From: Haliovirga abyssi
GTDB taxonomy: Bacteria; Fusobacteriota; Fusobacteriia; Fusobacteriales; Haliovirgaceae
Direction of reading: 5' to 3'
DNA length: 64,000 bases
Assembly (NCBI RefSeq): GCF_030295325.1
Contig: NZ_AP027059.1
Coordinates: forward strand, 372,001-436,000
Part shown: positions 1-64,000 of the stretch, one piece after another
Position numbering within the stretch: the first letter of the stretch is position 1
Layout: each line of letters opens with the position of its first letter
Notes under the pieces: model-generated
Told to the model about the DNA's origin: nothing
The model's input: the letters and a program-made list of their open reading frames with translations, nothing else
Databases searched by the model: none
Made by a program: the position numbers and the translations under genes

Positions 1-22
1 TAAAAAGATAAGGGGAAAAATA

Positions 23-1303
23 ATGGAAAAAAAATTGATATATTTATTTTTTATAATGTTATTTTCCACAACGATATACGCTAGTAGAGAACAAACTAAA
101 AAAATAAATTTTTCTGTTTTAAGTGTTGGAGATTTTAATGGAGAATATAAAAAAATCCCTAAAATTTTTAATATTGTAAAGCAAACAGAAAGGTTAAGAG
201 ATAATCTTGTAAAAATAGATATAGGAAATAATTTTTCAAAAATAGATAATTATAATGATATTATAATGAGATTTTTAAAAAAATCAAAATTTGATTTTAA
301 TTTTTTAGGAATAGATGAATTTAAAAGTAAAGTTTATATAAAAGAAAATAAATTTTTTTCAAGTTTAAATTTAATTGAAAATTCTGTAATTCCTTATAAA
401 TTAATAAAAAAAGATAATTATATATTAGCAATTGTAGGAATATCAAATTTATATGGGAAAACAGATAATTTAGTTGATTATAAAAAAGAATTAGAAAAGT
501 TGATATATAAGCTTGATTCAAAATCAGATTTTGTATTTATAGTTTCAGATTTAACTAGAGCAGAAAATTTAAATATATTAGCTCAATTTAAAGATATATC
601 AATTTTATTTGAAAGTAATAGTTTTTCATATAATCCAATAGAAAAAATTGGAGAACAGTATATTATAGCTAATAAAAATCCAATTTTATTGGATTTTGTA
701 TATAATCCAAATGTTGCAAAACAGATAAACAAACATAATAAAAATTTTTCTTTGAAAAATTTATTTATAGAAGATTATAAAATAATAGATGATTATTCAT
801 ACTATGAAGAAGACAATAAGTTAAAAGATTATATTAACTGGAAAGAAGAAGTAGAAAAGAAAAAAAATAGTGAATTTAAAATTTTTAATAATAAAACTTT
901 TTACAAAGAAAATGTTTTGTTGGGAGAAAGAATTCCATTTTTAGATAGTATTGGAGAATATTTATCATATTATTATGATTCTGATACAGTTGCATTTGTA
1001 AGTTCAGATATAAAAAGAGGATTAAAAAAAGGTATTGTAACTGTAAAAGAGTTGAAAGAGTTATTAAAAAATGATAATATAGAGATATATAATATTTCAG
1101 ATTTAGAATTACAAAAATTAATAAAAGCTAATAAATTTTTTAAAGGGACAGACAAATATATCTATTTTATTAACGAGTATAAAAATTTAGGAAAAAAAGA
1201 GAGTTATAAAATCATTTCAACAGAAGAGTTTGAAAATAGATTTGGATATAAAGGCAAAGTTTTAAATTATACAATATCTGATTTTTTATTACAAAGGAGA
1301 TAA
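23..1303 (+). CDS. Secreted 5'-nucleotidase/UshA-like protein with degenerate metal sites
   Basis: The 426-residue protein starts with a Sec signal peptide (residues 1 to about 20, ending TTIYAS). The next ~100 residues follow the calcineurin-like metallophosphatase pattern of 5'-nucleotidases: a beta strand ending in GDFNGE where the family has DxHG, then KIDIGNNFS where it has DAGD, then FLGIDEFK where it has GNHEFD. Residues ~315-375 resemble the 5'-nucleotidase C-terminal domain (a stretch on exposing a substrate pocket, then NISDLELQKLI). Several usual metal ligands are replaced (H to N, D to N, NH to ID), so nucleotidase activity is doubtful. The start has an AAGGGG site 8 bases upstream. 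The next gene begins 3 bases after the stop, so the two are co-transcribed. Fold assignment is moderate; function is unknown. Confidence 0.6.
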   Translation: MEKKLIYLFFIMLFSTTIYASREQTKKINFSVLSVGDFNGEYKKIPKIFNIVKQTERLRDNLVKIDIGNNFSKIDNYNDIIMRFLKKSKFDFNFLGIDEFKSKVYIKENKFFSSLNLIENSVIPYKLIKKDNYILAIVGISNLYGKTDNLVDYKKELEKLIYKLDSKSDFVFIVSDLTRAENLNILAQFKDISILFESNSFSYNPIEKIGEQYIIANKNPILLDFVYNPNVAKQINKHNKNFSLKNLFIEDYKIIDDYSYYEEDNKLKDYINWKEEVEKKKNSEFKIFNNKTFYKENVLLGERIPFLDSIGEYLSYYYDSDTVAFVSSDIKRGLKKGIVTVKELKELLKNDNIEIYNISDLELQKLIKANKFFKGTDKYIYFINEYKNLGKKESYKIISTEEFENRFGYKGKVLNYTISDFLLQRR

Positions 1304-1306
1304 AAT

Positions 1307-1858
1307 ATGAAAAAAATATTTGTTTTATTTATAATTTTATGTAATTTAATAGTGGCACAAGATTACAATAAAGCTGTTATGGAAAATAAAAATATAAAGA
1401 GCATCGAGCAAAAACAGATAACAGAACAAGAGATAAGTTTAATTGGAGTAAATGTGGATGGAATTAGAGTAGATAAAATTTATACTAATTTATTATCTCA
1501 AAAAAGTGAAGTTGTAATTTTAAAAAAAGATTTGGAAACAGCATTTTTAGCAAAGAATAAAGATATTAAAGAGATAAATTTGACTATAGGTAAAGATAAA
1601 TTAATAGCAAAAGGAAAAGTTAGTTTGTTAGGGATTATAATGAGTGTTTATTTAGAAGGGGAATTTATTTTAAATGATAATCAAGAATTAGAATTTGATA
1701 TAAAAAAGGCAAAAGTAAATGGAATTATAGGAGTACCTAAAAAGATTATAGAAGGGTTTAAAAAGCGGTTAAATCCAATATTTAAATTAAAGAAATTTGG
1801 GATTCCGTTATATGTAAGTAAGATAATTTTTGAAAAAGATAAAATAAAATTCATATAG
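1307..1858 (+). CDS. Secreted DUF2993/LmeA-like lipid-binding-type protein
   Basis: This 183-residue protein has a signal peptide (residues 1-17, cut near IVAQ). The mature part is beta-rich. The strand pattern INLTIGKDKLIAKGKVSLLG, a SVYLEGEF strand, and a C-terminal segment with a proline-containing turn (FGIPLYVSKI) followed by a short final strand are what DUF2993/LmeA-like phospholipid-binding proteins show. It sits between a degenerate nucleotidase and gltX with 3- and 10-base gaps, so it belongs to the same transcription unit. In other bacteria such proteins act in envelope lipid or lipopolysaccharide-related processes, but nothing here fixes the ligand. The family call is from pattern recognition only. 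Confidence 0.5.
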   Translation: MKKIFVLFIILCNLIVAQDYNKAVMENKNIKSIEQKQITEQEISLIGVNVDGIRVDKIYTNLLSQKSEVVILKKDLETAFLAKNKDIKEINLTIGKDKLIAKGKVSLLGIIMSVYLEGEFILNDNQELEFDIKKAKVNGIIGVPKKIIEGFKKRLNPIFKLKKFGIPLYVSKIIFEKDKIKFI

Positions 1859-1868
1859 GAGGACATAA

Positions 1869-3380
1869 ATGAGAGAAGTAAAAGTAAGAATTGCACCATC
1901 ACCAACAGGAGATCCACACGTAGGGACAGCTTATATAGCTTTATTTAATTATGTTTTTGCGAAGCATAATAATGGAAAATTTATATTAAGAATAGAGGAT
2001 ACTGATAGAACAAGATCAACAGAGGATTCGGAACAACAAATATTTGATGCTTTAAAATGGTTGGGATTAAATTATGATGAAGGGCCTGATGTAGGTGGAG
2101 AATTTGGACCATATAGACAATCAGAAAGATTTGACATTTATAAAAAATATGCTTTAGAATTAGTAGAAAAAGGTGCAGCATATTACTGTTTTTGTACACA
2201 AGAAAGATTGAAAAAATTAAGAGAAAGACAAATTGCAATGAAAAAAGCACCTGGTTATGATGGACATTGTAGAAGTCTTACCAAAGAAGAAGTTGAAGCA
2301 AATTTAAAAGAAGGAAAACCTTATGTAATAAGATTAAAAATGCCATATGAAGGGAAAACAGTAATCAAAGACCTTTTAAGAGGAGAAGTTTCATTTGAAA
2401 ACGATAAAATAGATGATCAAATATTACTAAAATCAGATGGATTTCCAACTTATCATTTAGCAAATGTAGTAGATGATCATTTAATGGGAATTACACATGT
2501 AATTAGAGCAGAAGAATGGATACCATCAACTCCAAAACATATACAACTATATAAAGCTTTTGGATGGGAAGAACCAGTATGGGTACATATGCCACTACTT
2601 AGAAATGCAGATAAAAGTAAAATATCTAAAAGAAAAAATCCAGTTTCATTAAATTATTATATAGAAACAGGATATTTAAAAGAGGGTATTCTTAATTTCT
2701 TAGCATTAATGGGATGGGGATTAGGCGAAGAAAAAGAGATGTTTGGATTAGATGAAATGATAGAAAAGTTTACATTTGATAGAGCTTCACTTGGAGGTCC
2801 TGTATTTGATCTGAAAAAACTTGGTTGGTTAAATAATTTACATATGAGAAATAAAGATTTAGGAGAATTAACAAAATTAGCAATACCTTATTTTGTTAAA
2901 GCAGGATACTTAAAAGATGAAAATATGACAGATGAAGAATTTGAAAATTTGAAATCAGTAATAAAAATAGCAAGAGAGCCATCGCAAACATTATCAGATT
3001 TACCAAAAGAATCAAAAATATATTTTGTAGATGACTTTATGTTGCCGGAAGTAGAAGAAGGAATGTTTGCAAAACAAAAAAAAACAATAGTGAGATTACA
3101 CAAAGCAATAGAAGATGAGATTGGGAAAAAAGCTATTCAATTATTTATAGAAAAAATAGAGAAAATGGAAGAAAATATTTCAGAAGAAGATGCAAAAAAT
3201 ATTTTACATAGTTTATTAGATGAGATAGGAGAAGGAGCTGGAAAAATTCTTATGCCTATAAGAGCAGTATTAACTGGAGAACCAAAAGGTCCAGATCTGT
3301 ATACAGTTATAAATGTAATTGGAAAAACTAGAGTATTAAAAAGAGTAAATAATATAGTTGAAAAATATAATTTGAAATAA
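1869..3380 (+). CDS. gltX: Glutamyl-tRNA synthetase
   Basis: This class I aminoacyl-tRNA synthetase charges tRNA-Glu with glutamate in the cytoplasm. The length (503 residues) is typical. The N-terminus carries PSPTGDPHVGT, the HIGH-type ATP motif (HVGT at residues 17-20). KISKR at residues 251-255 is the KMSKS loop. The Rossmann core includes FILRIEDTDRTRS. The C-terminal ~170 residues form the helical anticodon-binding domain and end in a conserved-looking GEPKGPDLYTVINVIG region. The start codon has AGGAGG 8 bases upstream. It is the last gene of the three-gene group. A tRNA-Glu gene, its likely substrate, lies in the same window at 36.6 kb. Confidence 0.97.
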   Translation: MREVKVRIAPSPTGDPHVGTAYIALFNYVFAKHNNGKFILRIEDTDRTRSTEDSEQQIFDALKWLGLNYDEGPDVGGEFGPYRQSERFDIYKKYALELVEKGAAYYCFCTQERLKKLRERQIAMKKAPGYDGHCRSLTKEEVEANLKEGKPYVIRLKMPYEGKTVIKDLLRGEVSFENDKIDDQILLKSDGFPTYHLANVVDDHLMGITHVIRAEEWIPSTPKHIQLYKAFGWEEPVWVHMPLLRNADKSKISKRKNPVSLNYYIETGYLKEGILNFLALMGWGLGEEKEMFGLDEMIEKFTFDRASLGGPVFDLKKLGWLNNLHMRNKDLGELTKLAIPYFVKAGYLKDENMTDEEFENLKSVIKIAREPSQTLSDLPKESKIYFVDDFMLPEVEEGMFAKQKKTIVRLHKAIEDEIGKKAIQLFIEKIEKMEENISEEDAKNILHSLLDEIGEGAGKILMPIRAVLTGEPKGPDLYTVINVIGKTRVLKRVNNIVEKYNLK

Positions 3381-3393
3381 AAATTAAATTAGA

Positions 3394-3431
3394 TTAAATT
3401 AAATAATTGATTTTTGCAATATTTAATTTAA
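3394..3431. other. AT-rich inverted repeat upstream of the phosphohexomutase
   Basis: Two perfectly complementary 12-base arms (TTAAATTAAATA at 3394-3405 and its complement at 3420-3431) enclose a 14-base loop. It lies between the gltX stop and the next gene's ribosome binding site. There is no T-run after it, so it is not a classical terminator. It could be an operator or a weak RNA hairpin. Confidence 0.35.
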
Positions 3432-3461
3432 AATATTATAAGACTTTAAGGAGGGGATATT

Positions 3462-5186
3462 ATGAAAGAGTACATGAAAAAATATGAGGAATGGTTGGCT
3501 TCTGATTATATTGAAGCAGAGGATAAAAAAGAGTTAGAGGCAATAAGAGATGATGAAAAAGAGATAGAGGAAAGATTTTATCAAGATTTAGAATTTGGAA
3601 CAGGTGGATTAAGAGGAATAAGAGGAATGGGAACTAATAGAATAAATGAATATGTAATTAGAAAAGCTACTCAAGGGTTAATTAATTATATGTTGAAAAA
3701 TGATGAAAAAGCAAAAGAAAAAGGAATAGTAATTGCATATGATTCAAGAATAAAATCATATGAATTTGCTTTAAATACTGCATTAGTTGCAGCAGGAAAT
3801 GGAGTAAAAGCATATCTTTTTGAAAGTTTAAGGCCAACTCCAATGCTGTCTTTTGCAGTAAGAGAACTTGGAGCATTATCAGGAGTAGTAGTAACTGCAA
3901 GTCATAATCCATCAGAATATAATGGATATAAAGCTTATTGGGAAGATGGAGCTCAAGTTACAGCACCTCATGATGTATTAATTATAGAAGAAGTTAAAAA
4001 AATGACAGATTTGTCACAAGTGAAAATAGCAACTGAGGAAGAAGCTAAAAAAAATGGATTATTAACAATAATAGGAAAAGAGATTGACGATAAATTTATA
4101 GCTGAATTAAAAAAATTGGCAATAAAACCAAATATAGTAAAAGAAGTAGCAGATAAATTAAAAGTGGTATATACTCCACTTAATGGGACAGGAAATGTAC
4201 CAGTACAAAGAATATTAAAAGATATAGGATTAAAAAATCTATATGTTGTAAAGGAACAAGAGATGCCTGATGGGAATTTCACAACAGTAGGATATCCCAA
4301 TCCAGAAGATCCAAAAGTATTTAAATTAGGGATAAAATTAGCAGAAGAAGTAGGAGCTAAAATCATAATGGCTAATGATCCAGATGCAGATAGAATAGGA
4401 ATATCTATTAAATCAAAAACTGGGGAATGGATATATCCAAATGGAAATCAAGTAGGGATATTGTTGTCTGAATATATTTTAAGTAATATGAAAAAAATTC
4501 CAGAAAATGGAGTTATAATATCAACAGTAGTATCTACTCCAATGTTAGATAAAGTGGCAAAAGCTTATGGAGTAGAAGTAATAAGAACTTTAACAGGATT
4601 TAAATTTATAGGAGAAAAAATAAAAGAATTTAAAGAAGGGAAATATGATAAAGAGTTTATATTTGGATTTGAAGAAAGTTATGGATATTTAAGAGGAACT
4701 CATTCAAGAGATAAAGATGCTATAGTTGCAACAATGCTTATAACAGAAATGGTAGCATATTTTGAAAGTATAGGAACAACAGTTGAAGAACAAATTGAAA
4801 AAATGTATGAAAAATATGGGTATTACAAAGAAGGAATAAAAGCAGTAACTATGCAAGGAAAAGAAGGAGCAGAAAAAATAGTATCGATAATGAAGAATTT
4901 AAGAGAAAATTCTCCAAAAGAGATTTTAGGTAAAAAAGTTAGAATATTAAATGACTTTTTATTACAAAAAGAGAAAAATTTAATAGATGGAACAGAAAAA
5001 GAATTAATTTTACCTAAATCAAATGTATTACAATTTATATTAGAAGATGATACATATATTACAGCAAGACCAAGTGGAACAGAGCCAAAAATAAAATTTT
5101 ATTTTGGCGTAAATGCGGATACAAAAGCTGGGGTAGAAGAGAAGTTAAGTAGCGCAATGGAAGATTTTTTGAAGATTGTAATGTAA
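3462..5186 (+). CDS. Phosphoglucomutase/phosphomannomutase (alpha-D-phosphohexomutase)
   Basis: A 574-residue cytoplasmic phosphohexomutase that interconverts hexose 1- and 6-phosphates. All four active-site motifs are visible. TASHNP contains the phosphoserine (S147). DPDADR at 306-311 is the magnesium loop. GFEESYGY is the sugar-binding loop. RPSGTEPKIKF near residue 545 is the phosphate-binding loop. Length and motif spacing match the B. subtilis PgcA/eukaryotic PGM2-like group rather than the shorter GlmM type. AAGGAGGGG lies 9 bases before the ATG. A rho-independent terminator follows at 5203, so it ends a transcription unit. Whether glucose or mannose phosphate is preferred cannot be read from sequence. 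Confidence 0.93.
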   Translation: MKEYMKKYEEWLASDYIEAEDKKELEAIRDDEKEIEERFYQDLEFGTGGLRGIRGMGTNRINEYVIRKATQGLINYMLKNDEKAKEKGIVIAYDSRIKSYEFALNTALVAAGNGVKAYLFESLRPTPMLSFAVRELGALSGVVVTASHNPSEYNGYKAYWEDGAQVTAPHDVLIIEEVKKMTDLSQVKIATEEEAKKNGLLTIIGKEIDDKFIAELKKLAIKPNIVKEVADKLKVVYTPLNGTGNVPVQRILKDIGLKNLYVVKEQEMPDGNFTTVGYPNPEDPKVFKLGIKLAEEVGAKIIMANDPDADRIGISIKSKTGEWIYPNGNQVGILLSEYILSNMKKIPENGVIISTVVSTPMLDKVAKAYGVEVIRTLTGFKFIGEKIKEFKEGKYDKEFIFGFEESYGYLRGTHSRDKDAIVATMLITEMVAYFESIGTTVEEQIEKMYEKYGYYKEGIKAVTMQGKEGAEKIVSIMKNLRENSPKEILGKKVRILNDFLLQKEKNLIDGTEKELILPKSNVLQFILEDDTYITARPSGTEPKIKFYFGVNADTKAGVEEKLSSAMEDFLKIVM

Positions 5187-5202
5187 TTAAAGGATAATAT
5201 GG

Positions 5203-5236
5203 AAAGCAACTGCTAGATTTGGCAGTTGCTTTTTTT
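5203..5236 (+). terminator. Rho-independent terminator after the phosphohexomutase
   Basis: A 9-bp stem, AGCAACTGC (5205-5213) with GCAGTTGCT (5222-5230), has an 8-base loop and is followed by a run of T residues. Confidence 0.9.
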
Positions 5237-5267
5237 GTGGAATTTAAATCTATAGTTTTTGGGGAGA

Positions 5268-5655
5268 GTTTATTTAGAGAAAAAATGAAATGTATATTGA
5301 AAAAAATAGTTTGTTATGATAAAATATATGTAGTATTATAGTAATAGGATAATTTTTTACAAGATTAAAACTATTAAAAAAGAACGGCTAAAAGTAATTT
5401 TCTCATTTTGTTTGAAAAATATGAACATATTTATAGGTTCCTTCAAATGGTTTTGTCAAAATTATTTTTTAATAGAACTAATAAAATTATAATAGTTGAT
5501 TTTTTTATTAATATCTAACATTCTTTAATATCATATTTTTTAGATATATATTTTCTTTTTAAATAAATAAAAAATTAAGTTAAAAAGTAGTAGAAATATA
5601 AAAAAATATTAAATTTTGTAGAAAAAACATTCTATATATAATGAAAATATAAAAA
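5268..5655. repeat. Direct repeat copy 1 of a ~370-bp non-coding block
   Basis: This stretch is largely the same sequence as 8272-8640, with scattered substitutions and small indels. Both start near TTTAGAGAAAAAA and run through a family A-like core (GAACGGCT at 5382; TCTCATTTTG) and a stretch beginning ATTAATATCTAACATTC. Copy 2 leads into the intact YiaA/B-like gene at 8678. Copy 1 leads only into a 13-codon open frame (ATG at 5667, stop TAG at 5706), then sequence resembling the region downstream of that gene. This looks like a decayed duplicate locus whose gene has been lost. No coding capacity is seen. Confidence 0.8.
5382..5480 (+). repeat. Family A palindromic element, degenerate copy
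   Basis: The left end GAACGGCT plus TAATTTTCTCATTTTGTT matches the family A consensus. The right half keeps AATTATTTTTTAA but has lost the terminal CGTTC. It lies inside direct repeat copy 1. Confidence 0.6.
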
Positions 5656-5702
5656 AGGAAGAAGATATGAAAGGGAAAAAATTTCAATTGTTGAGTTGTA
5701 CA

Positions 5703-5803
5703 AATTAGGGTAGAGTATTTTTATAAATTTTTATTTTCTGAAAAATTTTGCTTTGAAAAATCGCATATTAAAAAAACAGCGTAGTTTATTTTCTGAACAA
5801 ATG
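5703..5803 (-). repeat. Family B element, minus orientation
   Basis: Read on the minus strand it matches the copies at 17484 and 52485. Shared words are TTTGAAAAATCGCATATT, GCGTAG and TTATTTTCTGAA. It directly abuts the transposase remnant. Confidence 0.65.
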
Positions 5804-6171
5804 AAAAAGAGATAATAGATATATATGTAACATTAACAAATGTTGAAGAAACATTTATATTTTTCAAATCAGATTTGGGAATGAGAATGAGATATTATAG
5901 AAAAGATAACAGAATAGAATCACATTTATTTATAACGATTTGAGCATATCATTTACTAATAGCAATAGAATATCAACTAAGCGCAAATGATATCAAACAT
6001 AATTGGAAATATATAAAGAAGGAATGGTGTATCAAGTAAGAGTAACAACTGGATTTTTAACATCAGGAGGAAAAGCGCTATATGTTAGAAATAGATTTAG
6101 AGCTAATGAATTTCCAAAAAATCTATGCAGCATTAAAATTAGAATCAAGACCAATGAAGTCAAAAGTGTAA
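5803..6171 (+). pseudogene. Decayed C-terminus of an IS4/IS1634-like transposase
   Basis: From 5803 one frame reads EIIDIYVTLTNVEETF, then IFFKSDLGMRMRYY, RIESHLFITI, a stop (TGA at 5941) and AYHLLIAIEYQL. This is the conserved block of IS1634/IS4-family transposases (V-EE-FR--K-DL--RP-YH, RI-AHLFI--LAY-L). It needs a frameshift near 6020 to continue (VYQVRVTTGF) and another near 6115 to reach QKIYAALKLESRP and the stop at 6169-6171. The N-terminal two thirds of the gene, including the first catalytic acids, are absent, as are recognisable terminal inverted repeats. It is therefore an inactive relic. Confidence 0.75.
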
Positions 6172-6316
6172 TTATATAAATTTGTAGTGTTGAGAATTTT
6201 ATTACTTATAATATTCTCGATGTTTTTTAGTGGCAAATATGAAATTCGGGTTAAAATTATAGAATAAATATTTAAAAAGGAAATTAAAATTATATTTAAA
6301 AATTTAGGAGGAGAAA

Positions 6317-8077
6317 TTGAAAAAGATAAATAAACTAATAGTGATTATTATAGCTATATTATTTGTAGGGTGTTCTACATTAAGGCAAGATGTTAAAGAT
6401 ATAAAAAAGAAAAATGAAAAAGTTAAAATTGATAACAAAAAAGAAAAAATAAAATTTTATTCTAGTGAAAACGATTATTATAATGAAGGTAAAATTGGTG
6501 AATATAATTTAATAAAAAAGAATGATATATATTGGATATCATTTAGTGAACTTAACAATTTATTAATAAAAGCAAGAATTAGGAAATACGGAAATGATAA
6601 GTACATGGCTTATGGTAGAAAGATTATAATAGAGAAAGAAATGAATGTAGTAAAATTAGAAACTAGATATATTATAAATGATATAGTTATAAATAATTAT
6701 GATATCGATTCAAAAGAAAATTTAATAATGAAAATGAAAAAAAAATATCCTGAATATAATATGACAAGTTTGGATATAAATAAAGCGGGATTTAATAAAT
6801 TTGTTTATAAAGCAGAAAATTTATCGAAAGAAAAAATAGAAGTAAGGTTCGATTTAGATAATAGACGAGCTATAAAGAATGAATATAAAATTTATTCATT
6901 GAAAGAACTTAATCTTAAGTTTTTTAAAGTTAATAAAGAATATTATTTTCCGTTATTTTTAATAGGTGAAATATTTTTTAATGATAATCTTTATTTTGTT
7001 CATAACAAGAATAAAGTCAACATTTATAAAGGAACTAATATAGATCAATTAGGTCAAAAAATACTACCCCCTATTAATAAAGAATCAAGTTTAAGATTGA
7101 GAAAACTATCTACAAATTACTTATTTTATCTATTAGATAGCTATTATCCTAATAAAAAGATAATAGCAGAATTAAGAAAAAAATATATAGAGAAAATTAG
7201 AATGAGTAAAGATAATAATAGTTATTATAAAGAAATAAATAAAATGTTTAGTGAACTAAATGATTGGCATACAACATTAGTTAATCCTGTGTATGATTTA
7301 GAGTCTGTTCAAATTGAGGAATCGAAATATTTGAAAGCGGTTACAGAAGAAATTCCTAACAAAAATATTAAAATGAATAAAAAAATAAATATTAAGATGA
7401 AAGATGTATACAAAATAAGAAATAAATATCCATATGCAGAAAAATATATAAAAGGAAGGTCAAAAATTAGTTTCACACAACCAGAAGAAGGCACATTCGT
7501 AATAAAAATTAAAGATTTTAAGCATATTGAAAATTTTGAGAAGGTTAAAAAAAAGATAGAATATATTTTTAAAGAAATAAATAAAAGAGGTATAAAAAAT
7601 CTAATTTTTGATTTAAGAAATAATCCAGGAGGAAGTCCTGATTTGGTTGAAGAAATGCTAAGTTATTTAGGGAATAAAAGTATTAATATATACTATAAAG
7701 GTCAAAATATCTTATATAAGGAAGAAGTTTTAACAAAAGATAAGGATAATTTTATGGGAAAAGTAGTAGTTTTATCAAATAAAAATGATTATAGTGCTGC
7801 AAATTATTTTATTCTAATAGTTAAGACAAATAATTTGGGTAAAATTATAGGAGAAAAGAGTCATGGAGGGGCACATACTCCAAATTATTATATATTGCCT
7901 GATAATACAGTGATTCATATGTCAAATGATTGCATAGTTGATACAGATAAATTTGGGAATGACTTTGAAAAAGGGGTAGAGCCAGATATATATGTAGAAG
8001 AAAATTTTAAAGGTAAAAATGATGACATACTAGATGCTGCATTAAGATATTTAAATGAAGAAGAGAGAGGTAGATAG
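6317..8077 (+). CDS. Lipoprotein with C-terminal S41 (C-terminal-processing-like) peptidase domain
   Basis: A 586-residue protein starting with TTG, chosen because AGGAGGAG lies 4-6 bases upstream and the signal sequence follows at once. The lipobox LFVGC puts the lipidated cysteine at 19. Residues ~50-260 are an unrecognised N-terminal region. Residues ~300-335 carry the S41 entry helix with LNDWHTTLVNP. Residues ~400-560 are the tail-specific protease core: LIFDLRNNPGGSPD, then VVVLSNKNDYSAANYF with the likely nucleophile S493, and a GEKSHGG turn. The PDZ domain usual in CtpA enzymes is not obvious. Its stop overlaps the GTG of an exporter remnant (TAGTG). It probably processes an exported protein or peptide, which fits the neighbouring exporter stub. 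Substrate unknown. Confidence 0.8.
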   Translation: MKKINKLIVIIIAILFVGCSTLRQDVKDIKKKNEKVKIDNKKEKIKFYSSENDYYNEGKIGEYNLIKKNDIYWISFSELNNLLIKARIRKYGNDKYMAYGRKIIIEKEMNVVKLETRYIINDIVINNYDIDSKENLIMKMKKKYPEYNMTSLDINKAGFNKFVYKAENLSKEKIEVRFDLDNRRAIKNEYKIYSLKELNLKFFKVNKEYYFPLFLIGEIFFNDNLYFVHNKNKVNIYKGTNIDQLGQKILPPINKESSLRLRKLSTNYLFYLLDSYYPNKKIIAELRKKYIEKIRMSKDNNSYYKEINKMFSELNDWHTTLVNPVYDLESVQIEESKYLKAVTEEIPNKNIKMNKKINIKMKDVYKIRNKYPYAEKYIKGRSKISFTQPEEGTFVIKIKDFKHIENFEKVKKKIEYIFKEINKRGIKNLIFDLRNNPGGSPDLVEEMLSYLGNKSINIYYKGQNILYKEEVLTKDKDNFMGKVVVLSNKNDYSAANYFILIVKTNNLGKIIGEKSHGGAHTPNYYILPDNTVIHMSNDCIVDTDKFGNDFEKGVEPDIYVEENFKGKNDDILDAALRYLNEEERGR

Positions 8078-8166
8078 TGAAAAAAATTGAGACTTTAAAG
8101 GATATATTCAAGTTTTTCCATTATTTACGACCATATTTAAAAATATTACTGTATATGTTAAACTAA
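8077..8166 (+). pseudogene. N-terminal stub of an ABC exporter (29 codons)
   Basis: A GTG overlapping the upstream stop opens a frame reading KKIETLKDIFKFFHYLRPY, then LKILLYMLN and TAA. The pattern (short amphipathic start, L-PYLK-LL--M) is the very beginning of the transmembrane domain of ABC-type exporters. The frame stops inside a perfect palindrome, and no more exporter sequence follows. It looks like a gene cut off by rearrangement. Confidence 0.45.
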
Positions 8167-8189
8167 CTTTTAGTTTAACATATACAGTA
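8147..8189. repeat. Perfect 20-bp palindrome with 3-base loop
   Basis: The left arm (8147-8166) is the exact reverse complement of the right arm (8170-8189), separated by CTT. The arms include ATATGTTAAAC. No T-run follows directly, so a terminator is not certain. It coincides with the end of the exporter stub. Confidence 0.85.
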
Positions 8190-8271
8190 GCTGTCAATTA
8201 ATCAATTCATCTAGCTTTTTTAATTTATATTTTTCTAATTTTTAATATTTACATCTGAACTGTAACTTTAT

Positions 8272-8640
8272 TTAGAGAAAAAAATAAAATATATATTGAA
8301 AAAAATAGTTTACTATGATAAAATATATACAGTATTATAGTAATAGGATAATTTTTTACAAATTTAAAACTATTAATAAAGAACGGCTTAAAAGTAATTT
8401 TCTCATTTTGTTTGAAAAATATGAACATATTTATAGGTTCTTTCAAACAGTTTTGTTAAAATTATTTTTTAATAAAACTATAGTAGTTCATTTTTTTATT
8501 AATATCTAACATTCTTTAATATCATATTTTTTAGATACATATTTTTTTTTAAATAAATAAAAAATTAAGTTAAAGAGTAGTATAAAAAGTAGTGGAAATA
8601 AAAAATATTAAATTTTGTAGAAAAAATATTATATATTTAT
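8272..8640. repeat. Direct repeat copy 2 (leader of the YiaA/B-like gene)
   Basis: It matches 5268-5655. Here it forms the upstream region of the intact gene at 8678 and contains a family A-like core starting with GAACGGCTT at 8381. The two copies flank the transposase relic, the protease gene and the exporter stub. Confidence 0.8.
8381..8480 (+). repeat. Family A palindromic element, degenerate copy
   Basis: Left end GAACGGCTTAAAAGTAA, then TCTCATTTTGTT. The right half keeps AATTATTTTTTAATA without the terminal CGTTC. It is nearly identical to the copy at 5382. Confidence 0.6.
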
Positions 8641-8677
8641 TTGGAAATGCAAAATAAAAATATAACAGGGAGGAAAA

Positions 8678-9130
8678 ATGGAAAATAAAAATATAGAAGG
8701 AAAAAAATTTGAAAAAGTAGAAGTAAAAGAAAATAAATTAAAAAAAACTATTGAACCTTCAGGAGCTTTTGTAGGGGCTTCTTGGGTAGCTCTTTTTTCT
8801 GGAATTATTGCTTACTTGATTGGATTATGGAATGCTACAATGCTTTTAAATGAAAAAGGATATTATTTTACGGTATTAATGTTTGGGCTTTTTTCAGCAG
8901 TATCTTTACAAAAGACTGTTAGAGATAAGGAAGAGGGGATTCCTATTACGAATATTTATTATGGAATTAGTTGGTTATCCTTGATGACATCTATAGGATT
9001 ACTTTCTATTGGCCTTTGGAATGCAGGACTTACAAAAAGTGAAAAGGGATTTTATGCAATGGCATTTATATTAAGTATATTTTCGTCAATTGTTGTGCAA
9101 AAAAATATAAGAGATACAAATTCTAAATAA
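8678..9130 (+). CDS. YiaA/YiaB-type inner-membrane protein (two YiaAB repeats)
   Basis: This 150-residue protein has a charged N-terminal ~30 residues, then two copies of a two-helix module. Copy 1 (residues ~31-88) reads [20 protein letters not shown], then [20 protein letters not shown] and a charged VRDKEEG turn. Copy 2 (~92-148) reads [20 protein letters not shown], then [20 protein letters not shown] and IRDT. The paired S-W ... GLWNA ... KG-Y motifs are those of YiaA/YiaB proteins, whose function is not established. It has four predicted membrane helices. GGGAGG lies 5 bases before the ATG. It stands alone, with duplicated non-coding DNA upstream. Confidence 0.85.
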
Positions 9131-9338
9131 ATAATTTACACTTTAATCTGAAAGAGTATAAATATTTTTTTGAATTTTTGATTTCTGAAAAATTTTATTT
9201 TGAAAAATTAAATATTCCAAAAGGATATAAAGTAAATCATTCAATTGCATTGTGATATTCTAAAATAGAAGCATTAAATGTTCCTAAAAGAAAAGAAAAT
9301 TCTTACACTATTATTAAATAAGAATTAATATTTATAAT

Positions 9339-9399
9339 GTACTTTAGTGAGTGAAAGCGCAATCTATTTTACTCAATAAAGTACTGTTTTTTATTTTTT
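9339..9399 (+). terminator. Hairpin followed by T-runs upstream of glnN
   Basis: GTACTTTAGTGAGT (9339-9352) pairs with ACTCAATAAAGTAC (9371-9384) with one mismatch across an 18-base loop, and two T-rich tracts follow. It probably ends transcription entering from the YiaA/B-like gene. Confidence 0.6.
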
Positions 9400-9405
9400 G
9401 AAATA

Positions 9406-9414
9406 TGGTATAAT
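9406..9414 (+). promoter_or_regulatory. Extended -10 promoter upstream of glnN
   Basis: TGGTATAAT is a perfect extended -10 (TGnTATAAT) without a clear -35 box. It would give a ~235-base leader before glnN. Confidence 0.5.
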
Positions 9415-9573
9415 AAAATGCAAAAAAAATATTCCATATATTAATTTCAGATAAAAAATATTCTAAAATAAGCTTAAAAAATAGATTAAAGATAATTTTT
9501 TCAAATATTTTTATATTAATCATTTGCAAACCATATCATATACAAAATATATGAAATTATATATACTATATAT

Positions 9574-9602
9574 TTGAAAAAAATATGTCAGCGTGATAAA
9601 AT
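9574..9602 (+). promoter_or_regulatory. Sigma-70-type promoter proximal to glnN
   Basis: TTGAAA (9574-9579) and TAAAAT (9597-9602) are 17 bases apart. The -35 box overlaps an in-frame TTG, which argues against an upstream start for glnN. Confidence 0.55.
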
Positions 9603-9654
9603 ATTTAAAAATACTATAATAATAGTACAATTTAAATCGAAAGGAGTATGGAGA

Positions 9655-11784
9655 ATGTATAGAAAAGTTGTGGATTATGCAGAACAACCGTTAGAAAAAA
9701 TGTATGGAGAAAATTCATTTAGCGATGCTAAAATGAGAGAAAGATTACCTAAAAGTATTTACAAAGAATTTAAAAAAGTGCAAAATGGAGACAAAGAATT
9801 AACAATTGAGGTAGCAGAAGTTTTGGCTAATGCTATAAAAGATTGGGCAATTGAAAAAGGGGCAACTCATTACACACATTGGTTTCAACCATTAACAGGA
9901 CTTACAGCAGAAAAGCATGATTCTTTTATATCACCAACAGCAGATGGAAGCGTTATATTAGAATTTTCTGGAAAAGAATTAATTCAAGGTGAACCAGATG
10001 CCTCATCATTTCCTAATGGAGGATTAAGAGCAACATTCGAAGCAAGAGGATATACTGCTTGGGACGTAACTTCTCCAATATTCTTAAAAGAAGATAATAC
10101 AGGAATTACATTATATATACCAACAGCATTTATTTCTTATACAGGAGAAGCTTTGGATAAAAAAGTTCCATTATTAAGATCTATGGATGCTTTAAATAAA
10201 CAAGCTATGAGAGTGTTAAAAGCTTTAGGAAATAAAGATTCTAAAAAAGTAATAACAACAGTAGGACCAGAACAAGAATATTTTTTAGTAGATAAAGAAT
10301 ATTTTGAAAAAAGAATGGATCTTGTGCTTGCAGGAAGAACTGTTTTTGGAGCAATGCCTCCAAAAGGACAAGAGATGGATGACCATTATTTTGGACAAAT
10401 AAAAGATAGAGTAGCAGCATATATGAGAGAGCTTGATTATGAATTATGGAAATTAGGAATTGCAGCAAAGACAAAACATAATGAAGTTGCTCCAAATCAA
10501 TTTGAATTAGCAGTGATATTTGGGACTACAAATGTTGCAGCTGATCATAATCAATTAGTTATGGAAACAATGAGAAGAGTGGCAGGAAGACATAATCTTG
10601 TAGCTTTATTACATGAAAAACCATATGCAGGTGTAAATGGATCAGGAAAACATAATAACTGGTCAATGGCTACTGATGATGGTAAAAATTTATTAGAACC
10701 AGGAAAAACTCCACATGAAAATATGCAATTCTTATTATTTATGACAGGAGTAATAAAAGCTGTAGATAAATATGCACCAATGTTAAGATTATCAGCTGCT
10801 AATGCAGGAAACGATCATAGATTAGGAGCTAATGAAGCCCCACCTGCAATTATCTCAATATTCTTAGGAGATTTATTGAGTGATATATTAGAAAAAATAT
10901 CTAATGGAGAAGCTGCTAAAGGAAAAGATGGAGTAAAACTTGAATTAGGAACTGACTCATTACCAAAATTACCAAAAGATTTAACAGATAGAAATAGAAC
11001 CTCTCCATTTGCATTTACAGGAAATAAATTTGAATTTAGAATGGTTGCAAGTTCAGATTCAATTTCTGGTGTAAATGTTATATTAAATACAATGGTTGCA
11101 GATGTTTTAAAAGAGTTTGCAGATGAATTAGAAAATGCAACTGATAAAAAAGCAGCTGTAGAAAAAATTATAAAAGATGCTTATTCTGCACATAAAAGAG
11201 TAGTATTTAATGGCGATGGATATGCAGAAGGTTGGGTAGCTGAAGCAGAAAAAAGAGGATTACCTAATTTGAAAAGTACAGTAGATGTATTGCCAGAAGG
11301 AAAAACTAAAGAAGTTATAGATTTATTTACAAAACATGGAGTATTTACAGAAGAGGAACTTGTATCAAGATTCTATATTTATTCTGAAAAATATTCTCAA
11401 CAAATAAATATTGAAGCTAATATAATGGTTGAAATGGCTAATATGCAAATATTCCCATCTGCTAATAAATATGCAAAACAATTAGCTGATACTATAAAAT
11501 CTGTAAAAGAAGTATTATCTGATGCAGATACAGTAGAACAAGAAAAATCATTAAAAGCTGTTTTAAATAATATAAAAGGATTAAAAGAAGGAATAGCTGA
11601 ATTAGAAAAATTAATAATTGATGCTCAAAATACAGAAGGTGAATATGAACAAGCTAAATTCTATAGAGAAAAAGTTTTAGCTAAAATGGAAGAAGCAAGA
11701 GTTTATGGAGATAATTTAGAAAAACTTGTAGAGAAAGAATTATGGCCTTTCCCAACTTACGAAGATTTATTATTTAGATTATAA
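9655..11784 (+). CDS. glnN: Glutamine synthetase type III
   Basis: This 709-residue ATP-dependent enzyme makes glutamine from glutamate and ammonia in the cytoplasm. It is the long GSIII type (~700-730 residues), not the ~450-residue GSI. Diagnostic stretches are [15 protein letters not shown] near the start, [24 protein letters not shown], the glutamate/metal region [20 protein letters not shown], and [12 protein letters not shown]. The frame is open 81 bases further upstream to a TTG, but AAAGGAG lies 8 bases before the ATG at 9655, the family's N-terminus starts here, and a promoter overlaps the longer reading. A 16-bp hairpin follows the stop. The gene is monocistronic. Confidence 0.95.
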
Positions 11785-11798
11785 GAATTGAAAATATA

Positions 11799-11841
11799 AA
11801 GAAAGCTTTTAAAGGTAAACTTTAAGGGCTTTCTTATATTT
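11799..11841 (+). terminator. Hairpin terminator after glnN
   Basis: A 16-bp stem (11799-11814 with 11820-11835, including two G-T pairs) has a GTAAA loop and is followed by an AT-rich tract rather than a pure T-run. Confidence 0.75.
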
Positions 11842-11877
11842 GAAATATTATTTATAAATAAAATAGGGAGGTTTAAA

Positions 11878-13113
11878 ATGGGCAGAAGATTTTACTTGTA
11901 TATTTTAGGTCGATTAGTATCTATAATTGGAACAGGAGTTCAAATGCTTGCATTGCCATTATATGTTTTAGATATTAGTAAGTCGGCAGCGGTTATGGGA
12001 GGATTTGTAGCAGTTACAACTTTACCATCAATAATATTTTTACCATTCTTTGGAGTAATAGCGGATAAAAAAAATAAAAAAAACATAATGGTTTTATCAG
12101 ATATATTAAGTGGAATAACAACTCTGTTTATGTTCTTGACAATTTTTTTTAATTTCAATTCTATTTACATTTTAGGATTTTTACAAATGATATTATTATT
12201 AATAAATTCATTTTTTTATTCATCAACAATGGCATTTTTCGGAGAAATTGTGCAGGAAAAAGATTTACAAAAAGCAAGTAGCATTTCGGAAACAAATAAT
12301 AATATAGCAAAATTAGGTGCTCCTTTTTTAGGGGGAATTATATATATGGCATATGGAATAAAACTTATCTTTTTAATAAATTCAATTTCTTTTTTTATTT
12401 CAGCATTATTGGAAAAATTTATAAAATACGAATTTAAAAAAGTAGAAAATAATAATAAATTAAAATTAAAAAATTTTATTGAAGATATAAAAGAAACGTT
12501 GATATATATAAACTCTTATTTGGATTTAAAAGAAGTAGTAATACTTGCTATATTTTTAAATCTGTTTGTCATGCCACTTTTTTCTGTTGTTTTACCATAT
12601 GGATTAAGGGTTGTTTTAAAAGTTAATTCGTCTGAATATGGTATAATAGAAACAATTTTTGCATTGGGGACTATTGTAGGGAGTTTAGTTTATGGAATGT
12701 TAAACAACAAGGTTAAATTTAAAAAATATTATTTGTTAGGAGCTTTTTTCATTATACTTTTTATATATGGAATTTCATTTAATATTGGAATAAAAAATGT
12801 ATTTATGCTTTCTTCTATATTTTTTATGATTTTTTCTTTAATGATTACAATTATAAATTTACCATTAATGGTAGAATTTCAGAAGTTAGTAGATAATAAA
12901 ATAAAAGCTAGATTTTTTAGCATATTTATGTTTTTAAGTCAAATATTGGTTCCACTGACAAGTTATCTATTTGGGTTAATGGTATCAAAAATAAATATTT
13001 ATCTATTTATCTATTTTATTTCAATATCTTCTATAATATTTCTATTAATAATGAAAAAAAGATATGAATTTATAAGGAAAATTGAGATGTTAAAAATAAA
13101 TAAGGAATATTGA
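11878..13113 (+). CDS. Major facilitator superfamily transporter
   Basis: A 411-residue inner-membrane protein with about 12 hydrophobic segments. The loop between helices 2 and 3 (GVIADKKNKKN) is the MFS signature G-x-x-D-(K/R). The N-terminal helix (YILGRLVSIIGTGVQMLALPLYVLD, here quoted only for its pattern of polar residues around position 20) resembles MFS_3/DHA3-type exporters. A second half begins near residue 215 after a charged linker (KKVENNNKLKLKN). It probably exports a small molecule or drug by proton antiport; the substrate cannot be read. AGGGAGG lies 7 bases before the ATG. It has its own terminator at 13132 and stands alone. Confidence 0.85.
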   Translation: MGRRFYLYILGRLVSIIGTGVQMLALPLYVLDISKSAAVMGGFVAVTTLPSIIFLPFFGVIADKKNKKNIMVLSDILSGITTLFMFLTIFFNFNSIYILGFLQMILLLINSFFYSSTMAFFGEIVQEKDLQKASSISETNNNIAKLGAPFLGGIIYMAYGIKLIFLINSISFFISALLEKFIKYEFKKVENNNKLKLKNFIEDIKETLIYINSYLDLKEVVILAIFLNLFVMPLFSVVLPYGLRVVLKVNSSEYGIIETIFALGTIVGSLVYGMLNNKVKFKKYYLLGAFFIILFIYGISFNIGIKNVFMLSSIFFMIFSLMITIINLPLMVEFQKLVDNKIKARFFSIFMFLSQILVPLTSYLFGLMVSKINIYLFIYFISISSIIFLLIMKKRYEFIRKIEMLKINKEY

Positions 13114-13131
13114 AGAAATAAACTTGTAAAA

Positions 13132-13169
13132 CCTTTGCTATTAAATATATTTAATAGCAAGGGCTTTTA
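13132..13169 (+). terminator. Rho-independent terminator after the MFS gene
   Basis: CCTTTGCTATTAAA pairs with TTTAATAGCAAGGG across a short AT loop (13132-13163), followed by CTTTT. Confidence 0.85.
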
Positions 13170-13370
13170 TATTGCTTTGATAGCATATATATATAAACGA
13201 TCCATTAATGTGAATATTAATTTTCAAACAAAAGTTATTGACTTTCCATGGAAAATATAATAATATTATTTTAGAATAGAATATATAATAAAATATAAAA
13301 AAATTATTTTTTAACATTCTATGAAACATTAAAGTTATAGATATTTTGAATATAGGAGATGAATGTTATA

Positions 13371-14282
13371 ATGGAAAAATTTGAAATAAAAGGTATTGAT
13401 GGTAATAAAATAAATGTGTATAAATGGGTACCAAAAGGAGAAGTTAAAGGAGTGGTACAAATATTTCATGGTATGGCAGAACATGCACTAAGGTATAAAA
13501 AATTTGCTATATTTTTAAATGATAAAGGTTATGCTGTATATGCAAATGATCATAGAGGACATGGAAATAGCGTAGATAATATCTCAGAGCTTGGAAGAAT
13601 AGGTGAAAATGGATTTTATGGAATTGTTGAAGATGAAAAAATATTAATGGAAAAAATAAAGAAAGAAAATTTAGGATTACCAATAATAATATTAGGACAT
13701 AGTATGGGTTCTTTTATAGCTCAAGAATATATTACAAAATATGGAAATGAAATTAGTGGAGTTATACTTTCTGGAACAGCTATGAAATCTGGAATGGATC
13801 TGAAATTAGCACTTATATTAGCAAAATTACAGATGAAGCTGTTTGGTAGATATAAGCCAGCAAAATTTATAAGTAATTTAAGTTTTGGAAGTAATAATAA
13901 AAAAATACAAAATGCAAAAACAAGTAATGATTGGTTATCAAGAGATGAAAAAGAGGTTGATAAATATAATAAAGATAAATATTGTGGAACTACTTTCCCA
14001 ATAGAATTCTATTACGAATTTTTTAAAGGATTATCAAAATTATACGAAAAAGAAAAATTAAATCAAATTCCTTTAGAGTTACCAATATATATTTTTTCAG
14101 GAGATGCTGATCCAGTAGGGAATTATGGGAAAAGTACAAAAGATTTATATAATTTATATGAAAAATTAGGCTTGAAAAATTTAGAAATAAAATTATATTC
14201 TGGCGGAAGGCACGAAATGTTAAATGAAAAAAATAGAATGAAAGTTTATGAAAATGTGTACAATTGGATAAGGGAAGTTTAA
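13371..14282 (+). CDS. Alpha/beta hydrolase, monoacylglycerol lipase/lysophospholipase-like
   Basis: A 303-residue cytoplasmic hydrolase of the serine aminopeptidase S33/MGL-like group. It shows IFHGMAEHALRYKKFA (oxyanion HG motif), ANDHRGHGNS, the nucleophile elbow GHSMGS with S111, a cap region, then GDADPVG with the likely acid D247 and GGRHEMLNE with H281. It probably cleaves fatty-acyl esters of glycerol. An ATG at 13359 is also in frame, but AGGAG ends directly against it; the ATG at 13371 sits 12 bases from that site and starts the usual MEKFEI sequence. The rlmL gene in this window has the same double-ATG arrangement. No operon partner is seen. Confidence 0.85.
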   Translation: MEKFEIKGIDGNKINVYKWVPKGEVKGVVQIFHGMAEHALRYKKFAIFLNDKGYAVYANDHRGHGNSVDNISELGRIGENGFYGIVEDEKILMEKIKKENLGLPIIILGHSMGSFIAQEYITKYGNEISGVILSGTAMKSGMDLKLALILAKLQMKLFGRYKPAKFISNLSFGSNNKKIQNAKTSNDWLSRDEKEVDKYNKDKYCGTTFPIEFYYEFFKGLSKLYEKEKLNQIPLELPIYIFSGDADPVGNYGKSTKDLYNLYEKLGLKNLEIKLYSGGRHEMLNEKNRMKVYENVYNWIREV

Positions 14283-14598
14283 TTTTTTTTAGATTTCCTT
14301 ATGAAAGAAGTTATTTTTAAAAATATAAAATAAAAAGAGTATAGTGAATGACTTTAGTTGGGCAGTTTTTTTACCCCTTTCAAAGAAAGCTTTTGAGAAT
14401 TATTTTTAATATAATTTTTTATGTCAATTTTTTCTACAAAAACTTATAACTATTGAAATAAATTTACTATTGACTTTTTGTATAAAAAAAGATACAATGT
14501 GTAAAAATAAAGGACGGTTTTGTGAGGGGTTTAATATTATTTTTTCTTTAAAATCATTTTATAGAACAAGATTGTATCCTAAAATAATGGGAGAACAA
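14283..14598. other. 316-bp intergenic region with promoter
   Basis: It is AT-rich and without a convincing gene or terminator. A good sigma-70 promoter lies at 14470-14498, and the rest of the region serves as a ~95-base leader. Confidence 0.6.
14470..14498 (+). promoter_or_regulatory. Sigma-70 promoter for the 14.6-17.3 kb pair
   Basis: TTGACT (14470-14475) and TACAAT (14493-14498) are separated by 17 bases. The -35 begins at an ATTG that would otherwise be read as a start, supporting the downstream ATG at 14599. Confidence 0.7.
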
Positions 14599-15678
14599 AT
14601 GTTAAGAAAGGTATTTTTTATATTTATAATATTTTCCAATTTCACTTTCTCTTATGAGTTGGTTTTAAAAAATATTGATTATCTAAATTATAAATCAAAT
14701 AAAATTAAAGGGTATAAAATTGAAATAAATAGAAAGAATGATATATACATAAAATATTTATGTGGTGGATATTCAAATTCGGCTATTAATGATAAATTGA
14801 ATTTAGATATTATGCATGGGAAAGTATATTTTTTTGATATGAAAAGATTAGACATAGATAGTAAACAAATAACATTTTTAAATGAAAAATTTAGTTTTAT
14901 AAATCAAAATTTAAACATATATGGTGTGAATTTAAAGAAATACTATATAAGTTATAAATTAAGATATATGAATGATAATTTAAAAGTAGAGAATAATAAA
15001 GGAAAATTAGAGTTTAATAAATTAAATTATATAAATAATAATTTAAAAATAAGCATATTAAAATTCAATTACATTAATATAAATTCAAGATTATTAATAA
15101 ATAAAATAGATATAGGGAATATAAAAGTAAAATCATACATTTTAAGTTTAGAAATAAAAAAAGCAAATTTATTTATTGGAAAATTTGAATTAGATAGTAA
15201 TTTAAAAGTTGATAATAATTCTTTGGGAGTTTTAGGATTGGGTAGAACATATAATTTAATAGGGAAAGAAGAAATCTATACTTTAGGGTTTAAAATTAAA
15301 AAAAATCTTTGGGATTTAAAAATAGATTTATTGACAGGGATATTTATTAAAGGAAAATATAATGAATGTAATATAAATAGCAAGATAATAAAATATATAT
15401 TTCCATTCGATATAAAGGTAGAAAATGGTATAGAGAAATATTATTTAGATATTGATAAAAAGATATATGGAATAATAAGATTAAACTATGAAAAACATTT
15501 TAAAAATAATATAATTTTAGGAGTAGAAAAGTTTATGCCATATATTGGAAGTATAAACTTAAAAAATGTTATTAATAAAAAAGAAGAAGAAAAAAATCAT
15601 AAATTTAAAATTAATAAATCTGAAATACTTGATTATTTAAAAGCAGGAAACAGTATATATATTAAAATAAATTTTTAG
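14599..15678 (+). CDS. Exported beta-rich envelope protein of unknown function
   Basis: I do not recognise this 359-residue protein. It begins with a signal peptide (MLRKVFFIFIIFSNFTFS). The mature part is made of alternating short strands rich in K, N, I and Y (such as YKIEINRKNDIYIKY), with no cysteine cluster or catalytic motif. That is compatible with a beta-barrel or a periplasmic beta-sheet protein. The open frame extends 43 codons upstream, but that part overlaps a promoter, lacks signal character and has no ribosome site; GGGAGA lies 5 bases before this ATG. The next gene, a lipoprotein, follows 10 bases after the stop, so the two form an operon. Confidence 0.65.
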   Translation: MLRKVFFIFIIFSNFTFSYELVLKNIDYLNYKSNKIKGYKIEINRKNDIYIKYLCGGYSNSAINDKLNLDIMHGKVYFFDMKRLDIDSKQITFLNEKFSFINQNLNIYGVNLKKYYISYKLRYMNDNLKVENNKGKLEFNKLNYINNNLKISILKFNYININSRLLINKIDIGNIKVKSYILSLEIKKANLFIGKFELDSNLKVDNNSLGVLGLGRTYNLIGKEEIYTLGFKIKKNLWDLKIDLLTGIFIKGKYNECNINSKIIKYIFPFDIKVENGIEKYYLDIDKKIYGIIRLNYEKHFKNNIILGVEKFMPYIGSINLKNVINKKEEEKNHKFKINKSEILDYLKAGNSIYIKINF

Positions 15679-15688
15679 GAGGGAAAAA

Positions 15689-17296
15689 ATGAAAAAATTA
15701 GTATCGGCAATTTTATTAGGAGTGATGTTATTAACAACAGGATGTTTTAGTGAGGCGACTAAAGAAGAAGATTCATCAGAAGCAGTACAGGAAACACATT
15801 TACAAAATTCTGAGCCAAAAGAGGTAGTTTTAAATTTCAATCAAGAAGATAGTACTAAAATTAGCAATATGATGGAAGAAAATAAAGATATATTTTCTTT
15901 GGTGGAAGGAATCAGAAATGAAGGAATACTGAGTGAAAATGCCACTATAGGGTATGTAGAGGATGCAATTTTATCTTTCAAAGGAGTTGAAGATGAATTT
16001 AATATATCATTTGATAATGGGGGAAATATTTATAATAGTTTAAAAAGAGGAGTAAAAAGAGTAGGAAATAGTGACGTTAATCTAGAAGATATGAAAAATC
16101 AAATAAAAACAAAATTATTGCCAAAACTTGATACTGCGATATCTAAGTTAAAATTGGCAGTAGAAGAAAATCAAATAATTGTTATAAAAATTGGAGAAGG
16201 AAGTTCTTCAAAAGTAAAAATATATCCAGCACATATATTAATGCTTCAATCTATTTTAAGAGGATATAAAGGGTTATTAGAATATATTTGTGCTTATGAT
16301 CTTAATATTACAGAAGATCAAATGTCAGAATTTATGAATAAGATGAAAAATATACCAACAGATAAAGTAGTAAGGGTAGGAGATTATATATTTAATAATT
16401 TGCCTTCAAATTTATTAAATATAACTGATAAAAGTTATATTTTAAAATCAAAAGAGAGTTTTAATACGGCATTTAACGAATTTTTAGAAGCTATAGATAA
16501 TATTCCTACAGGAGATCTTTGGAAAATTGACTTGGCTACAGGGAAATTGGATATAAATGAAAATCATGTTTTTTCAGAAGGAGAAAATATGGCTGTACTA
16601 CCGTTAAATCTAATAAATGAAATAAAATCTACAGTAAAAGAGATGAAAGCTGTTATAACTGGAAAAACAACAGTAAATATAATAGGAGTAAAAATAGATA
16701 TGGATTTAAGTGTAATATTTAAGTCAGATTTTGCGGTAAAAGATATTATTAAAAGAGTATCAAATTATTTTGCATATACAAATAATGTAAATGATCAAAA
16801 TACAGAAGCTTTAGCAACAGAAACTTTAGGAGGAGTATTTCCTAATGGACTAAAAGCAGTAGTTGAGAAGATACTTTTAAAGATAAATGATCCAAATTCT
16901 GGTGATCCAACTAATTGGGAACAGTTTACTGAAAGGATTAATGCAGATTGTATAAATCCTAATAATTCAAAAGATACTGCAGATTTATCTTCTGGAAAAT
17001 ATGAGTTAAGTGATGTAAAAAAAGGGGATATTTTTAAAATAAAAGGTGTAGCAGAAAATGAAAAATATAAAATTTATGTTAAAGAGAAAAATGTTAGTTA
17101 TTCTTTAAAAATAGAATTTTATAATAAAAATGTTATAAAGCTGAATGATTATACTTGGTTTGATGAAAGTTATGGTTATAATTATGATTATTACTATCAT
17201 GAGATAAATGAATTTTCTAAAATTGGATATTTAAAGATAGGAGATTTAAATATGTATGATAGCAATAGTGTTACTTTGATTATAGAAAAAATGTAA
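15689..17296 (+). CDS. Lipoprotein of unknown function
   Basis: A 535-residue protein with a clear lipobox (LLTTGC, Cys19) and an acidic, serine-rich linker after it (residues 20-45). The central part (about 60-420) is mostly helical, with repeated Asn/Leu/Lys helices such as FNEFLEAIDNIPTGDLW. The last ~110 residues look beta-stranded and tyrosine-rich. I recognise no family. It is co-transcribed with the exported protein before it and ends at a strong terminator, so the pair may act together at the outer membrane. Confidence 0.7.
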   Translation: MKKLVSAILLGVMLLTTGCFSEATKEEDSSEAVQETHLQNSEPKEVVLNFNQEDSTKISNMMEENKDIFSLVEGIRNEGILSENATIGYVEDAILSFKGVEDEFNISFDNGGNIYNSLKRGVKRVGNSDVNLEDMKNQIKTKLLPKLDTAISKLKLAVEENQIIVIKIGEGSSSKVKIYPAHILMLQSILRGYKGLLEYICAYDLNITEDQMSEFMNKMKNIPTDKVVRVGDYIFNNLPSNLLNITDKSYILKSKESFNTAFNEFLEAIDNIPTGDLWKIDLATGKLDINENHVFSEGENMAVLPLNLINEIKSTVKEMKAVITGKTTVNIIGVKIDMDLSVIFKSDFAVKDIIKRVSNYFAYTNNVNDQNTEALATETLGGVFPNGLKAVVEKILLKINDPNSGDPTNWEQFTERINADCINPNNSKDTADLSSGKYELSDVKKGDIFKIKGVAENEKYKIYVKEKNVSYSLKIEFYNKNVIKLNDYTWFDESYGYNYDYYYHEINEFSKIGYLKIGDLNMYDSNSVTLIIEKM

Positions 17297-17301
17297 ACTA
17301 T

Positions 17302-17400
17302 GGAACGTTTAAAAAATAATGTTCTCATATTTTGTTATAAAAACGCTTAAAATATTGCGTATTTTAAAGCAAAATGGGAATGTTATTTTTAAGTCATTCC
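17302..17400 (-). repeat. Family A palindromic element, minus orientation
   Basis: The left end GGAACGTTTAAAAAATAA is the 'TTT' end and the right end TTATTTTTAAGTCATTCC is the 'GGC' end, so this copy is inverted relative to those at 21953 and 37637. The core has ATTTTGTTATAAAAACGC. Confidence 0.85.
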
Positions 17401-17438
17401 TTGATAAAATTATTGTCTAAATAATTGTGATTTTATAT

Positions 17439-17478
17439 AAAGTATAGGTAAAATTAATTTACCTATACTTTTTTTATG
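17439..17478 (+). terminator. Rho-independent terminator after the lipoprotein gene
   Basis: A perfect 14-bp stem, AAAGTATAGGTAAA with TTTACCTATACTTT, has a 5-base loop and a T-run. Confidence 0.93.
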
Positions 17479-17483
17479 TTTGT

Positions 17484-17625
17484 AGGAAAGTATAAATTTA
17501 TTCAGAAAATAATCTACGCCATTTTTTGAAATATGCGATTTTTCAAGGCTAAATTTTTTAGAAGCCAAAAATTTTGAAAAATATTTATGTTCTACCAGAT
17601 GAAGCGTAGCTTATTTTTTTATTAT
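17484..17625 (+). repeat. Family B element, plus orientation
   Basis: It is nearly the same as 52485-52620. It has inverted ends AAATAATCTACGC (17507-17519) and GCGTAGCTTATTT (17604-17616), with TATGCGATTTTTCAAGGC in between. Confidence 0.85.
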
Positions 17626-17704
17626 GGATAAAATATTTAAAAAAATAAGATTTTGAAACCTTTTTTTACAAAAACTTTATATCTATACTTTTTATATAAA
17701 TACA

Positions 17705-17713
17705 TGTTATAAT
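17705..17713 (+). promoter_or_regulatory. Extended -10 promoter of rlmL
   Basis: TGTTATAAT fits the extended -10 consensus and lies 38 bases before the rlmL start. The -35 is poor. Confidence 0.5.
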
Positions 17714-17750
17714 TAAGAGAAATTAAAACATACAGGAGATGAATAATATT

Positions 17751-18935
17751 ATGGAAAAAATAACACTTATAGCATCAACAACAATGGGTCTTGAGAGTAT
17801 TGTTGCTCAAGAACTAAAGAAATTAGGTTATAAAGATATAAATACATTAAATGGAAAAGTTGAATTTACTGGAACATATAGAGATATTTGTAAAGGGAAT
17901 ATTAATTTAAGATGTGCAGATAGATTATATGTGAAAATGGGAGAATTTAAAGCTACAACACAAACTGAACTTTTTGATGGAATAAAAAATATTGGTTGGG
18001 AAAAAATTATGCCTATAGATGCAAATTTTCCAATAAGTTGGATTAGTACAGTAAAATCTGAATTAAATAGTGAAAGAAAATCCCAAGCTTCAATAAAAAA
18101 AGCAATAGCTACTAGATTAGAAGAAAAATATAAAACAACAGAGCTTTTAGAAAGAGGAGCTAAATATGCTGTGAAAGTTCAGATAAATAAAAATAATGTA
18201 GTAGTTATGATTGATACAAGTGGAGAAGGATTAAATAAAAGAGGATATAGAGCTATTAATAATCTAGCTTCAATAAAAGAAACACTAGCAGCAGGATTAG
18301 TGCTTATAGCAAGATGGGATGGCTATAAACCACTAATAGATCCTACTTGTGGGACAGGGACTATATTAATAGAGGCCGCTATGATAGCAAGAAATATTGC
18401 ACCTGGAGCGAATAGAAAATTTGAATCAGAAAAGTGGGATGTAATTCCAAGTGAATTTTGGATAGAAGAAAGAGATGAGGCTTATTCCAGAGAAGATAAC
18501 GATAAAAAAATAGAAATATATGGTTCCGATATTGATGGAGAAATAATTAAAGTAGCAAAAGAAAATGCTAAATTAGCAGGAGTAGAAGATGATATAGTAT
18601 TTGAACAAAGACATCTATTAGAAGTAGAAAATTATATTAAAGCAGAAAAAGGGACAATAATATGTAATCCACCATATGGTGAGAGAATGGGTGAAAAAGA
18701 GGATGCTATAAAAACAACTAGAATTTTAGGAGATGTCTGTAGGAGATTTCCTAAATGGAATTATTATGTAATAAGTTCATTAGGAGCAGATAGACATAAA
18801 AATGGAATAAAATTTGAAGAAATTTTTGGACAAAAATTTGATAAAAACAGAAAATTATATAATGGTGGCATAATGTGTTATTATTATCAATTTTTTGGAA
18901 ATAGAAAGAATGTTTTTGTTAAAAATAGATTATAA
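17751..18935 (+). CDS. rlmL: THUMP-domain class I RNA methyltransferase, RlmL N-terminal-domain type
   Basis: A 394-residue SAM-dependent methyltransferase, probably acting on guanine N2 in 23S rRNA (as RlmL/YpsC proteins do). Residues 1 to ~160 carry a ferredoxin-like and THUMP RNA-binding region (ASTTMGLESIVAQELKKLGY at the start). The Rossmann core has DPTCGTGTILIEAA for SAM binding, YGSDIDGEIIKVAKENA, and the catalytic ICNPPYGERMG motif typical of N2-guanine methyltransferases. The length matches the single-domain type and lacks RlmK. AGGAG lies before ATG 17739 with no spacing, so the ATG at 17751, 4 codons on, is the likelier start. Symbol by family resemblance only. Confidence 0.85.
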   Translation: MEKITLIASTTMGLESIVAQELKKLGYKDINTLNGKVEFTGTYRDICKGNINLRCADRLYVKMGEFKATTQTELFDGIKNIGWEKIMPIDANFPISWISTVKSELNSERKSQASIKKAIATRLEEKYKTTELLERGAKYAVKVQINKNNVVVMIDTSGEGLNKRGYRAINNLASIKETLAAGLVLIARWDGYKPLIDPTCGTGTILIEAAMIARNIAPGANRKFESEKWDVIPSEFWIEERDEAYSREDNDKKIEIYGSDIDGEIIKVAKENAKLAGVEDDIVFEQRHLLEVENYIKAEKGTIICNPPYGERMGEKEDAIKTTRILGDVCRRFPKWNYYVISSLGADRHKNGIKFEEIFGQKFDKNRKLYNGGIMCYYYQFFGNRKNVFVKNRL

Positions 18936-19008
18936 TTTTTAAAAAGGGACTAATTATATTCTATTTTATAATAGATTAATTATCAATTGTTATTTTTGTA
19001 TTGTAAAA

Positions 19009-19070
19009 TAATCAGAAAATTTTAGCCACCAATCTACATTAATATACACCAATAATCAATCACGAATTAA
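19009..19070. repeat. Family C decamer-type repeat, copy 1
   Basis: TTTAGCCACCAATCTACATT and the following ~30 bases recur at 40161-40222. Inside, a degenerate 10-base unit (CACCAATCTA, CATTAATATA, CACCAATAAT) repeats. A fragment of family B (AAGGCAAAATTTTTCATAAG) follows directly at about 19081-19115. Confidence 0.7.
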
Positions 19071-19147
19071 TGCTGTTTTTTAAGGCAAAATTTTTCATAA
19101 GCCGAAAATATTGGAAATTATTATATATATACATAAGGAGATTTTAA

Positions 19148-20137
19148 ATGAAAAGAAATAGAGGATATATATTAATATTAATTTTATGGATAATTGTTAT
19201 TTCTAATATTATATTTTTATCTATGTATAATTCTATTTTGTTGGAAAATAAAATATCTTTAAATTATATGAATAAAAAAGAGAATAATCAAATTTTTTTA
19301 TCAGGTTTAAATTATGCTATAGCAATTCTAAAATCAGATGATAATAATTTTGATTCTTTAAATGAAAAATGGGCAAAAAAAAAGAGGTTAAACTATTCTG
19401 AGTATTCATATGATGTATCTATTTCAGATCTTTCTAAGATTAATATTAATTATACTAATGTTAATATATTAAAAAATTTGAAATTTTGGAAAAAAGAGAG
19501 TTCAAAAAAACTGAAAGACAACAGGTTCTTAAAAAATAGTTATGAGATAAGTATGCTTTTTCCTAAAAACTTTAATTTTTTTACTATTTATGGGGAGTTT
19601 AATATTAATTTTGATTCTTTGGAATCTTTAAAGTTACTGCTAAAAAAACTAAAACTAAATGAAATGGATATTAAATATGCTATTACTTTAATTAGTAAAA
19701 ATAGAAGCAATAGCAATATAAAAGATTTAAAAGAGCTAAGAAAAATTTTAAAACCACTTCATTTAAGTGATTCTTTTTATGAAAAATTTGAAAAGTTTAT
19801 AACTTTTTCTGGAAATTTTAATATTAATACTATTTCAAAAGAAAATTTTGAACTATTATTTAAAAGTAATGCGTTATTACCTCTTTCATCATATAAAAAT
19901 AAAATATGGGATTTTAAATTGAATAACTCTATAGAAAAAATAAAAGATTTTGATAATAAATTTATAGTTCCGATTAAATATATTAATTTATTAGAATCTG
20001 TTTTTTCAGTTAGAACAAAATACTATTTAGTAAAAATTAATTACAATAATAATATTGCAACTGCTGTTTTGAGAAAAAAGAAAATTAAGGATAAAGAGTA
20101 TGAAATATCTATTTTAAATTATTATCAGGAAAAATAA
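19148..20137 (+). CDS. gspK: Type II secretion minor pseudopilin GspK
   Basis: A 329-residue protein with the GspK layout. A short basic leader (KRNRGY) is followed by a long hydrophobic helix (ILILILWIIVISNIIFL), residues NQIFLSGLNYAIAILKSD as in GspK (the A--AG---A---L motif), and a large C-terminal part with DIKYAITLISKNRSNS and FNINTISKENFELLF. GspK proteins cap the pseudopilus tip with GspI and GspJ. The glutamate at +5 of most pseudopilins is absent, which is normal for GspK. The other pseudopilin genes are in the operon at 27.6-36.2 kb, which lacks a gspK, so this is the missing component. AAGGAG lies 7 bases before the ATG. Confidence 0.8.
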   Translation: MKRNRGYILILILWIIVISNIIFLSMYNSILLENKISLNYMNKKENNQIFLSGLNYAIAILKSDDNNFDSLNEKWAKKKRLNYSEYSYDVSISDLSKININYTNVNILKNLKFWKKESSKKLKDNRFLKNSYEISMLFPKNFNFFTIYGEFNINFDSLESLKLLLKKLKLNEMDIKYAITLISKNRSNSNIKDLKELRKILKPLHLSDSFYEKFEKFITFSGNFNINTISKENFELLFKSNALLPLSSYKNKIWDFKLNNSIEKIKDFDNKFIVPIKYINLLESVFSVRTKYYLVKINYNNNIATAVLRKKKIKDKEYEISILNYYQEK

Positions 20138-20231
20138 TATATTTTTAATGTTTATCCTCATTATTATATGAATTGTTAATTTTATAATAAGTGAAGAGCT
20201 TTTTTTTAATTAAATTTAACTTTGTTTATTA

Positions 20232-20280
20232 AAACTAAAAAAGATGGCATTATTGCCATCTTTTTTAGTTTATTTTTTTT
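20232..20280. terminator. Bidirectional terminator between gspK and the LRR gene
   Basis: A perfect 18-bp stem (20232-20249 with 20254-20271) has a TTAT loop and A/T tracts on both sides, so it can serve both convergent genes. Its right arm overlaps the stop codon of the minus-strand gene. Confidence 0.93.
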
Positions 20281-21352
20281 GTATAAATGGAATATTATTA
20301 TCTTTTGCATATGTTTCTGCATAAGAACCTGCAAAACTTTTTATTGTTATATTTGGATTCCTTTCGAAAGCCCAAAAGCCAATAGAAGTAACAGAATTTC
20401 CCATAGTAACGTTAGTTAATTGGTTATCAGAAAAAGCTGAATATTTAATAGAAGTAACAGAGTTTCCAATATTAACGCTAGTTAATTTATTATTTGAAAA
20501 AACTTCTTCGTCAATAGAAGTAACAGAACTTCCAATAGTAACACTGGTTAATTGGTTGTGATAAAAAGCTTTTTTTCCAATAGAAGTAACAGAATTTCCT
20601 ATAATAACATTTATTAATTGATTATTAGAAAAAGCAGCTTTTCCAATAGAAATAACTGAATCTGGTATATTAACACTAGTTAATTGATTGTGATAAAAAG
20701 CAGAATCTCCAATAGAAACAACTGAATTAGGAATAATAATATTATGTAATTGGTTATAATAAAAAGCTCCTTTTCCAATAGAAGTAACAGAATTTCCAAT
20801 AAAAACATTAGTTAATTGATTATTAGAAAAAGCTTCTTTTCCAATAGAAATAACTGAATCTGGTATATTAACACTGGTTAATTTCTTATCAAAAAAAGCT
20901 AAATTTCCAATAGAAGTAACAGGAATACCATCTATTTTATTAGGAATAAAAATTGATGTATCAGTTCCAATATATTCTGTTATAGTAATTTTATTGTTGT
21001 TATTTTCATATTTAAACTCCTTGCTATCGGTAGCTTTTAAATATTGAATATCAAAAGAGGTAGTTTTACTATTAAAATTAATAGTTAAAGTTTGTTTTCC
21101 AAGAATATCAGAATGAAAACCAGTAATATTATTATTAGTAATATTAATAACTTTAGTTGTTTTATCAGAATAAACTCCAGTAACCTCCAATCCACTAAGA
21201 TTTAATTGTTCTCCTTGAAGATAATTAAGTTTATTAGCAGGATGTGTAATCGTAATTTCATTTAAAGAATCCTTTTTGATTTGTGTGTTTTTAGAAAATC
21301 CTGTAAATATGAACGAACTTAAAATAGCTAATACTGTAAAAATTTTTTTCAT
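20270..21352 (-). CDS. BspA-like leucine-rich repeat surface protein with Ig-like domain
   Basis: A 360-residue exported protein. The signal peptide (residues 1-20) is followed by a bacterial Ig-like (Big_3-type) domain at about 33-102 (LNYLQGEQLNLSGLEVTGVY, then YSDKTTKVI). Eight LRR_5 (BspA/TpLRR) repeats of 22 residues run from about 145 to 335, each like LTSVNIPDSVISIGKEAF. A final GSYAETYAKDNNIPF cap is common in this family. Such proteins bind host or matrix molecules or other bacteria; the target here is unknown. The repeats are also close at the DNA level, so unit number may vary between strains. GGGAGAG lies before the ATG. Confidence 0.92.
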   Translation of the reverse strand: MKKIFTVLAILSSFIFTGFSKNTQIKKDSLNEITITHPANKLNYLQGEQLNLSGLEVTGVYSDKTTKVINITNNNITGFHSDILGKQTLTINFNSKTTSFDIQYLKATDSKEFKYENNNNKITITEYIGTDTSIFIPNKIDGIPVTSIGNLAFFDKKLTSVNIPDSVISIGKEAFSNNQLTNVFIGNSVTSIGKGAFYYNQLHNIIIPNSVVSIGDSAFYHNQLTSVNIPDSVISIGKAAFSNNQLINVIIGNSVTSIGKKAFYHNQLTSVTIGSSVTSIDEEVFSNNKLTSVNIGNSVTSIKYSAFSDNQLTNVTMGNSVTSIGFWAFERNPNITIKSFAGSYAETYAKDNNIPFIQKK

Positions 21353-21564
21353 TTTTGCACTCTCCCTATGATGTTTTAGATTTTAAAATTTTTTTAAAAT
21401 TAATTTAAAAAAATTTTAGAAAGATATTATACACTATTTTTTAATATTTTAAAAGATAAAAAATATTTTTTTTTAGTCATAAATAATAATAAAAACAACA
21501 ACTACTTCGCTTTAGGTTAGAGCATAGATTAACCTTAGAAGATAAAAAAATAACCAGTATCTTG

Positions 21565-21593
21565 TTGACAAAACAGAAAAAAAGAGATATACT
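21565..21593 (+). promoter_or_regulatory. Strong sigma-70 promoter reading toward the chitinase
   Basis: TTGACA (21565-21570), a 17-base spacer and TATACT (21588-21593). The -10 starts an imperfect palindrome TATACTAC-TAGAA-GTGGTATA (21588-21608), placed where a repressor could bind. Confidence 0.75.
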
Positions 21594-21809
21594 ACTAGAA
21601 GTGGTATATACAATATAATGATAAGTGAACATATTCTGTGAATGCGAAATTTCAAATTAAATTAAAAAAACAAAATTAATATAAAAAATAGAATGAAAGA
21701 TTATTTTAGAATTCAATTACATAAAGGATAGTTTTATACTTTTTTCAAAAATTAGATTAATAAAATTATAATTTTGGAGTCTATTCATATTATATAATAA
21801 TTTTTTAGA

Positions 21810-21902
21810 GAGATAAAAGAGTAGCTTTGGAAAGTCAAAGCTCTCCGAATACTTTTTAAAAATAATAAAGTAAAAAAGATTTCTCTGGAGAGTTAGAGGA
21901 GA
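21810..21902 (+). ncRNA. Possible structured leader RNA of the chitinase transcript
   Basis: Hairpin 1 has a stem AGCTTTG/CAAAGCT with a GAAAGT loop, extended by GAG/CTC, then TACTTTTT. Hairpin 2 has arms ATTTCTC and GAGAAAT enclosing TGGAGAGTTAGAG. I cannot match it to a known riboswitch. Confidence 0.35.
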
Positions 21903-21952
21903 AATTGGAGGTGATTATAGTGCGGCAATTCTAACTATATATAGGAAATTTA

Positions 21953-22051
21953 GGAATGGCTTAAAAATAATCTTCTGATTTTATTATAAAATACGCAACG
22001 ATTTAAGCGTTTTTATAACAAAATACAATAAACTTATTTTTTAAACGTTCC
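21953..22051 (+). repeat. Family A palindromic element in the chitinase leader
   Basis: Left end GGAATGGCTTAAAAATAA, right end TTATTTTTTAAACGTTCC. The core has TTTATTATAAAATACGC and AAGCGTTTTTATAACAAAA. Confidence 0.88.
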
Positions 22052-22104
22052 TTAAAATGTTAGATGCTTTATAAGGGTATGTAAGAAAAAAAGGAGGGAA
22101 AAGA

Positions 22105-25100
22105 ATGAGTAGATGTTGGAAAGAGTTGGTGAAACTATTATTGTTTACAATTATAATAGTACCAATAACAGCTCAAAATGGAACTGTTTCAGACGTTAAA
22201 AATGATGGTATGCAGAGAAGAATTATAGGGTATTTTTCAGAGTGGCGACCTAATGATTACACAGTAGCGGATATACCATGGGGAAAAATTACCCATATAA
22301 ATTATGCTTTTGCAAAAGTAAATTCAGAAACTAATAAAATAGATTTTTGTAATAAAAAAGATGCTATAGAATTAGATTTTCCAGGGCAAGATTTAACATT
22401 GCCATACAAAGGACATTTTAATTTATTGACAGTTTATAAAAGAAAGTATCCTAAAGTAAAAACTTTAATATCGGTAGGAGGTTGGGCAGCTGCAAAAGGA
22501 TTTTATACAATGAGTGAAACAGAATTAGGAAGAGAAACTTTTGCAGATAGTGCAGTAGAATTTATAAGAAAATATGGATTTGATGGAGTTGATATTGATT
22601 ATGAATATCCAACAGCAACTGTTGGAGCTGGAAATCCAGATGATTTTGATGTAGCAGAACCAAGAAGAAAAACTTTATATCAAGATTATGTTAAGTTAAT
22701 GAAAGTGTTGAGAGAAAAGCTTGATGTTGCAGGTCAAAATGATAATAAACATTACTTATTGACAATTGCAGCTCCTGCATCATCTTGGATTTTAGGTGGA
22801 ATGGGATTAGGAGATTATGCTCAATATTTAGATTTTATAAATATAATGAGTTATGATTTTCATGGTTCTTGGAATGGATATGTAGGGAATAATTCAGCTC
22901 TATTACCAGATGATAGAGATCTAGAAACAAAACCATTAGGGACTCCAGTTTTAAATATAGATTGGTCATATAGATATTTTAGAGGTGTAGTACCACCATC
23001 AAAAATAAATATAGGAATACCTTATTATACTCGTGGTTGGAAAAATGTTCAAGGTGGTATAGATGGGCATGGATTATATGGAACTGCTAAATTAGGCTCA
23101 GGAGGAGATGGAGCTGTAGGAATAGACAATGTTTGGCATGACTTTGATAAAGATGGTAAAGAGCTGCCAGGTGGTGGAAATCCTTTATGGCATGTTAAAA
23201 ATCTATTAGCAGGAAGACATGATTTTAGTTATATTGATCATCCTGTATTTGGAGGATTTGATCCGAATTATCAAGGAAATTACATTAGGTATTGGGATGA
23301 TGTATCAAAAGTTCCATATGTGTGGAATGATGCGAAAAAAGTATTCTTATCATTTGAAGATGAGCAGTCTTTAAAAGAAAAAATCAACTATATCATTAAT
23401 AAAGGTCTCGGTGGAATGATGATATGGGAGCTTGCAGGGGATTTTTCTAAAAAGGCAGATGGAGAATATTATATTGGAGATACAATGACATCTCTTGCTT
23501 ATAATATGTTGAAAAATGCTCCAGCTCCAGATAATAGAATGTATACAATAGATATGCCTCAAAAAATAATGAATTTTGAAATTAAATTTTCATATAAATA
23601 TGATCATCCAAATGCAACTTATGAGTTTTCTATTGTAAATCATACAGATAAAACAATAGATAAGGGTTGGGTTTTAGAATTTAATATGCCTACAACAACT
23701 ACAATGAGTGAAGGAACTTGGAGTGGGTTAAAAGTAAAAGAGATTGGAAGAGGATATGATTATGTTAGATACAGAGTTATTGGAGATGCTTGGGGGACAG
23801 AGATTCAACCTAATGGTACATATACATTTACAGGTATGTCAAAACTTTGTTTTGCAGGAGGACCAAAAGCTGTAACATTAAACGGCTTTGCTTCAAGTTA
23901 CGAAATTACAATAAAAGATACAGATGGAGATGGTTTATCTGATAATATAGAAGCAAAATTAGGAACAGATCCTAAGAAAAAAGATACAGATGGAGATGGA
24001 TATACAGATAAAGAGGAATATGATAATGGAACTAATTCATTAGATCCAAATGATCCTAAATATTTTAATGTAACAATTTTATCAGTTGATGATAATGGAA
24101 ATAGAATTGGAAAAGCACAATATGAAATTAAATCAGGAGAAAAATTTACTGTAAATGCATTATCTATTATTACAGATCCTAGTTTGAGTTTTGTAAAATG
24201 GGATAATAATTCAACTAATTCAGAAAGAGAAATTACAGTATTAAAAAATACAACATTAACAGCTACATTTAAAACAGTGATAATAAATTATATTAATATT
24301 ATTACAGAAGCCCACGATAGGAATGGAAATGTAATAGGAACAGTTACTAAAAAAGTTAAAGCTAACGAAACAGTAAAAATAGATATAAAAGATTTAAAAA
24401 TAAATTCAGAGTATAGTTTTATAAAATGGGAAGATGGAACATTATCAAGTATAAGAGATGTTAAATCTGACAAAGATTTGAAAATTGTTGTTTTATTTAA
24501 AAAATCTGATTCAGGAAATAGTGGGAATAATAATAAAAAAAGAATAGTAGCTTATTTTCCAGAATGGGGAATATATTCTGGGCATAATAATTATACACCA
24601 GCAGATATACCGTGGGATAAAGTTACTCATATAAATTATGCTTTTGCAACAATAAAAAATGGAGAAATAGCAGTATTTGATGATTGGGCAGCAACAGGAG
24701 TAAGTTTAGGAGAAGCTTGGGATTCACCTTATAAAGGGTGTCTAGGTCAATTTAAAAAGCTAAAGAAACTACATCCTAAAACAAAAACTATGATTTCAAT
24801 AGGAGGATGGTCTCAATCTGCAAATTTCCATTTTGTAGCAGCAACAGCAGAATCAAGGGAAAAGTTTGCAGATAGTGTTGTGAAATTTATAAGAAAATGG
24901 GATTTTGATGGTGTAGATATTGATTGGGAATATCCAACATTTAAAAGAGAACCAGATAAAACTGATAATCCTAACGATCAAGGTACACCATATGCAGATG
25001 ATACTGAAAAAGAGACATTTACTCTATTGTTGAAGAGCTTGAGGACAACTTTAGATAAAGCTGGATTAACAGATAATAAGCATTATGAATTATCTGCAGC

Positions 25101-27438
25101 AGTTGGATGTGGAAAAGATAAAATAGAGAAAACTGAACCTGCTAAATATTCTAAATATTTAGATTTTATAAATATAATGACATATGATATTCATGGTGCT
25201 TGGGATAAAGTTACAGGACATCAATCTCCATTATATGCAAATCTATATGCACCATACAGTGATTTAATAAAACAATATTATAATGTAGATGCTTCTATGA
25301 ATCTTTTTGCAGGGTATGGAATACCAAAGAGTAAATTATTAGTTGGCTCTCCATATTATTCTAGAGGGTGGAAAGGTGTAAAAGATGATGGTCCAATAGA
25401 TAGTTTGCCTGGATTATATGCAACTGCAACAGGAGGAGCAAAAGGGACTTGGGATGGAGGAGTGCCAGGAGGAATGAATCCATTTTATTATATAAAATCA
25501 ACATTAGAAAAAGATAATTCATTTAAAAAATACAGAGATCCTTGGACAAAAATGCCTTATTTATATAGCAAATCAAAAGGGGAAATGTATACATATGAAG
25601 ATGAAGAATCTTTGCAGACAAGAGTAGATTATGTAAAAGATAATGGGTATGGTGGAATAATTTTCTGGGAGCTATCAGGAGATTATCCATCTAAAGGAGG
25701 AACAACTCTTACAGATATAATTTATAATGGATTTAAAGATAATACACCAGTAGAAAAAGTAAAAATAATAGTGAAAACATCAATAGATGGAGTTTTAAGT
25801 GTAGTAAAAAGTGAAGATGTAATAAAAAATTCTGATTATGTTATAGATGCAGGGAAATTATCAGACATGGAATTTATAAAATGGGAAGATAATTCAACAA
25901 ATGCAGTTAGAACATTAAAAGCGGATAGTGATAAAGAGTTGATAGCATATTATAAAAAAGTAGTTGTACCTGAAAAAGTAAAATTAACATTAAAGGCAAT
26001 AGATGAAAAAGGAACACTATTAAAAACAGAAACAGTAGATGTAGTAAAAGATGCAGATTATACAGCAGATGCAAAACAACTGTCTGATTTAGAATTTGTA
26101 AAATGGTCAGATGGAGAAACATCTGCAGTTAGAGTAATAAAAGTATCTTCGGATATGGTATTGACAGCTGAATTTAAAAAAGTAGAAAATAATACAAATT
26201 ATCCAGCTTGGGATTCTAATACAATATATTTAAAAGATGATAAAGTGGTACATAATGAAAAAATATGGCAGGCAAAATGGTGGAATAAAGGCAATGAGCC
26301 AGGAACAACACAATGGGGACCTTGGGAAGATTTAGGAGAAGCCTCAAATAATGGAGGAGATTCTGGGAATACAGGAGGAAATACAGGAGGAAATACAGCT
26401 ACTATTCCTTGGCCAACAACTGTAGGAGAAAAAGTGATTTTTACAGATAAAGAGATAAAAGCAACATTTGGAGAAATTTCTCCAAACACATATCCTGATA
26501 AAGTTGGAGAAAAAGTACAAGAGTTAATGAGCAAAAGTGAATATGAAAATATTTTTCCATATAGATATGGTTCTACTAAATGGAATGAATTTAATAATAA
26601 ATCAGAACAAGAATATTATTCATATGAAAATTTAATAAGTGCTTTAAAAGAGTTATCAAGATTTATGTTAAGAGTAGAAACTAAAAAATATACTAACAGA
26701 GTATTTAGATTGGATAAAATAACTAAAGAGGTTACTTTATTAAAAGAAGATAAAGACTTTAATGGAGATTGGCTTCAAAATGTAAATCCAATAATAGATA
26801 CAGCGGATTATGGTAAATTTTTGAATGAGGGTACAATGGAGGAGAGAAAAAGAGATTTAGCTGCATTTTTAGCAAATATATCTCATGAAACAACAGGTGG
26901 TTGGAAAACTGCACCAGGAGGACCTCAATCTTGGGGATTATATTATAAAGAAGAGATGAATCATGACGATAATAGTGTTGGTGGATATGTAGCAGCAAGT
27001 GAAGAATATCCAGCACAAGATGGGCAGTCTTATCACGGAAGAGGACCTATTCAACTTAGTTATAATTATAACTATGGATATATGAGTCAAATAATATATG
27101 GAGATAAAATGGTTCTTTTGAAAAATCCAAAACTTGTATCTCATAATGGAAAATTAGGATTTATGACAGGTATATGGTTTTGGATGACACCACAAAATCC
27201 TAAACCATCTTGTCATGATGTAATGGTGGGGAATTGGATTCCTACAGCAGAAGATTTAGCTGAAAATAGAAAACCTGGTTTTGGAGTTACTATAAATGTG
27301 ATAAATGGAGGACTTGAAGCAGGAAAGCCTCATGATTCAAGAGTAGATGATAGAATAGCATTTTATGAAAAAATAACAGAAGCTTTAGGAGTTACTCCTG
27401 GAGATAATATAGACTGTTATACTCAAAAAAGATTTTGA
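22105..27438 (+). CDS. Giant multidomain chitinase: GH18-CBM-TSP3-GH18-CBM5/12-GH19
   Basis: A 1777-residue secreted chitin hydrolase with a Sec signal peptide (residues ~1-24, ending PITAQ). Domains in order: GH18 (~38-485) with FDGVDIDYE at 159-167 and catalytic E167; a CBM2-like beta domain (~495-603); calcium-binding thrombospondin type 3-like repeats (DTDGDGLSD at 605, DTDGDGYTD after it, to ~650); two InlB B-repeat-like modules (~655-800, each ending in a F-KW motif and E-I-V/T-A-F); a second GH18 (~812-1210) with FDGVDIDWE at 934-942 and catalytic E942; two more InlB-like modules (~1218-1360); a CBM5/12 chitin-binding module (~1367-1410, aromatic residues in YPAWDSNTIY and WQAKWWNKG); a Gly/Asn linker; and a GH19 domain (~1435-1777) with HETTGGW (E1595), YYKEEMN and YHGRGPIQLSYNYNYG. 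All three catalytic domains look intact. GH18 retains and GH19 inverts configuration, so the enzyme may attack chitin in complementary ways. It ends at a terminator; the type II secretion operon follows. Confidence 0.95.
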   Translation: MSRCWKELVKLLLFTIIIVPITAQNGTVSDVKNDGMQRRIIGYFSEWRPNDYTVADIPWGKITHINYAFAKVNSETNKIDFCNKKDAIELDFPGQDLTLPYKGHFNLLTVYKRKYPKVKTLISVGGWAAAKGFYTMSETELGRETFADSAVEFIRKYGFDGVDIDYEYPTATVGAGNPDDFDVAEPRRKTLYQDYVKLMKVLREKLDVAGQNDNKHYLLTIAAPASSWILGGMGLGDYAQYLDFINIMSYDFHGSWNGYVGNNSALLPDDRDLETKPLGTPVLNIDWSYRYFRGVVPPSKINIGIPYYTRGWKNVQGGIDGHGLYGTAKLGSGGDGAVGIDNVWHDFDKDGKELPGGGNPLWHVKNLLAGRHDFSYIDHPVFGGFDPNYQGNYIRYWDDVSKVPYVWNDAKKVFLSFEDEQSLKEKINYIINKGLGGMMIWELAGDFSKKADGEYYIGDTMTSLAYNMLKNAPAPDNRMYTIDMPQKIMNFEIKFSYKYDHPNATYEFSIVNHTDKTIDKGWVLEFNMPTTTTMSEGTWSGLKVKEIGRGYDYVRYRVIGDAWGTEIQPNGTYTFTGMSKLCFAGGPKAVTLNGFASSYEITIKDTDGDGLSDNIEAKLGTDPKKKDTDGDGYTDKEEYDNGTNSLDPNDPKYFNVTILSVDDNGNRIGKAQYEIKSGEKFTVNALSIITDPSLSFVKWDNNSTNSEREITVLKNTTLTATFKTVIINYINIITEAHDRNGNVIGTVTKKVKANETVKIDIKDLKINSEYSFIKWEDGTLSSIRDVKSDKDLKIVVLFKKSDSGNSGNNNKKRIVAYFPEWGIYSGHNNYTPADIPWDKVTHINYAFATIKNGEIAVFDDWAATGVSLGEAWDSPYKGCLGQFKKLKKLHPKTKTMISIGGWSQSANFHFVAATAESREKFADSVVKFIRKWDFDGVDIDWEYPTFKREPDKTDNPNDQGTPYADDTEKETFTLLLKSLRTTLDKAGLTDNKHYELSAAVGCGKDKIEKTEPAKYSKYLDFINIMTYDIHGAWDKVTGHQSPLYANLYAPYSDLIKQYYNVDASMNLFAGYGIPKSKLLVGSPYYSRGWKGVKDDGPIDSLPGLYATATGGAKGTWDGGVPGGMNPFYYIKSTLEKDNSFKKYRDPWTKMPYLYSKSKGEMYTYEDEESLQTRVDYVKDNGYGGIIFWELSGDYPSKGGTTLTDIIYNGFKDNTPVEKVKIIVKTSIDGVLSVVKSEDVIKNSDYVIDAGKLSDMEFIKWEDNSTNAVRTLKADSDKELIAYYKKVVVPEKVKLTLKAIDEKGTLLKTETVDVVKDADYTADAKQLSDLEFVKWSDGETSAVRVIKVSSDMVLTAEFKKVENNTNYPAWDSNTIYLKDDKVVHNEKIWQAKWWNKGNEPGTTQWGPWEDLGEASNNGGDSGNTGGNTGGNTATIPWPTTVGEKVIFTDKEIKATFGEISPNTYPDKVGEKVQELMSKSEYENIFPYRYGSTKWNEFNNKSEQEYYSYENLISALKELSRFMLRVETKKYTNRVFRLDKITKEVTLLKEDKDFNGDWLQNVNPIIDTADYGKFLNEGTMEERKRDLAAFLANISHETTGGWKTAPGGPQSWGLYYKEEMNHDDNSVGGYVAASEEYPAQDGQSYHGRGPIQLSYNYNYGYMSQIIYGDKMVLLKNPKLVSHNGKLGFMTGIWFWMTPQNPKPSCHDVMVGNWIPTAEDLAENRKPGFGVTINVINGGLEAGKPHDSRVDDRIAFYEKITEALGVTPGDNIDCYTQKRF

Positions 27439-27456
27439 AAAATCAGATTATTCTTT

Positions 27457-27484
27457 AGCTGTCGGATATTCCGGCAGCTTTTTG
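27457..27484 (+). terminator. Rho-independent terminator after the chitinase
   Basis: AGCTGTCGG pairs with CCGGCAGCT across ATATT (27457-27479), followed by TTTTT. Confidence 0.92.
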
Positions 27485-27521
27485 AATAAATCATGAAAGT
27501 GTAAAAATATTTAGAAAAAAG

Positions 27522-27550
27522 TTGAAAATATGTTATAGAAATGGTAAAAT
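27522..27550 (+). promoter_or_regulatory. Promoter of the type II secretion operon
   Basis: TTGAAA (27522-27527), a 17-base spacer and TAAAAT (27545-27550), 52 bases before the gspC-like start. Confidence 0.6.
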
Positions 27551-27602
27551 TATATGGAAATAAAACATAAAAACTAAATGTGAATAGAATGAGGTGAAGG
27601 CC

Positions 27603-28103
27603 ATGAATAAATCCCAAATAAGAAAAATGAAAAAATACATATATATATTTATCTTACTTAGCATTTTAAATTTGATTATAGAGCTATCACCAATTAACAA
27701 AAGTAATGTATTAGATATAAAAAAAACTAAAGAAAATATAAAAAAAATTAAAAAAAAATTAGAAAATAAAACCGAAAATTTCAATATAAAAGCCATAAAT
27801 ATAAGTAGTGATAAAATTTTAATAAAAGATATAAAAAAAATAAAAGAAAATAATTTCTTTTTAAAAAGCACAAATATTAAAAATAAAAAAGAAGTACAAG
27901 AAGAATTAAAATTACCTCTAGATTTACTTGCAATATCAGAACAAGGAGATAAAAGTAAAATATTAGTTAGATATATGGGGCAAACATATATTTTAGGTGA
28001 AGGGGAAAAAATAGCTTCAAGATATAAAGTTAAAAAAATATCTGGAGACAAAGTTATATTTGAATATAACAATAGTGAATATATTATAAAATTTGAAAAA
28101 TAA
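27603..28103 (+). CDS. gspC: GspC-like inner-membrane component of the type II secretion system
   Basis: A 166-residue protein with a short cytoplasmic N-terminus, one membrane helix (~residues 9-27, YIYIFILLSILNLIIEL), a long lysine-rich periplasmic linker, and a C-terminal ~65-residue beta domain (LLAISEQGDKSKILVRYMGQ, then YILGEGEKI and VIFEYNNSEYIIKF). This matches the layout of the homology region of GspC/PilP proteins, which bind the secretin. It lacks a PDZ domain, so it is shorter than proteobacterial GspC. The frame opens at a GTG at 27594, but that lies inside GAGGTGA, the ribosome site for ATG 27603. Position at the head of the gsp operon supports the call; sequence similarity alone is weak. 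Confidence 0.65.
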   Translation: MNKSQIRKMKKYIYIFILLSILNLIIELSPINKSNVLDIKKTKENIKKIKKKLENKTENFNIKAINISSDKILIKDIKKIKENNFFLKSTNIKNKKEVQEELKLPLDLLAISEQGDKSKILVRYMGQTYILGEGEKIASRYKVKKISGDKVIFEYNNSEYIIKFEK

Positions 28104-28117
28104 TAAGGGTGGATAAT

Positions 28118-29593
28118 ATGAATGATATAGAAACTAAAATGGATAACGTTAAAAAAAAATATAAAATAATTTATAAAAATAGCGAAAATGGGCTAAATTT
28201 TTTTGCGACAGAAAAATTATCATTGGAAATTTTAGATGATTTAGAAACATATTTAGAGGAAAAAGTTAATATTGAAATTATATCCAAAAATGATATGAAA
28301 AAATATATGGAAGAGTATTCAAATGAACATAAAGCAGAAACAGAAGAAATTATTAGTGATTTAGGAAAAGAATATTTACAAAAATATAAAAATATAAATA
28401 TAGATACAGAAATAGAAGATTTAGAAGAATTGGCAAAAGAAGCGCCAATAATAAATTTAGTGAATACAATAATAACAGAAGCTGTAAAAAAAGGTGCAAG
28501 TGATATACATATAGAGCCGTTTGATAATAATGTAAATGTAAGGTATAGAGTAGATGGAGTATTACACCAAGAAACAACCCTGCCAAATAGTCTTACTCCT
28601 GCAATTACAACAAGAATAAAAATAATGTCAAATTTAGATATTGCAGAAAAAAGATTACCACAAGATGGAAGAATTAGAATAAAAGTTATGGGAAAAGAGA
28701 TAGATATAAGGGTAGCAATAATTCCAACGTTGCATGGAGAAAACTCCATTTTAAGGTTATTGGATAAAACTGCACTATCATTAAGTATAGAAAGTATTGG
28801 GTTTACAGATGAAAACAAAGAAAAATTTATGGATTTGATAAAAAATAGTAGTGGAATTATATTAGTTACAGGTCCTACAGGAAGCGGAAAAACTACAACA
28901 CTATATTCTACATTAAGTCATCTAAATACAACAGAAAAAAAGATAATAACAATAGAAGATCCAATAGAATATCAATTAAAAGGAATTAATCAAATACAAG
29001 TTAAGCCAGAAATAGGTTTTACATTTGCAAAAGGGTTAAGGTCAGTATTAAGGCAAGATCCAGATATAATAATGGTGGGAGAAATAAGAGATTTAGAAAC
29101 AGCAAAAATAGCTACACAAGCGGCATTAACTGGACATTTAGTATTTGCAACATTACATACTAATGATGCAGTTGGAGCAGTAGCAAGGTTAATTGATATT
29201 GGAGTAGAGGATTACCTTGTAGCTTCTTCTTTAAAAGGGGTAATTTCTCAAAGATTAGTGAGAAAACTTTGTGAAACTTGTAAAGAAGAATATATTCCAG
29301 ATGAAATAGAGTTAAAAGGATATAAAAAAATTATAAATAAAGATGATAAAGTGTATAAAGCAAAAGGGTGTGAATTATGCAATGAATTAGGTTATAGCGG
29401 AAGAACTGGAATACATGAAGTTTTAGTTTTAAATGACAACATAAGAGAAACTATAACAAATTTTAATGGAGTTATGGATATAAAAAAAGCTGCAATAGCT
29501 AGTGGAATGAAAGATTTGACAGAAGATGGATTAGAAAAAGTAAAAGAGGGAATAACAACAATAGATGAAGTTATGCGTGTAACTAAAAGTTAA
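28118..29593 (+). CDS. gspE: Type II secretion ATPase GspE
   Basis: A 491-residue cytoplasmic secretion ATPase that powers pseudopilus assembly. The N-terminal ~110 residues are the GspL-binding region. SDIHIEPFDNNVNVRYRVDG is the N2 region. GPTGSGKTT at 252-260 is Walker A. MVGEIRDLETAKIA with E322 is Walker B. GHLVFATLHTNDAVGA is the His box. The zinc-type cysteine pairs CETC and CELC lie near 390 and 425, as in GspE/PilB. AAGGGTGG lies before ATG 28118; an in-frame GTG at 28109 overlaps that site. It follows gspC by 14 bases and is separated from gspF by a family A element. Confidence 0.93.
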   Translation: MNDIETKMDNVKKKYKIIYKNSENGLNFFATEKLSLEILDDLETYLEEKVNIEIISKNDMKKYMEEYSNEHKAETEEIISDLGKEYLQKYKNINIDTEIEDLEELAKEAPIINLVNTIITEAVKKGASDIHIEPFDNNVNVRYRVDGVLHQETTLPNSLTPAITTRIKIMSNLDIAEKRLPQDGRIRIKVMGKEIDIRVAIIPTLHGENSILRLLDKTALSLSIESIGFTDENKEKFMDLIKNSSGIILVTGPTGSGKTTTLYSTLSHLNTTEKKIITIEDPIEYQLKGINQIQVKPEIGFTFAKGLRSVLRQDPDIIMVGEIRDLETAKIATQAALTGHLVFATLHTNDAVGAVARLIDIGVEDYLVASSLKGVISQRLVRKLCETCKEEYIPDEIELKGYKKIINKDDKVYKAKGCELCNELGYSGRTGIHEVLVLNDNIRETITNFNGVMDIKKAAIASGMKDLTEDGLEKVKEGITTIDEVMRVTKS

Positions 29594-29603
29594 ATTATAT
29601 TAA

Positions 29604-29700
29604 GAACGGATTAAAAATAAGCTTCTTATTTTGTTATAAAACAGGAAAAATTCAAGTAATTTTATAACAAAATATAAAAAAAATTATTTTTTAAACGTTC
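29604..29700 (+). repeat. Family A palindromic element inside the secretion operon
   Basis: Left end GAACGGATTAAAAATAA, right end TTATTTTTTAAACGTTC. The core has ATTTTGTTATAAAA and TTTTATAACAAAAT. It fills the space between gspE and gspF. Confidence 0.88.
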
Positions 29701-29720
29701 ATAAGACAGGGGGATTTTTT

Positions 29721-30926
29721 ATGCCACTATACAAATATAAGGCAATAGAAAAAGATAGTGGAAAGAATGTAGAGGGTGAAATAGAAGGAAATAACGAATC
29801 TGATTTGATAAAAAAATTAGAATTAAGTGGAAAATATGTTTTTGAATTAAATGAAAAAACAGAACAGAAAATAGAAAGTAATGGAATTTCATTAGGAAGA
29901 GAAAAAGAGGTTATATTTTTTACTCAGCAAATGTCAGATTTATTAAATGCAGGGGTTCAATTAGGAGAAGCTTTAAAAATTATAAATTCATTAGTAAAAA
30001 AAGGAAAAATAAAACCAATAATTTCAGATGTTTATGAAAATATGAAACAAGGAGAAACACTTTCAGATTCATTAGAAAAGTACCCTTCATATTTTGGAAA
30101 AAGTTATACAAATATGGTTAGAGCAGGAGAAGAAGGTGGCTTTGTAGGAGTTACATTTCAAAGAATTTTGCAAGGTATGGAGGAAGGCAGGCAATTAAGA
30201 AGTTTTGTTATTTCTAGTCTAATATATCCTGCAGTATTAATGATTGTGTCTATTTTTGCAGCTATAATTATGTTAGTTTATATTTTACCTAAATTTATGA
30301 GAATATATAGTAACTATGGAAAGGCATTACCTGCCTCTACAAAAATGCTTTTGAATATAAGTTACTTTTTTCAGCATTATGGTATTTATTTATTAGCTGG
30401 AATAGTTGGGGTAATAATAGGCGGAATATTTTACTATAAGAATAGTGCTGGTAAAAAAATATTAGATAAACTTTTATTAAATATCCCTATAATAGGACAA
30501 CTATATATATTTATTGCAGTATCAAATGTTATAAAGTCAATAGCAACAATGTTAGAAAGTGGAGTTCCTTTATTAAAATCATTAGAAGTTGCTAAATATA
30601 TAACTCCAAATGTAATACTGCAAAGAGAAATTGAAAATATAAAAAATGAAGTAACAAAAGGAACTAATTTATCAGATTCAATAAAAGAATCAAAATATTT
30701 TCCAGAAATAGTTTATTATATGGTTGCAATTGGAGAAAGAACAGGGAAATTGTCAGAAATGTTGTTAAAAACCTCAACAAACTTTGATAAGAAAATAAAA
30801 GGAAATATGGAAATTTTTGTAAAAACTTTTGAGCCTGTATTAATTGTTGTAATGGGTATTTTTGTAGGATTTATGGTATTTGCAATGCTACTTCCAATAT
30901 TAAGTATAAATGATATGGGAATGTAG
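29721..30926 (+). CDS. gspF: Type II secretion inner-membrane platform protein GspF
   Basis: A 401-residue protein with the GspF/PilC layout. The N-terminal YKYKAIEKDSGKNVEGEIEG is typical. Two cytoplasmic helical domains (~65-165 and ~265-370) each carry the T2SSF pattern (FTQQMSDLLNAGVQLGEAL; VSNVIKSIATMLESGVPLLK), and EEGG and GERTGKLSEM are the paired signature turns. Membrane helices lie near 170-195, 215-240 and 370-395. It links the ATPase to the pseudopilus at the inner membrane. AGGGGG lies 7 bases before the ATG. Confidence 0.94.
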   Translation: MPLYKYKAIEKDSGKNVEGEIEGNNESDLIKKLELSGKYVFELNEKTEQKIESNGISLGREKEVIFFTQQMSDLLNAGVQLGEALKIINSLVKKGKIKPIISDVYENMKQGETLSDSLEKYPSYFGKSYTNMVRAGEEGGFVGVTFQRILQGMEEGRQLRSFVISSLIYPAVLMIVSIFAAIIMLVYILPKFMRIYSNYGKALPASTKMLLNISYFFQHYGIYLLAGIVGVIIGGIFYYKNSAGKKILDKLLLNIPIIGQLYIFIAVSNVIKSIATMLESGVPLLKSLEVAKYITPNVILQREIENIKNEVTKGTNLSDSIKESKYFPEIVYYMVAIGERTGKLSEMLLKTSTNFDKKIKGNMEIFVKTFEPVLIVVMGIFVGFMVFAMLLPILSINDMGM

Positions 30927-30978
30927 AATAAAAGAGTTAAAATTTTAAATATATTTCTAAAAAAGAGGAGGAAGAAAA

Positions 30979-31401
30979 GTGGGGAATAAAAAAGAAAATG
31001 GATTTACGTTGATTGAAATAATAATTGTGGTAGTAATAATTGGATTTTTAGCAGCAACAATAGGGCCTAATCTGTTTAACCGAGTTTCGCAAGCAGAAAA
31101 AACTACAAGCGAAAATCAATTAAAAATAATAGGGTTATCTTTAGATAACTATAGATTGGATAATAAAAGATATCCTTCAACTGAACAAGGTTTAATAGCA
31201 TTAATAGAAAAACCAATAACATATCCTTTACCTAAAAATTGGAATGGACCTTATCTTGAAAAAAAAGAGATTCCAAAAGATGCTTGGGGTAATGAGTATA
31301 AATATGTTTCTCCTGGTTATAATAATAAAAATAGTTATGATTTATGGTCTTTAGGAGCTGATGGAGAAGATGGAACAGCAGATGATATTAAAAACTGGTA
31401 A
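30979..31401 (+). CDS. gspG: Major pseudopilin GspG
   Basis: A 140-residue pseudopilin starting with GTG; GAGGAGG lies 8 bases upstream and the prepilin leader follows immediately. The leader GNKKENG is cut before FTLIEIIIVVVIIGFLAATI, with the +5 glutamate. The C-terminal half has the GspG hallmarks: RYPSTEQGLIALIEKP, PKDAWGNEYKYVSPG, and the calcium-site end SLGADGEDGTADDI. These separate it from type IV pilins and mark the cluster as type II secretion. The next gene overlaps its 3' end. Confidence 0.95.
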   Translation: MGNKKENGFTLIEIIIVVVIIGFLAATIGPNLFNRVSQAEKTTSENQLKIIGLSLDNYRLDNKRYPSTEQGLIALIEKPITYPLPKNWNGPYLEKKEIPKDAWGNEYKYVSPGYNNKNSYDLWSLGADGEDGTADDIKNW

Positions 31402-31822
31402 AGAAAATGGATTTACACTATTAGAAATAGTAGTAGTGATTATAGTTTTAGGATTTTTAATGGGAGTTATGTTGCCTACACTTAGTAAAATAGCTGATTC
31501 AACAGAAGAAAGAGCTTTTGAACAAGGAGTTATAAATATTTTTATGCAGGCTAGAGGAAATGCTGTAATACAAAATGAAACAAATAAAATTCAAATTGGA
31601 ACTAAGACAATAGAGAGTAAGTTAAACTCCAAATTTTTAAATAAATTAAATAGTGAAATAAAAAAAATAAATTCAGATAAAAAAGAGGTTCTTTTTTATT
31701 CAGATGGAACAAGTTCTGGTTTGAATATAGAGATTTTTTTGTTGTCTAATAGAAAAATATTAATAAAAATAGATGAAATCACAGGAAAAGTCATGGTTGA
31801 AGGAGATACTCAAAATGATTAA
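31361..31822 (+). CDS. gspH: Minor pseudopilin GspH
   Basis: A 153-residue (or slightly shorter) pseudopilin with KENG cut before FTLLEIVVVIIVLGFLMGVM. A variable C-terminal domain with TSSGLNIEIFL and a final strand IDEITGKVMVEGD fits the GspH/FimT end pattern. The start is uncertain: ATGs at 31361, 31370 and 31382 are all in frame and all lie within the end of gspG. AGGAG at 31353 is 3 bases from the first, and GGAG at 31363 could serve the second. Overlap with gspG suggests coupled translation. Confidence 0.8.
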   Translation: MEKMEQQMILKTGKENGFTLLEIVVVIIVLGFLMGVMLPTLSKIADSTEERAFEQGVINIFMQARGNAVIQNETNKIQIGTKTIESKLNSKFLNKLNSEIKKINSDKKEVLFYSDGTSSGLNIEIFLLSNRKILIKIDEITGKVMVEGDTQND

Positions 31823-32165
31823 AAAAAGTAAGGGATTTACTTTAATTGAAGTTTTGATTGCAGTAATAATTTTAGGAGTAGCATTTCCTACTTTAATAGA
31901 GGGTCTTATCTCAATTGTAAATAGTTTTCAAAAAAATAGAGAATATACTAAATTTTATATTTTTGAAGAAAATAAATTAAATGAATTTGAAGCAGGAATA
32001 GAAATATCTGACCACGGAGAAAAAGTAATTGATGATATAGAATATAGATGGTGGATATTGCAAGAGATAAAAGAAAATAACCAAAAGAAAATAGTTATAA
32101 ATATACAAAAACAAGGAGATAATAAAAAATATAGTTTAGAAAGAGAAATCAATTATGAGAAATAA
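31815..32165 (+). CDS. gspI: Minor pseudopilin GspI
   Basis: A 116-residue pseudopilin: IKKSKG cut before FTLIEVLIAVIILGVAFPTL, followed by the GspI-type sequence with FEENKLNEFEAG (compare A-N-L-E in the family) and DIEYRWWILQEIKE. The start at 31815 has AAGGAG 9 bases upstream, inside the end of gspH, and overlaps the gspH stop by 8 bases. GspI is the core of the I-J-K tip complex. Confidence 0.85.
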   Translation: MIKKSKGFTLIEVLIAVIILGVAFPTLIEGLISIVNSFQKNREYTKFYIFEENKLNEFEAGIEISDHGEKVIDDIEYRWWILQEIKENNQKKIVINIQKQGDNKKYSLEREINYEK

Positions 32166-32688
32166 GGGATTTACATTATTAGAAATAATTATAGCAGTAG
32201 TCATTACAGGAATTGTAATGGGTACAGCATTTAGCTTTTTTAAAATAAATTTTTCTACTTGGAATAAAATAGAAAATTCAGAAAATCAAGAAATTAGAGT
32301 TTTTGATTCTAAATTTAGAGCAGATATAAAAAATATGTATTATTTGAATATTATGAATGAAAATCCATTTAAAGGTGATTACAATAAAGTTGAATTTTAT
32401 AAACAAGATATAAATGGAGATGTTATAAAAATAGAATATTCTTATAATGAATTAAATAGTAGTATTGAAAGAGAAAAATTGAAAAATGGAGTTTCCATTA
32501 AAAAAAATATTTTTTTTAATGGAAAAGTAGGAAAATCTATAAAAATATTTTATTTTGATAAATTTTGGAAAGATAAGTGGGATTATAAAGAGGAAATGAA
32601 ATTCCCTGTGAGTATAAAAATTGTATTTGAAGAAAATAAGGAACAACTAGAAATTATAGAAAATATTCTTCTTAATCGAAAATATTGA
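32155..32688 (+). CDS. gspJ: Minor pseudopilin GspJ
   Basis: A 177-residue pseudopilin with RNKG cut before FTLLEIIIAVVITGIVMGTA and a larger C-terminal domain, as GspJ has. It contains FRADIKNMYYLNIMNE, VEFYKQD and the paired strands SIKIVFEENKEQLEII near the end. The ATG overlaps the gspI stop region by 11 bases. The next gene in most type II operons would be gspK, but gspL follows here after 15 bases. Confidence 0.85.
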   Translation: MRNKGFTLLEIIIAVVITGIVMGTAFSFFKINFSTWNKIENSENQEIRVFDSKFRADIKNMYYLNIMNENPFKGDYNKVEFYKQDINGDVIKIEYSYNELNSSIEREKLKNGVSIKKNIFFNGKVGKSIKIFYFDKFWKDKWDYKEEMKFPVSIKIVFEENKEQLEIIENILLNRKY

Positions 32689-32703
32689 AAAGGGGAAAAG
32701 GTT

Positions 32704-33888
32704 ATGAAAAATAAAGCATTTATAGAAATAGGAAAAGATAATATAAGGGTAATAAATAAAGAAGGCGCTAAACAAGCTAGCTGGAACGAGGTATCAAAAT
32801 GGATATTTAAAAATAATTATCAAGAAATAGATATAATAATTTCTCCAGAAAAAGTTTTCGTGAAATCATTAGAGCTGCCATCTAAATTAAGTGGGAAAAT
32901 AGAAAATTTAATAAAGTTAAAAGTTATTAATGAATTGCCCTTAAAAGAGAAGGATGTATATTATACATATTCTACTAGAAAAATTAATAAAAAAAATATA
33001 GAAGTTGCGGTTTTTATAATTGAAAAAGCTTTCATAGATAATATAAATAGTTTTTTTGAGGAAAGAAATGTAAAAATAAAATCTATTTTGCCATTAAACC
33101 TTTTGGGATATAATTATTACTTAAATAATTATAATAATAAATTAAGATTATATGCAGATGTTGCAGAAAAGTATATTCAATTTTACTTTTTTTATGAAAA
33201 AAAAGCTTTTTTTAGAAAATCAATTAGGATAGATGAGTATGAATTAGAATGTAAAAAAACAATAAAATATATAAAAGAAAAATTTGGCATAGAAAAAAAT
33301 ATAGAGATAATAAAAGGGAATATAGATATAAAATATTATAAATATTTTGATATTTCCAAGAAAAAATCTGAAAATTCTATTTTTAATACTAAAGGAGTAG
33401 AGTCAGTAAAGAAAAAAGAACTGAAAAAAATATATGTTTTAATATTTATTATGATTATAATAAATATTTTGACATTTTCATTAAAAATATACAAAAAGAA
33501 ATTATATTTAAAAGAAATTACTAAAATCAATGATAGTTTACAACCTATTGTAAAAAATATAGAAACAATAAAAAAAGAGTATAATGAAAAACTTGTTAAA
33601 GAAGAAAAGTTTAAAAATAAACTAAAAGATAAAAGTAGTTCTTATTTAAAATGGATAAAGGAGATAGGAGACAAATTACCTAAAGGAACAGTTATAGATC
33701 AAGTGATTTTTAAAGATAATAGATTAGCACTTTTATCAGGAAAAGCAGTGTCAGCAACAGAAGTAATGAGAAAAATGGAAAAGTCTAAAAAGTTTAAAAA
33801 TTTAAAATTTATAGGAAGTATTGTAAGTTCTAGAGGGCAAGAACTATTCAAAATAGAGGGTGATTTAGCTGATGAAAAAACTGAATAA
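32704..33888 (+). CDS. gspL: GspL-like inner-membrane assembly protein
   Basis: A 394-residue protein. Residues 1 to ~215 form a cytoplasmic actin-like (PilM/GspL) fold with IEIGKDNIRVI, LPSKLSGKIENLIKLKVINE and LPLKEKDVYYTY. A membrane helix at ~245-265 (IYVLIFIMIIINILTF) is followed by a coiled coil (~270-315) and a periplasmic ferredoxin-like domain (GDKLPKGTVIDQVIFKDNRL). This is the GspL arrangement: the cytoplasmic part recruits GspE and the periplasmic part pairs with GspM. It overlaps the next gene by 17 bases. Identity is supported by position between gspJ and gspM. Confidence 0.8.
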   Translation: MKNKAFIEIGKDNIRVINKEGAKQASWNEVSKWIFKNNYQEIDIIISPEKVFVKSLELPSKLSGKIENLIKLKVINELPLKEKDVYYTYSTRKINKKNIEVAVFIIEKAFIDNINSFFEERNVKIKSILPLNLLGYNYYLNNYNNKLRLYADVAEKYIQFYFFYEKKAFFRKSIRIDEYELECKKTIKYIKEKFGIEKNIEIIKGNIDIKYYKYFDISKKKSENSIFNTKGVESVKKKELKKIYVLIFIMIIINILTFSLKIYKKKLYLKEITKINDSLQPIVKNIETIKKEYNEKLVKEEKFKNKLKDKSSSYLKWIKEIGDKLPKGTVIDQVIFKDNRLALLSGKAVSATEVMRKMEKSKKFKNLKFIGSIVSSRGQELFKIEGDLADEKTE

Positions 33889-34414
33889 AAATGAAAAGAT
33901 TTTATTGATTTTAGCTATAATTATTATTGGGGGAACAAGTTTATTTAAATGGGGGATAATTCCAATAATTAATTATAGTAAAAATTCAAATAAAAAAACT
34001 TTAAAATTAGAAGAAAAAATAAAAGAAAATATATTTTTGGCAAAAAATTTTAGTAGATATAAAAAAGCATTAGAAGAGGAAAATATAGAAATAGATAGAT
34101 ATAAAAATAAATTTTTTGAAGAAAAACCTGCATTGGCACAACTTGAATTATTAAATAATTTGCAGAGTGAAGTTAAAAAAGTTCATTTGATAATATTAAA
34201 TAAAAATGTATGGTATTCTAAAGAAAATAATAGTATATATTGTAAATTGAATTTAGAAGGGAGTTATCAAAAAGTAATAGAATTTTTAGGGAATTTAAAG
34301 AATAACAGGCCTAAAATTTTTATAGAACAACTGGATATGAAAAAAAAGTTTAGAAGTAATAGATTAAATGTAAATATGGTAGTAAGGGGATTTTTAGAAA
34401 ATTTCGAAAAATAG
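33872..34414 (+). CDS. gspM: GspM-like inner-membrane protein
   Basis: A 180-residue bitopic protein. A short basic N-terminus and one membrane helix (~10-30, ILLILAIIIIGGTSLFKWG) are followed by a coiled coil (~42-75) and a small periplasmic alpha/beta domain (VHLIILNKNVW, then KVIEFLGNLKNNRPKIFIEQ). This is the GspM/PilO layout. It starts inside gspL. The call rests mainly on topology and gene order, since GspM is poorly conserved. Confidence 0.7.
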   Translation: MKKLNKNEKILLILAIIIIGGTSLFKWGIIPIINYSKNSNKKTLKLEEKIKENIFLAKNFSRYKKALEEENIEIDRYKNKFFEEKPALAQLELLNNLQSEVKKVHLIILNKNVWYSKENNSIYCKLNLEGSYQKVIEFLGNLKNNRPKIFIEQLDMKKKFRSNRLNVNMVVRGFLENFEK

Positions 34415-34416
34415 GA

Positions 34417-34430
34417 TTTTTAAGCCGTTC
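34417..34430 (-). repeat. Isolated family A end before gspD
   Basis: TTTTTAAGCCGTTC is the 'GGC' end of family A in inverted orientation, without the rest of the element. Confidence 0.5.
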
Positions 34431-34476
34431 TTAAATAGGGAGATTATTAATAAAAAATAAAAAAATGGAGGAAAAT

Positions 34477-36237
34477 ATGAAGGGGAAATTTAAATGGATA
34501 TTGGTTTTATTTATTGTTTTATCTGCGATTTCATTTAGTGCAGGAAAAAAAATAAAATTAAGTGTAAGGGGAGCAGAGATAAAAGATGTATTGATAATGC
34601 TAACACAGCAAAGTGGAATAAATGTAGTTCCAGATAGGACAGTAACTGGAAGAGTAACTATAAATTTAGAGAATGTAAATATAGCAGAAGCTTTTAAAGT
34701 GCTAAATAAAGTTTATGGATATAAATTTGATAAAATAGGCGATAACACTTATATGGTTACTAAAAAAAATATAAATGCAGGAAAAAAAGAGATAAAAATT
34801 AAACATGGATTAATATCATTTAATATACAAAATTCAGATATAAGAGAGGTGTTAAATGATATTTCACAAAAATCAGGAATAAACATTATAATGGAAGGTT
34901 CTGTAAATGGGAAAATATCAGGTAGTGTAAAAGATGTAGATATAGAAGATGGACTTACAGCATTGCTGCAAGCAAATGGATTTTCTCTTATGAAAGATAA
35001 TAATATTTATAGAGTTTTAAATAGACGCTCTATAAATAGTAGAAAGAATAAAATGAATATATCAATTGTAAATAATAAAATATCAATAGATGTAGAAAAT
35101 GAGAGTATTGTAAAAATCTTAAGAGAAATAGGTAGACTTAGTAATTTAAATATGATAATTGTTGGTGGAGGAGTAGAAACGATTAATGTCAAACTGCACG
35201 ATATATCAGTACAAGATTCAATAGAAACTATTTTGAGTGGAACAAGTTATACTTATAGTCAAAATGAAGATGGGACATATATAATAGGAAGAAAAAATAT
35301 TGGAAGTGCATCATATGCAATGTTTACAAGGACAGAATTAATACCATTACAATATGTCCACGCAGAAAAAATACCTACAATGCTGCCAAATAATTTTCCT
35401 GTATCGAATATAAAAGTTATCTCAGAACAAAATGCAATTTTAGCAACGGGAACAGATAAAGAATTAAAAAGATTAAAAGGGTATTTAAAAGAGTTAGATA
35501 AAAAAGCACCACAAATATCAGTAGAAGCATTAGTTATAGAAATTTCTCATAATAATAATAATTCTTCAAAGTTAGAATTGCAAGGATTTTACGGAGATGA
35601 AAAAAATATTTTGGCTAATAGCTCTACAGGTGACTTTAGATATTTGAGTTTAACTAAAGTGTCAAATCAATTTTATAGCGAAATAAAACTATTAGTTCAA
35701 AAAGGAGAAGCAAGAATAAAAGCAAGTCCTAGTATAACTACATTAAATGGAGAAAAAGCTACAATTAATGTAGGTACAGTTCAATATTATAAAGTAACTA
35801 CATTAGATGAAAACGGAAAAGAAAAAAATGACTATAAAAGTGTAGATGCTGGAGTTAGCCTTAATGTGACACCTTGGATTACAAGTTCTGGAGAGATAAA
35901 TTTAAAAATAAATCCAACTATAAGTAACATAGGAGCTTCACCAGCAGAAGGACCGCCAAGTGTTAGTAAAAGAGAAGCAAATACAGTAGTTAGAATAAAA
36001 GATGGAGGAACAATAGTTATAGGAGGGCTTACACAAAATGTAGTATCGAATAAAGTTTCAGGAGTACCTTTTATAAGTGATATTCCTTTGCTAGGAGAAC
36101 TATTTAAATCAAGAACAAAGGACTTAAATCAAATAGAATTAATAATATATATAACTCCTAAGATATTAAAAAATGCAAGTGAAAGAGAAGCAAAAAACAG
36201 TATGAAAGAAATGATTAAAAAAGTAGAAAATAAATAA
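34477..36237 (+). CDS. gspD: Type II secretion outer-membrane secretin GspD
   Basis: A 586-residue secretin forming the outer-membrane channel. A signal peptide (residues 1-22, ending AISFSAG) is followed by N-domains with repeated STN/N0-N1 patterns (VRGAEIKDVLIMLTQQSGIN; IQNSDIREVLNDISQKSGIN; VENESIVKILREIGRLSNLN), then a region with PLQYVHAEKIPTMLP. The secretin core has IKASPSITTLNGEKATINVG, AGVSLNVTPWI, GGTIVIGGLTQN and GVPFISDIPLLGELFKS. The last ~20 residues are charged and could contact a pilotin. An ATG at 34465 overlaps the GGAGG site, so ATG 34477 is chosen. Unusually, the secretin is last in the operon. Confidence 0.94.
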   Translation: MKGKFKWILVLFIVLSAISFSAGKKIKLSVRGAEIKDVLIMLTQQSGINVVPDRTVTGRVTINLENVNIAEAFKVLNKVYGYKFDKIGDNTYMVTKKNINAGKKEIKIKHGLISFNIQNSDIREVLNDISQKSGINIIMEGSVNGKISGSVKDVDIEDGLTALLQANGFSLMKDNNIYRVLNRRSINSRKNKMNISIVNNKISIDVENESIVKILREIGRLSNLNMIIVGGGVETINVKLHDISVQDSIETILSGTSYTYSQNEDGTYIIGRKNIGSASYAMFTRTELIPLQYVHAEKIPTMLPNNFPVSNIKVISEQNAILATGTDKELKRLKGYLKELDKKAPQISVEALVIEISHNNNNSSKLELQGFYGDEKNILANSSTGDFRYLSLTKVSNQFYSEIKLLVQKGEARIKASPSITTLNGEKATINVGTVQYYKVTTLDENGKEKNDYKSVDAGVSLNVTPWITSSGEINLKINPTISNIGASPAEGPPSVSKREANTVVRIKDGGTIVIGGLTQNVVSNKVSGVPFISDIPLLGELFKSRTKDLNQIELIIYITPKILKNASEREAKNSMKEMIKKVENK

Positions 36238-36249
36238 TTTGATTCTTTA

Positions 36250-36391
36250 GAAACGGCTTAAAAAATCTTATCATTTTATTTTAAAAGGCTCAAGGTTCTT
36301 TTATGAAAATCACATAAAAAAACTATGCCCAACGTATGCAATGATTCAAGCGTTTTTATAATAAAATATATAAAATTACTTTTTAAACGTT
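36250..36391 (+). repeat. Family A palindromic element, long form
   Basis: Ends AAACGGCTTAAAAAATC and TTTTTAAACGTTA. Compared with the short form it has ~45 extra bases in the centre (starting AAGGCTCAAGGTTCTTTTAT). A second half-end (GGAACGATTTAAAAAC) follows at 36397. No other terminator is seen after gspD. Confidence 0.82.
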
Positions 36392-36532
36392 ATTTAGGAA
36401 CGATTTAAAAACAATTTAAATATTACTAAAAATGAGTTAAAGCTTTTATTATTATAAAACTAATATTTCACATAAAAACTATTATAGAACAGAAGTGCTA
36501 CTGAAAAGATACATTTTATAACTAGTTTTTAG

Positions 36533-36561
36533 TTGACAAAATTATAAAAATTTGATAATAT
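36533..36561 (+). promoter_or_regulatory. Promoter of the tRNA-Glu gene
   Basis: TTGACA (36533-36538), a 17-base spacer and TAATAT (36556-36561), 13 bases before the tRNA 5' end. Confidence 0.8.
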
Positions 36562-36574
36562 ATTTTAGGAACTT

Positions 36575-36649
36575 GGCGATATCGTCTAGTGGTTAAGACA
36601 GATGGTTCTCAGCCTTCAAACCGGGGTTCGATTCCCCGTATCGCTACCA
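36575..36649 (+). tRNA. tRNA-Glu (anticodon CTC)
   Basis: A complete cloverleaf of 75 bases with encoded CCA. The acceptor is GGCGATA with TATCGCT (a G-T first pair). The D arm GTCTAGTGGTTAAGAC is the tRNA-Glu pattern. The anticodon loop is TTCTCAG, giving CTC. The T arm is CGGGG-TTCGATT-CCCCG. The anticodon stem GATGG/CCTTC has one T-T mismatch. It reads GAG codons. There is no terminator before the next gene, 28 bases away. Confidence 0.9.
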
Positions 36650-36677
36650 TTTTTAGAGAATATATATGAGAGGTGTC

Positions 36678-37526
36678 ATGAAAAAATACTTTGTGAAAAA
36701 AGATTATAAAGGGTATGCTGTTTTTGATTACTTAAAAGAAGTAGAAGGGTTTTCATCAAGACTTTTGAGAAATGCAAAAGTGTATGTAAATAAAAAAAAT
36801 GCAAAACCGAACAAAAAATTAAGATATAGAGATTCTATATGGGTTTTGGAAAAAGAAAAAAGTACGAATATAAAACCTATAAAGTTAAATCTTGATATAG
36901 CTTACGAAGATAATGAGCTTTTAATAGTAAATAAAGAACCATTTTTAATAACACATCCAACTCTAAAAAAAGTTGATATTACACTAGCTAATGGAATAGT
37001 ATATTACTTTAAAAATAAAAACATAAATATGGTGCCAAGATTTTACAACAGATTAGATATGAATACAAGTGGATTAATAATTATTGCTAAGTCTGGTTTT
37101 GCACAGGGATTTTTGCAAAATAGGGGAGAAGTAAAAAAATATTATGTTACTGTAGTCAAAGGAATAATAAATGAAGATGAATTTACAATAGAAAAAAATA
37201 TAGGAGTTTCAGAAGGTGGAATAAAAAGAGAAATTAATGAAAATGGTCAGTATGCAAAAACTGTTTTTAAAGTTTTAAATAGAAATATTGAAAAAGATGT
37301 AACTTTAGTTGAAGCACAACTGTTTACAGGAAGAACGCATCAAATTAGAGTTCATTTAAGCTCAATAGGTCATCCTATATTAGGAGATACATTATATGGT
37401 GGAGAAGATTTAAGAGTTAAAAGACAACTTTTACATAGTTATAAAGCTATTTTTATAAATCCAGAAACAAAAGCTATCCAAAAAATAGAAAGTAACTTTC
37501 CAGAAGATATAAAAAAGTTTATTTGA
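36678..37526 (+). CDS. RluA/RluD-family RNA pseudouridine synthase
   Basis: A 282-residue pseudouridine synthase. Residues 1-75 form an S4-like RNA-binding domain (FSSRLLRNAKVYVNKKNAK). The catalytic core has YNRLDMNTSGL with the catalytic aspartate D127, IAKSGFAQ, a central KKYYVTVVKG strand and LFTGRTHQIRVHLSSIGHPI, followed by GDTLYGG. The target (23S rRNA or tRNA) cannot be assigned from motifs alone. GAGAGGTG lies just before ATG 36678; the in-frame ATG at 36666 overlaps it. It is downstream of tRNA-Glu with no terminator between, so both probably share a transcript. Confidence 0.88.
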   Translation: MKKYFVKKDYKGYAVFDYLKEVEGFSSRLLRNAKVYVNKKNAKPNKKLRYRDSIWVLEKEKSTNIKPIKLNLDIAYEDNELLIVNKEPFLITHPTLKKVDITLANGIVYYFKNKNINMVPRFYNRLDMNTSGLIIIAKSGFAQGFLQNRGEVKKYYVTVVKGIINEDEFTIEKNIGVSEGGIKREINENGQYAKTVFKVLNRNIEKDVTLVEAQLFTGRTHQIRVHLSSIGHPILGDTLYGGEDLRVKRQLLHSYKAIFINPETKAIQKIESNFPEDIKKFI

Positions 37527-37551
37527 CAAACTATTAAAAATAGAGTACTCT
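37523..37551 (+). promoter_or_regulatory. Possible gapA-pgk promoter
   Basis: TTGACA (37523-37528) overlaps the preceding stop; 17 bases on is TACTCT, a weak -10. The leader would include the family A copy at 37637. Confidence 0.4.
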
Positions 37552-37636
37552 TATAAAAGAACATTAAAAAAATAATTTTTTCATAATTTGTCATAAATTA
37601 AGATAAAATTATTTTTGAAATATTTTTAAGTATTAA

Positions 37637-37734
37637 GGAACGGCTTAAAAATAACCTTCTGATTTTGTTTTAAAATACGCAATGGTTTAAGCGTTTTTAT
37701 AACAAAAAATGAGAAATTTATTTTTTAAACGTTC
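37637..37734 (+). repeat. Family A palindromic element in the gapA leader
   Basis: Left end GGAACGGCTTAAAAATAA, right end TTATTTTTTAAACGTTC. The core has ATTTTGTTTTAAAATACGC and AAGCGTTTTTATAACAAAA. Confidence 0.9.
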
Positions 37735-37779
37735 TTAAGCATTAAAAGATACATAAAATTCTAAGGAGGTATGTGTAAG

Positions 37780-38793
37780 ATGGCAGTTAAAGTAGCGATT
37801 AATGGTTTTGGAAGAATTGGGAGACTTGCATTTAGATTAATGTTTGGAGAAGCTGATTATGAAATCGTAGCAATAAACGATTTAACAGATCCTGGAACAT
37901 TAGCACATTTATTGAAGTATGATACAGCACAAGGAAATTATAAAATTGATACAGTAAAAGCTGAAGGAGATAGCGTAGTTGTAGATGGTAAAGCTATTAA
38001 AATATATTCAGAAAGAAATCCAGAGGATTTACCTTGGGGAAAATTAGGAGTAGATGTAGTATTAGAATGTACAGGTTTCTTTGTTTCTGAAGAAGGAGCT
38101 GGAAAACATATAAAAGCAGGAGCTAAAAAAGTTGTAATTTCTGCACCAGCAAAAGGAAATTTAAAAACTGTAGTATATAATGTAAATCATGATATATTAG
38201 ATGGAACAGAAACAATTGTTAGTGGAGCTTCTTGTACAACTAACTGTTTAGCACCAGTAGCAAAAGTATTAAATGATACATTTGGAATAGAAAAAGGATT
38301 TATGACAACAGTTCATTCATATACAAATGACCAAACAACTTTGGATAGACCACATCCAAAAGGAATTAACTCAAGAAGAGGAAGAGCAGCAGCAGCTAAC
38401 ATTATACCAACTTCAACAGGAGCAGCAGTAGCAGTTGGATTAGTAATACCTGAAATAAAAGGGAAATTAGATGGAATTGCTATGAGAGTTCCTACTGTAA
38501 CAGGATCAGTTGTTGATTTAGTTGTAGAATTAAAAAAAGATGCTACTGTAGAATCAATTAATGCAGCAATGAAAGCAGCAGCTAATGAAACTTTAAGATA
38601 TACAGAAGATCCAATTGTTTCAAGTGATGTAATTGGTTCAAATAATGGTTCAATATTTGATGCATTATTAACTAAAGAAATAGCAGTAGATGGTAAAAAA
38701 ATGTTTAAATTAGTAAGTTGGTATGATAATGAAATGTCTTACACAGCTCAATTAGTAAGAACAGTAAAATATTTTGCAGGATTAAGCAAATAA
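37780..38793 (+). CDS. gapA: Glyceraldehyde-3-phosphate dehydrogenase
   Basis: A 337-residue phosphorylating GAPDH that oxidises glyceraldehyde 3-phosphate with NAD. It begins [20 protein letters not shown] (Rossmann NAD motif). The catalytic site is [12 protein letters not shown] with the active cysteine. The family motifs [25 protein letters not shown] and [13 protein letters not shown] are all present. The AIND motif after the first Rossmann unit (D of VAINDLTD) favours NAD over NADP. AAGGAGG ends 10 bases before ATG 37780; ATG 37771 overlaps the site. pgk follows after a G/C-rich hairpin. Confidence 0.97.
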
Positions 38794-38816
38794 GAGATTA
38801 AGTAAATAAATTTTAG

Positions 38817-38844
38817 GGCGGGGCTTTCGAGTTCCGCCGTTTTA
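38817..38844 (+). terminator. Intercistronic hairpin between gapA and pgk
   Basis: GGCGGGGC pairs with GTTCCGCC (with two G-T pairs) around TTTCGA, then GTTTT. It is the most GC-rich short stretch nearby and could be a leaky terminator or an RNA-stability element. Confidence 0.65.
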
Positions 38845-38891
38845 ATAGGGAGAATTTATAATATAAAAAAAATAAATTAGGAGGGAATAAA

Positions 38892-40091
38892 ATGGCTAAA
38901 AAAACAGTTAGAGATATTGAAGTAAAAGGTAAAAAAGTTTTAATGAGAGTTGATTTTAATGTTCCTATAAAAGATGGAGTTATTACTGATGATACAAGAA
39001 TAAAAGCTGCTTTAAGCACAATAAACTATGTGATAGATAATGGAGGAAAAGCTATATTAATGTCACATTTAGGAAGAGTAAAAACAGAAGATGATAAAGC
39101 AAGCAAAACTTTAGCACCAATAGCTAAGAGATTAGAAGAATTATTAGGTAAAACAGTTAATTTTGTATCAGAAACAAGAGGAGAAAAAGTTGAAAATGCA
39201 GTAGCTTCTTTAAAAGATGGAGAAGTTATGATGATAGAAAATACAAGATTTGAAGATATAGATGGTAAAAAAGAATCTAAAAATGATCCTGAATTAGGTA
39301 AATATTGGGCATCTTTAGCAGATGTATTTGTAATAGATGCATTTGGTACAGCACATAGATCTCATGCTTCTAATGTAGGAGTAGCTTCTAATATAGAAGC
39401 AGTAGCAGGATTTTTAATGGAAAAAGAGATAAAATTCATTGGTGGAGTAGTAGAAAATCCTCAAAAACCACTAGTTGCAATATTAGGTGGAGCAAAAGTA
39501 TCAGATAAAATAGGAGTTATAGAAAGTCTTATAGAAAAAGCTGATAAAATAATAATCGGTGGAGGAATGATGTTTACATTCCTAAAAGCACTTGGTAAAA
39601 ATATAGGAAGTTCATTATTAGAAGCTGATAAAGTAGAATTAGCAACTTCATTAATGGAAAAAGCTAAAGCTAAAGGTGTAGAACTTATTTTACCAGTTGA
39701 TACAGTAGTAGCAAAAGAATTTAAAAATGATACAGAATTTAAAACAGTTTCTGTAGATGCTGTAGAAGATGGTTGGATGGGATTAGATATAGGTGCAGAT
39801 TCTGTAAAATTATTTGCAGAAGCATTAAAAGGTGTTAAAACAGTAGTTTGGAATGGACCAATGGGTGTATTTGAAATGGAAAATTATGCAAAAGGAACAA
39901 TAGGAATATGTAAAGCTATTGCTGGATTGGATGAAGCAATAACAATAATAGGTGGAGGAGATTCAGCAGCAGCAGCAGAACAACTTGGTTATGCTGATGA
40001 CTTCAGTCATATTTCTACAGGTGGTGGAGCTTCTTTAGAATATTTAGAAGGTAAAGAACTTCCTGGAATAGCAGCAATATCAGAAAAATAA
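38892..40091 (+). CDS. pgk: Phosphoglycerate kinase
   Basis: A 399-residue glycolytic kinase that makes ATP from 1,3-bisphosphoglycerate. It shows [17 protein letters not shown] (substrate-binding N-domain), [39 protein letters not shown] and the C-terminal [14 protein letters not shown] and [13 protein letters not shown] nucleotide loops. AGGAGGG lies 6 bases upstream. It is paired with gapA; the two catalyse successive steps. A strong terminator follows. Confidence 0.97.
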
Positions 40092-40114
40092 AAGAAAGAA
40101 AGAATAAAAAAAAG

Positions 40115-40150
40115 AAGCGACGATTATAAAAAATCGTCGCTTTTATTTTT
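40115..40150 (+). terminator. Rho-independent terminator after pgk
   Basis: AAGCGACGATT (40115-40125) pairs with AATCGTCGCTT (40132-40142), followed by TTTATTTTT. Confidence 0.95.
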
Positions 40151-40160
40151 GCTAATGAAA

Positions 40161-40222
40161 ATAATTGTAGAGTTTTAGCCACCAATTTACACTAATATAC
40201 ACCAATAATTAATTACAAATTT
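40161..40222. repeat. Family C decamer-type repeat, copy 2
   Basis: TTTAGCCACCAATTTACACT and the following ACCAATAATTAATTAC match copy 1 at 19009-19070. Confidence 0.7.
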
Positions 40223-40309
40223 TTTATTCATCAGTGTCTGTATTTATCCAATGGTTTCAAATAATTTTTTTTTAATATCTTTTTAGTTAATTTGAATAAA
40301 TCATAAAAT

Positions 40310-41593
40310 TTAAAATCTTAAAGTAAAAGATAATGCTTGCATATGATTTGGTTTTACTCCAACATGTGGAGAAAGTTCCTCTGTAAAATCAGCATATTCA
40401 AATTCGACATCATTTAAAATCCATAGCGGTAATAATACTACTTTTAAGAATAATGGAGCTCTTTCCATAAATCTAAGAGGTTGAACATAAAATCCATAAG
40501 TTCCATATCCTTGATTGATTCCAGCACGTAATTTTAAATTTATAGAGTGAGGAAACATAGATATTTCACTACCTAAATGTAGTTTTTTATAAATATTAGT
40601 ATCATCTTCGCCATCATTATTCATATCTTTATTTAATAAATTTTCAACTTCTCCAGATAACTGAAGCCATTTAGAAGGTTTTATAGAGATACCAGCTCTT
40701 AAATTTGGAGTTACAGTATGCTCTCCAATATAATATGTAACATAGTTTCCACTGTTTGTAGGATGACCATTTATATTGACTTCTTCTGAGTCACGCCATG
40801 TATCAACTTTTGTATATGCATCTTGTAGTGCAAATCCAAGTTTAAATTTATCATTACCAATTAATCCACCGAAATCAAGTCCAAATCCTTCATTTTTAGT
40901 AGCTCCAAGTAGTGAAAACATTGCTTTACTGTCATTGACGTTTTGAGCACTTATTAATTTATTAGATGTTAATTTGCTATCAAAATTAATATAATTAAGA
41001 TATCTAATTGATGCTCCGAAACTAAATGGACCTATTTTGGTAGCGATACCAATGGGAGCTTCAACATTTAAAGACATATTAGCAATAACTGTGGGATTTA
41101 CAGGATTTACAATAGCTAATTTATTTATATTAGAATAAGCGAAAAGTCCTATTCCAAAATTTTTGTTAATAAGTCCTGTGAAGTCTCCGAAATATCCATT
41201 TAAACTTAAATTATTTATTTCAGATTGTTTATCTTTCAAATATTTAAATTGGTCAGAATCATCAACTTTTCCATCGTTATTCCAATCATTATCTTCAAAA
41301 GAACCATCTGAAATATCATTTGATACATCTATCATTGTACCTATAACATCTTTTCCTTCATCATTCATCCCTACAGCAAGACCAAAAAGAGAAAATTTAT
41401 ATCTATCTATATAATTTAACATAGCTGGATTATATAGTAATACAGACTCATCAGAAGCAGATGTTACATAAGTATTTCCCATTCCCATTCCTCTAATATT
41501 TTTATAATATTGAATAGAAATCTCATCAACGCTATTTGCAGCAAAAATATTAAAAGAAGTTACAATTAAAAAGAATATTAATATTTTTTTCAT
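40310..41593 (-). CDS. Outer-membrane beta-barrel protein (PorV/FadL-like)
   Basis: A 427-residue exported protein with a signal peptide (residues 1-19, ending FNIFAA). An N-terminal motif RGMGMGNTYVTSASDESVLL followed by YNPAML resembles PorV/UPF0164/FadL-type barrels (GA--A--A-ADD--A--YNPA). Then come alternating amphipathic strands, and a last strand SFTLRF with a terminal phenylalanine, the signal for barrel assembly. One loop (~105-125) carries a calcium-type sequence DNDWNNDGKVDDSDQ. The ATG follows the upstream lipoprotein stop by one base, with AGGAGG inside that gene, so translation is coupled. It could be a transport or surface-assembly partner of the neighbouring lipoproteins; this is inference. 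Confidence 0.75.
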   Translation of the reverse strand: MKKILIFFLIVTSFNIFAANSVDEISIQYYKNIRGMGMGNTYVTSASDESVLLYNPAMLNYIDRYKFSLFGLAVGMNDEGKDVIGTMIDVSNDISDGSFEDNDWNNDGKVDDSDQFKYLKDKQSEINNLSLNGYFGDFTGLINKNFGIGLFAYSNINKLAIVNPVNPTVIANMSLNVEAPIGIATKIGPFSFGASIRYLNYINFDSKLTSNKLISAQNVNDSKAMFSLLGATKNEGFGLDFGGLIGNDKFKLGFALQDAYTKVDTWRDSEEVNINGHPTNSGNYVTYYIGEHTVTPNLRAGISIKPSKWLQLSGEVENLLNKDMNNDGEDDTNIYKKLHLGSEISMFPHSINLKLRAGINQGYGTYGFYVQPLRFMERAPLFLKVVLLPLWILNDVEFEYADFTEELSPHVGVKPNHMQALSFTLRF

Positions 41594-41594
41594 T

Positions 41595-42461
41595 TTAATA
41601 GACCTCCTTTCCAGTTAGGATTTTACTTATTTTATCTAAATCATCTGAAGTAAAATTGTTTGGTATCTTTTTTAATTGAGTATTTATTTTTCTTAAAATA
41701 TCTAAGACTTCAACAGCATCACTAGAGTCTAAAGCGACAGCAAGATAATTAATAGTAGAATTTAAAGAGGTAATTATTTCATCTTTATGGACATTCCAAT
41801 TATTAATTATTGATGCGTTGAAATCAGAACTATCAATTTCCGAATCTCCATTAGTATCTAGAGCGTTTAGAATGATAATTACTGTGTTTAATCCATAAGT
41901 AATACCTGCTGTTTGATATGTAGATTTTAAGTTGTCTCTTTCTTCTGGAGACAAAATTTCTGGACTAGGCAAACCTTTTTTAAAAGCTTCCATTGCATAT
42001 TTAAGATCTGAACTGTTAATTCCATTAACAATATTAATTAAAGTAGAACTATTATTATCTGAAGTACCCCTTTTTATAGCAGTATTTGGAGTTGTAGAGT
42101 TTAGTTGATATATTTTATCTAATATATCAAGTGCACTAACACCACCTTGTCCAAGATAACTTTCAGCTTTAATTGTTTGGAATTTAATATATTCATTTCT
42201 TTCAGCTGTTTCAGTATCAGAAAAATCATTAACACTATTTTTACCTTGTTCTTCATAACTTCTAATTACAACATCTGCATTTTTAATAGCGGTAGCATAG
42301 TCTCCACTATTTAACCCTTCTTCTGCCTCATACTTTGATTGTGAAACAGCTTCTTGAGAATTTGCATCAACTTTATCTAAAGTTGAGAATATATTAGTTT
42401 CACAACCAGAAAAAATAAGTAAAGAAATTCCCACCAGCATTCCAATAAACTTCTTTTTCAT
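41595..42461 (-). CDS. TPR-like helical lipoprotein
   Basis: A 288-residue protein with lipobox LIFSGC (Cys20). The mature part is helical with a TPR-like pair at about 40-115 (SKYEAEEGLNSGDYATAIKN, then IKFQTIKAESYLGQGGVSAL). The rest is acidic and helical, with a DTNGDSEIDSSDF calcium-loop-like stretch near residue 200. AAGGAGG lies before the ATG. It is upstream of and coupled to the beta-barrel gene, and divergent from the giant lipoprotein, whose N-terminus is also TPR-like. Function unknown. Confidence 0.75.
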   Translation of the reverse strand: MKKKFIGMLVGISLLIFSGCETNIFSTLDKVDANSQEAVSQSKYEAEEGLNSGDYATAIKNADVVIRSYEEQGKNSVNDFSDTETAERNEYIKFQTIKAESYLGQGGVSALDILDKIYQLNSTTPNTAIKRGTSDNNSSTLINIVNGINSSDLKYAMEAFKKGLPSPEILSPEERDNLKSTYQTAGITYGLNTVIIILNALDTNGDSEIDSSDFNASIINNWNVHKDEIITSLNSTINYLAVALDSSDAVEVLDILRKINTQLKKIPNNFTSDDLDKISKILTGKEVY

Positions 42462-42559
42462 TATTATCTACCTCCTTATGATTTGAAATATACATTAATC
42501 TTACCACACATTAACAAAATAAAAAGTAATACAAGTCACAACATAGTAAATTTTATTTA

Positions 42560-42705
42560 GGAATGTTTAAAAAATAATTTTCTCATATTTTGTTATAAAA
42601 ATGCTTGAAACGTTGCATGCGTTGGGCGTAGTTTTTTATGTGGTTTTCATAAAAGAACCTTGAGCCTTTTAAAACAAAACAGATAAGTTATTTTTAAGCC
42701 ATTCC
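42560..42705 (-). repeat. Family A palindromic element, long form, minus orientation
   Basis: Left end GGAATGTTTAAAAAATAA, right end TTATTTTTAAGCCATTCC. Its centre is the reverse complement of the extra segment in the copy at 36250 (compare AAAAGAACCTTGAGCCTTTT). Confidence 0.85.
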
Positions 42706-42717
42706 TTAGTAGTTACT

Positions 42718-42733
42718 GGTGATGTAAACTACA
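42718..42733 (+). promoter_or_regulatory. Possible operator site 1 before the giant lipoprotein
   Basis: GGTGATGTAAACTACA recurs with two changes at 42838. The core TGTA-AAC-TACA is palindromic. Confidence 0.3.
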
Positions 42734-42837
42734 AAATTTACCTCTTCATTAATGTATATACCAAATAAAAAAAAATTTCCTTTAAATTTTTTAAAAAAAA
42801 AAGAAGGAAATAAAAAAAAGTTTCGAATACTAAATAT

Positions 42838-42853
42838 GGTGATGTGAATTACA
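42838..42853 (+). promoter_or_regulatory. Possible operator site 2 before the giant lipoprotein
   Basis: GGTGATGTGAATTACA matches site 1, 120 bases upstream, and lies 85 bases before the start codon. Confidence 0.3.
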
Positions 42854-42938
42854 GTTTTTTTATTGGGCTTATAGTAATCTAATGGTATGTAATCTAGCGA
42901 GTTATTAAAACGCAAAAATACAAAGGAGGAGAACAATT

Positions 42939-45900
42939 ATGAAAAAGTCGATTGTTATAGTCTTAATAGGGTTATTAGGGCTATCAGGGTGTATTGGAGT
43001 ATGGGGGGATAAAACTACAGTTAAACCAAAATATGAAAAAACTGCAGTAGACTATTATGAAGCTGCGAGAACAAATTTTGCAGATCCATATAAAGTAACT
43101 ACACCAGAAGAGGTAGATAAAAATGTAGTGGAAAATGCAAAAATGGCAGAAGGGAAAAGTTTATTAGAAAAAGATTCAGAAATAGAGATGAAATCAAAAT
43201 TATTAAGAGCAATGGCTCAAAATTACAAAGGACAATTATTAGTAGAAGAGGGAGAAGATTCTCCAACAGGAGCAATTTCAAGAGCAAGAGCTATTTCTAT
43301 TAATAATTCTAAGGCAGAATTAGAATTTGCAGAAGCTAATATAGAGCTTAGTGCATTAGAGTATAAGAGTATAGCAGCTAAAGCTATAAAAGTAAATGTT
43401 TTATCAAATTGGTCTCAAATTGATGATACAAAATTAACAGCTGCAGAGGATGCTGCAGACAATTTATCTATGGTACAAGATCAAATAGATAGTGATCCAA
43501 ATTTGCAAAATATAAAAGTTGCTGGTGAAAAAATAGAGTCAGAAGATGTTTTGACAAAAGTTGCAGATATATATATAAAAAAAGGAGATAACAAAAAAGC
43601 TATGGAATCTCTTGCGAAAGCTCAAGAGATAACAGACGGGAAAAATAAAACAACAAAAGACTCTAAAGTTTTAAAAATAAAAATAAAAATGGCGGATGTA
43701 TTAATAGATAGCGGGCAACCAGAAGCAGCAGCTAAAGTGCTAAAATCAGTTGTAGATGAATCACAATCTATGAGTGCAAGTACAGATATAAAAGAGAAAG
43801 CAAAGGCAAAATTAGTAGCAGAAGGATTACAAAGAGTACAAGCAATAGCAGAAGCAGGAGTAGATTTATCTGATACTGGAATAGATACAGAAAAAGTAAA
43901 AAAAGGATTAAAAAATGTTACAGATGTAGCAAATGCAGGGACTCAAAATTTAATTACAGATGAAAAATTAAATTCGATAAAAGGTAAAGTAGCAGATAAA
44001 ATTAACGAAGCTAAAGATAATGTGGAAGTTGGAAAAGATAAAGAAATAAATAATGCGTATAGCCAATTATTAATAGGAGAATTGGATAAATCTGAAAAAT
44101 TATTTGAAACTTTAATACAAGATAGCGAAGTATTAGCAAGTGGTAAATATACAAGAGATGTAATTTTTGGATTGGCATTAGTTTATACAAAAAAAGGAGA
44201 AACAGAAAATGCAATTGAAACTTATAAGAGAGTTTCAGTATTGATTCCAGAGGATGGGGATTCGGTAAAAAGAGCAGCAATGGAAATTTCTAAATTGTCT
44301 GAAGATAAAACTGAAGAAGTGGGAGGTAATAAATTAGTAATAATACCTCCAACATTTAAGAAAACATCATTTTTACCAGGAGATAGTTTAAGTTTAGCTA
44401 TCGATATTATGTATTCTGATATGTCAAATATAGATAAAAATATTGAATTAAAAGCCTCTATATATAATAAACAAGGTGAAGAAGAAAAAGATATAATGAG
44501 AGCAATTAATTTTAAATATGATGAAAAAAATGTATTTAAAGGGGAAGCAGTTATTAGTTTAACAGCTATTTCTGGACAATACAAATTGGTAATTATGGCT
44601 AAAGAAAAAAATGGAGCTCTTTATTCTAGATTTGAGATGCCTATATTTATAGGTAGAATAAGTGATATAAAAAATAATGTAAAAATAGATATGGTAAAAA
44701 TAGATAAAGATATATTAAAAGTGGAATTAATGAATTTTAAAACTAATTCAGGAATAAAATTGAAAATTAATTCTACAGAAGCTGCGATTAGTATGGCTGG
44801 AGAAGCAATATATTCTCTTACAGGCTCTGACAAATTAGATGGAGAGCATGAGATGAATATTGAATTATATCAAAATAATAAAGTGGTAGATACAAGAATA
44901 TTTAAATATAAAATAGGAACTTTGGAAGTTATTTCGGATGAATCAAGAGCAGCAATAGAAGTAAAAGTGAAAGATATAGTAAGTAGATTTAATGGAGATA
45001 AGGCGAATATATTATCTCTTGTAGATGATAAGAGTAATTTATATAGAGTATTAAGTGATAAATTAACTACAGCATCAGCGATAGATATAACAAGAGAAGA
45101 AATAAATAAACCTATTGTAGATAAATATGGTAATTTTGCTATAGTAAGAACAAATGAAAAGGTAACTGTTAATGATAATGAGATACCATATTATCAAGAG
45201 TATAAATTAGTAAAAATAGTAGATGAAGATGGAGCAGAGAGTTGGAAAATAAGAAATATTGCTTTTCTAGATATTTTATTTGTTAATTCGAAAAATATAG
45301 ATACAGATAATGATGGATTAACAGATGAAGAAGAGGAACAGTTAGGGACAAATCCAAACAATCCTGATACAGATGGAGACGGATATACAGATGGAGAAGA
45401 AGTTGCAAAAAATAGTGATCCAAATAATAAAGATAGTGTTCCAGCAGAAGAAGAAGGGGTAAATGCAACTGAAACAGTTAATATATTGAATCAAGTTTTT
45501 GATATATTATCTAACTCAGAAGCTAAAGATACAATAGAAGGGTTTATAAATGGATCTACTACTGAGAGTGCAATAAGTTTTATAAATAAATATTATACAG
45601 AAAATATAGATGAAACATTTAAAGAAGAATTAACTAATAAAATAAAAGAGAATTTAGAATTTTTAAGTAATAAAAAGGTTACATTGAAATTTATAAAACC
45701 TAATGTAGAAGAAAAAAAATTAAATGAGATACCATTTGATTTAAGAAAGAAAAGTAATATATATATATTGAATCTAGATGTAGTCTTTGATTTGAGAGAT
45801 GATAGTGACAGACCTATATTTACTGACAATATGCATTTCGAATTTGTTGGTAAAAAATCTGAAGACGGAAGTTTATCTTGGAAAGTAAGGTATGCCTCTA

Positions 45901-48900
45901 AATTAGAAAATGGATTCTTTATACCAGAAATATTGAAATCAGCAGATAATCAAGATAATGATGGAGATGGGTATATAGATGAAGAACTTCCAAATGGAGA
46001 AGATGATGATGGAGATGGATTGGTAGATGAGGATTTAAGAGCGCCAATTGGAGGCGGAGTAGATGATACAGGTGTAGTTAAATTTACTTTAAATAATAAT
46101 CATATGAAGTTTGTAAAAATAATAGCTAAATATAGTGTGAATTCTACAGATACAACTGAAAGTGCAATAATATTAAAAGGAGCAATAAGAAGGTTTGGAA
46201 GAATACAAACAGAAACAACTGAAGACAAATTGCCACTTAATACAGAGTTAAAAGTAAAAATAGATGTAGAGGGAGTTGGAAAATATGAAAGTGATTGGTT
46301 TACTTTAACAGCAGATTCTCAAGAAGAAGATTTGGGAGATATTACAAATAAGTTAATGGAACCAATGAAAATCACATTCCCAGAAAATGAACATGAATTT
46401 GATTTGTCAACTACTAATGGTGGAGTTAGGATAGAATGGACAAAATTAAATTCTGATGAAATAAAAACATATGCAGTGGTAGTGGTAACAGATATGCGGG
46501 ATATAGAACAAGGTAATTTTGATAATTTTGTGGCTGTTAAATTTATGGATGCAACTACGACAGAATCAGCAATGAGTTGGGATTATAAAGAATCATCAAT
46601 GGATGATTTTGATGTAAATAATGGATTTGGTAGAAAACTTCTTCCTAATACTAATTATATTGCTGTTATTGGAGCATTTAAGGAGGATATTTCTACATTG
46701 ATGCAAGAAAGTAACGAATCTGATCCAGTTGTTATTTCTAAACCAGTAATGTTTAAAGTAAAAGGAATAGAAGGTCTATATAAAGTTGGTGGAAATATTT
46801 ATAATAATAATTTCATACCATTTGGAGTTAATATAGCTGTAATGGAAAATATGCCTGATAATGCAGAAGATGTAACTCCTGATTATATATTCAGAATAGA
46901 TAGTTCAAATGCAGCAGGTTGGGATAATGGAGAGAGAGCTTTCAGGTTACCATTTGAGATATCTATTCCAGAAGGAAAATATTATATTGGTGCATATTTA
47001 GATGTTAATAATAATGGTAGAATAGATGAAGGCGATTTGCTAAGTAATTTGTTAGGAGAAGAGGATAATGATAACAATGGAGAACCAGATGGATTTGTAG
47101 TAGATAAAGATAAAACGGCTACAAAGTTATATTTAAGAGAAAATATGGGCGGAGATACAATTAAAGGTACAATAACTAATAAAACTGATATGGCAGGAAA
47201 TTTGATGGTGGCAATACTTGAGTATAATAAAGAGTCTCAAGAACCACATGGTAATTTTGTAACTGATATGATAGCAGGAAATATTAATGCAAATGACGAT
47301 AATGATTATAAGATGAATTTTAAACCATATGGAGATGGAAATATAGCATTTGGAATAGAAACGTTTATAGATTTAAATGGAGATAGAATGCCGGAACCAA
47401 ATGAACCAAAATCATCATTTACTAAATTTTATGATAATGGGGGATATATAATAGATAAAGAACATATTGATTTAACAATAAATAAAATAGTAACTCCAGG
47501 AGATGGAATAGATAATGATAAAGATGGAAAAGTAGATGAAGAGTTACCAAATGGAATAGACGATGATGGAGATGGATTAATAGATGAAGATACTAAAATT
47601 CCTGAAAATACAGCAGGAGATGGAGAAGTAATAGGTAAAGTAGAATTAGAAGGAGGATATGGAAGTTTCATAGATTACGGAGTATTGATATATAATACAA
47701 AAGAAGATTTCTATAACTTCCTATTTGGAGGAACTACTGATGGTGGTGGTAATTATGATATAACAGGTCTTCCAGTAGATTTGCCAGAAAATGAAAAATT
47801 AATGATAGAATTTAAAAAAGAGGGATATCAACAAGTAACAACAGAAGCTGGAATAACAAAAGATATGCATACAAATACCTTACAAACTATAATATTAAAA
47901 AAGAGATTGAAAATAACTAAACCGAATACACAGTTTGTAATGTGGAATATTGGAGATAGCAACTTAGATACAGAGGTAATGTGGGAATTAAAGAGTGGTG
48001 TAAAATATAAAATAGTTGTTGGCTGGGACTATGAAACAGCACAATCGAAACCAATATTTGAAAAAGATTTAGGTTCTGATATTGATACATATACTTTTAC
48101 AAAGGAAGATTTGCAAAATATAGGAATAGGACATAGAGTTATATTAGTGATTGGAGCTGGAGCTGCATCGGCACCAATTGATGTAGAGATTCAAGATAAT
48201 ACAACTTATAATAATAAGATAATAGGAGAAATAGTAACAAAAGAGCCTATAAATCAAAATATAATATTAGGTTTATTTGAGAATGATCCAAAAAATATGA
48301 ATGAATTTAGACCTAAATATAGATTTGATATAGATAGGATGAATTATACAACAACGAATAGTGCAATAAGTGGAGAGATGTCATATATTTATAGTTATAA
48401 CTTTACAATACCAGAAACAGGATTTTATTACATAGCAGCAATGGTAGATAATGATGCCAATAATATGATAACTCCAAATGATTTTGTAGGAATGTTAAAT
48501 TATGCTATGCAAATAAAAGCTGGAGATAATCAAATTAGCAGATTTGGTTTGGAAAGGATGCAAGGGGGAGATAATTTAGATATAACTATAGATGTAGATA
48601 ATAGTATAACAGTTGGAAATATAATGTTAGGGCTTTATAAATGGGATAGTGCAACTGGAAACTGGAAAGAAAAACCAGAAGAGCAATCAAATGAACCATT
48701 TATGTATCATCAAGAGTTTGGAAGACAATATGATTTGGAATATAAAGATGAAAATGGTGAAGTAAATAGATATGCTTTAATGGCTTTTGTAGATGTAGAT
48801 GGTGATGGTATGCCAAAGAATACAGAAGAGGTAAAAAGCGATTATATCGAATTAACTTTTGATAATACAGGTAGAATAATAAATAGAAATATATATTTAC

Positions 48901-51900
48901 CTATAATGAAAAATAAAGTAACAGGGACTAGTAAAATAGATGTAACAGTAATTGCAGATGATAATTCAACTATTACAGGAGCAAATGTAGAGATTTATAA
49001 TGAAAAATATAATTTGAGAATAATGATGGTAACTAATGCATCAGGTGAGGTTGTATTTGAAAAATTACCAGCAGGAAAATATGATGTTAAAGTTAGAAAA
49101 GAGGGATATTCAGAAGAGTATGAGGAAATATATACAGTAGATGGAGAAACTACAACAAAATCATTTACTATGCAACAGCAGTTAGGTGAAACATATTTCT
49201 TAAGAGGAACTATTATGATAGAGGGAGCAACAGAAACTCTTAATATGGGAAGAGTTGTAGTAAACATAATTAATTCAGATAATACAGAAGAATATGTTAC
49301 AGATAGTTCTATAATGAATAACAATTTTGAAATAGGTAATTTAGTATCTGGAAGTTATAGACTTCATGTCGTGGATATTGCAGGATATCCAGAAGAGGTT
49401 AGGGATTTTGTAATTGATAAATCAGATATATATATAGATGATATAGTATTAAAAAAATTAGGAGAGGGTAGTATATCTGGTAATGTAAGTGCAAGAAACT
49501 TTCCTTGGGGAGAAATAAGAGTTAATACTTTAAGTGGAAAAGAGGTAGGACAAGCTCAAATAGATCCTGTAACAGGAAGTTTTGTGGTAGATGGATTACC
49601 TATAGGGACTGAATTGAAGTATGAGATAAATGTAGAGGGATATATGTGGTATGGAAATAAAGTTACAATTGATGAAACAATAAAAACAGTTGATTTTGGA
49701 ACTATAAATTTACAAGAGGCAGGAACAAATACATTGGAAGTAACAATAACAAATCCAGAAGTAGTTACAGATTTCTGGCATGCAGGAATATTAAAAGTAG
49801 ATGAAAATGGTAATAAAGATTATATAACAAATGGAGAATGGAACGGAGTTGATAAAATATACTTTAGAAATATTCCAACAGGAAATTTTGTTATAGAAAT
49901 AAGTGGAAATGGATTTATGGATGTGCAAGATATGCCAGTAGAAGTAATTAATGAAAATACGATATTAAATATAACATTAAAAACACCAATAAAAATAGTA
50001 TCACCAGCAACACATTCAATAGAAAAAGATGGTTCTGGAAATTATACAGTTAATTTCCAATGGGAAGATAATACAGCAGCTGTAAATACATATGTAATAG
50101 CTGTAAAACAAGGAGAAATTAATAATGACAATATAACAGGACCAGAATATTTTGATACAGCATTAATTTTAGTTGATAAAACAACAAAAGAGTGGACATA
50201 TGTAGATAAAGCAAAAGCAACAGGAAGCTTAGAATTTGCTAATAGTTTAACACCTAATTATATGTATGGATATATGATATTGGGATTTGCAGAGACAACA
50301 ACAGAATTAGAAGCTAAAATTAATAATAGTGAAGATGTAGAACCTATAATAACTTCTGAGCCAGATAGTTTTATGCTTGCAAGTGATGCAGTGGGAGAAG
50401 TAGAAGTAAAAGTAATAAACACTAATAATGTGCCAATACCAAGTGATGGTAGTATATTAGTAGCAATATTTAAAGATTATATGCCAATGGGAGAGGATGG
50501 TGGACCAACAGGAGATCAAATAGTTGGAATAAAAGAAAATGTACCGGTTTCAACATCATTATTGCCAGGAAATGCAGGAGGTATGCCAGGACAAACTATT
50601 ACAGTACCAATATCTCAAGAGATGGTATCAACTGGAGCTACAACTGGATATGTTGCATTTGTAATGGTTCAAGATGGAATGGGAAATGAGATAAAAGATC
50701 TATTTGGTGCAGATTTAGTGAAGTTTAATAGTACGGGATTAGTAGAACCAATAGATATAAATATGATAGGTGGAGCAAGTGATGAAGTGATGGGAATGTT
50801 TGCTAAAAAGATAGTAACATTAAACTTAACTTTACCTACAGATATGAATATAGATTATAGTAAAAATGTAAAAATGGAAGCAGATATATATTCAGAAGAT
50901 AAACATGATGGTATAGCTTGGAAGGAGTTTAAAGTTAATTCTGACAGTGAATTACCAACAACAATTACATTATATATAATGAAAGACTATGATATTAATA
51001 ATAATTATAAAATACACACAAGTATATATTATGATAATGGGGCTGGTAATAAAGAAAATATTGCTGGAGATTATGATGTAGTTTTTGATGATGGAGATAG
51101 TTATAATATGGATTTGCAGTTAGATAATGGAAATCAGCAACCATCAGGAAAAGATATAACTTTAATAGGAAATATAACAAATAATGTAAATCAAGGAGCA
51201 ATAGTAATGGATATACTAAAAACAGATGAACAAGGAAATCCATTATTAGATGGAAATAATGATCCGTTGCCACCAGTATATCATAGAGATAATGTAAGTG
51301 AAGGTGCATTAAATGAAGTAGCGAATTTAGAAAATGGAAGTTATAAAGCAGTATTTATATTGGACTTAGGACCTCAAGGTCCAAGTCCAGAGGATATAAA
51401 AGAGTTTAGAGACTTTAACGTAACAGATATAACAACAGATATTTCTTTAGGAGATATAGAATTTAATGCAACTCAACCAACAGGAAAAGATGTAACTTTA
51501 ACAGGAACGATAACAAATAATGTAACCCAAGGAGCAATAGTAATGGATATACTAAAAACAGATGAACAAGGAAATCCATTATTAGATGGAAATAATAATC
51601 CGTTGCCACCAGTATATCATAGAGATAATGTAAGTGAAGGTGCACTAAATGAAGTAGCGAATTTAGAAAATGGAAGTTATAAAGCAGTATTTATATTGGA
51701 CTTAGGAGCTCAAGGTCCAAGTCCAGAAGATGTAAAAGAGTTTAGAGACTTTAATATAACAGATACAACAACAGATATTTCTTTAGGAGATATAGAATTT
51801 AATGCAACTCAACCAACAGGAAAAGATGTAACTTTAACAGGAACGATAACAAATAATGTAACTCAAGGAGCAATAGTAATGGATATACTAAAAACAGATG

Positions 51901-52421
51901 AACAAGGAAATCCATTATTAGATGGAAATAATGATCCATTGCCACCAGTATATCATAGAGATAATGTAAGTGAAGGTGCATTAAATGAAGTAGCGAATTT
52001 AGAAAATGGAAGTTATAAAGCAGTATTTATATTGGACTTAGGACCTCAAGGTCCAAGTCCAGAAGATGTAAAAGAATTTAGAGATTTTAACGTAACAGAT
52101 ACAACAACAGAGATTCCTTTAGCTGAAGTAAAGTTTGTAATTAATGTAATATTAACTGGAACAAATAGCACAGGAGGAGGGGAATTATTTATTTTGGTTA
52201 ATGGACAAAAATTAGTTTCCAATTTACCAGCAGAGAGAGTAGGAAACGAACTTAAAGTTGAATATAATCTTCCAATAGGTACTTACAAGGCAGAAGCTTT
52301 TATAGATACAAATGGAAACGGACAATATGATTCTGGTGAAAGAAAAGTTGAAATACAAACATTTGATATAACAAAGGACAATTATTATACAACTCAACAG
52401 TATAATACAGATATATTTTAA
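42939..52421 (+). CDS. Giant (3160-residue) repeat-containing surface lipoprotein
   Basis: Lipobox GLSGC gives Cys18. Residues ~30-455 are helical and TPR-like (VADIYIKKGDNKKAMESLAK; ALVYTKKGETENAIETYKRV). Beta domains follow. Calcium-type Asp repeats lie at ~788-833 (DTDNDGLTDEEE, DTDGDGYTDGEE), ~1003-1035 (DNDGDGYIDEELPNGEDDDG) and ~1520-1550 (similar), with an EF-like DVNNNGRIDEGD near 1350. The middle and C-terminal parts contain many carboxypeptidase-regulatory/Ig-like units (for example residues ~1993-2085, with FEKLPAGKYDVKVRKEGYSE). Near the end are three tandem copies of a 112-residue unit (from ~2737, ~2849 and ~2961), then a final ~95-residue domain with FIDTNGNGQYDSGE. I recognise no enzyme motif. 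It is probably an outer-membrane-anchored adhesin or surface scaffold. AGGAGG lies 8 bases upstream; a strong terminator follows. Confidence 0.8.
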   Translation: MKKSIVIVLIGLLGLSGCIGVWGDKTTVKPKYEKTAVDYYEAARTNFADPYKVTTPEEVDKNVVENAKMAEGKSLLEKDSEIEMKSKLLRAMAQNYKGQLLVEEGEDSPTGAISRARAISINNSKAELEFAEANIELSALEYKSIAAKAIKVNVLSNWSQIDDTKLTAAEDAADNLSMVQDQIDSDPNLQNIKVAGEKIESEDVLTKVADIYIKKGDNKKAMESLAKAQEITDGKNKTTKDSKVLKIKIKMADVLIDSGQPEAAAKVLKSVVDESQSMSASTDIKEKAKAKLVAEGLQRVQAIAEAGVDLSDTGIDTEKVKKGLKNVTDVANAGTQNLITDEKLNSIKGKVADKINEAKDNVEVGKDKEINNAYSQLLIGELDKSEKLFETLIQDSEVLASGKYTRDVIFGLALVYTKKGETENAIETYKRVSVLIPEDGDSVKRAAMEISKLSEDKTEEVGGNKLVIIPPTFKKTSFLPGDSLSLAIDIMYSDMSNIDKNIELKASIYNKQGEEEKDIMRAINFKYDEKNVFKGEAVISLTAISGQYKLVIMAKEKNGALYSRFEMPIFIGRISDIKNNVKIDMVKIDKDILKVELMNFKTNSGIKLKINSTEAAISMAGEAIYSLTGSDKLDGEHEMNIELYQNNKVVDTRIFKYKIGTLEVISDESRAAIEVKVKDIVSRFNGDKANILSLVDDKSNLYRVLSDKLTTASAIDITREEINKPIVDKYGNFAIVRTNEKVTVNDNEIPYYQEYKLVKIVDEDGAESWKIRNIAFLDILFVNSKNIDTDNDGLTDEEEEQLGTNPNNPDTDGDGYTDGEEVAKNSDPNNKDSVPAEEEGVNATETVNILNQVFDILSNSEAKDTIEGFINGSTTESAISFINKYYTENIDETFKEELTNKIKENLEFLSNKKVTLKFIKPNVEEKKLNEIPFDLRKKSNIYILNLDVVFDLRDDSDRPIFTDNMHFEFVGKKSEDGSLSWKVRYASKLENGFFIPEILKSADNQDNDGDGYIDEELPNGEDDDGDGLVDEDLRAPIGGGVDDTGVVKFTLNNNHMKFVKIIAKYSVNSTDTTESAIILKGAIRRFGRIQTETTEDKLPLNTELKVKIDVEGVGKYESDWFTLTADSQEEDLGDITNKLMEPMKITFPENEHEFDLSTTNGGVRIEWTKLNSDEIKTYAVVVVTDMRDIEQGNFDNFVAVKFMDATTTESAMSWDYKESSMDDFDVNNGFGRKLLPNTNYIAVIGAFKEDISTLMQESNESDPVVISKPVMFKVKGIEGLYKVGGNIYNNNFIPFGVNIAVMENMPDNAEDVTPDYIFRIDSSNAAGWDNGERAFRLPFEISIPEGKYYIGAYLDVNNNGRIDEGDLLSNLLGEEDNDNNGEPDGFVVDKDKTATKLYLRENMGGDTIKGTITNKTDMAGNLMVAILEYNKESQEPHGNFVTDMIAGNINANDDNDYKMNFKPYGDGNIAFGIETFIDLNGDRMPEPNEPKSSFTKFYDNGGYIIDKEHIDLTINKIVTPGDGIDNDKDGKVDEELPNGIDDDGDGLIDEDTKIPENTAGDGEVIGKVELEGGYGSFIDYGVLIYNTKEDFYNFLFGGTTDGGGNYDITGLPVDLPENEKLMIEFKKEGYQQVTTEAGITKDMHTNTLQTIILKKRLKITKPNTQFVMWNIGDSNLDTEVMWELKSGVKYKIVVGWDYETAQSKPIFEKDLGSDIDTYTFTKEDLQNIGIGHRVILVIGAGAASAPIDVEIQDNTTYNNKIIGEIVTKEPINQNIILGLFENDPKNMNEFRPKYRFDIDRMNYTTTNSAISGEMSYIYSYNFTIPETGFYYIAAMVDNDANNMITPNDFVGMLNYAMQIKAGDNQISRFGLERMQGGDNLDITIDVDNSITVGNIMLGLYKWDSATGNWKEKPEEQSNEPFMYHQEFGRQYDLEYKDENGEVNRYALMAFVDVDGDGMPKNTEEVKSDYIELTFDNTGRIINRNIYLPIMKNKVTGTSKIDVTVIADDNSTITGANVEIYNEKYNLRIMMVTNASGEVVFEKLPAGKYDVKVRKEGYSEEYEEIYTVDGETTTKSFTMQQQLGETYFLRGTIMIEGATETLNMGRVVVNIINSDNTEEYVTDSSIMNNNFEIGNLVSGSYRLHVVDIAGYPEEVRDFVIDKSDIYIDDIVLKKLGEGSISGNVSARNFPWGEIRVNTLSGKEVGQAQIDPVTGSFVVDGLPIGTELKYEINVEGYMWYGNKVTIDETIKTVDFGTINLQEAGTNTLEVTITNPEVVTDFWHAGILKVDENGNKDYITNGEWNGVDKIYFRNIPTGNFVIEISGNGFMDVQDMPVEVINENTILNITLKTPIKIVSPATHSIEKDGSGNYTVNFQWEDNTAAVNTYVIAVKQGEINNDNITGPEYFDTALILVDKTTKEWTYVDKAKATGSLEFANSLTPNYMYGYMILGFAETTTELEAKINNSEDVEPIITSEPDSFMLASDAVGEVEVKVINTNNVPIPSDGSILVAIFKDYMPMGEDGGPTGDQIVGIKENVPVSTSLLPGNAGGMPGQTITVPISQEMVSTGATTGYVAFVMVQDGMGNEIKDLFGADLVKFNSTGLVEPIDINMIGGASDEVMGMFAKKIVTLNLTLPTDMNIDYSKNVKMEADIYSEDKHDGIAWKEFKVNSDSELPTTITLYIMKDYDINNNYKIHTSIYYDNGAGNKENIAGDYDVVFDDGDSYNMDLQLDNGNQQPSGKDITLIGNITNNVNQGAIVMDILKTDEQGNPLLDGNNDPLPPVYHRDNVSEGALNEVANLENGSYKAVFILDLGPQGPSPEDIKEFRDFNVTDITTDISLGDIEFNATQPTGKDVTLTGTITNNVTQGAIVMDILKTDEQGNPLLDGNNNPLPPVYHRDNVSEGALNEVANLENGSYKAVFILDLGAQGPSPEDVKEFRDFNITDTTTDISLGDIEFNATQPTGKDVTLTGTITNNVTQGAIVMDILKTDEQGNPLLDGNNDPLPPVYHRDNVSEGALNEVANLENGSYKAVFILDLGPQGPSPEDVKEFRDFNVTDTTTEIPLAEVKFVINVILTGTNSTGGGELFILVNGQKLVSNLPAERVGNELKVEYNLPIGTYKAEAFIDTNGNGQYDSGERKVEIQTFDITKDNYYTTQQYNTDIF
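51147..52133 (+). repeat. Three tandem 336-bp repeats in the giant lipoprotein gene
   Basis: Copies begin at 51147, 51483 and 51819, each at GGAAAAGAT. Copies 2 and 3 differ at only scattered bases. The third diverges near its end (GAGATTCCTTTAGCTGAAG). The in-frame period is 112 codons. Confidence 0.95.
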
Positions 52422-52478
52422 AATAATAGGGTTCAAATCGAGCATCTTGCTTGATTTGAACCCTATTATTTTTTTTTA
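52422..52478 (+). terminator. Rho-independent terminator after the giant lipoprotein
   Basis: A perfect 18-bp stem (52422-52439 with 52453-52470) has a further GAGCA/TGCTT inner stem and a long T-run. Confidence 0.96.
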
Positions 52479-52484
52479 TTAATT

Positions 52485-52620
52485 AGGAAAGTATAAATTT
52501 ATTCAGAAAATAAGCTACGCTATTTTTAAAAAATATGCGATTTTTCAAGGCAAAATTTTTCAGAAACCAAAAATTTAGAAAAACATTTATACTCTACCAG
52601 ATGAAGGCGTAGTTTATTTT
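52485..52620 (+). repeat. Family B element, plus orientation
   Basis: Inverted ends AAATAAGCTACGC (52508-52520) and GCGTAGTTTATTT (52607-52619). The interior has TATGCGATTTTTCAAGGC and matches the copy at 17484. It ends at the stop codon of the minus-strand gene. Confidence 0.87.
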
Positions 52621-52621
52621 T

Positions 52622-54826
52622 TTATTTAATAGCTGAATTTGTAGTTGAATTAATATTAATCTTTTCTTTATTTAAATTTTCACCTATAATAATACTTTTT
52701 TTTAAGATTAAATTTGTGAATTCTTCCTTTTTAATAAGAATATTTTTATCAAATTTATATTTGTTAATTTGAATTTTCAAACTTAAATCTTTAAAATTAT
52801 TTATAGTAGAATATTCAACAATTCCATTTATATCAGAAGTATATTCTTTATTATTAATTTTTAATTTTGTATTGGATAAAGGGTTTTCATCACTGTTTTT
52901 TAACTCAAGTATAATTTTCACTTTATTATCTTTTAACAATATATTGAAAATTTTGACTTCATTATTATTAATTGAAAACTTTTTATTTATATATTTTGTA
53001 TAATTTTTATTATCAATTTCAATTGTATATGTATTTAAAATTGGTACGCTATCAAATTGAAAGCTTCCATTTTGACTACTTAATGTAGTTGTTTTAGAAT
53101 TATTGTCTAAATTTATTAAAGTTATTTTTATATTTTCTAATGGATTTATACCATTTGTTAAAGTACCTTTTATACTGCTATAGATTTGTTCTAATTTAAA
53201 ATCTAATCCACTTAAAGTAGAATATTTATTTACGTTTTTTACTGTCCCTTTTGATTTGAAACCATCCTTTTCAACTTTAATAAAAATTAGTCCGCTATTA
53301 ATTTCAGCACTATATTCCCCTTTTTTATTAGTAAAAAAATATTTTTCTTCACTATTATTCCTCAAAGTTATTTTTGCTTTATCTATAGGTTCTCCATTTA
53401 AATGAGTTATAACCCCTTTTATTATACTTGGTATTTCCTCAATTGAAAAATTCAATTTATATTTTTTGTTTGATTCCAAATAGTTAATTGTTAAATTTTG
53501 ATTTTTACTAATTCGGTACCCTGATTTAAAAATAGTAATATTATATTTTATTGCAGGGACTTTAATAGTAAAAGTTCCATCTATATCTGATGTAGTAGAA
53601 AATTTGTTTTCATTATTAATAAATGAAATAACAGCTCCTCCAATGAGGTTATTTTTATCTTTTATAGTTCCAGTAATAGTTGCTTCTAATTTTTGTAACG
53701 ATAAAAATATATTAGAATCACTATTTTCTGAAAGTTCTATTTTTTTAAAAGTTACATTTTTTCCTATATTATTTGAAACTTCAATGTTGTAAATACCATA
53801 ATTTAATTTAATTTTATAAAATTTATCTTCAATTTTAAAAGAGTTTATTAGTTCATTTTTTAAATTAAATAATTTTATTGTAGAATTATTTGCTATTTCA
53901 AGTTTGTCTAAACTAGAATTAGCTGTTATTAAAATATTACTTTTTTGATTGAAAATAGTAATAAAATTGAAAAATTTAAAATTTGGAATAAATTTTAAAT
54001 TGATTGTTTTTTCATTTGAATAAAAGTCAAAAAATTTAGTAGCAGATTTATAATTATCGCTATTTAATTCAACATTATATTTTCCATAAGGAAGATTAAT
54101 ATTGAAGATTTTATTTTTAGTTTCAAACTCTTTTATGTATGATTTATTTTCTAAACTTGTAATTTTAATTTTATAATTATCCAAAGATGTAGAAATATTT
54201 AAATTTCCTTTTAGTCTACTAAGTTTAAATAAAAAATCGGATGATAATAAATTTTTAGGAGTTAAATTATAGTTAAATTCTTTATAATTTTTTTCCTTAA
54301 TATTAAATTTATATTTTTTATTTTTCTTTATTTTTATATTTAATATCCCTTTTTTATTAGTCGTAAAAAAAGAAAATGTATTATCAGTTAAATTAATAAC
54401 TTTAATAGAGGTCTTGAGGAAATCATTATTAAAATCATCTATTATTTGTACACGTATAGGAATAAAATTGCTTTCTATATAAAATACAAATTGATTTTTG
54501 GTTGTGGTAATTTCAATATTTTTTTTAAAAGAAATATAATTATTTTTGAAAAATGTTATTTCATATGTTGCGGGAAATAATAAGGAAGTAGCTATTCCTG
54601 ATTTATTAGTTGATAATTTTAGATCTCCAATAGAAATAGAAACATTTTCAACTGGTAATTTAGTTTCTTTTGATAAAACAGAAAAAGAAACTTGAGTAAA
54701 GTCATCTGCGAATGAAAAAGAACTTAAAATAAAAAAAAGTGTAGCGAAGAATGTTAAGAGTGTAATTTTTATAAATTTTTTCTTAAATTTATAAAAATAG
54801 ATTCTAAATAAAAAATTATTTTTCAA
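52622..54826 (-). CDS. Secreted protein of carboxypeptidase-regulatory-like repeats
   Basis: A ~734-residue exported protein. A basic stretch (FYKFKKKFIK) and hydrophobic segment (LLTFFATLFFILSSFSFA) make the signal peptide. The mature part is a series of ~80-90-residue beta-sandwich units of the CarboxypepD_reg/PEGA type, each with an opening strand, a -NKSGIATSLLFPATYEITF- style turn and a -YKSATKFFDFYS- style end. At least three units after residue ~380 show the G-I-D/N-G-x-x-I--A-I---N pattern (EPIDKAKITLRNNSEEKYFF). No catalytic residues are seen. The longest frame starts at GTG 54835, but that lies in GAGGTGA, the likely ribosome site, so TTG 54826 is preferred. It resembles units of the giant lipoprotein next to it. 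Confidence 0.75.
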   Translation of the reverse strand: MKNNFLFRIYFYKFKKKFIKITLLTFFATLFFILSSFSFADDFTQVSFSVLSKETKLPVENVSISIGDLKLSTNKSGIATSLLFPATYEITFFKNNYISFKKNIEITTTKNQFVFYIESNFIPIRVQIIDDFNNDFLKTSIKVINLTDNTFSFFTTNKKGILNIKIKKNKKYKFNIKEKNYKEFNYNLTPKNLLSSDFLFKLSRLKGNLNISTSLDNYKIKITSLENKSYIKEFETKNKIFNINLPYGKYNVELNSDNYKSATKFFDFYSNEKTINLKFIPNFKFFNFITIFNQKSNILITANSSLDKLEIANNSTIKLFNLKNELINSFKIEDKFYKIKLNYGIYNIEVSNNIGKNVTFKKIELSENSDSNIFLSLQKLEATITGTIKDKNNLIGGAVISFINNENKFSTTSDIDGTFTIKVPAIKYNITIFKSGYRISKNQNLTINYLESNKKYKLNFSIEEIPSIIKGVITHLNGEPIDKAKITLRNNSEEKYFFTNKKGEYSAEINSGLIFIKVEKDGFKSKGTVKNVNKYSTLSGLDFKLEQIYSSIKGTLTNGINPLENIKITLINLDNNSKTTTLSSQNGSFQFDSVPILNTYTIEIDNKNYTKYINKKFSINNNEVKIFNILLKDNKVKIILELKNSDENPLSNTKLKINNKEYTSDINGIVEYSTINNFKDLSLKIQINKYKFDKNILIKKEEFTNLILKKSIIIGENLNKEKININSTTNSAIK

Positions 54827-54842
54827 TATTATCACCTCAATC

Positions 54843-54872
54843 TTGTATTTATATATATAATTGTGTTATAAT
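54843..54872 (+). promoter_or_regulatory. Promoter of the histidine kinase
   Basis: TTGTAT (54843-54848), an 18-base spacer and TATAAT (54867-54872), with an extended -10 TG. Confidence 0.6.
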
Positions 54873-54918
54873 TAAATTATAGCATTTTTTATATATATTA
54901 TCAAGTGGGTGATGAATA

Positions 54919-57381
54919 ATGAGGGTAGGAATAAAGGATAAATTTACATTGACATTAGTATTAATGAATTTTTTAGCAATTATATTTTCTTTTTCAATCT
55001 CTATGTATATTGTTTATAAAAGTATTCAGAAAAATTTAGGCTCCACAGCAACAAAAAATTTAAAAAATATGGAAAAAAAATTAGAAAATTTAAATGTAGA
55101 ATTAAAAACAGAGGCTAGAATATTATCTAAAAATATACAAGTTATTTCAATTTTAGATTCTAATAAGTATATAGATATAAATTCGGAAAAAACAGGAGAA
55201 AAAACTTATTATAGAACTTATGATATAGACAAAAAAAAATATTATAGATATAAGTTTATTTCTGAAATATCTGAAATGTTTCAAAACTATTCAATAGGTA
55301 ATGAAAAGATAGAGATAGATATTATATCTATTAATGGAAAAAGTATATTAAATAGAGATAAAAAAATATCAAAAGAAAATTTAAAAAAATATTTAAGTAA
55401 ATTTATTGGAAATAGTTCTGCAGATTATTCTTTTTATGAAATTGAATCAGGTAAAATGTATTCAAAAACATTGTCTCCTATATATTCAAAAAAAGATAAA
55501 AATAAATTTATAGGATTTGTATTATTAAAATTACCTATAGAAGAAAAAATGTTGAAAGAGATATTATCCGAAGAACAAGATGAAGTAATGGTGATTGATA
55601 ATAATTATAAAATTATATCCACTACAATTGATTTAGAAAAAACAGATAAAATAGATTTAAAAAATTCTAAAAAAATAACAATTGATAGATCAATTTATTT
55701 GTTAAAAAAAATAGAATTAAAAGGCTTTTTATGGGAAAAGTCAGGAGAGATAATAGTAGCTGCAAAGGAAAATTATATTTGGGAAATTTCTAAAGAAATT
55801 TCTTTGCATCTATTTTTAGAACTGTTTTTAATTTTTGTGATGATATTTGTAGTGTTTAATTATATGTTAGATATGTTTTTAGATTCAATAAGAGAATTGA
55901 CTTTGAAAATAAATCTTTTAAGAGGTGGGAAATTTAATATTGATTTAACAAAGCTGAAAAATAGAAAAGATGAAATTGGTTTGTTAGCTCATGATTTTGA
56001 TGAAATGGCAGATGTATTAAAAATAAAAACAGAAAAATTAGAAGAGATTAAAGAAGAAAATGAACAAAATAGTAGTGAATTAAAAGCCAAAAATGAAATT
56101 TTAGCTAAGATGAAATATGATTTTGAAAAAATAAATAGTAATAGAGATAAATCAAATAAAATACTAAATTCTAGGATATCAGAAGTAACAAATTTATATT
56201 ATTTAATAATAAAAATGACAGATAACATTACAAACGAAAAGTTTTACTCAATTATAGTAAGAGGGATAAGAGAAGGGTTATTTATAAAAAATGTAATATA
56301 TTATGAAAAAGAAGAAAATATATTGATACCTAAAGCCAAAACGGGTACAAATAAAAATTTAAATGAAATAAAGATAACAAAAGAGTTAGAATATAAAATG
56401 TTGAAAAATTCAATAATTGAAGTGACAGAATGTAAATCATCACTAGATATAAATTTTAAGAACCCATATATTCTTGTATTAAAAACAAAAGAAGATGGCA
56501 AAAATGAAATTTTTGGAGTAATAATATTTGATAATAATAAAAAAATGGATGAATATTTGGAGCAAACTCTAAATACGTATAGTAAAACTATAATACTAGC
56601 TTTAGAAAATAGGAAACTATATAAAAAAATGGTGGAACAATTAAAAAGAACAGAAAAAGTTGCAGAAAAATTAAAAAATGCAGATATGACTAAAAATACA
56701 ATTTTATCAAACATGAGCCATGAGTTAAAAGCACCTTTAGTACCAATTATGGGATATGTTGAAATGTTTTTAAATAGTGAATTGGGAGATATTACTGTAA
56801 ATCAAAGAAAAGCATTATTTACAGTTTTAAATAATGTAGAAAGATTGCAAGAGATGATAGAAAATATTTTGAATTATTCAAAACTAGAGAATGGTGAATA
56901 TGATTTTTATAATAAGGAATTTAATATAAAAGAATTAGTTTATAATGTGTCATCTACTTTTGAAAATAGAGTAATTAGAAAAAATATTAATATTAATATA
57001 GAGATGAATTTAAAAGATTATTTGGTTGATGGAGATAAAGATGTATTAGGGCAAGTTTTGAAAAATATTATATCAAATGCAGTGAAATTCTCATATGAAG
57101 GTAAGGAAATAAAATTAATAGTTACAGAAAAAGATGATAAGATTAAATTAACTGTAAAAGATAGTGGAGTTGGAATAGAAATAGAAAAAATAAAAAATAT
57201 ATATGATGACTTTAGGCAATTAGAAGAAGGATATACAAGGAAACATAATGGAGTTGGATTAGGGCTTACAGTTGTAAAAAAAATATTAGAAAAATATGAT
57301 GAAAAACTTTATATAAAAAGTTTTAAAGGAATAGGAACAGAAGTAAGTTTTTATATAAAAAAATTGAAAAAAATAGATTAA
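54919..57381 (+). CDS. Membrane sensor histidine kinase (orphan)
   Basis: An 820-residue kinase. Membrane helices at ~10-32 and ~293-316 flank an extracytoplasmic sensor of ~260 residues that resembles a double-Cache-like alpha/beta domain (VMVIDNNYKIISTT near its end). A HAMP domain (~320-375, ending NRKDEIGLLAHDFDEMADVL), a coiled coil (~375-425), a GAF-like region (~430-570, with YSIIVRGIREGL and FGVIIFDNN), HisKA (NMSHELKAPLVPIMGY, phospho-acceptor H601) and HATPase (NIISNAVKFSYEG, KDSGVGIE, HNGVGLGLTVVKK) follow. No response regulator is adjacent, so its partner is elsewhere. The ATG has a GTGGGTGAT site. It is divergent from the secreted repeat protein. Confidence 0.9.
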   Translation: MRVGIKDKFTLTLVLMNFLAIIFSFSISMYIVYKSIQKNLGSTATKNLKNMEKKLENLNVELKTEARILSKNIQVISILDSNKYIDINSEKTGEKTYYRTYDIDKKKYYRYKFISEISEMFQNYSIGNEKIEIDIISINGKSILNRDKKISKENLKKYLSKFIGNSSADYSFYEIESGKMYSKTLSPIYSKKDKNKFIGFVLLKLPIEEKMLKEILSEEQDEVMVIDNNYKIISTTIDLEKTDKIDLKNSKKITIDRSIYLLKKIELKGFLWEKSGEIIVAAKENYIWEISKEISLHLFLELFLIFVMIFVVFNYMLDMFLDSIRELTLKINLLRGGKFNIDLTKLKNRKDEIGLLAHDFDEMADVLKIKTEKLEEIKEENEQNSSELKAKNEILAKMKYDFEKINSNRDKSNKILNSRISEVTNLYYLIIKMTDNITNEKFYSIIVRGIREGLFIKNVIYYEKEENILIPKAKTGTNKNLNEIKITKELEYKMLKNSIIEVTECKSSLDINFKNPYILVLKTKEDGKNEIFGVIIFDNNKKMDEYLEQTLNTYSKTIILALENRKLYKKMVEQLKRTEKVAEKLKNADMTKNTILSNMSHELKAPLVPIMGYVEMFLNSELGDITVNQRKALFTVLNNVERLQEMIENILNYSKLENGEYDFYNKEFNIKELVYNVSSTFENRVIRKNININIEMNLKDYLVDGDKDVLGQVLKNIISNAVKFSYEGKEIKLIVTEKDDKIKLTVKDSGVGIEIEKIKNIYDDFRQLEEGYTRKHNGVGLGLTVVKKILEKYDEKLYIKSFKGIGTEVSFYIKKLKKID

Positions 57382-57434
57382 TATGATATAATTTTAAAAT
57401 TAATTGAGAGATAAATTTAGGAGGGAAACTATTA

Positions 57435-58652
57435 ATGAATGTAGAAAAAGAGATAGAAAGACAACTTTCTATATTGAAAAGAGGAGTAGAAGATCTCATA
57501 TCAGAAGAAGAGTTGAGAAAAAAAATAAAAAAATCTATTGAAACAGGTAAACCTTTAAAGGTAAAATTTGGAATAGATCCTACAGGAAACTCTATACATA
57601 TAGGACATGCGGTACCAATTAGAAAATTAAAACAGTTTCAAGACTTAGGTCATACAGTTCAGTTTTTAATCGGTACATATACTGCAAAGATAGGAGATCC
57701 AACTGGGAAAAGTGAGACTAGAAAAGTTCTTTCAGATGATGAGATTAATGAAAATATAAAAGGATATTTAGAACAAGTAGGGAAAATATTAGATATAGAT
57801 AAAACTGAGATTAGATATAATGGAGAATGGTTGTCAAAATTAACAATGGAAGAAATTTTGAATTTGACGTCTCAATTTACAGTATCACAAATGATAAGTA
57901 GAGAAGATTTTTCAAAAAGATTAAAAGAAAATAAACCTGTAAGTTTAGTTGAGTTTATGTATCCAATATTACAAGGGTATGATTCTGTAGCATTAGAATG
58001 TGATGTAGAATTAGGAGCCACAGAACAAAAATTTAATTTATTAAGAGGAAGAGATTTACAAAAATATTTTAATCAAGAACAACAAGTTTGTATGATGATG
58101 CCAATATTAGAAGGAACAGATGGCGTAAATAAGATGAGTAAAAGCTTGAACAACTATATAGGTATCACAGAAGCTCCAAATGATATGTTTGGAAAAGTAA
58201 TGTCGATATCAGATGAATTAATGATAAATTATTATGAAATGGCAACAGAAATACCATTAGAAGATATAAGAAAAATGGAAGAAGATATAAAAAGTGGAGT
58301 ATTACACCCTATGGAAGCAAAAAAAAGATTGGGAGAAGAAATTGTAAAATTATATCATAATGAAGAGAGTGCAAAAGCAGCTAGAGATTATTTTGAAAAG
58401 ATGTTTAGTAAAAAAGATATTCCTGATGATATTCCAGAGATAAAAGTGGAAGAAAATGAGATGGCTGTAATCGATTTGATATTCGAAAAAATAAAATTTG
58501 GAAAATCAAAAAGTGAAGCAAGACGTCTTATAAAGGGGAATGGATTTAGAATAAATGGAGAAGTTTTTAATGATATTAATGGAACTATAAAAATGATGGA
58601 TGGAATGATATTAAAAGCGGGCAAGAAAAAAATAGTTAAAATTATAAAATAG
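57435..58652 (+). CDS. tyrS: Tyrosyl-tRNA synthetase
   Basis: A 405-residue class I synthetase. HIGH is at 55-58 (GNSIHIGHAVP) and KMSKS at 233-237 (GVNKMSKSLNN). FMYPILQGYDSVALECDVEL and QKFNLLRGRDLQ are the tyrosine-binding core. A C-terminal S4 domain (KSKSEARRLIKGNGFRINGE) ends the protein. The sequence PLKVKFGIDPTGNS is of the TyrZ-like type. AGGAGGG lies 8 bases before the ATG. The PTS EIIA-like gene follows 15 bases after the stop. Confidence 0.96.
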   Translation: MNVEKEIERQLSILKRGVEDLISEEELRKKIKKSIETGKPLKVKFGIDPTGNSIHIGHAVPIRKLKQFQDLGHTVQFLIGTYTAKIGDPTGKSETRKVLSDDEINENIKGYLEQVGKILDIDKTEIRYNGEWLSKLTMEEILNLTSQFTVSQMISREDFSKRLKENKPVSLVEFMYPILQGYDSVALECDVELGATEQKFNLLRGRDLQKYFNQEQQVCMMMPILEGTDGVNKMSKSLNNYIGITEAPNDMFGKVMSISDELMINYYEMATEIPLEDIRKMEEDIKSGVLHPMEAKKRLGEEIVKLYHNEESAKAARDYFEKMFSKKDIPDDIPEIKVEENEMAVIDLIFEKIKFGKSKSEARRLIKGNGFRINGEVFNDINGTIKMMDGMILKAGKKKIVKIIK

Positions 58653-58667
58653 TTTATGGAGGAGACC

Positions 58668-59099
58668 ATGAATATAAGAGAAGAAAATATTTTTTTTAAT
58701 CTACAGGGAGATTCAAAATATGAAATAATAAACAGTATGATTGCTAGTTCTAAATTAAATGAAAATTTAAAAGAAATAGCAATTGAAAAAGTGAAATTAA
58801 GAGAAGAAATTCAACCAACTTTTGTTGGAAATGGAATAGGATTAGCACATGCTAAGTTTCATGAAATGGAAGAGATACAGGTTATTTTAAGTACCAATAA
58901 GCTAGGAGTAGAATATGGTGTGGGAGAAGATGAAGTTGCAAATATAATTTTTGTAGTATTGGCTCCTTTGGAAAATAATAGAGATTATTTAGAAGTTTTG
59001 GCAAGAATAGGAAGAGTTTGTAGAAATAAAAATATAATATCAAAGATAAAAAATGCGAATTCTAAAAAAGAAATACTAGATGTTATAGAAAAAATTTAA
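58668..59099 (+). CDS. PTS EIIA-type phosphocarrier (fructose/mannitol/PtsN-like)
   Basis: A 143-residue protein of the PTS_EIIA type 2 family. The phosphorylated histidine lies in GNGIGLAHAKFHEM (H of LAH; the family has G-A-(I/L)-PH). The preceding VKLREEIQPTFVGNG matches the R-E---T---G pattern, and the following GVEYGVGEDEVANIIFVVLAP is the conserved second half with ...LEVLARIGRVCRN. With no EIIB or EIIC nearby it is more likely regulatory (PtsN-like) than a sugar carrier. ATG 58668 is chosen over 58656, which overlaps GGAGGAG. It is co-transcribed with tyrS. Confidence 0.88.
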   Translation: MNIREENIFFNLQGDSKYEIINSMIASSKLNENLKEIAIEKVKLREEIQPTFVGNGIGLAHAKFHEMEEIQVILSTNKLGVEYGVGEDEVANIIFVVLAPLENNRDYLEVLARIGRVCRNKNIISKIKNANSKKEILDVIEKI

Positions 59100-59130
59100 A
59101 AGTGGCATTGCCACTTTTAAATTTTTTTTT
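59092..59130 (+). terminator. Rho-independent terminator after the EIIA-like gene
   Basis: AATTTAAAGTGGC pairs with GCCACTTTTAAATT (one bulged base) around ATT, then a T-run. The left arm overlaps the stop codon. Confidence 0.92.
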
Positions 59131-59238
59131 ATAAAAAAAAAGGAAATTTTTTTAAATAGAGTATAATATATAATGTAGGTTTATTTTAATAGTAATAATA
59201 AAAAAATTATAAAAAATAAAATAGGGAGGGGTATTATC

Positions 59239-59754
59239 ATGAGAAAGAAAGTTATGGTTGTGATTTTATTTAGTTTTGTATTATCTTCATTTGCAGGTGC
59301 AGCAGATAGGGAATTATTAAAGAAGGTTTTTGATAAATATAAAAAATTAAAAAATTATGCTATAGAATTAAATATAGAAAATAAGAGTATAAAAAAAGAT
59401 GATAAAAAATTAAAAAAAATGATGATAGATGATTATAACAAAGGTATTGATTTGTTAAATTCTTTAGATACTAAGGAAAATATAAGGAAAGATTTGTCAA
59501 ATGCAAAAAATGTAGAAATTTATAAAGAGATAAATGGTTTGTTAGAAAAAATAACAGGAATAATAATGAATGAAATGACAGATGACTTACAAGGAATAAG
59601 AGAAAAATTAGTTTCTGATTATAATAAAGGTATATCACTTTATGAAAAGTTAAGTGGAAATAAATATAAAAGAAAAAACATAGAAAATATGAATACAGTA
59701 GATATGTATAATGAAGTAAATAATGTACTAGAAAAAATATTGGAATCAAAATAA
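59239..59754 (+). CDS. Small secreted helical protein with internal duplication
   Basis: A 171-residue protein with a signal peptide (residues 1-22, ending SFAGAA). The mature part is helical and lysine-rich. It contains two related halves: DDYNKGIDLLNSL then VEIYKEINGLLEKI (about 53-100), and SDYNKGISLYEKL then VDMYNEVNNVLEKI (about 120-168). I recognise no family. GGGAGG lies 8 bases before the ATG. The nth gene begins 24 bases later, so it may share its transcript. Confidence 0.7.
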   Translation: MRKKVMVVILFSFVLSSFAGAADRELLKKVFDKYKKLKNYAIELNIENKSIKKDDKKLKKMMIDDYNKGIDLLNSLDTKENIRKDLSNAKNVEIYKEINGLLEKITGIIMNEMTDDLQGIREKLVSDYNKGISLYEKLSGNKYKRKNIENMNTVDMYNEVNNVLEKILESK

Positions 59755-59778
59755 TATAGAATAAAAAAAGGTGAGATA

Positions 59779-60414
59779 ATGAATAAAAAAACAAAAGCAG
59801 AAAAAGTAATATTAATTTTAAAAGATATATATGGAGAACCTGTACCAACATTAAATTATGAAAATGAATTTGAACTATTAATAGCAGTAATATTATCAGC
59901 TCAATGTACAGATAAAAGAGTAGATATAGTTACTGCAGAATTATTTAAAAAATATAAAACTCCAAAAGAATTTATGGAAATGGATATAAAAGAATTAGAA
60001 AAAATAATTCATTCCACTGGTTTTTATAAAAATAAGTCTAAAAATATAAAAAAATGTGCAAAAATGCTTGTTGAAAAATATGATGGGATTGTACCCAATA
60101 ATATGGATGATTTAATAAAATTGCCCGGAGTTGGAAGGAAAACTGCAAATGTAATGTTAGGTCATATATTTAATATACCTGGAGTTGTTGTAGATACTCA
60201 TGTAAAACGATTATCAAATAGAATAGGATTAACTAAACAACAAGATCCAGTTAAAATTGAATTTGAATTAATGAAAATTATTCAAAAAAAAGATTGGTTT
60301 TTATATTCTAATCTGTTAATTTATCATGGAAGAGCCATATGTACAGCAAGAAATCCAAAATGTGATAATTGTAAAATAAGAGTTTACTGTGAATATGGAA
60401 GGGGAATAAAATAA
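59779..60414 (+). CDS. nth: Endonuclease III
   Basis: A 211-residue DNA glycosylase/AP lyase that removes oxidised pyrimidines. It has the helix-hairpin-helix LPGVGRKTANVML with catalytic K121, the aspartate D139 in VVDTHVKRLSNR, and a 4Fe-4S cluster motif CTARNPKCDNCKIRVYC (C-x6-C-x2-C-x5-C). The early NYENEFELLIAVILSAQCTD is the usual N-terminal helix. Length and residue positions match the E. coli enzyme. Its TAA overlaps the next ATG (TAATG). Confidence 0.96.
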   Translation: MNKKTKAEKVILILKDIYGEPVPTLNYENEFELLIAVILSAQCTDKRVDIVTAELFKKYKTPKEFMEMDIKELEKIIHSTGFYKNKSKNIKKCAKMLVEKYDGIVPNNMDDLIKLPGVGRKTANVMLGHIFNIPGVVVDTHVKRLSNRIGLTKQQDPVKIEFELMKIIQKKDWFLYSNLLIYHGRAICTARNPKCDNCKIRVYCEYGRGIK

Positions 60415-61520
60415 TGATCGAACAATTATTAAAAGAATTAACTGAAAAAAAGGGTTCAGATTTACATGTAAAAGTTGGAAGTAGACCAATGATTAGAATA
60501 GATGGAGAGTTACAGCCTATAAATGGAGTAGAAGTTATATTACCTAAAGATATGGAAATAATGGAAAGGGAACTTTTAGATGAGAGAAAAAGAGAAAAGT
60601 TTAGAAAAAATAAAAATATAGATTTTTCATATGCTATTCCGGCTTTGGGTAGATATAGGATAAATATGTTTATGCAAAGAGGAACAATAGCAGTTGCTAT
60701 AAGAAGAATATTACAAAATATTCAAAGCTTAGAAAAGCTAGGACTTCCAGATGTTTTAAAAGAAGTTATTAAAGAAAAAAGAGGTTTAATATTAATAACT
60801 GGTGCTGCTGGAAATGGGAAAAGTACAACTGTTGCAGCAATGATAGAATATATTAATGAAAATCTAACTAGAAATATAATAACATTAGAAGATCCTATTG
60901 AGTATCTATTTAAAGATAAGAAATCATTAATAAGTCAAAGAGAGATACCAAGTGATATAGAAAATTATAATCAAGCTTTAAAATATATAATAAGACAAGA
61001 TCCAGACATAATTTATATAGGAGAATTAAGAGATAAAGAAACTTTAGAGGCTGCATTTAAAGCGGCTGAAACAGGACATTTAGTGATTAGTACTGTGCAT
61101 ACTGTAAATGCCTCTCAAACAATTACAAGGATATTAGATTATTTTCCAAAAGAGTTACAACAAAGAATACGAAATCAGTTGTCATCTAATTTGTTAATGG
61201 TAACTTCTCAAAGGCTATTACCTAAAAAACAAGGGAAGGGAAGAGTAGCAGCAATAGAAGTTATGAGAACAACGCCAACAATAAAAGATTTAATTTTAAC
61301 TGTAGATGGATATAAAAAAATTCCTGAAGCAATGAAGCTAGGGAAAAAAGAAGACGGGATGAAAACGTTTGACCAATCAATAGAAAAACTATATACAAAT
61401 GGAGAAATTGAATATGAAACTGCTCTATCTGCAGCAACTGTAAAAAAAGATATTCAACTTTTGAAAAGAGGAATAAATCACGCAAGCGCGTCTGATTATT
61501 ATAAAGAGATGATAGAATAG
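60414..61520 (+). CDS. PilT/PilU-like secretion-family ATPase
   Basis: A 368-residue hexameric ATPase of the PilT family. The N-terminal GSDLHVKVGSRPMIRIDGEL is the PAS-like start, followed by YRINMFMQRGTIAVAIRRI. Walker A is GAAGNGKST at 130-138, unusual in having AA for PT. ITLEDPIEYLF, IRQDPDIIYIGELRDKETLEAA (Walker B) and GHLVISTVHT (His box) follow. The AIRNQLSSNL-like motif of retraction ATPases appears as RIRNQLSSNLLMVTSQRLLP. It could drive type IV pilus retraction, but no pilus genes are in the window; it could also serve the type II pseudopilus. It overlaps nth by one base, and the cyclase gene follows directly. Confidence 0.85.
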   Translation: MIEQLLKELTEKKGSDLHVKVGSRPMIRIDGELQPINGVEVILPKDMEIMERELLDERKREKFRKNKNIDFSYAIPALGRYRINMFMQRGTIAVAIRRILQNIQSLEKLGLPDVLKEVIKEKRGLILITGAAGNGKSTTVAAMIEYINENLTRNIITLEDPIEYLFKDKKSLISQREIPSDIENYNQALKYIIRQDPDIIYIGELRDKETLEAAFKAAETGHLVISTVHTVNASQTITRILDYFPKELQQRIRNQLSSNLLMVTSQRLLPKKQGKGRVAAIEVMRTTPTIKDLILTVDGYKKIPEAMKLGKKEDGMKTFDQSIEKLYTNGEIEYETALSAATVKKDIQLLKRGINHASASDYYKEMIE

Positions 61521-61531
61521 GGATGATTGTA

Positions 61532-63850
61532 ATGTTTAGAAAAAAAACATTTTTATTAGGAATATTTTTAACATTTTTAGTTACAATTATATTTTTTATG
61601 TATTCTAATTTAAAGATAAATCTTTTTGAAATATTTGAATTAAAAACAGTAGATTTAAGATATAAAATTAGAGGAACTGAGAAAAAAGATTTAGGAGTTA
61701 TCATAATAGGAATAGATGAGAAAAGTTTAGACAAGATAGGGAAATGGCCATGGAAAAGAAGTATACATGGAGAATTAGTTAAGAAATTAAATGAAGATGG
61801 AGTTAAAAGTATAGCTTTTGATGTATCTTTTACAGAAAGTTCGACATCAAAAGAGTTATTAGATTATAAATTAAATTTAAAAAAAATAATATTGAATGGT
61901 TATAAAAATGGAGATATAAAGAAAAAAACAGCTCTGTCTTTGGCAAAAGAATTAAATAAACTAAAATTAGATGAAGATTATTTATTTGCAAAGGCTTTGA
62001 AAAAAGCTGGGAATGTATCAATAGGAACTTACAATATATTAAATGAAAAAGATGTAAAGTTATCAAAAGAGGTTTTGGATAATAAAGTATACATATTTAA
62101 TAGATATGTTAATGTTCCTGGTCTTGCAGAGCAACTAAAGGAAGTAGGTAGAACTGGAAAAAGGAGTTTTGAGCCATTTTCAGTATATAAAGTTATTCCG
62201 CCGATAAAATTAATAGGAACATTTTGTTATGGTGTAGCACCTTACGAGATTGGAAGACCTGATCCAGATGGCGTATTCAGAAGTATACCTATGGCAACAT
62301 ATGAAAAATATACCGGATTATACTTTCCACCATTATATTTACTTGCGTATCTAAACGCTAATAAATATACAATGGACAAAAATGTAGTGTTAGATATAAA
62401 AAATAATAGACTTAAAATTTATAAAAATGCAGCTCAACTTTCAGGGCTAGAAAAAAGTATTCCATTAAATAAAGATGGATATCAACGGCTTAATTATTAT
62501 GGAAAAGGGCATACATTTGAATATGTATCTTATATTGACGTGTTAAATGGAAATGTATCAAAAGATAAATTAAAAGATAAAATTGCCTTAGTTGGTTATA
62601 CTGATACAGCAAAAGGGTTATATGATTTGAGAGCGACTCCATTTGATCCAAATACCCCAGGAGTAGAAATTCATGCGACTGCAATACAAAATTTGATAGA
62701 TAATAAATATTTAGTGAGATGGGAAGTTGGAGAACATACAATATTAATATTAATTTTTGGATTGTTAATAACAATGTCTTTATCTATGAAAAAAGCTAAC
62801 TTTAAAACTACAAATTTTATGGCACTGGGTATAATAACAGGTTATATTGCAATGGCGCAAATTTTATTTAATAATGGTATTTGGATAGAGATTTTTTATC
62901 CAACAATGAGTTATATTACAATATATTTGTCATTATTAATATTAAATTATGTAAATGAAGAGTTGGAGAAAAAGAGAGTGAAAAATGCTTTTAGACATTA
63001 TACACCTCCAGCACTAATAGATGAACTGTTAAAAAATCCTGACAAATTAAAACTCGGTGGAGAAAGAAAAATTTTGACAGCTTTTTTTTCGGACATACAA
63101 GGATTTACAAGTATATCTGAAGGAATGGGACCAGAAGAACTTGTTGAATTTTTAAATGAATATTTATCTTATATGACAGATATAATATTAAATGATAATG
63201 GAATGGTTGATAAATATGAAGGCGATGCTATTATGGCAGTGTTTGGAGCACCAGTATACATAGAAGATCATGCGTTAAGAGCGTGTTATGCAGCTTTAGA
63301 ATATCAAAAGAAATTAGATGAATTAAGAGAAAAATGGTCTGGAAGAGGATTACCACCTATTTATGCTAGAATAGGAATAAATACAGGAGAAATGATTGTT
63401 GGGAATATGGGGTCTCAAGATAGATTTGATTATACAGTTATAGGAGATAATGTAAATTTAGCTTCAAGATTAGAAGGGGCTAATAAACAATATGGAACTT
63501 ATATAATGATTAGTTCAGATACTTATAGAGAAGTAAAAGATTATGTAGAAGTAAGAGAGTTGGATATAATTAGAGTAAAAGGTAAAAATAAGCCAGTAGA
63601 TGTGTATGAATTAATTTGTAAAAAAGGAGAATTAACAGAGCAAAAAAAAGGAGTTTTGAAATATTTTTTAAAAGGATTAGTTTATTATAGAGCACAAGAA
63701 TGGGAAGAGGCGATAAATTCATTTGAAAAAGTATTAGAAATTGATAAAAATGATTCTCCAGCAAAAGTATATATAAAAAGATGTGAGATTTTTCAAAAAA
63801 ATTCACCTGAAGAAAATTGGGATGGGGTTTATACTTTTACCACAAAATAA
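61532..63850 (+). CDS. CHASE2-domain class III adenylate/guanylate cyclase
   Basis: A 772-residue membrane protein. N-terminal helix (~3-25), CHASE2 extracytoplasmic sensor (~30-395, starting DLRYKIRGTEKKDLGVIIIG, with GKWPWKRSIHGELV), three membrane helices (~400-470), then a cyclase domain (~500-680). Metal-binding aspartates are D521 (FFSDIQGFTS) and D565 (KYEGDAIMAVFGAP). K561 and the later DYTVIGDNVNLASRLEGAN favour adenylate cyclase. The last ~80 residues include a TPR-like helix pair. It probably makes cAMP in response to an external signal. ATG 61523 lies inside the GGGATG site, so ATG 61532 is preferred. The next gene encodes a secreted protein. Confidence 0.88.
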   Translation: MFRKKTFLLGIFLTFLVTIIFFMYSNLKINLFEIFELKTVDLRYKIRGTEKKDLGVIIIGIDEKSLDKIGKWPWKRSIHGELVKKLNEDGVKSIAFDVSFTESSTSKELLDYKLNLKKIILNGYKNGDIKKKTALSLAKELNKLKLDEDYLFAKALKKAGNVSIGTYNILNEKDVKLSKEVLDNKVYIFNRYVNVPGLAEQLKEVGRTGKRSFEPFSVYKVIPPIKLIGTFCYGVAPYEIGRPDPDGVFRSIPMATYEKYTGLYFPPLYLLAYLNANKYTMDKNVVLDIKNNRLKIYKNAAQLSGLEKSIPLNKDGYQRLNYYGKGHTFEYVSYIDVLNGNVSKDKLKDKIALVGYTDTAKGLYDLRATPFDPNTPGVEIHATAIQNLIDNKYLVRWEVGEHTILILIFGLLITMSLSMKKANFKTTNFMALGIITGYIAMAQILFNNGIWIEIFYPTMSYITIYLSLLILNYVNEELEKKRVKNAFRHYTPPALIDELLKNPDKLKLGGERKILTAFFSDIQGFTSISEGMGPEELVEFLNEYLSYMTDIILNDNGMVDKYEGDAIMAVFGAPVYIEDHALRACYAALEYQKKLDELREKWSGRGLPPIYARIGINTGEMIVGNMGSQDRFDYTVIGDNVNLASRLEGANKQYGTYIMISSDTYREVKDYVEVRELDIIRVKGKNKPVDVYELICKKGELTEQKKGVLKYFLKGLVYYRAQEWEEAINSFEKVLEIDKNDSPAKVYIKRCEIFQKNSPEENWDGVYTFTTK

Positions 63851-63882
63851 ATTTATAATAAATAAAAGAGGGAGGAATTAAG

Positions 63883-64000
63883 ATGAAAAGAATACTAATG
63901 ATTTTACTAGGGCTAATGCTTGTAGTTAATATGGGTGTTTTTGCACAAGGAGATGATTTAGAATCATTGTTACAAGAAGATGATACATCATTAGAGCAAC
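63883..64000 (+). CDS. Start of a secreted protein, cut by the window edge
   Basis: The frame from ATG 63883 (GGGAGG 6 bases upstream) reads through the window end. It has a signal peptide (MKRILMILLGLMLVVNMGVF, then AQ) followed by acidic residues (GDDLESLLQEDDTSLEQ). It follows the cyclase by 32 bases and is probably in the same operon. Too short to assign a family. Confidence 0.75.
   Translation, partial: MKRILMILLGLMLVVNMGVFAQGDDLESLLQEDDTSLEQ

Follow-up and report, generated by a model that had tools for sequence, protein, structure and literature searches.

A proposed NagR-type operator at the promoter of a multidomain chitinase gene with a long leader in Haliovirga abyssi

As excerpts of two reports describe them, the closest systems are the regulons of NagR (YvoA) in Bacillus, a GntR/HutC repressor encoded with nagA and nagB. 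In B. subtilis, NagR bound at dre sites prevents transcription until effectors release it; arginines 38 and 48 and glycine 69 are DNA contacts, and its native sites have asymmetric half-sites, with GG in one and TG in the other (PMC4333415). The regulon takes in nagAB and nagP and, in B. thuringiensis, chiA, chiB and the gene of a chitin-binding protein, all three of which are repressed by NagR (PMC4333415, PMC6141813). In Streptomyces, DasR, a protein of the same family acting at the same type of site, controls chitin and GlcNAc genes (PMC6141813). Literature searches judged by title gave nothing related for Fusobacteri with chitin and NagR, and no matching system for a chitinase with a riboswitch or untranslated region. 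In this work, we analyzed the chitinase gene and its upstream region in a 64,000-nt stretch of H. abyssi DNA (hereafter, the window; Table 1). Our main reading, to which we give a probability of about 0.83, is that the chitinase promoter is repressed by the only NagR-type regulator of the genome, binding to a dre-type operator next to it, and is co-induced with the nag operon, any putative control by the leader RNA being secondary.

Table 1. Features of the chitinase locus, numbered from the first base of the window
Feature	Position	Strand	Remarks
Sigma-70-type promoter TTGACA-N17-TATACT, chitinase	21565..21593	+	Hexamers and spacer recur at the head of the nag operon
Palindrome of the original prediction, ATATACTACT-aga-AGTGGTATAT	21587..21609		9/10 pairs; overlaps the -10 box
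Proposed NagR (dre-type) operator GTGGTATATACAAT	21601..21614		Just 3' of the -10 box, where the transcript is expected to start
Predicted three-way RNA junction	21798..21895	+	34 pairs, 6 of them G-U; -28.2 kcal/mol vs -18.7 on the other strand
GGAGGTG with 4-codon GTG frame	21907..21934	+	GGAGGTG 21907-21913; GTG CGG CAA TTC TAA 21920-21934
Core of genome-wide MITE-like palindromic repeat (family A copy)	21953..22050	+	Flanks TTTA / CTTA
Right arm of the repeat	22032..22053	+	Predicted pairing with the chitinase ribosome-binding site and start codon
Shine-Dalgarno AAGGAGGG, chitinase	22091..22098	+
Chitinase gene	22105..27438	+	1777 aa; GH18 - ChiC - TSP3 - GH18 - CBM5/12 - GH19

The chitinase gene is preceded by 752 intergenic bases, which it has in common with a divergent gene on the minus strand (20270-21352). 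The original prediction placed a near-consensus promoter about 510 bases before the start codon, overlapping a palindrome, and both are indeed present: the promoter matches 11 of 12 consensus positions, and the end of its -10 box lies 511 nt from the ATG. A match of at least 11/12 on the plus strand was reached in 9 of 300 dinucleotide shuffles of the intergenic region, and promoter-like sites are here not commoner than expected by chance (11 found, shuffle mean 14.7). This frequency would allow the match at 21565 to be fortuitous, with transcription beginning later, for example from 21744-21772 (TTCAAA-17-TATAAT). We consider this unlikely, however: the window has no other exact TTGACA-N17-TATACT, the head of the nag operon shows identical hexamers and spacer, and the operator adjoins the copy at 21565. 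As for the palindrome, the one first described has its right arm in common with a second, GTGGTATATACAAT, and it is the latter that is informative.

A whole-genome search with the chitinase site led to a near copy just 5' of the ATG of the single UTRA-GntR gene that the genome encodes, hereafter nagR (C2:208071-208802). The core TKGTMTAKACMA occurs exactly at six places in the 2,725,473 bases of the genome, namely the chitinase promoter, the head of the nag operon, the start of nagR and three positions inside ORFs. Since the reversed control pattern gave 15 matches, the count alone is not enriched and the case for the operator rests on position; likewise, the 15-base form of the operator, with up to three mismatches allowed, is no commoner in the genome than its control. 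The telling point is that each of the three gene-start sites goes with genes for chitin or GlcNAc. The arrangement is also alike at two of them: the chitinase promoter reads TTGACA-N17-TATACT-ACTAGAA-GTGGTATATACAAT and the head of the nag operon TTGACA-N17-TATACT-A-TTGGTATAGACCAC, the two operators being equal at 11 of 14 positions and differing at three. The site at the start of nagR lies inside the longest possible ORF, which has a TTG start, and falls outside the gene only with the ATG start, the one with the better ribosome-binding site.

The regulator contains the GntR DNA-binding domain (PF00392) and the UTRA effector domain (PF07702), both above cut-off. Its closest relative in the PDB is NagR/YvoA of B. 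subtilis (E 1.8e-44), followed by Streptomyces DasR at a lower similarity (E about 1e-27), and the three DNA-contacting residues of YvoA, Arg38, Arg48 and Gly69, are kept, as counted by hand on the alignment from the PDB search. The gene is flanked by murQ on one side and a GH3 gene on the other, with nagB, nagA and ABC sugar-transport genes in the same operon. As read from the sequence, the order of the operon is nagB, ABC ATPase, nagA, murQ, regulator, GH3 glycosidase, two permeases, binding protein and chemoreceptor; five of the proteins, including the regulator, MurQ, the GH3 enzyme and the binding protein, were assigned with Pfam and the other names come from reading the sequences. The regulator is thus encoded together with nagA and nagB, and a dre-type operator is common to the nag operon and the chitinase promoter. 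We also observed that this nag/chitobiose operon opens, immediately after the NagR operator, with a chemoreceptor-like gene (L070:13805-15841). This suggests co-induction of chemotaxis towards chitin sugars and of their uptake.

The arrangement in front of the nagR operon recurs in another family belonging to this order. G058 and G076, a pair of species from one genus of that family, have a NagR that is 57% identical; these are the two genomes whose operon heads were looked at among those with NagR homologues. In both, TTGACA, a TATATAAT box and TGGTATAGACCAC precede a nagR-murQ-nagA-nagB operon, 5' of its leading gene pair, which from its sequence looks like PTS components; the 14-base TGGTATAGACCAC is identical to the operator at the head of the nag operon of H. 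abyssi. For the other 29 NagR homologues scanned, the 250 nt preceding the gene contained no dre-like site with at most one mismatch. Clean palindromes were seen 190-239 nt upstream of other GntR/UTRA genes of the phylum at three loci (L141, L137 and L130), with differing centres (TTGGTACGTACCAA, CTGGTATGTACCAG and TTGGTATGAACCAA); these are possibly operators of paralogous regulators.

The chitinase itself combines two GH18 domains and one GH19 domain in a single protein, and the genome has no other GH18 gene. Matches to it were found in 14 of 98 genomes of the same phylum (its own included), the full protein in its own genome only. The closest matches of the second GH18 domain come from Clostridium (71-72% identity), a Lentisphaerae MAG (68%) and a Sulfurimonas MAG (63%), and the identity of about 72% to Clostridium chitinases suggests, at the level of sequence, a transfer between phyla. 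The foreign chitinase genes have neither the leader nor the operator, with no dre-like site (at most one mismatch) within 700 nt upstream of 11 foreign chitinase ORFs in 10 loci; the control region therefore appears local to this lineage.

Taken together, the promoter, the operator match, the layout shared with the nag operon, the conservation in two species and a NagR homologue with the DNA-reading residues make it most likely that the chitinase gene is repressed by NagR and freed by amino-sugar phosphates, although binding, effector and transcript start are what we infer. The chitinase mRNA would begin at the promoter given in Table 1, and NagR, occupying GTGGTATATACAAT across the transcript start, should, by analogy with NagR of B. 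subtilis and B. thuringiensis, block transcription until amino-sugar phosphates rise. Imported chitin fragments would be converted to these phosphates, and with their accumulation NagR would let go, so that the chitinase gene and the nag operon would be induced together. The resulting transcript would carry a leader of about 500 nt, its distal 100 nt or so consisting of an inserted MITE-like repeat.

The likeness to the Bacillus system, within the excerpts cited at the outset, comprises (i) a GntR/HutC repressor with conserved DNA-reading residues, (ii) an asymmetric dre-type operator, the chitinase site having GG at -5/-4 in one half and TG in the other, (iii) the encoding of the regulator with nagA and nagB, and (iv) a chitinase target. 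The differences are that the present system belongs to another phylum and that its regulator lies in a nagB-nagA-murQ-nagR-GH3-ABC transporter operon. Besides, the dre sites of Bacillus and Streptomyces have a TCTAGA-like centre, whereas the centre of the chitinase site is TATATA.

The original prediction had drawn attention above all to the leader, which would be about 500 nt long with a start near 21600, and had taken its layout as typical of a cis-regulated gene. Its individual elements are there. The two hairpins correspond to two folded stretches, 21796-21896 (MFE -29.0, z -4.72) and 21946-22062 (z -4.47), neither of which was equalled in 200 shuffles; 21600-21740 (z +1.39), 21833-21947 (z -0.10) and 21880-21950 (z +0.43) are not unusually folded. 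The GGAGGTG site with its 4-codon frame and the family A copy are also present. GGAGG followed by a start codon 4-10 nt later arose in 21 of 1000 shuffles of 21600-21952, in a test chosen after the site had been seen, and the site is weak evidence for a leader peptide.

What this leader does can be explained in several ways. It could be passive, the promoter having been pushed away from the gene by insertion of the repeat and by AT-rich drift, with folds that are incidental or merely protect the mRNA. The distal 100 nt or so are indeed an inserted repeat, outside the repeat the leader is unique sequence, for the most part unfolded, and at the head of the nag operon the same promoter and operator stand only a few tens of bases from the gene; the 98-nt junction is, however, far more stable than its shuffles (z -4.7). 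We give this explanation even odds. Alternatively, the leader could be an undescribed cis-acting RNA switch in which the junction senses and the distal leader gates the ribosome-binding site. The strong, strand-specific fold of the junction would fit such a role, as would the predicted effects of the repeat on the ribosome-binding site described below, but by GC-corrected energy the junction ranks only 14th among 376 intergenic windows of 100 nt, no Rfam family corresponds to it and no homologue of it was found in 98 genomes; a switch of this kind is improbable. The strongest GC-corrected fold among the intergenic windows scanned lies elsewhere, at 52422-52521, on both strands. A terminator-like hairpin was also noticed on the minus strand at 21823-21842, inside the junction (0.3 expected by chance).

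The original prediction held that the structure fits no known riboswitch. This is borne out: within the leader the gathering score was not attained for any Rfam family, and even the best of the weaker matches stay far below theirs. It had also named lack of conservation in relatives as evidence against a regulatory leader, and no credible homologue of the leader DNA was found outside its own genome in 98 genomes of the phylum, a set that contains no species of the same genus or family. Nor did a covariance model of the junction, for which a single sequence was entered twice, give a credible homologue in this set. Its only match below E 0.01, in G036 (E 6e-4), was rejected for lying inside a 561-aa ORF; 17 weaker matches outside the own genome, with E from 0.09 to 1, were not inspected singly. 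Leader DNA matches with E from 1e-8 to 1e-3 outside the own genome, in a set of 60 genomes and likewise in the 98 same-phylum genomes, were discarded as short AT-rich stretches. Neither plasmids nor 14 loci of chitinase relatives (best E 0.027) held a homologue of the leader DNA, and no exact 21-mer of the junction was present in viral contigs. Trans-acting small RNAs act on chitin genes in E. coli and Listeria, and a long leader before a chitin gene could likewise be the target of one; the only Rfam gathering match in the window is, however, a tRNA, and we regard this explanation as very unlikely.

The repeat in the distal leader belongs to a large family. Its 22-base core pattern, with up to three mismatches, occurs 151 times in the genome against three for the control; 29 of the 30 copies examined are intergenic, and 19 of the 30 have equal 3-nt flanks, where 8.1 would be expected from random pairing of flanks. 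Short, multicopy, bounded by terminal inverted repeats and a target duplication, and devoid of coding capacity, the element has the properties of a MITE. It resembles the bacterial MITE-like intergenic repeats ERIC, Correia and RUP in being palindromic, about 100 bp long, present in about 150 copies and mostly intergenic, with short TNA-like flank agreement. Among the matches listed, the cores within the window lie at 17330-17351 (-), 22002-22023 (+), 36345-36366 (+), 37686-37707 (+) and 42588-42609 (-), and some of the listed cores are paired 47-48 bp apart, suggesting a longer variant of the repeat with two cores. At L028:1501-1605 and the stretch that follows, two copies stand head to tail with a junction sequence in common.

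In the folding models, the repeat bears on translation of the chitinase. The predicted unpaired fraction of its Shine-Dalgarno is 15% when the repeat is present and 99% when it is left out; freeing the Shine-Dalgarno would cost 7.7 kcal/mol, the highest value among 22 genes of the window, and none of 200 shuffles of the repeat reached the observed 7.6 kcal/mol. Two mutually exclusive folds of the repeat are also predicted. These are the points that favour an RNA switch. Against it, 28 other copies of the repeat swapped into the same place gave 0.3-9.2 kcal/mol (mean 4.9), the swaps being made with copies whose right end is kept, as right-trimmed ones would be an unfair comparison. Other copies would thus mask the site as well, and the pairing is not special to the chitinase copy: in these models the masking belongs to the end sequence of the repeat and is not an adaptation of this copy. 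It is very unlikely that there is a two-layer switch, in which a DNA repressor would act together with a domesticated repeat arm hiding the ribosome-binding site and the species-specific junction would decide whether that arm folds on itself or onto the start codon.

The right end of the repeat, UUAUUUUUUAAACGUUCCUUA, shows a likeness to the anti-Shine-Dalgarno, and the models indicate that it may dampen translation of downstream genes in the same orientation. Behind other copies, the cost of freeing the Shine-Dalgarno was 0.6-6.8 kcal/mol for 10 genes in the same orientation and 0.7-1.3 kcal/mol for four in the opposite one, a hint of an orientation difference. The leader thus raises a side question, namely whether a common intergenic repeat dampens the translation of genes 3' of its insertions.

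Altogether, repression by NagR remains the preferred reading, and the leader may be a second layer on top of it, its cis-acting RNA control being putative and based on modelled folds. The designation of the chitinase as a cis-regulated gene is well supported as regards a NagR-type operator at its promoter and does not stand, on present evidence, as regards the leader RNA. What had appeared as an unknown structured leader gives way to a concrete and testable rule, that of one NagR-type repressor, which would link chitin degradation (contig C1) to amino-sugar use (contig C2) through near-identical promoter-operator layouts. The chitinase gene would thus be under ordinary, well-supported repressor-operator control, as one more target of a regulator of the NagR kind.
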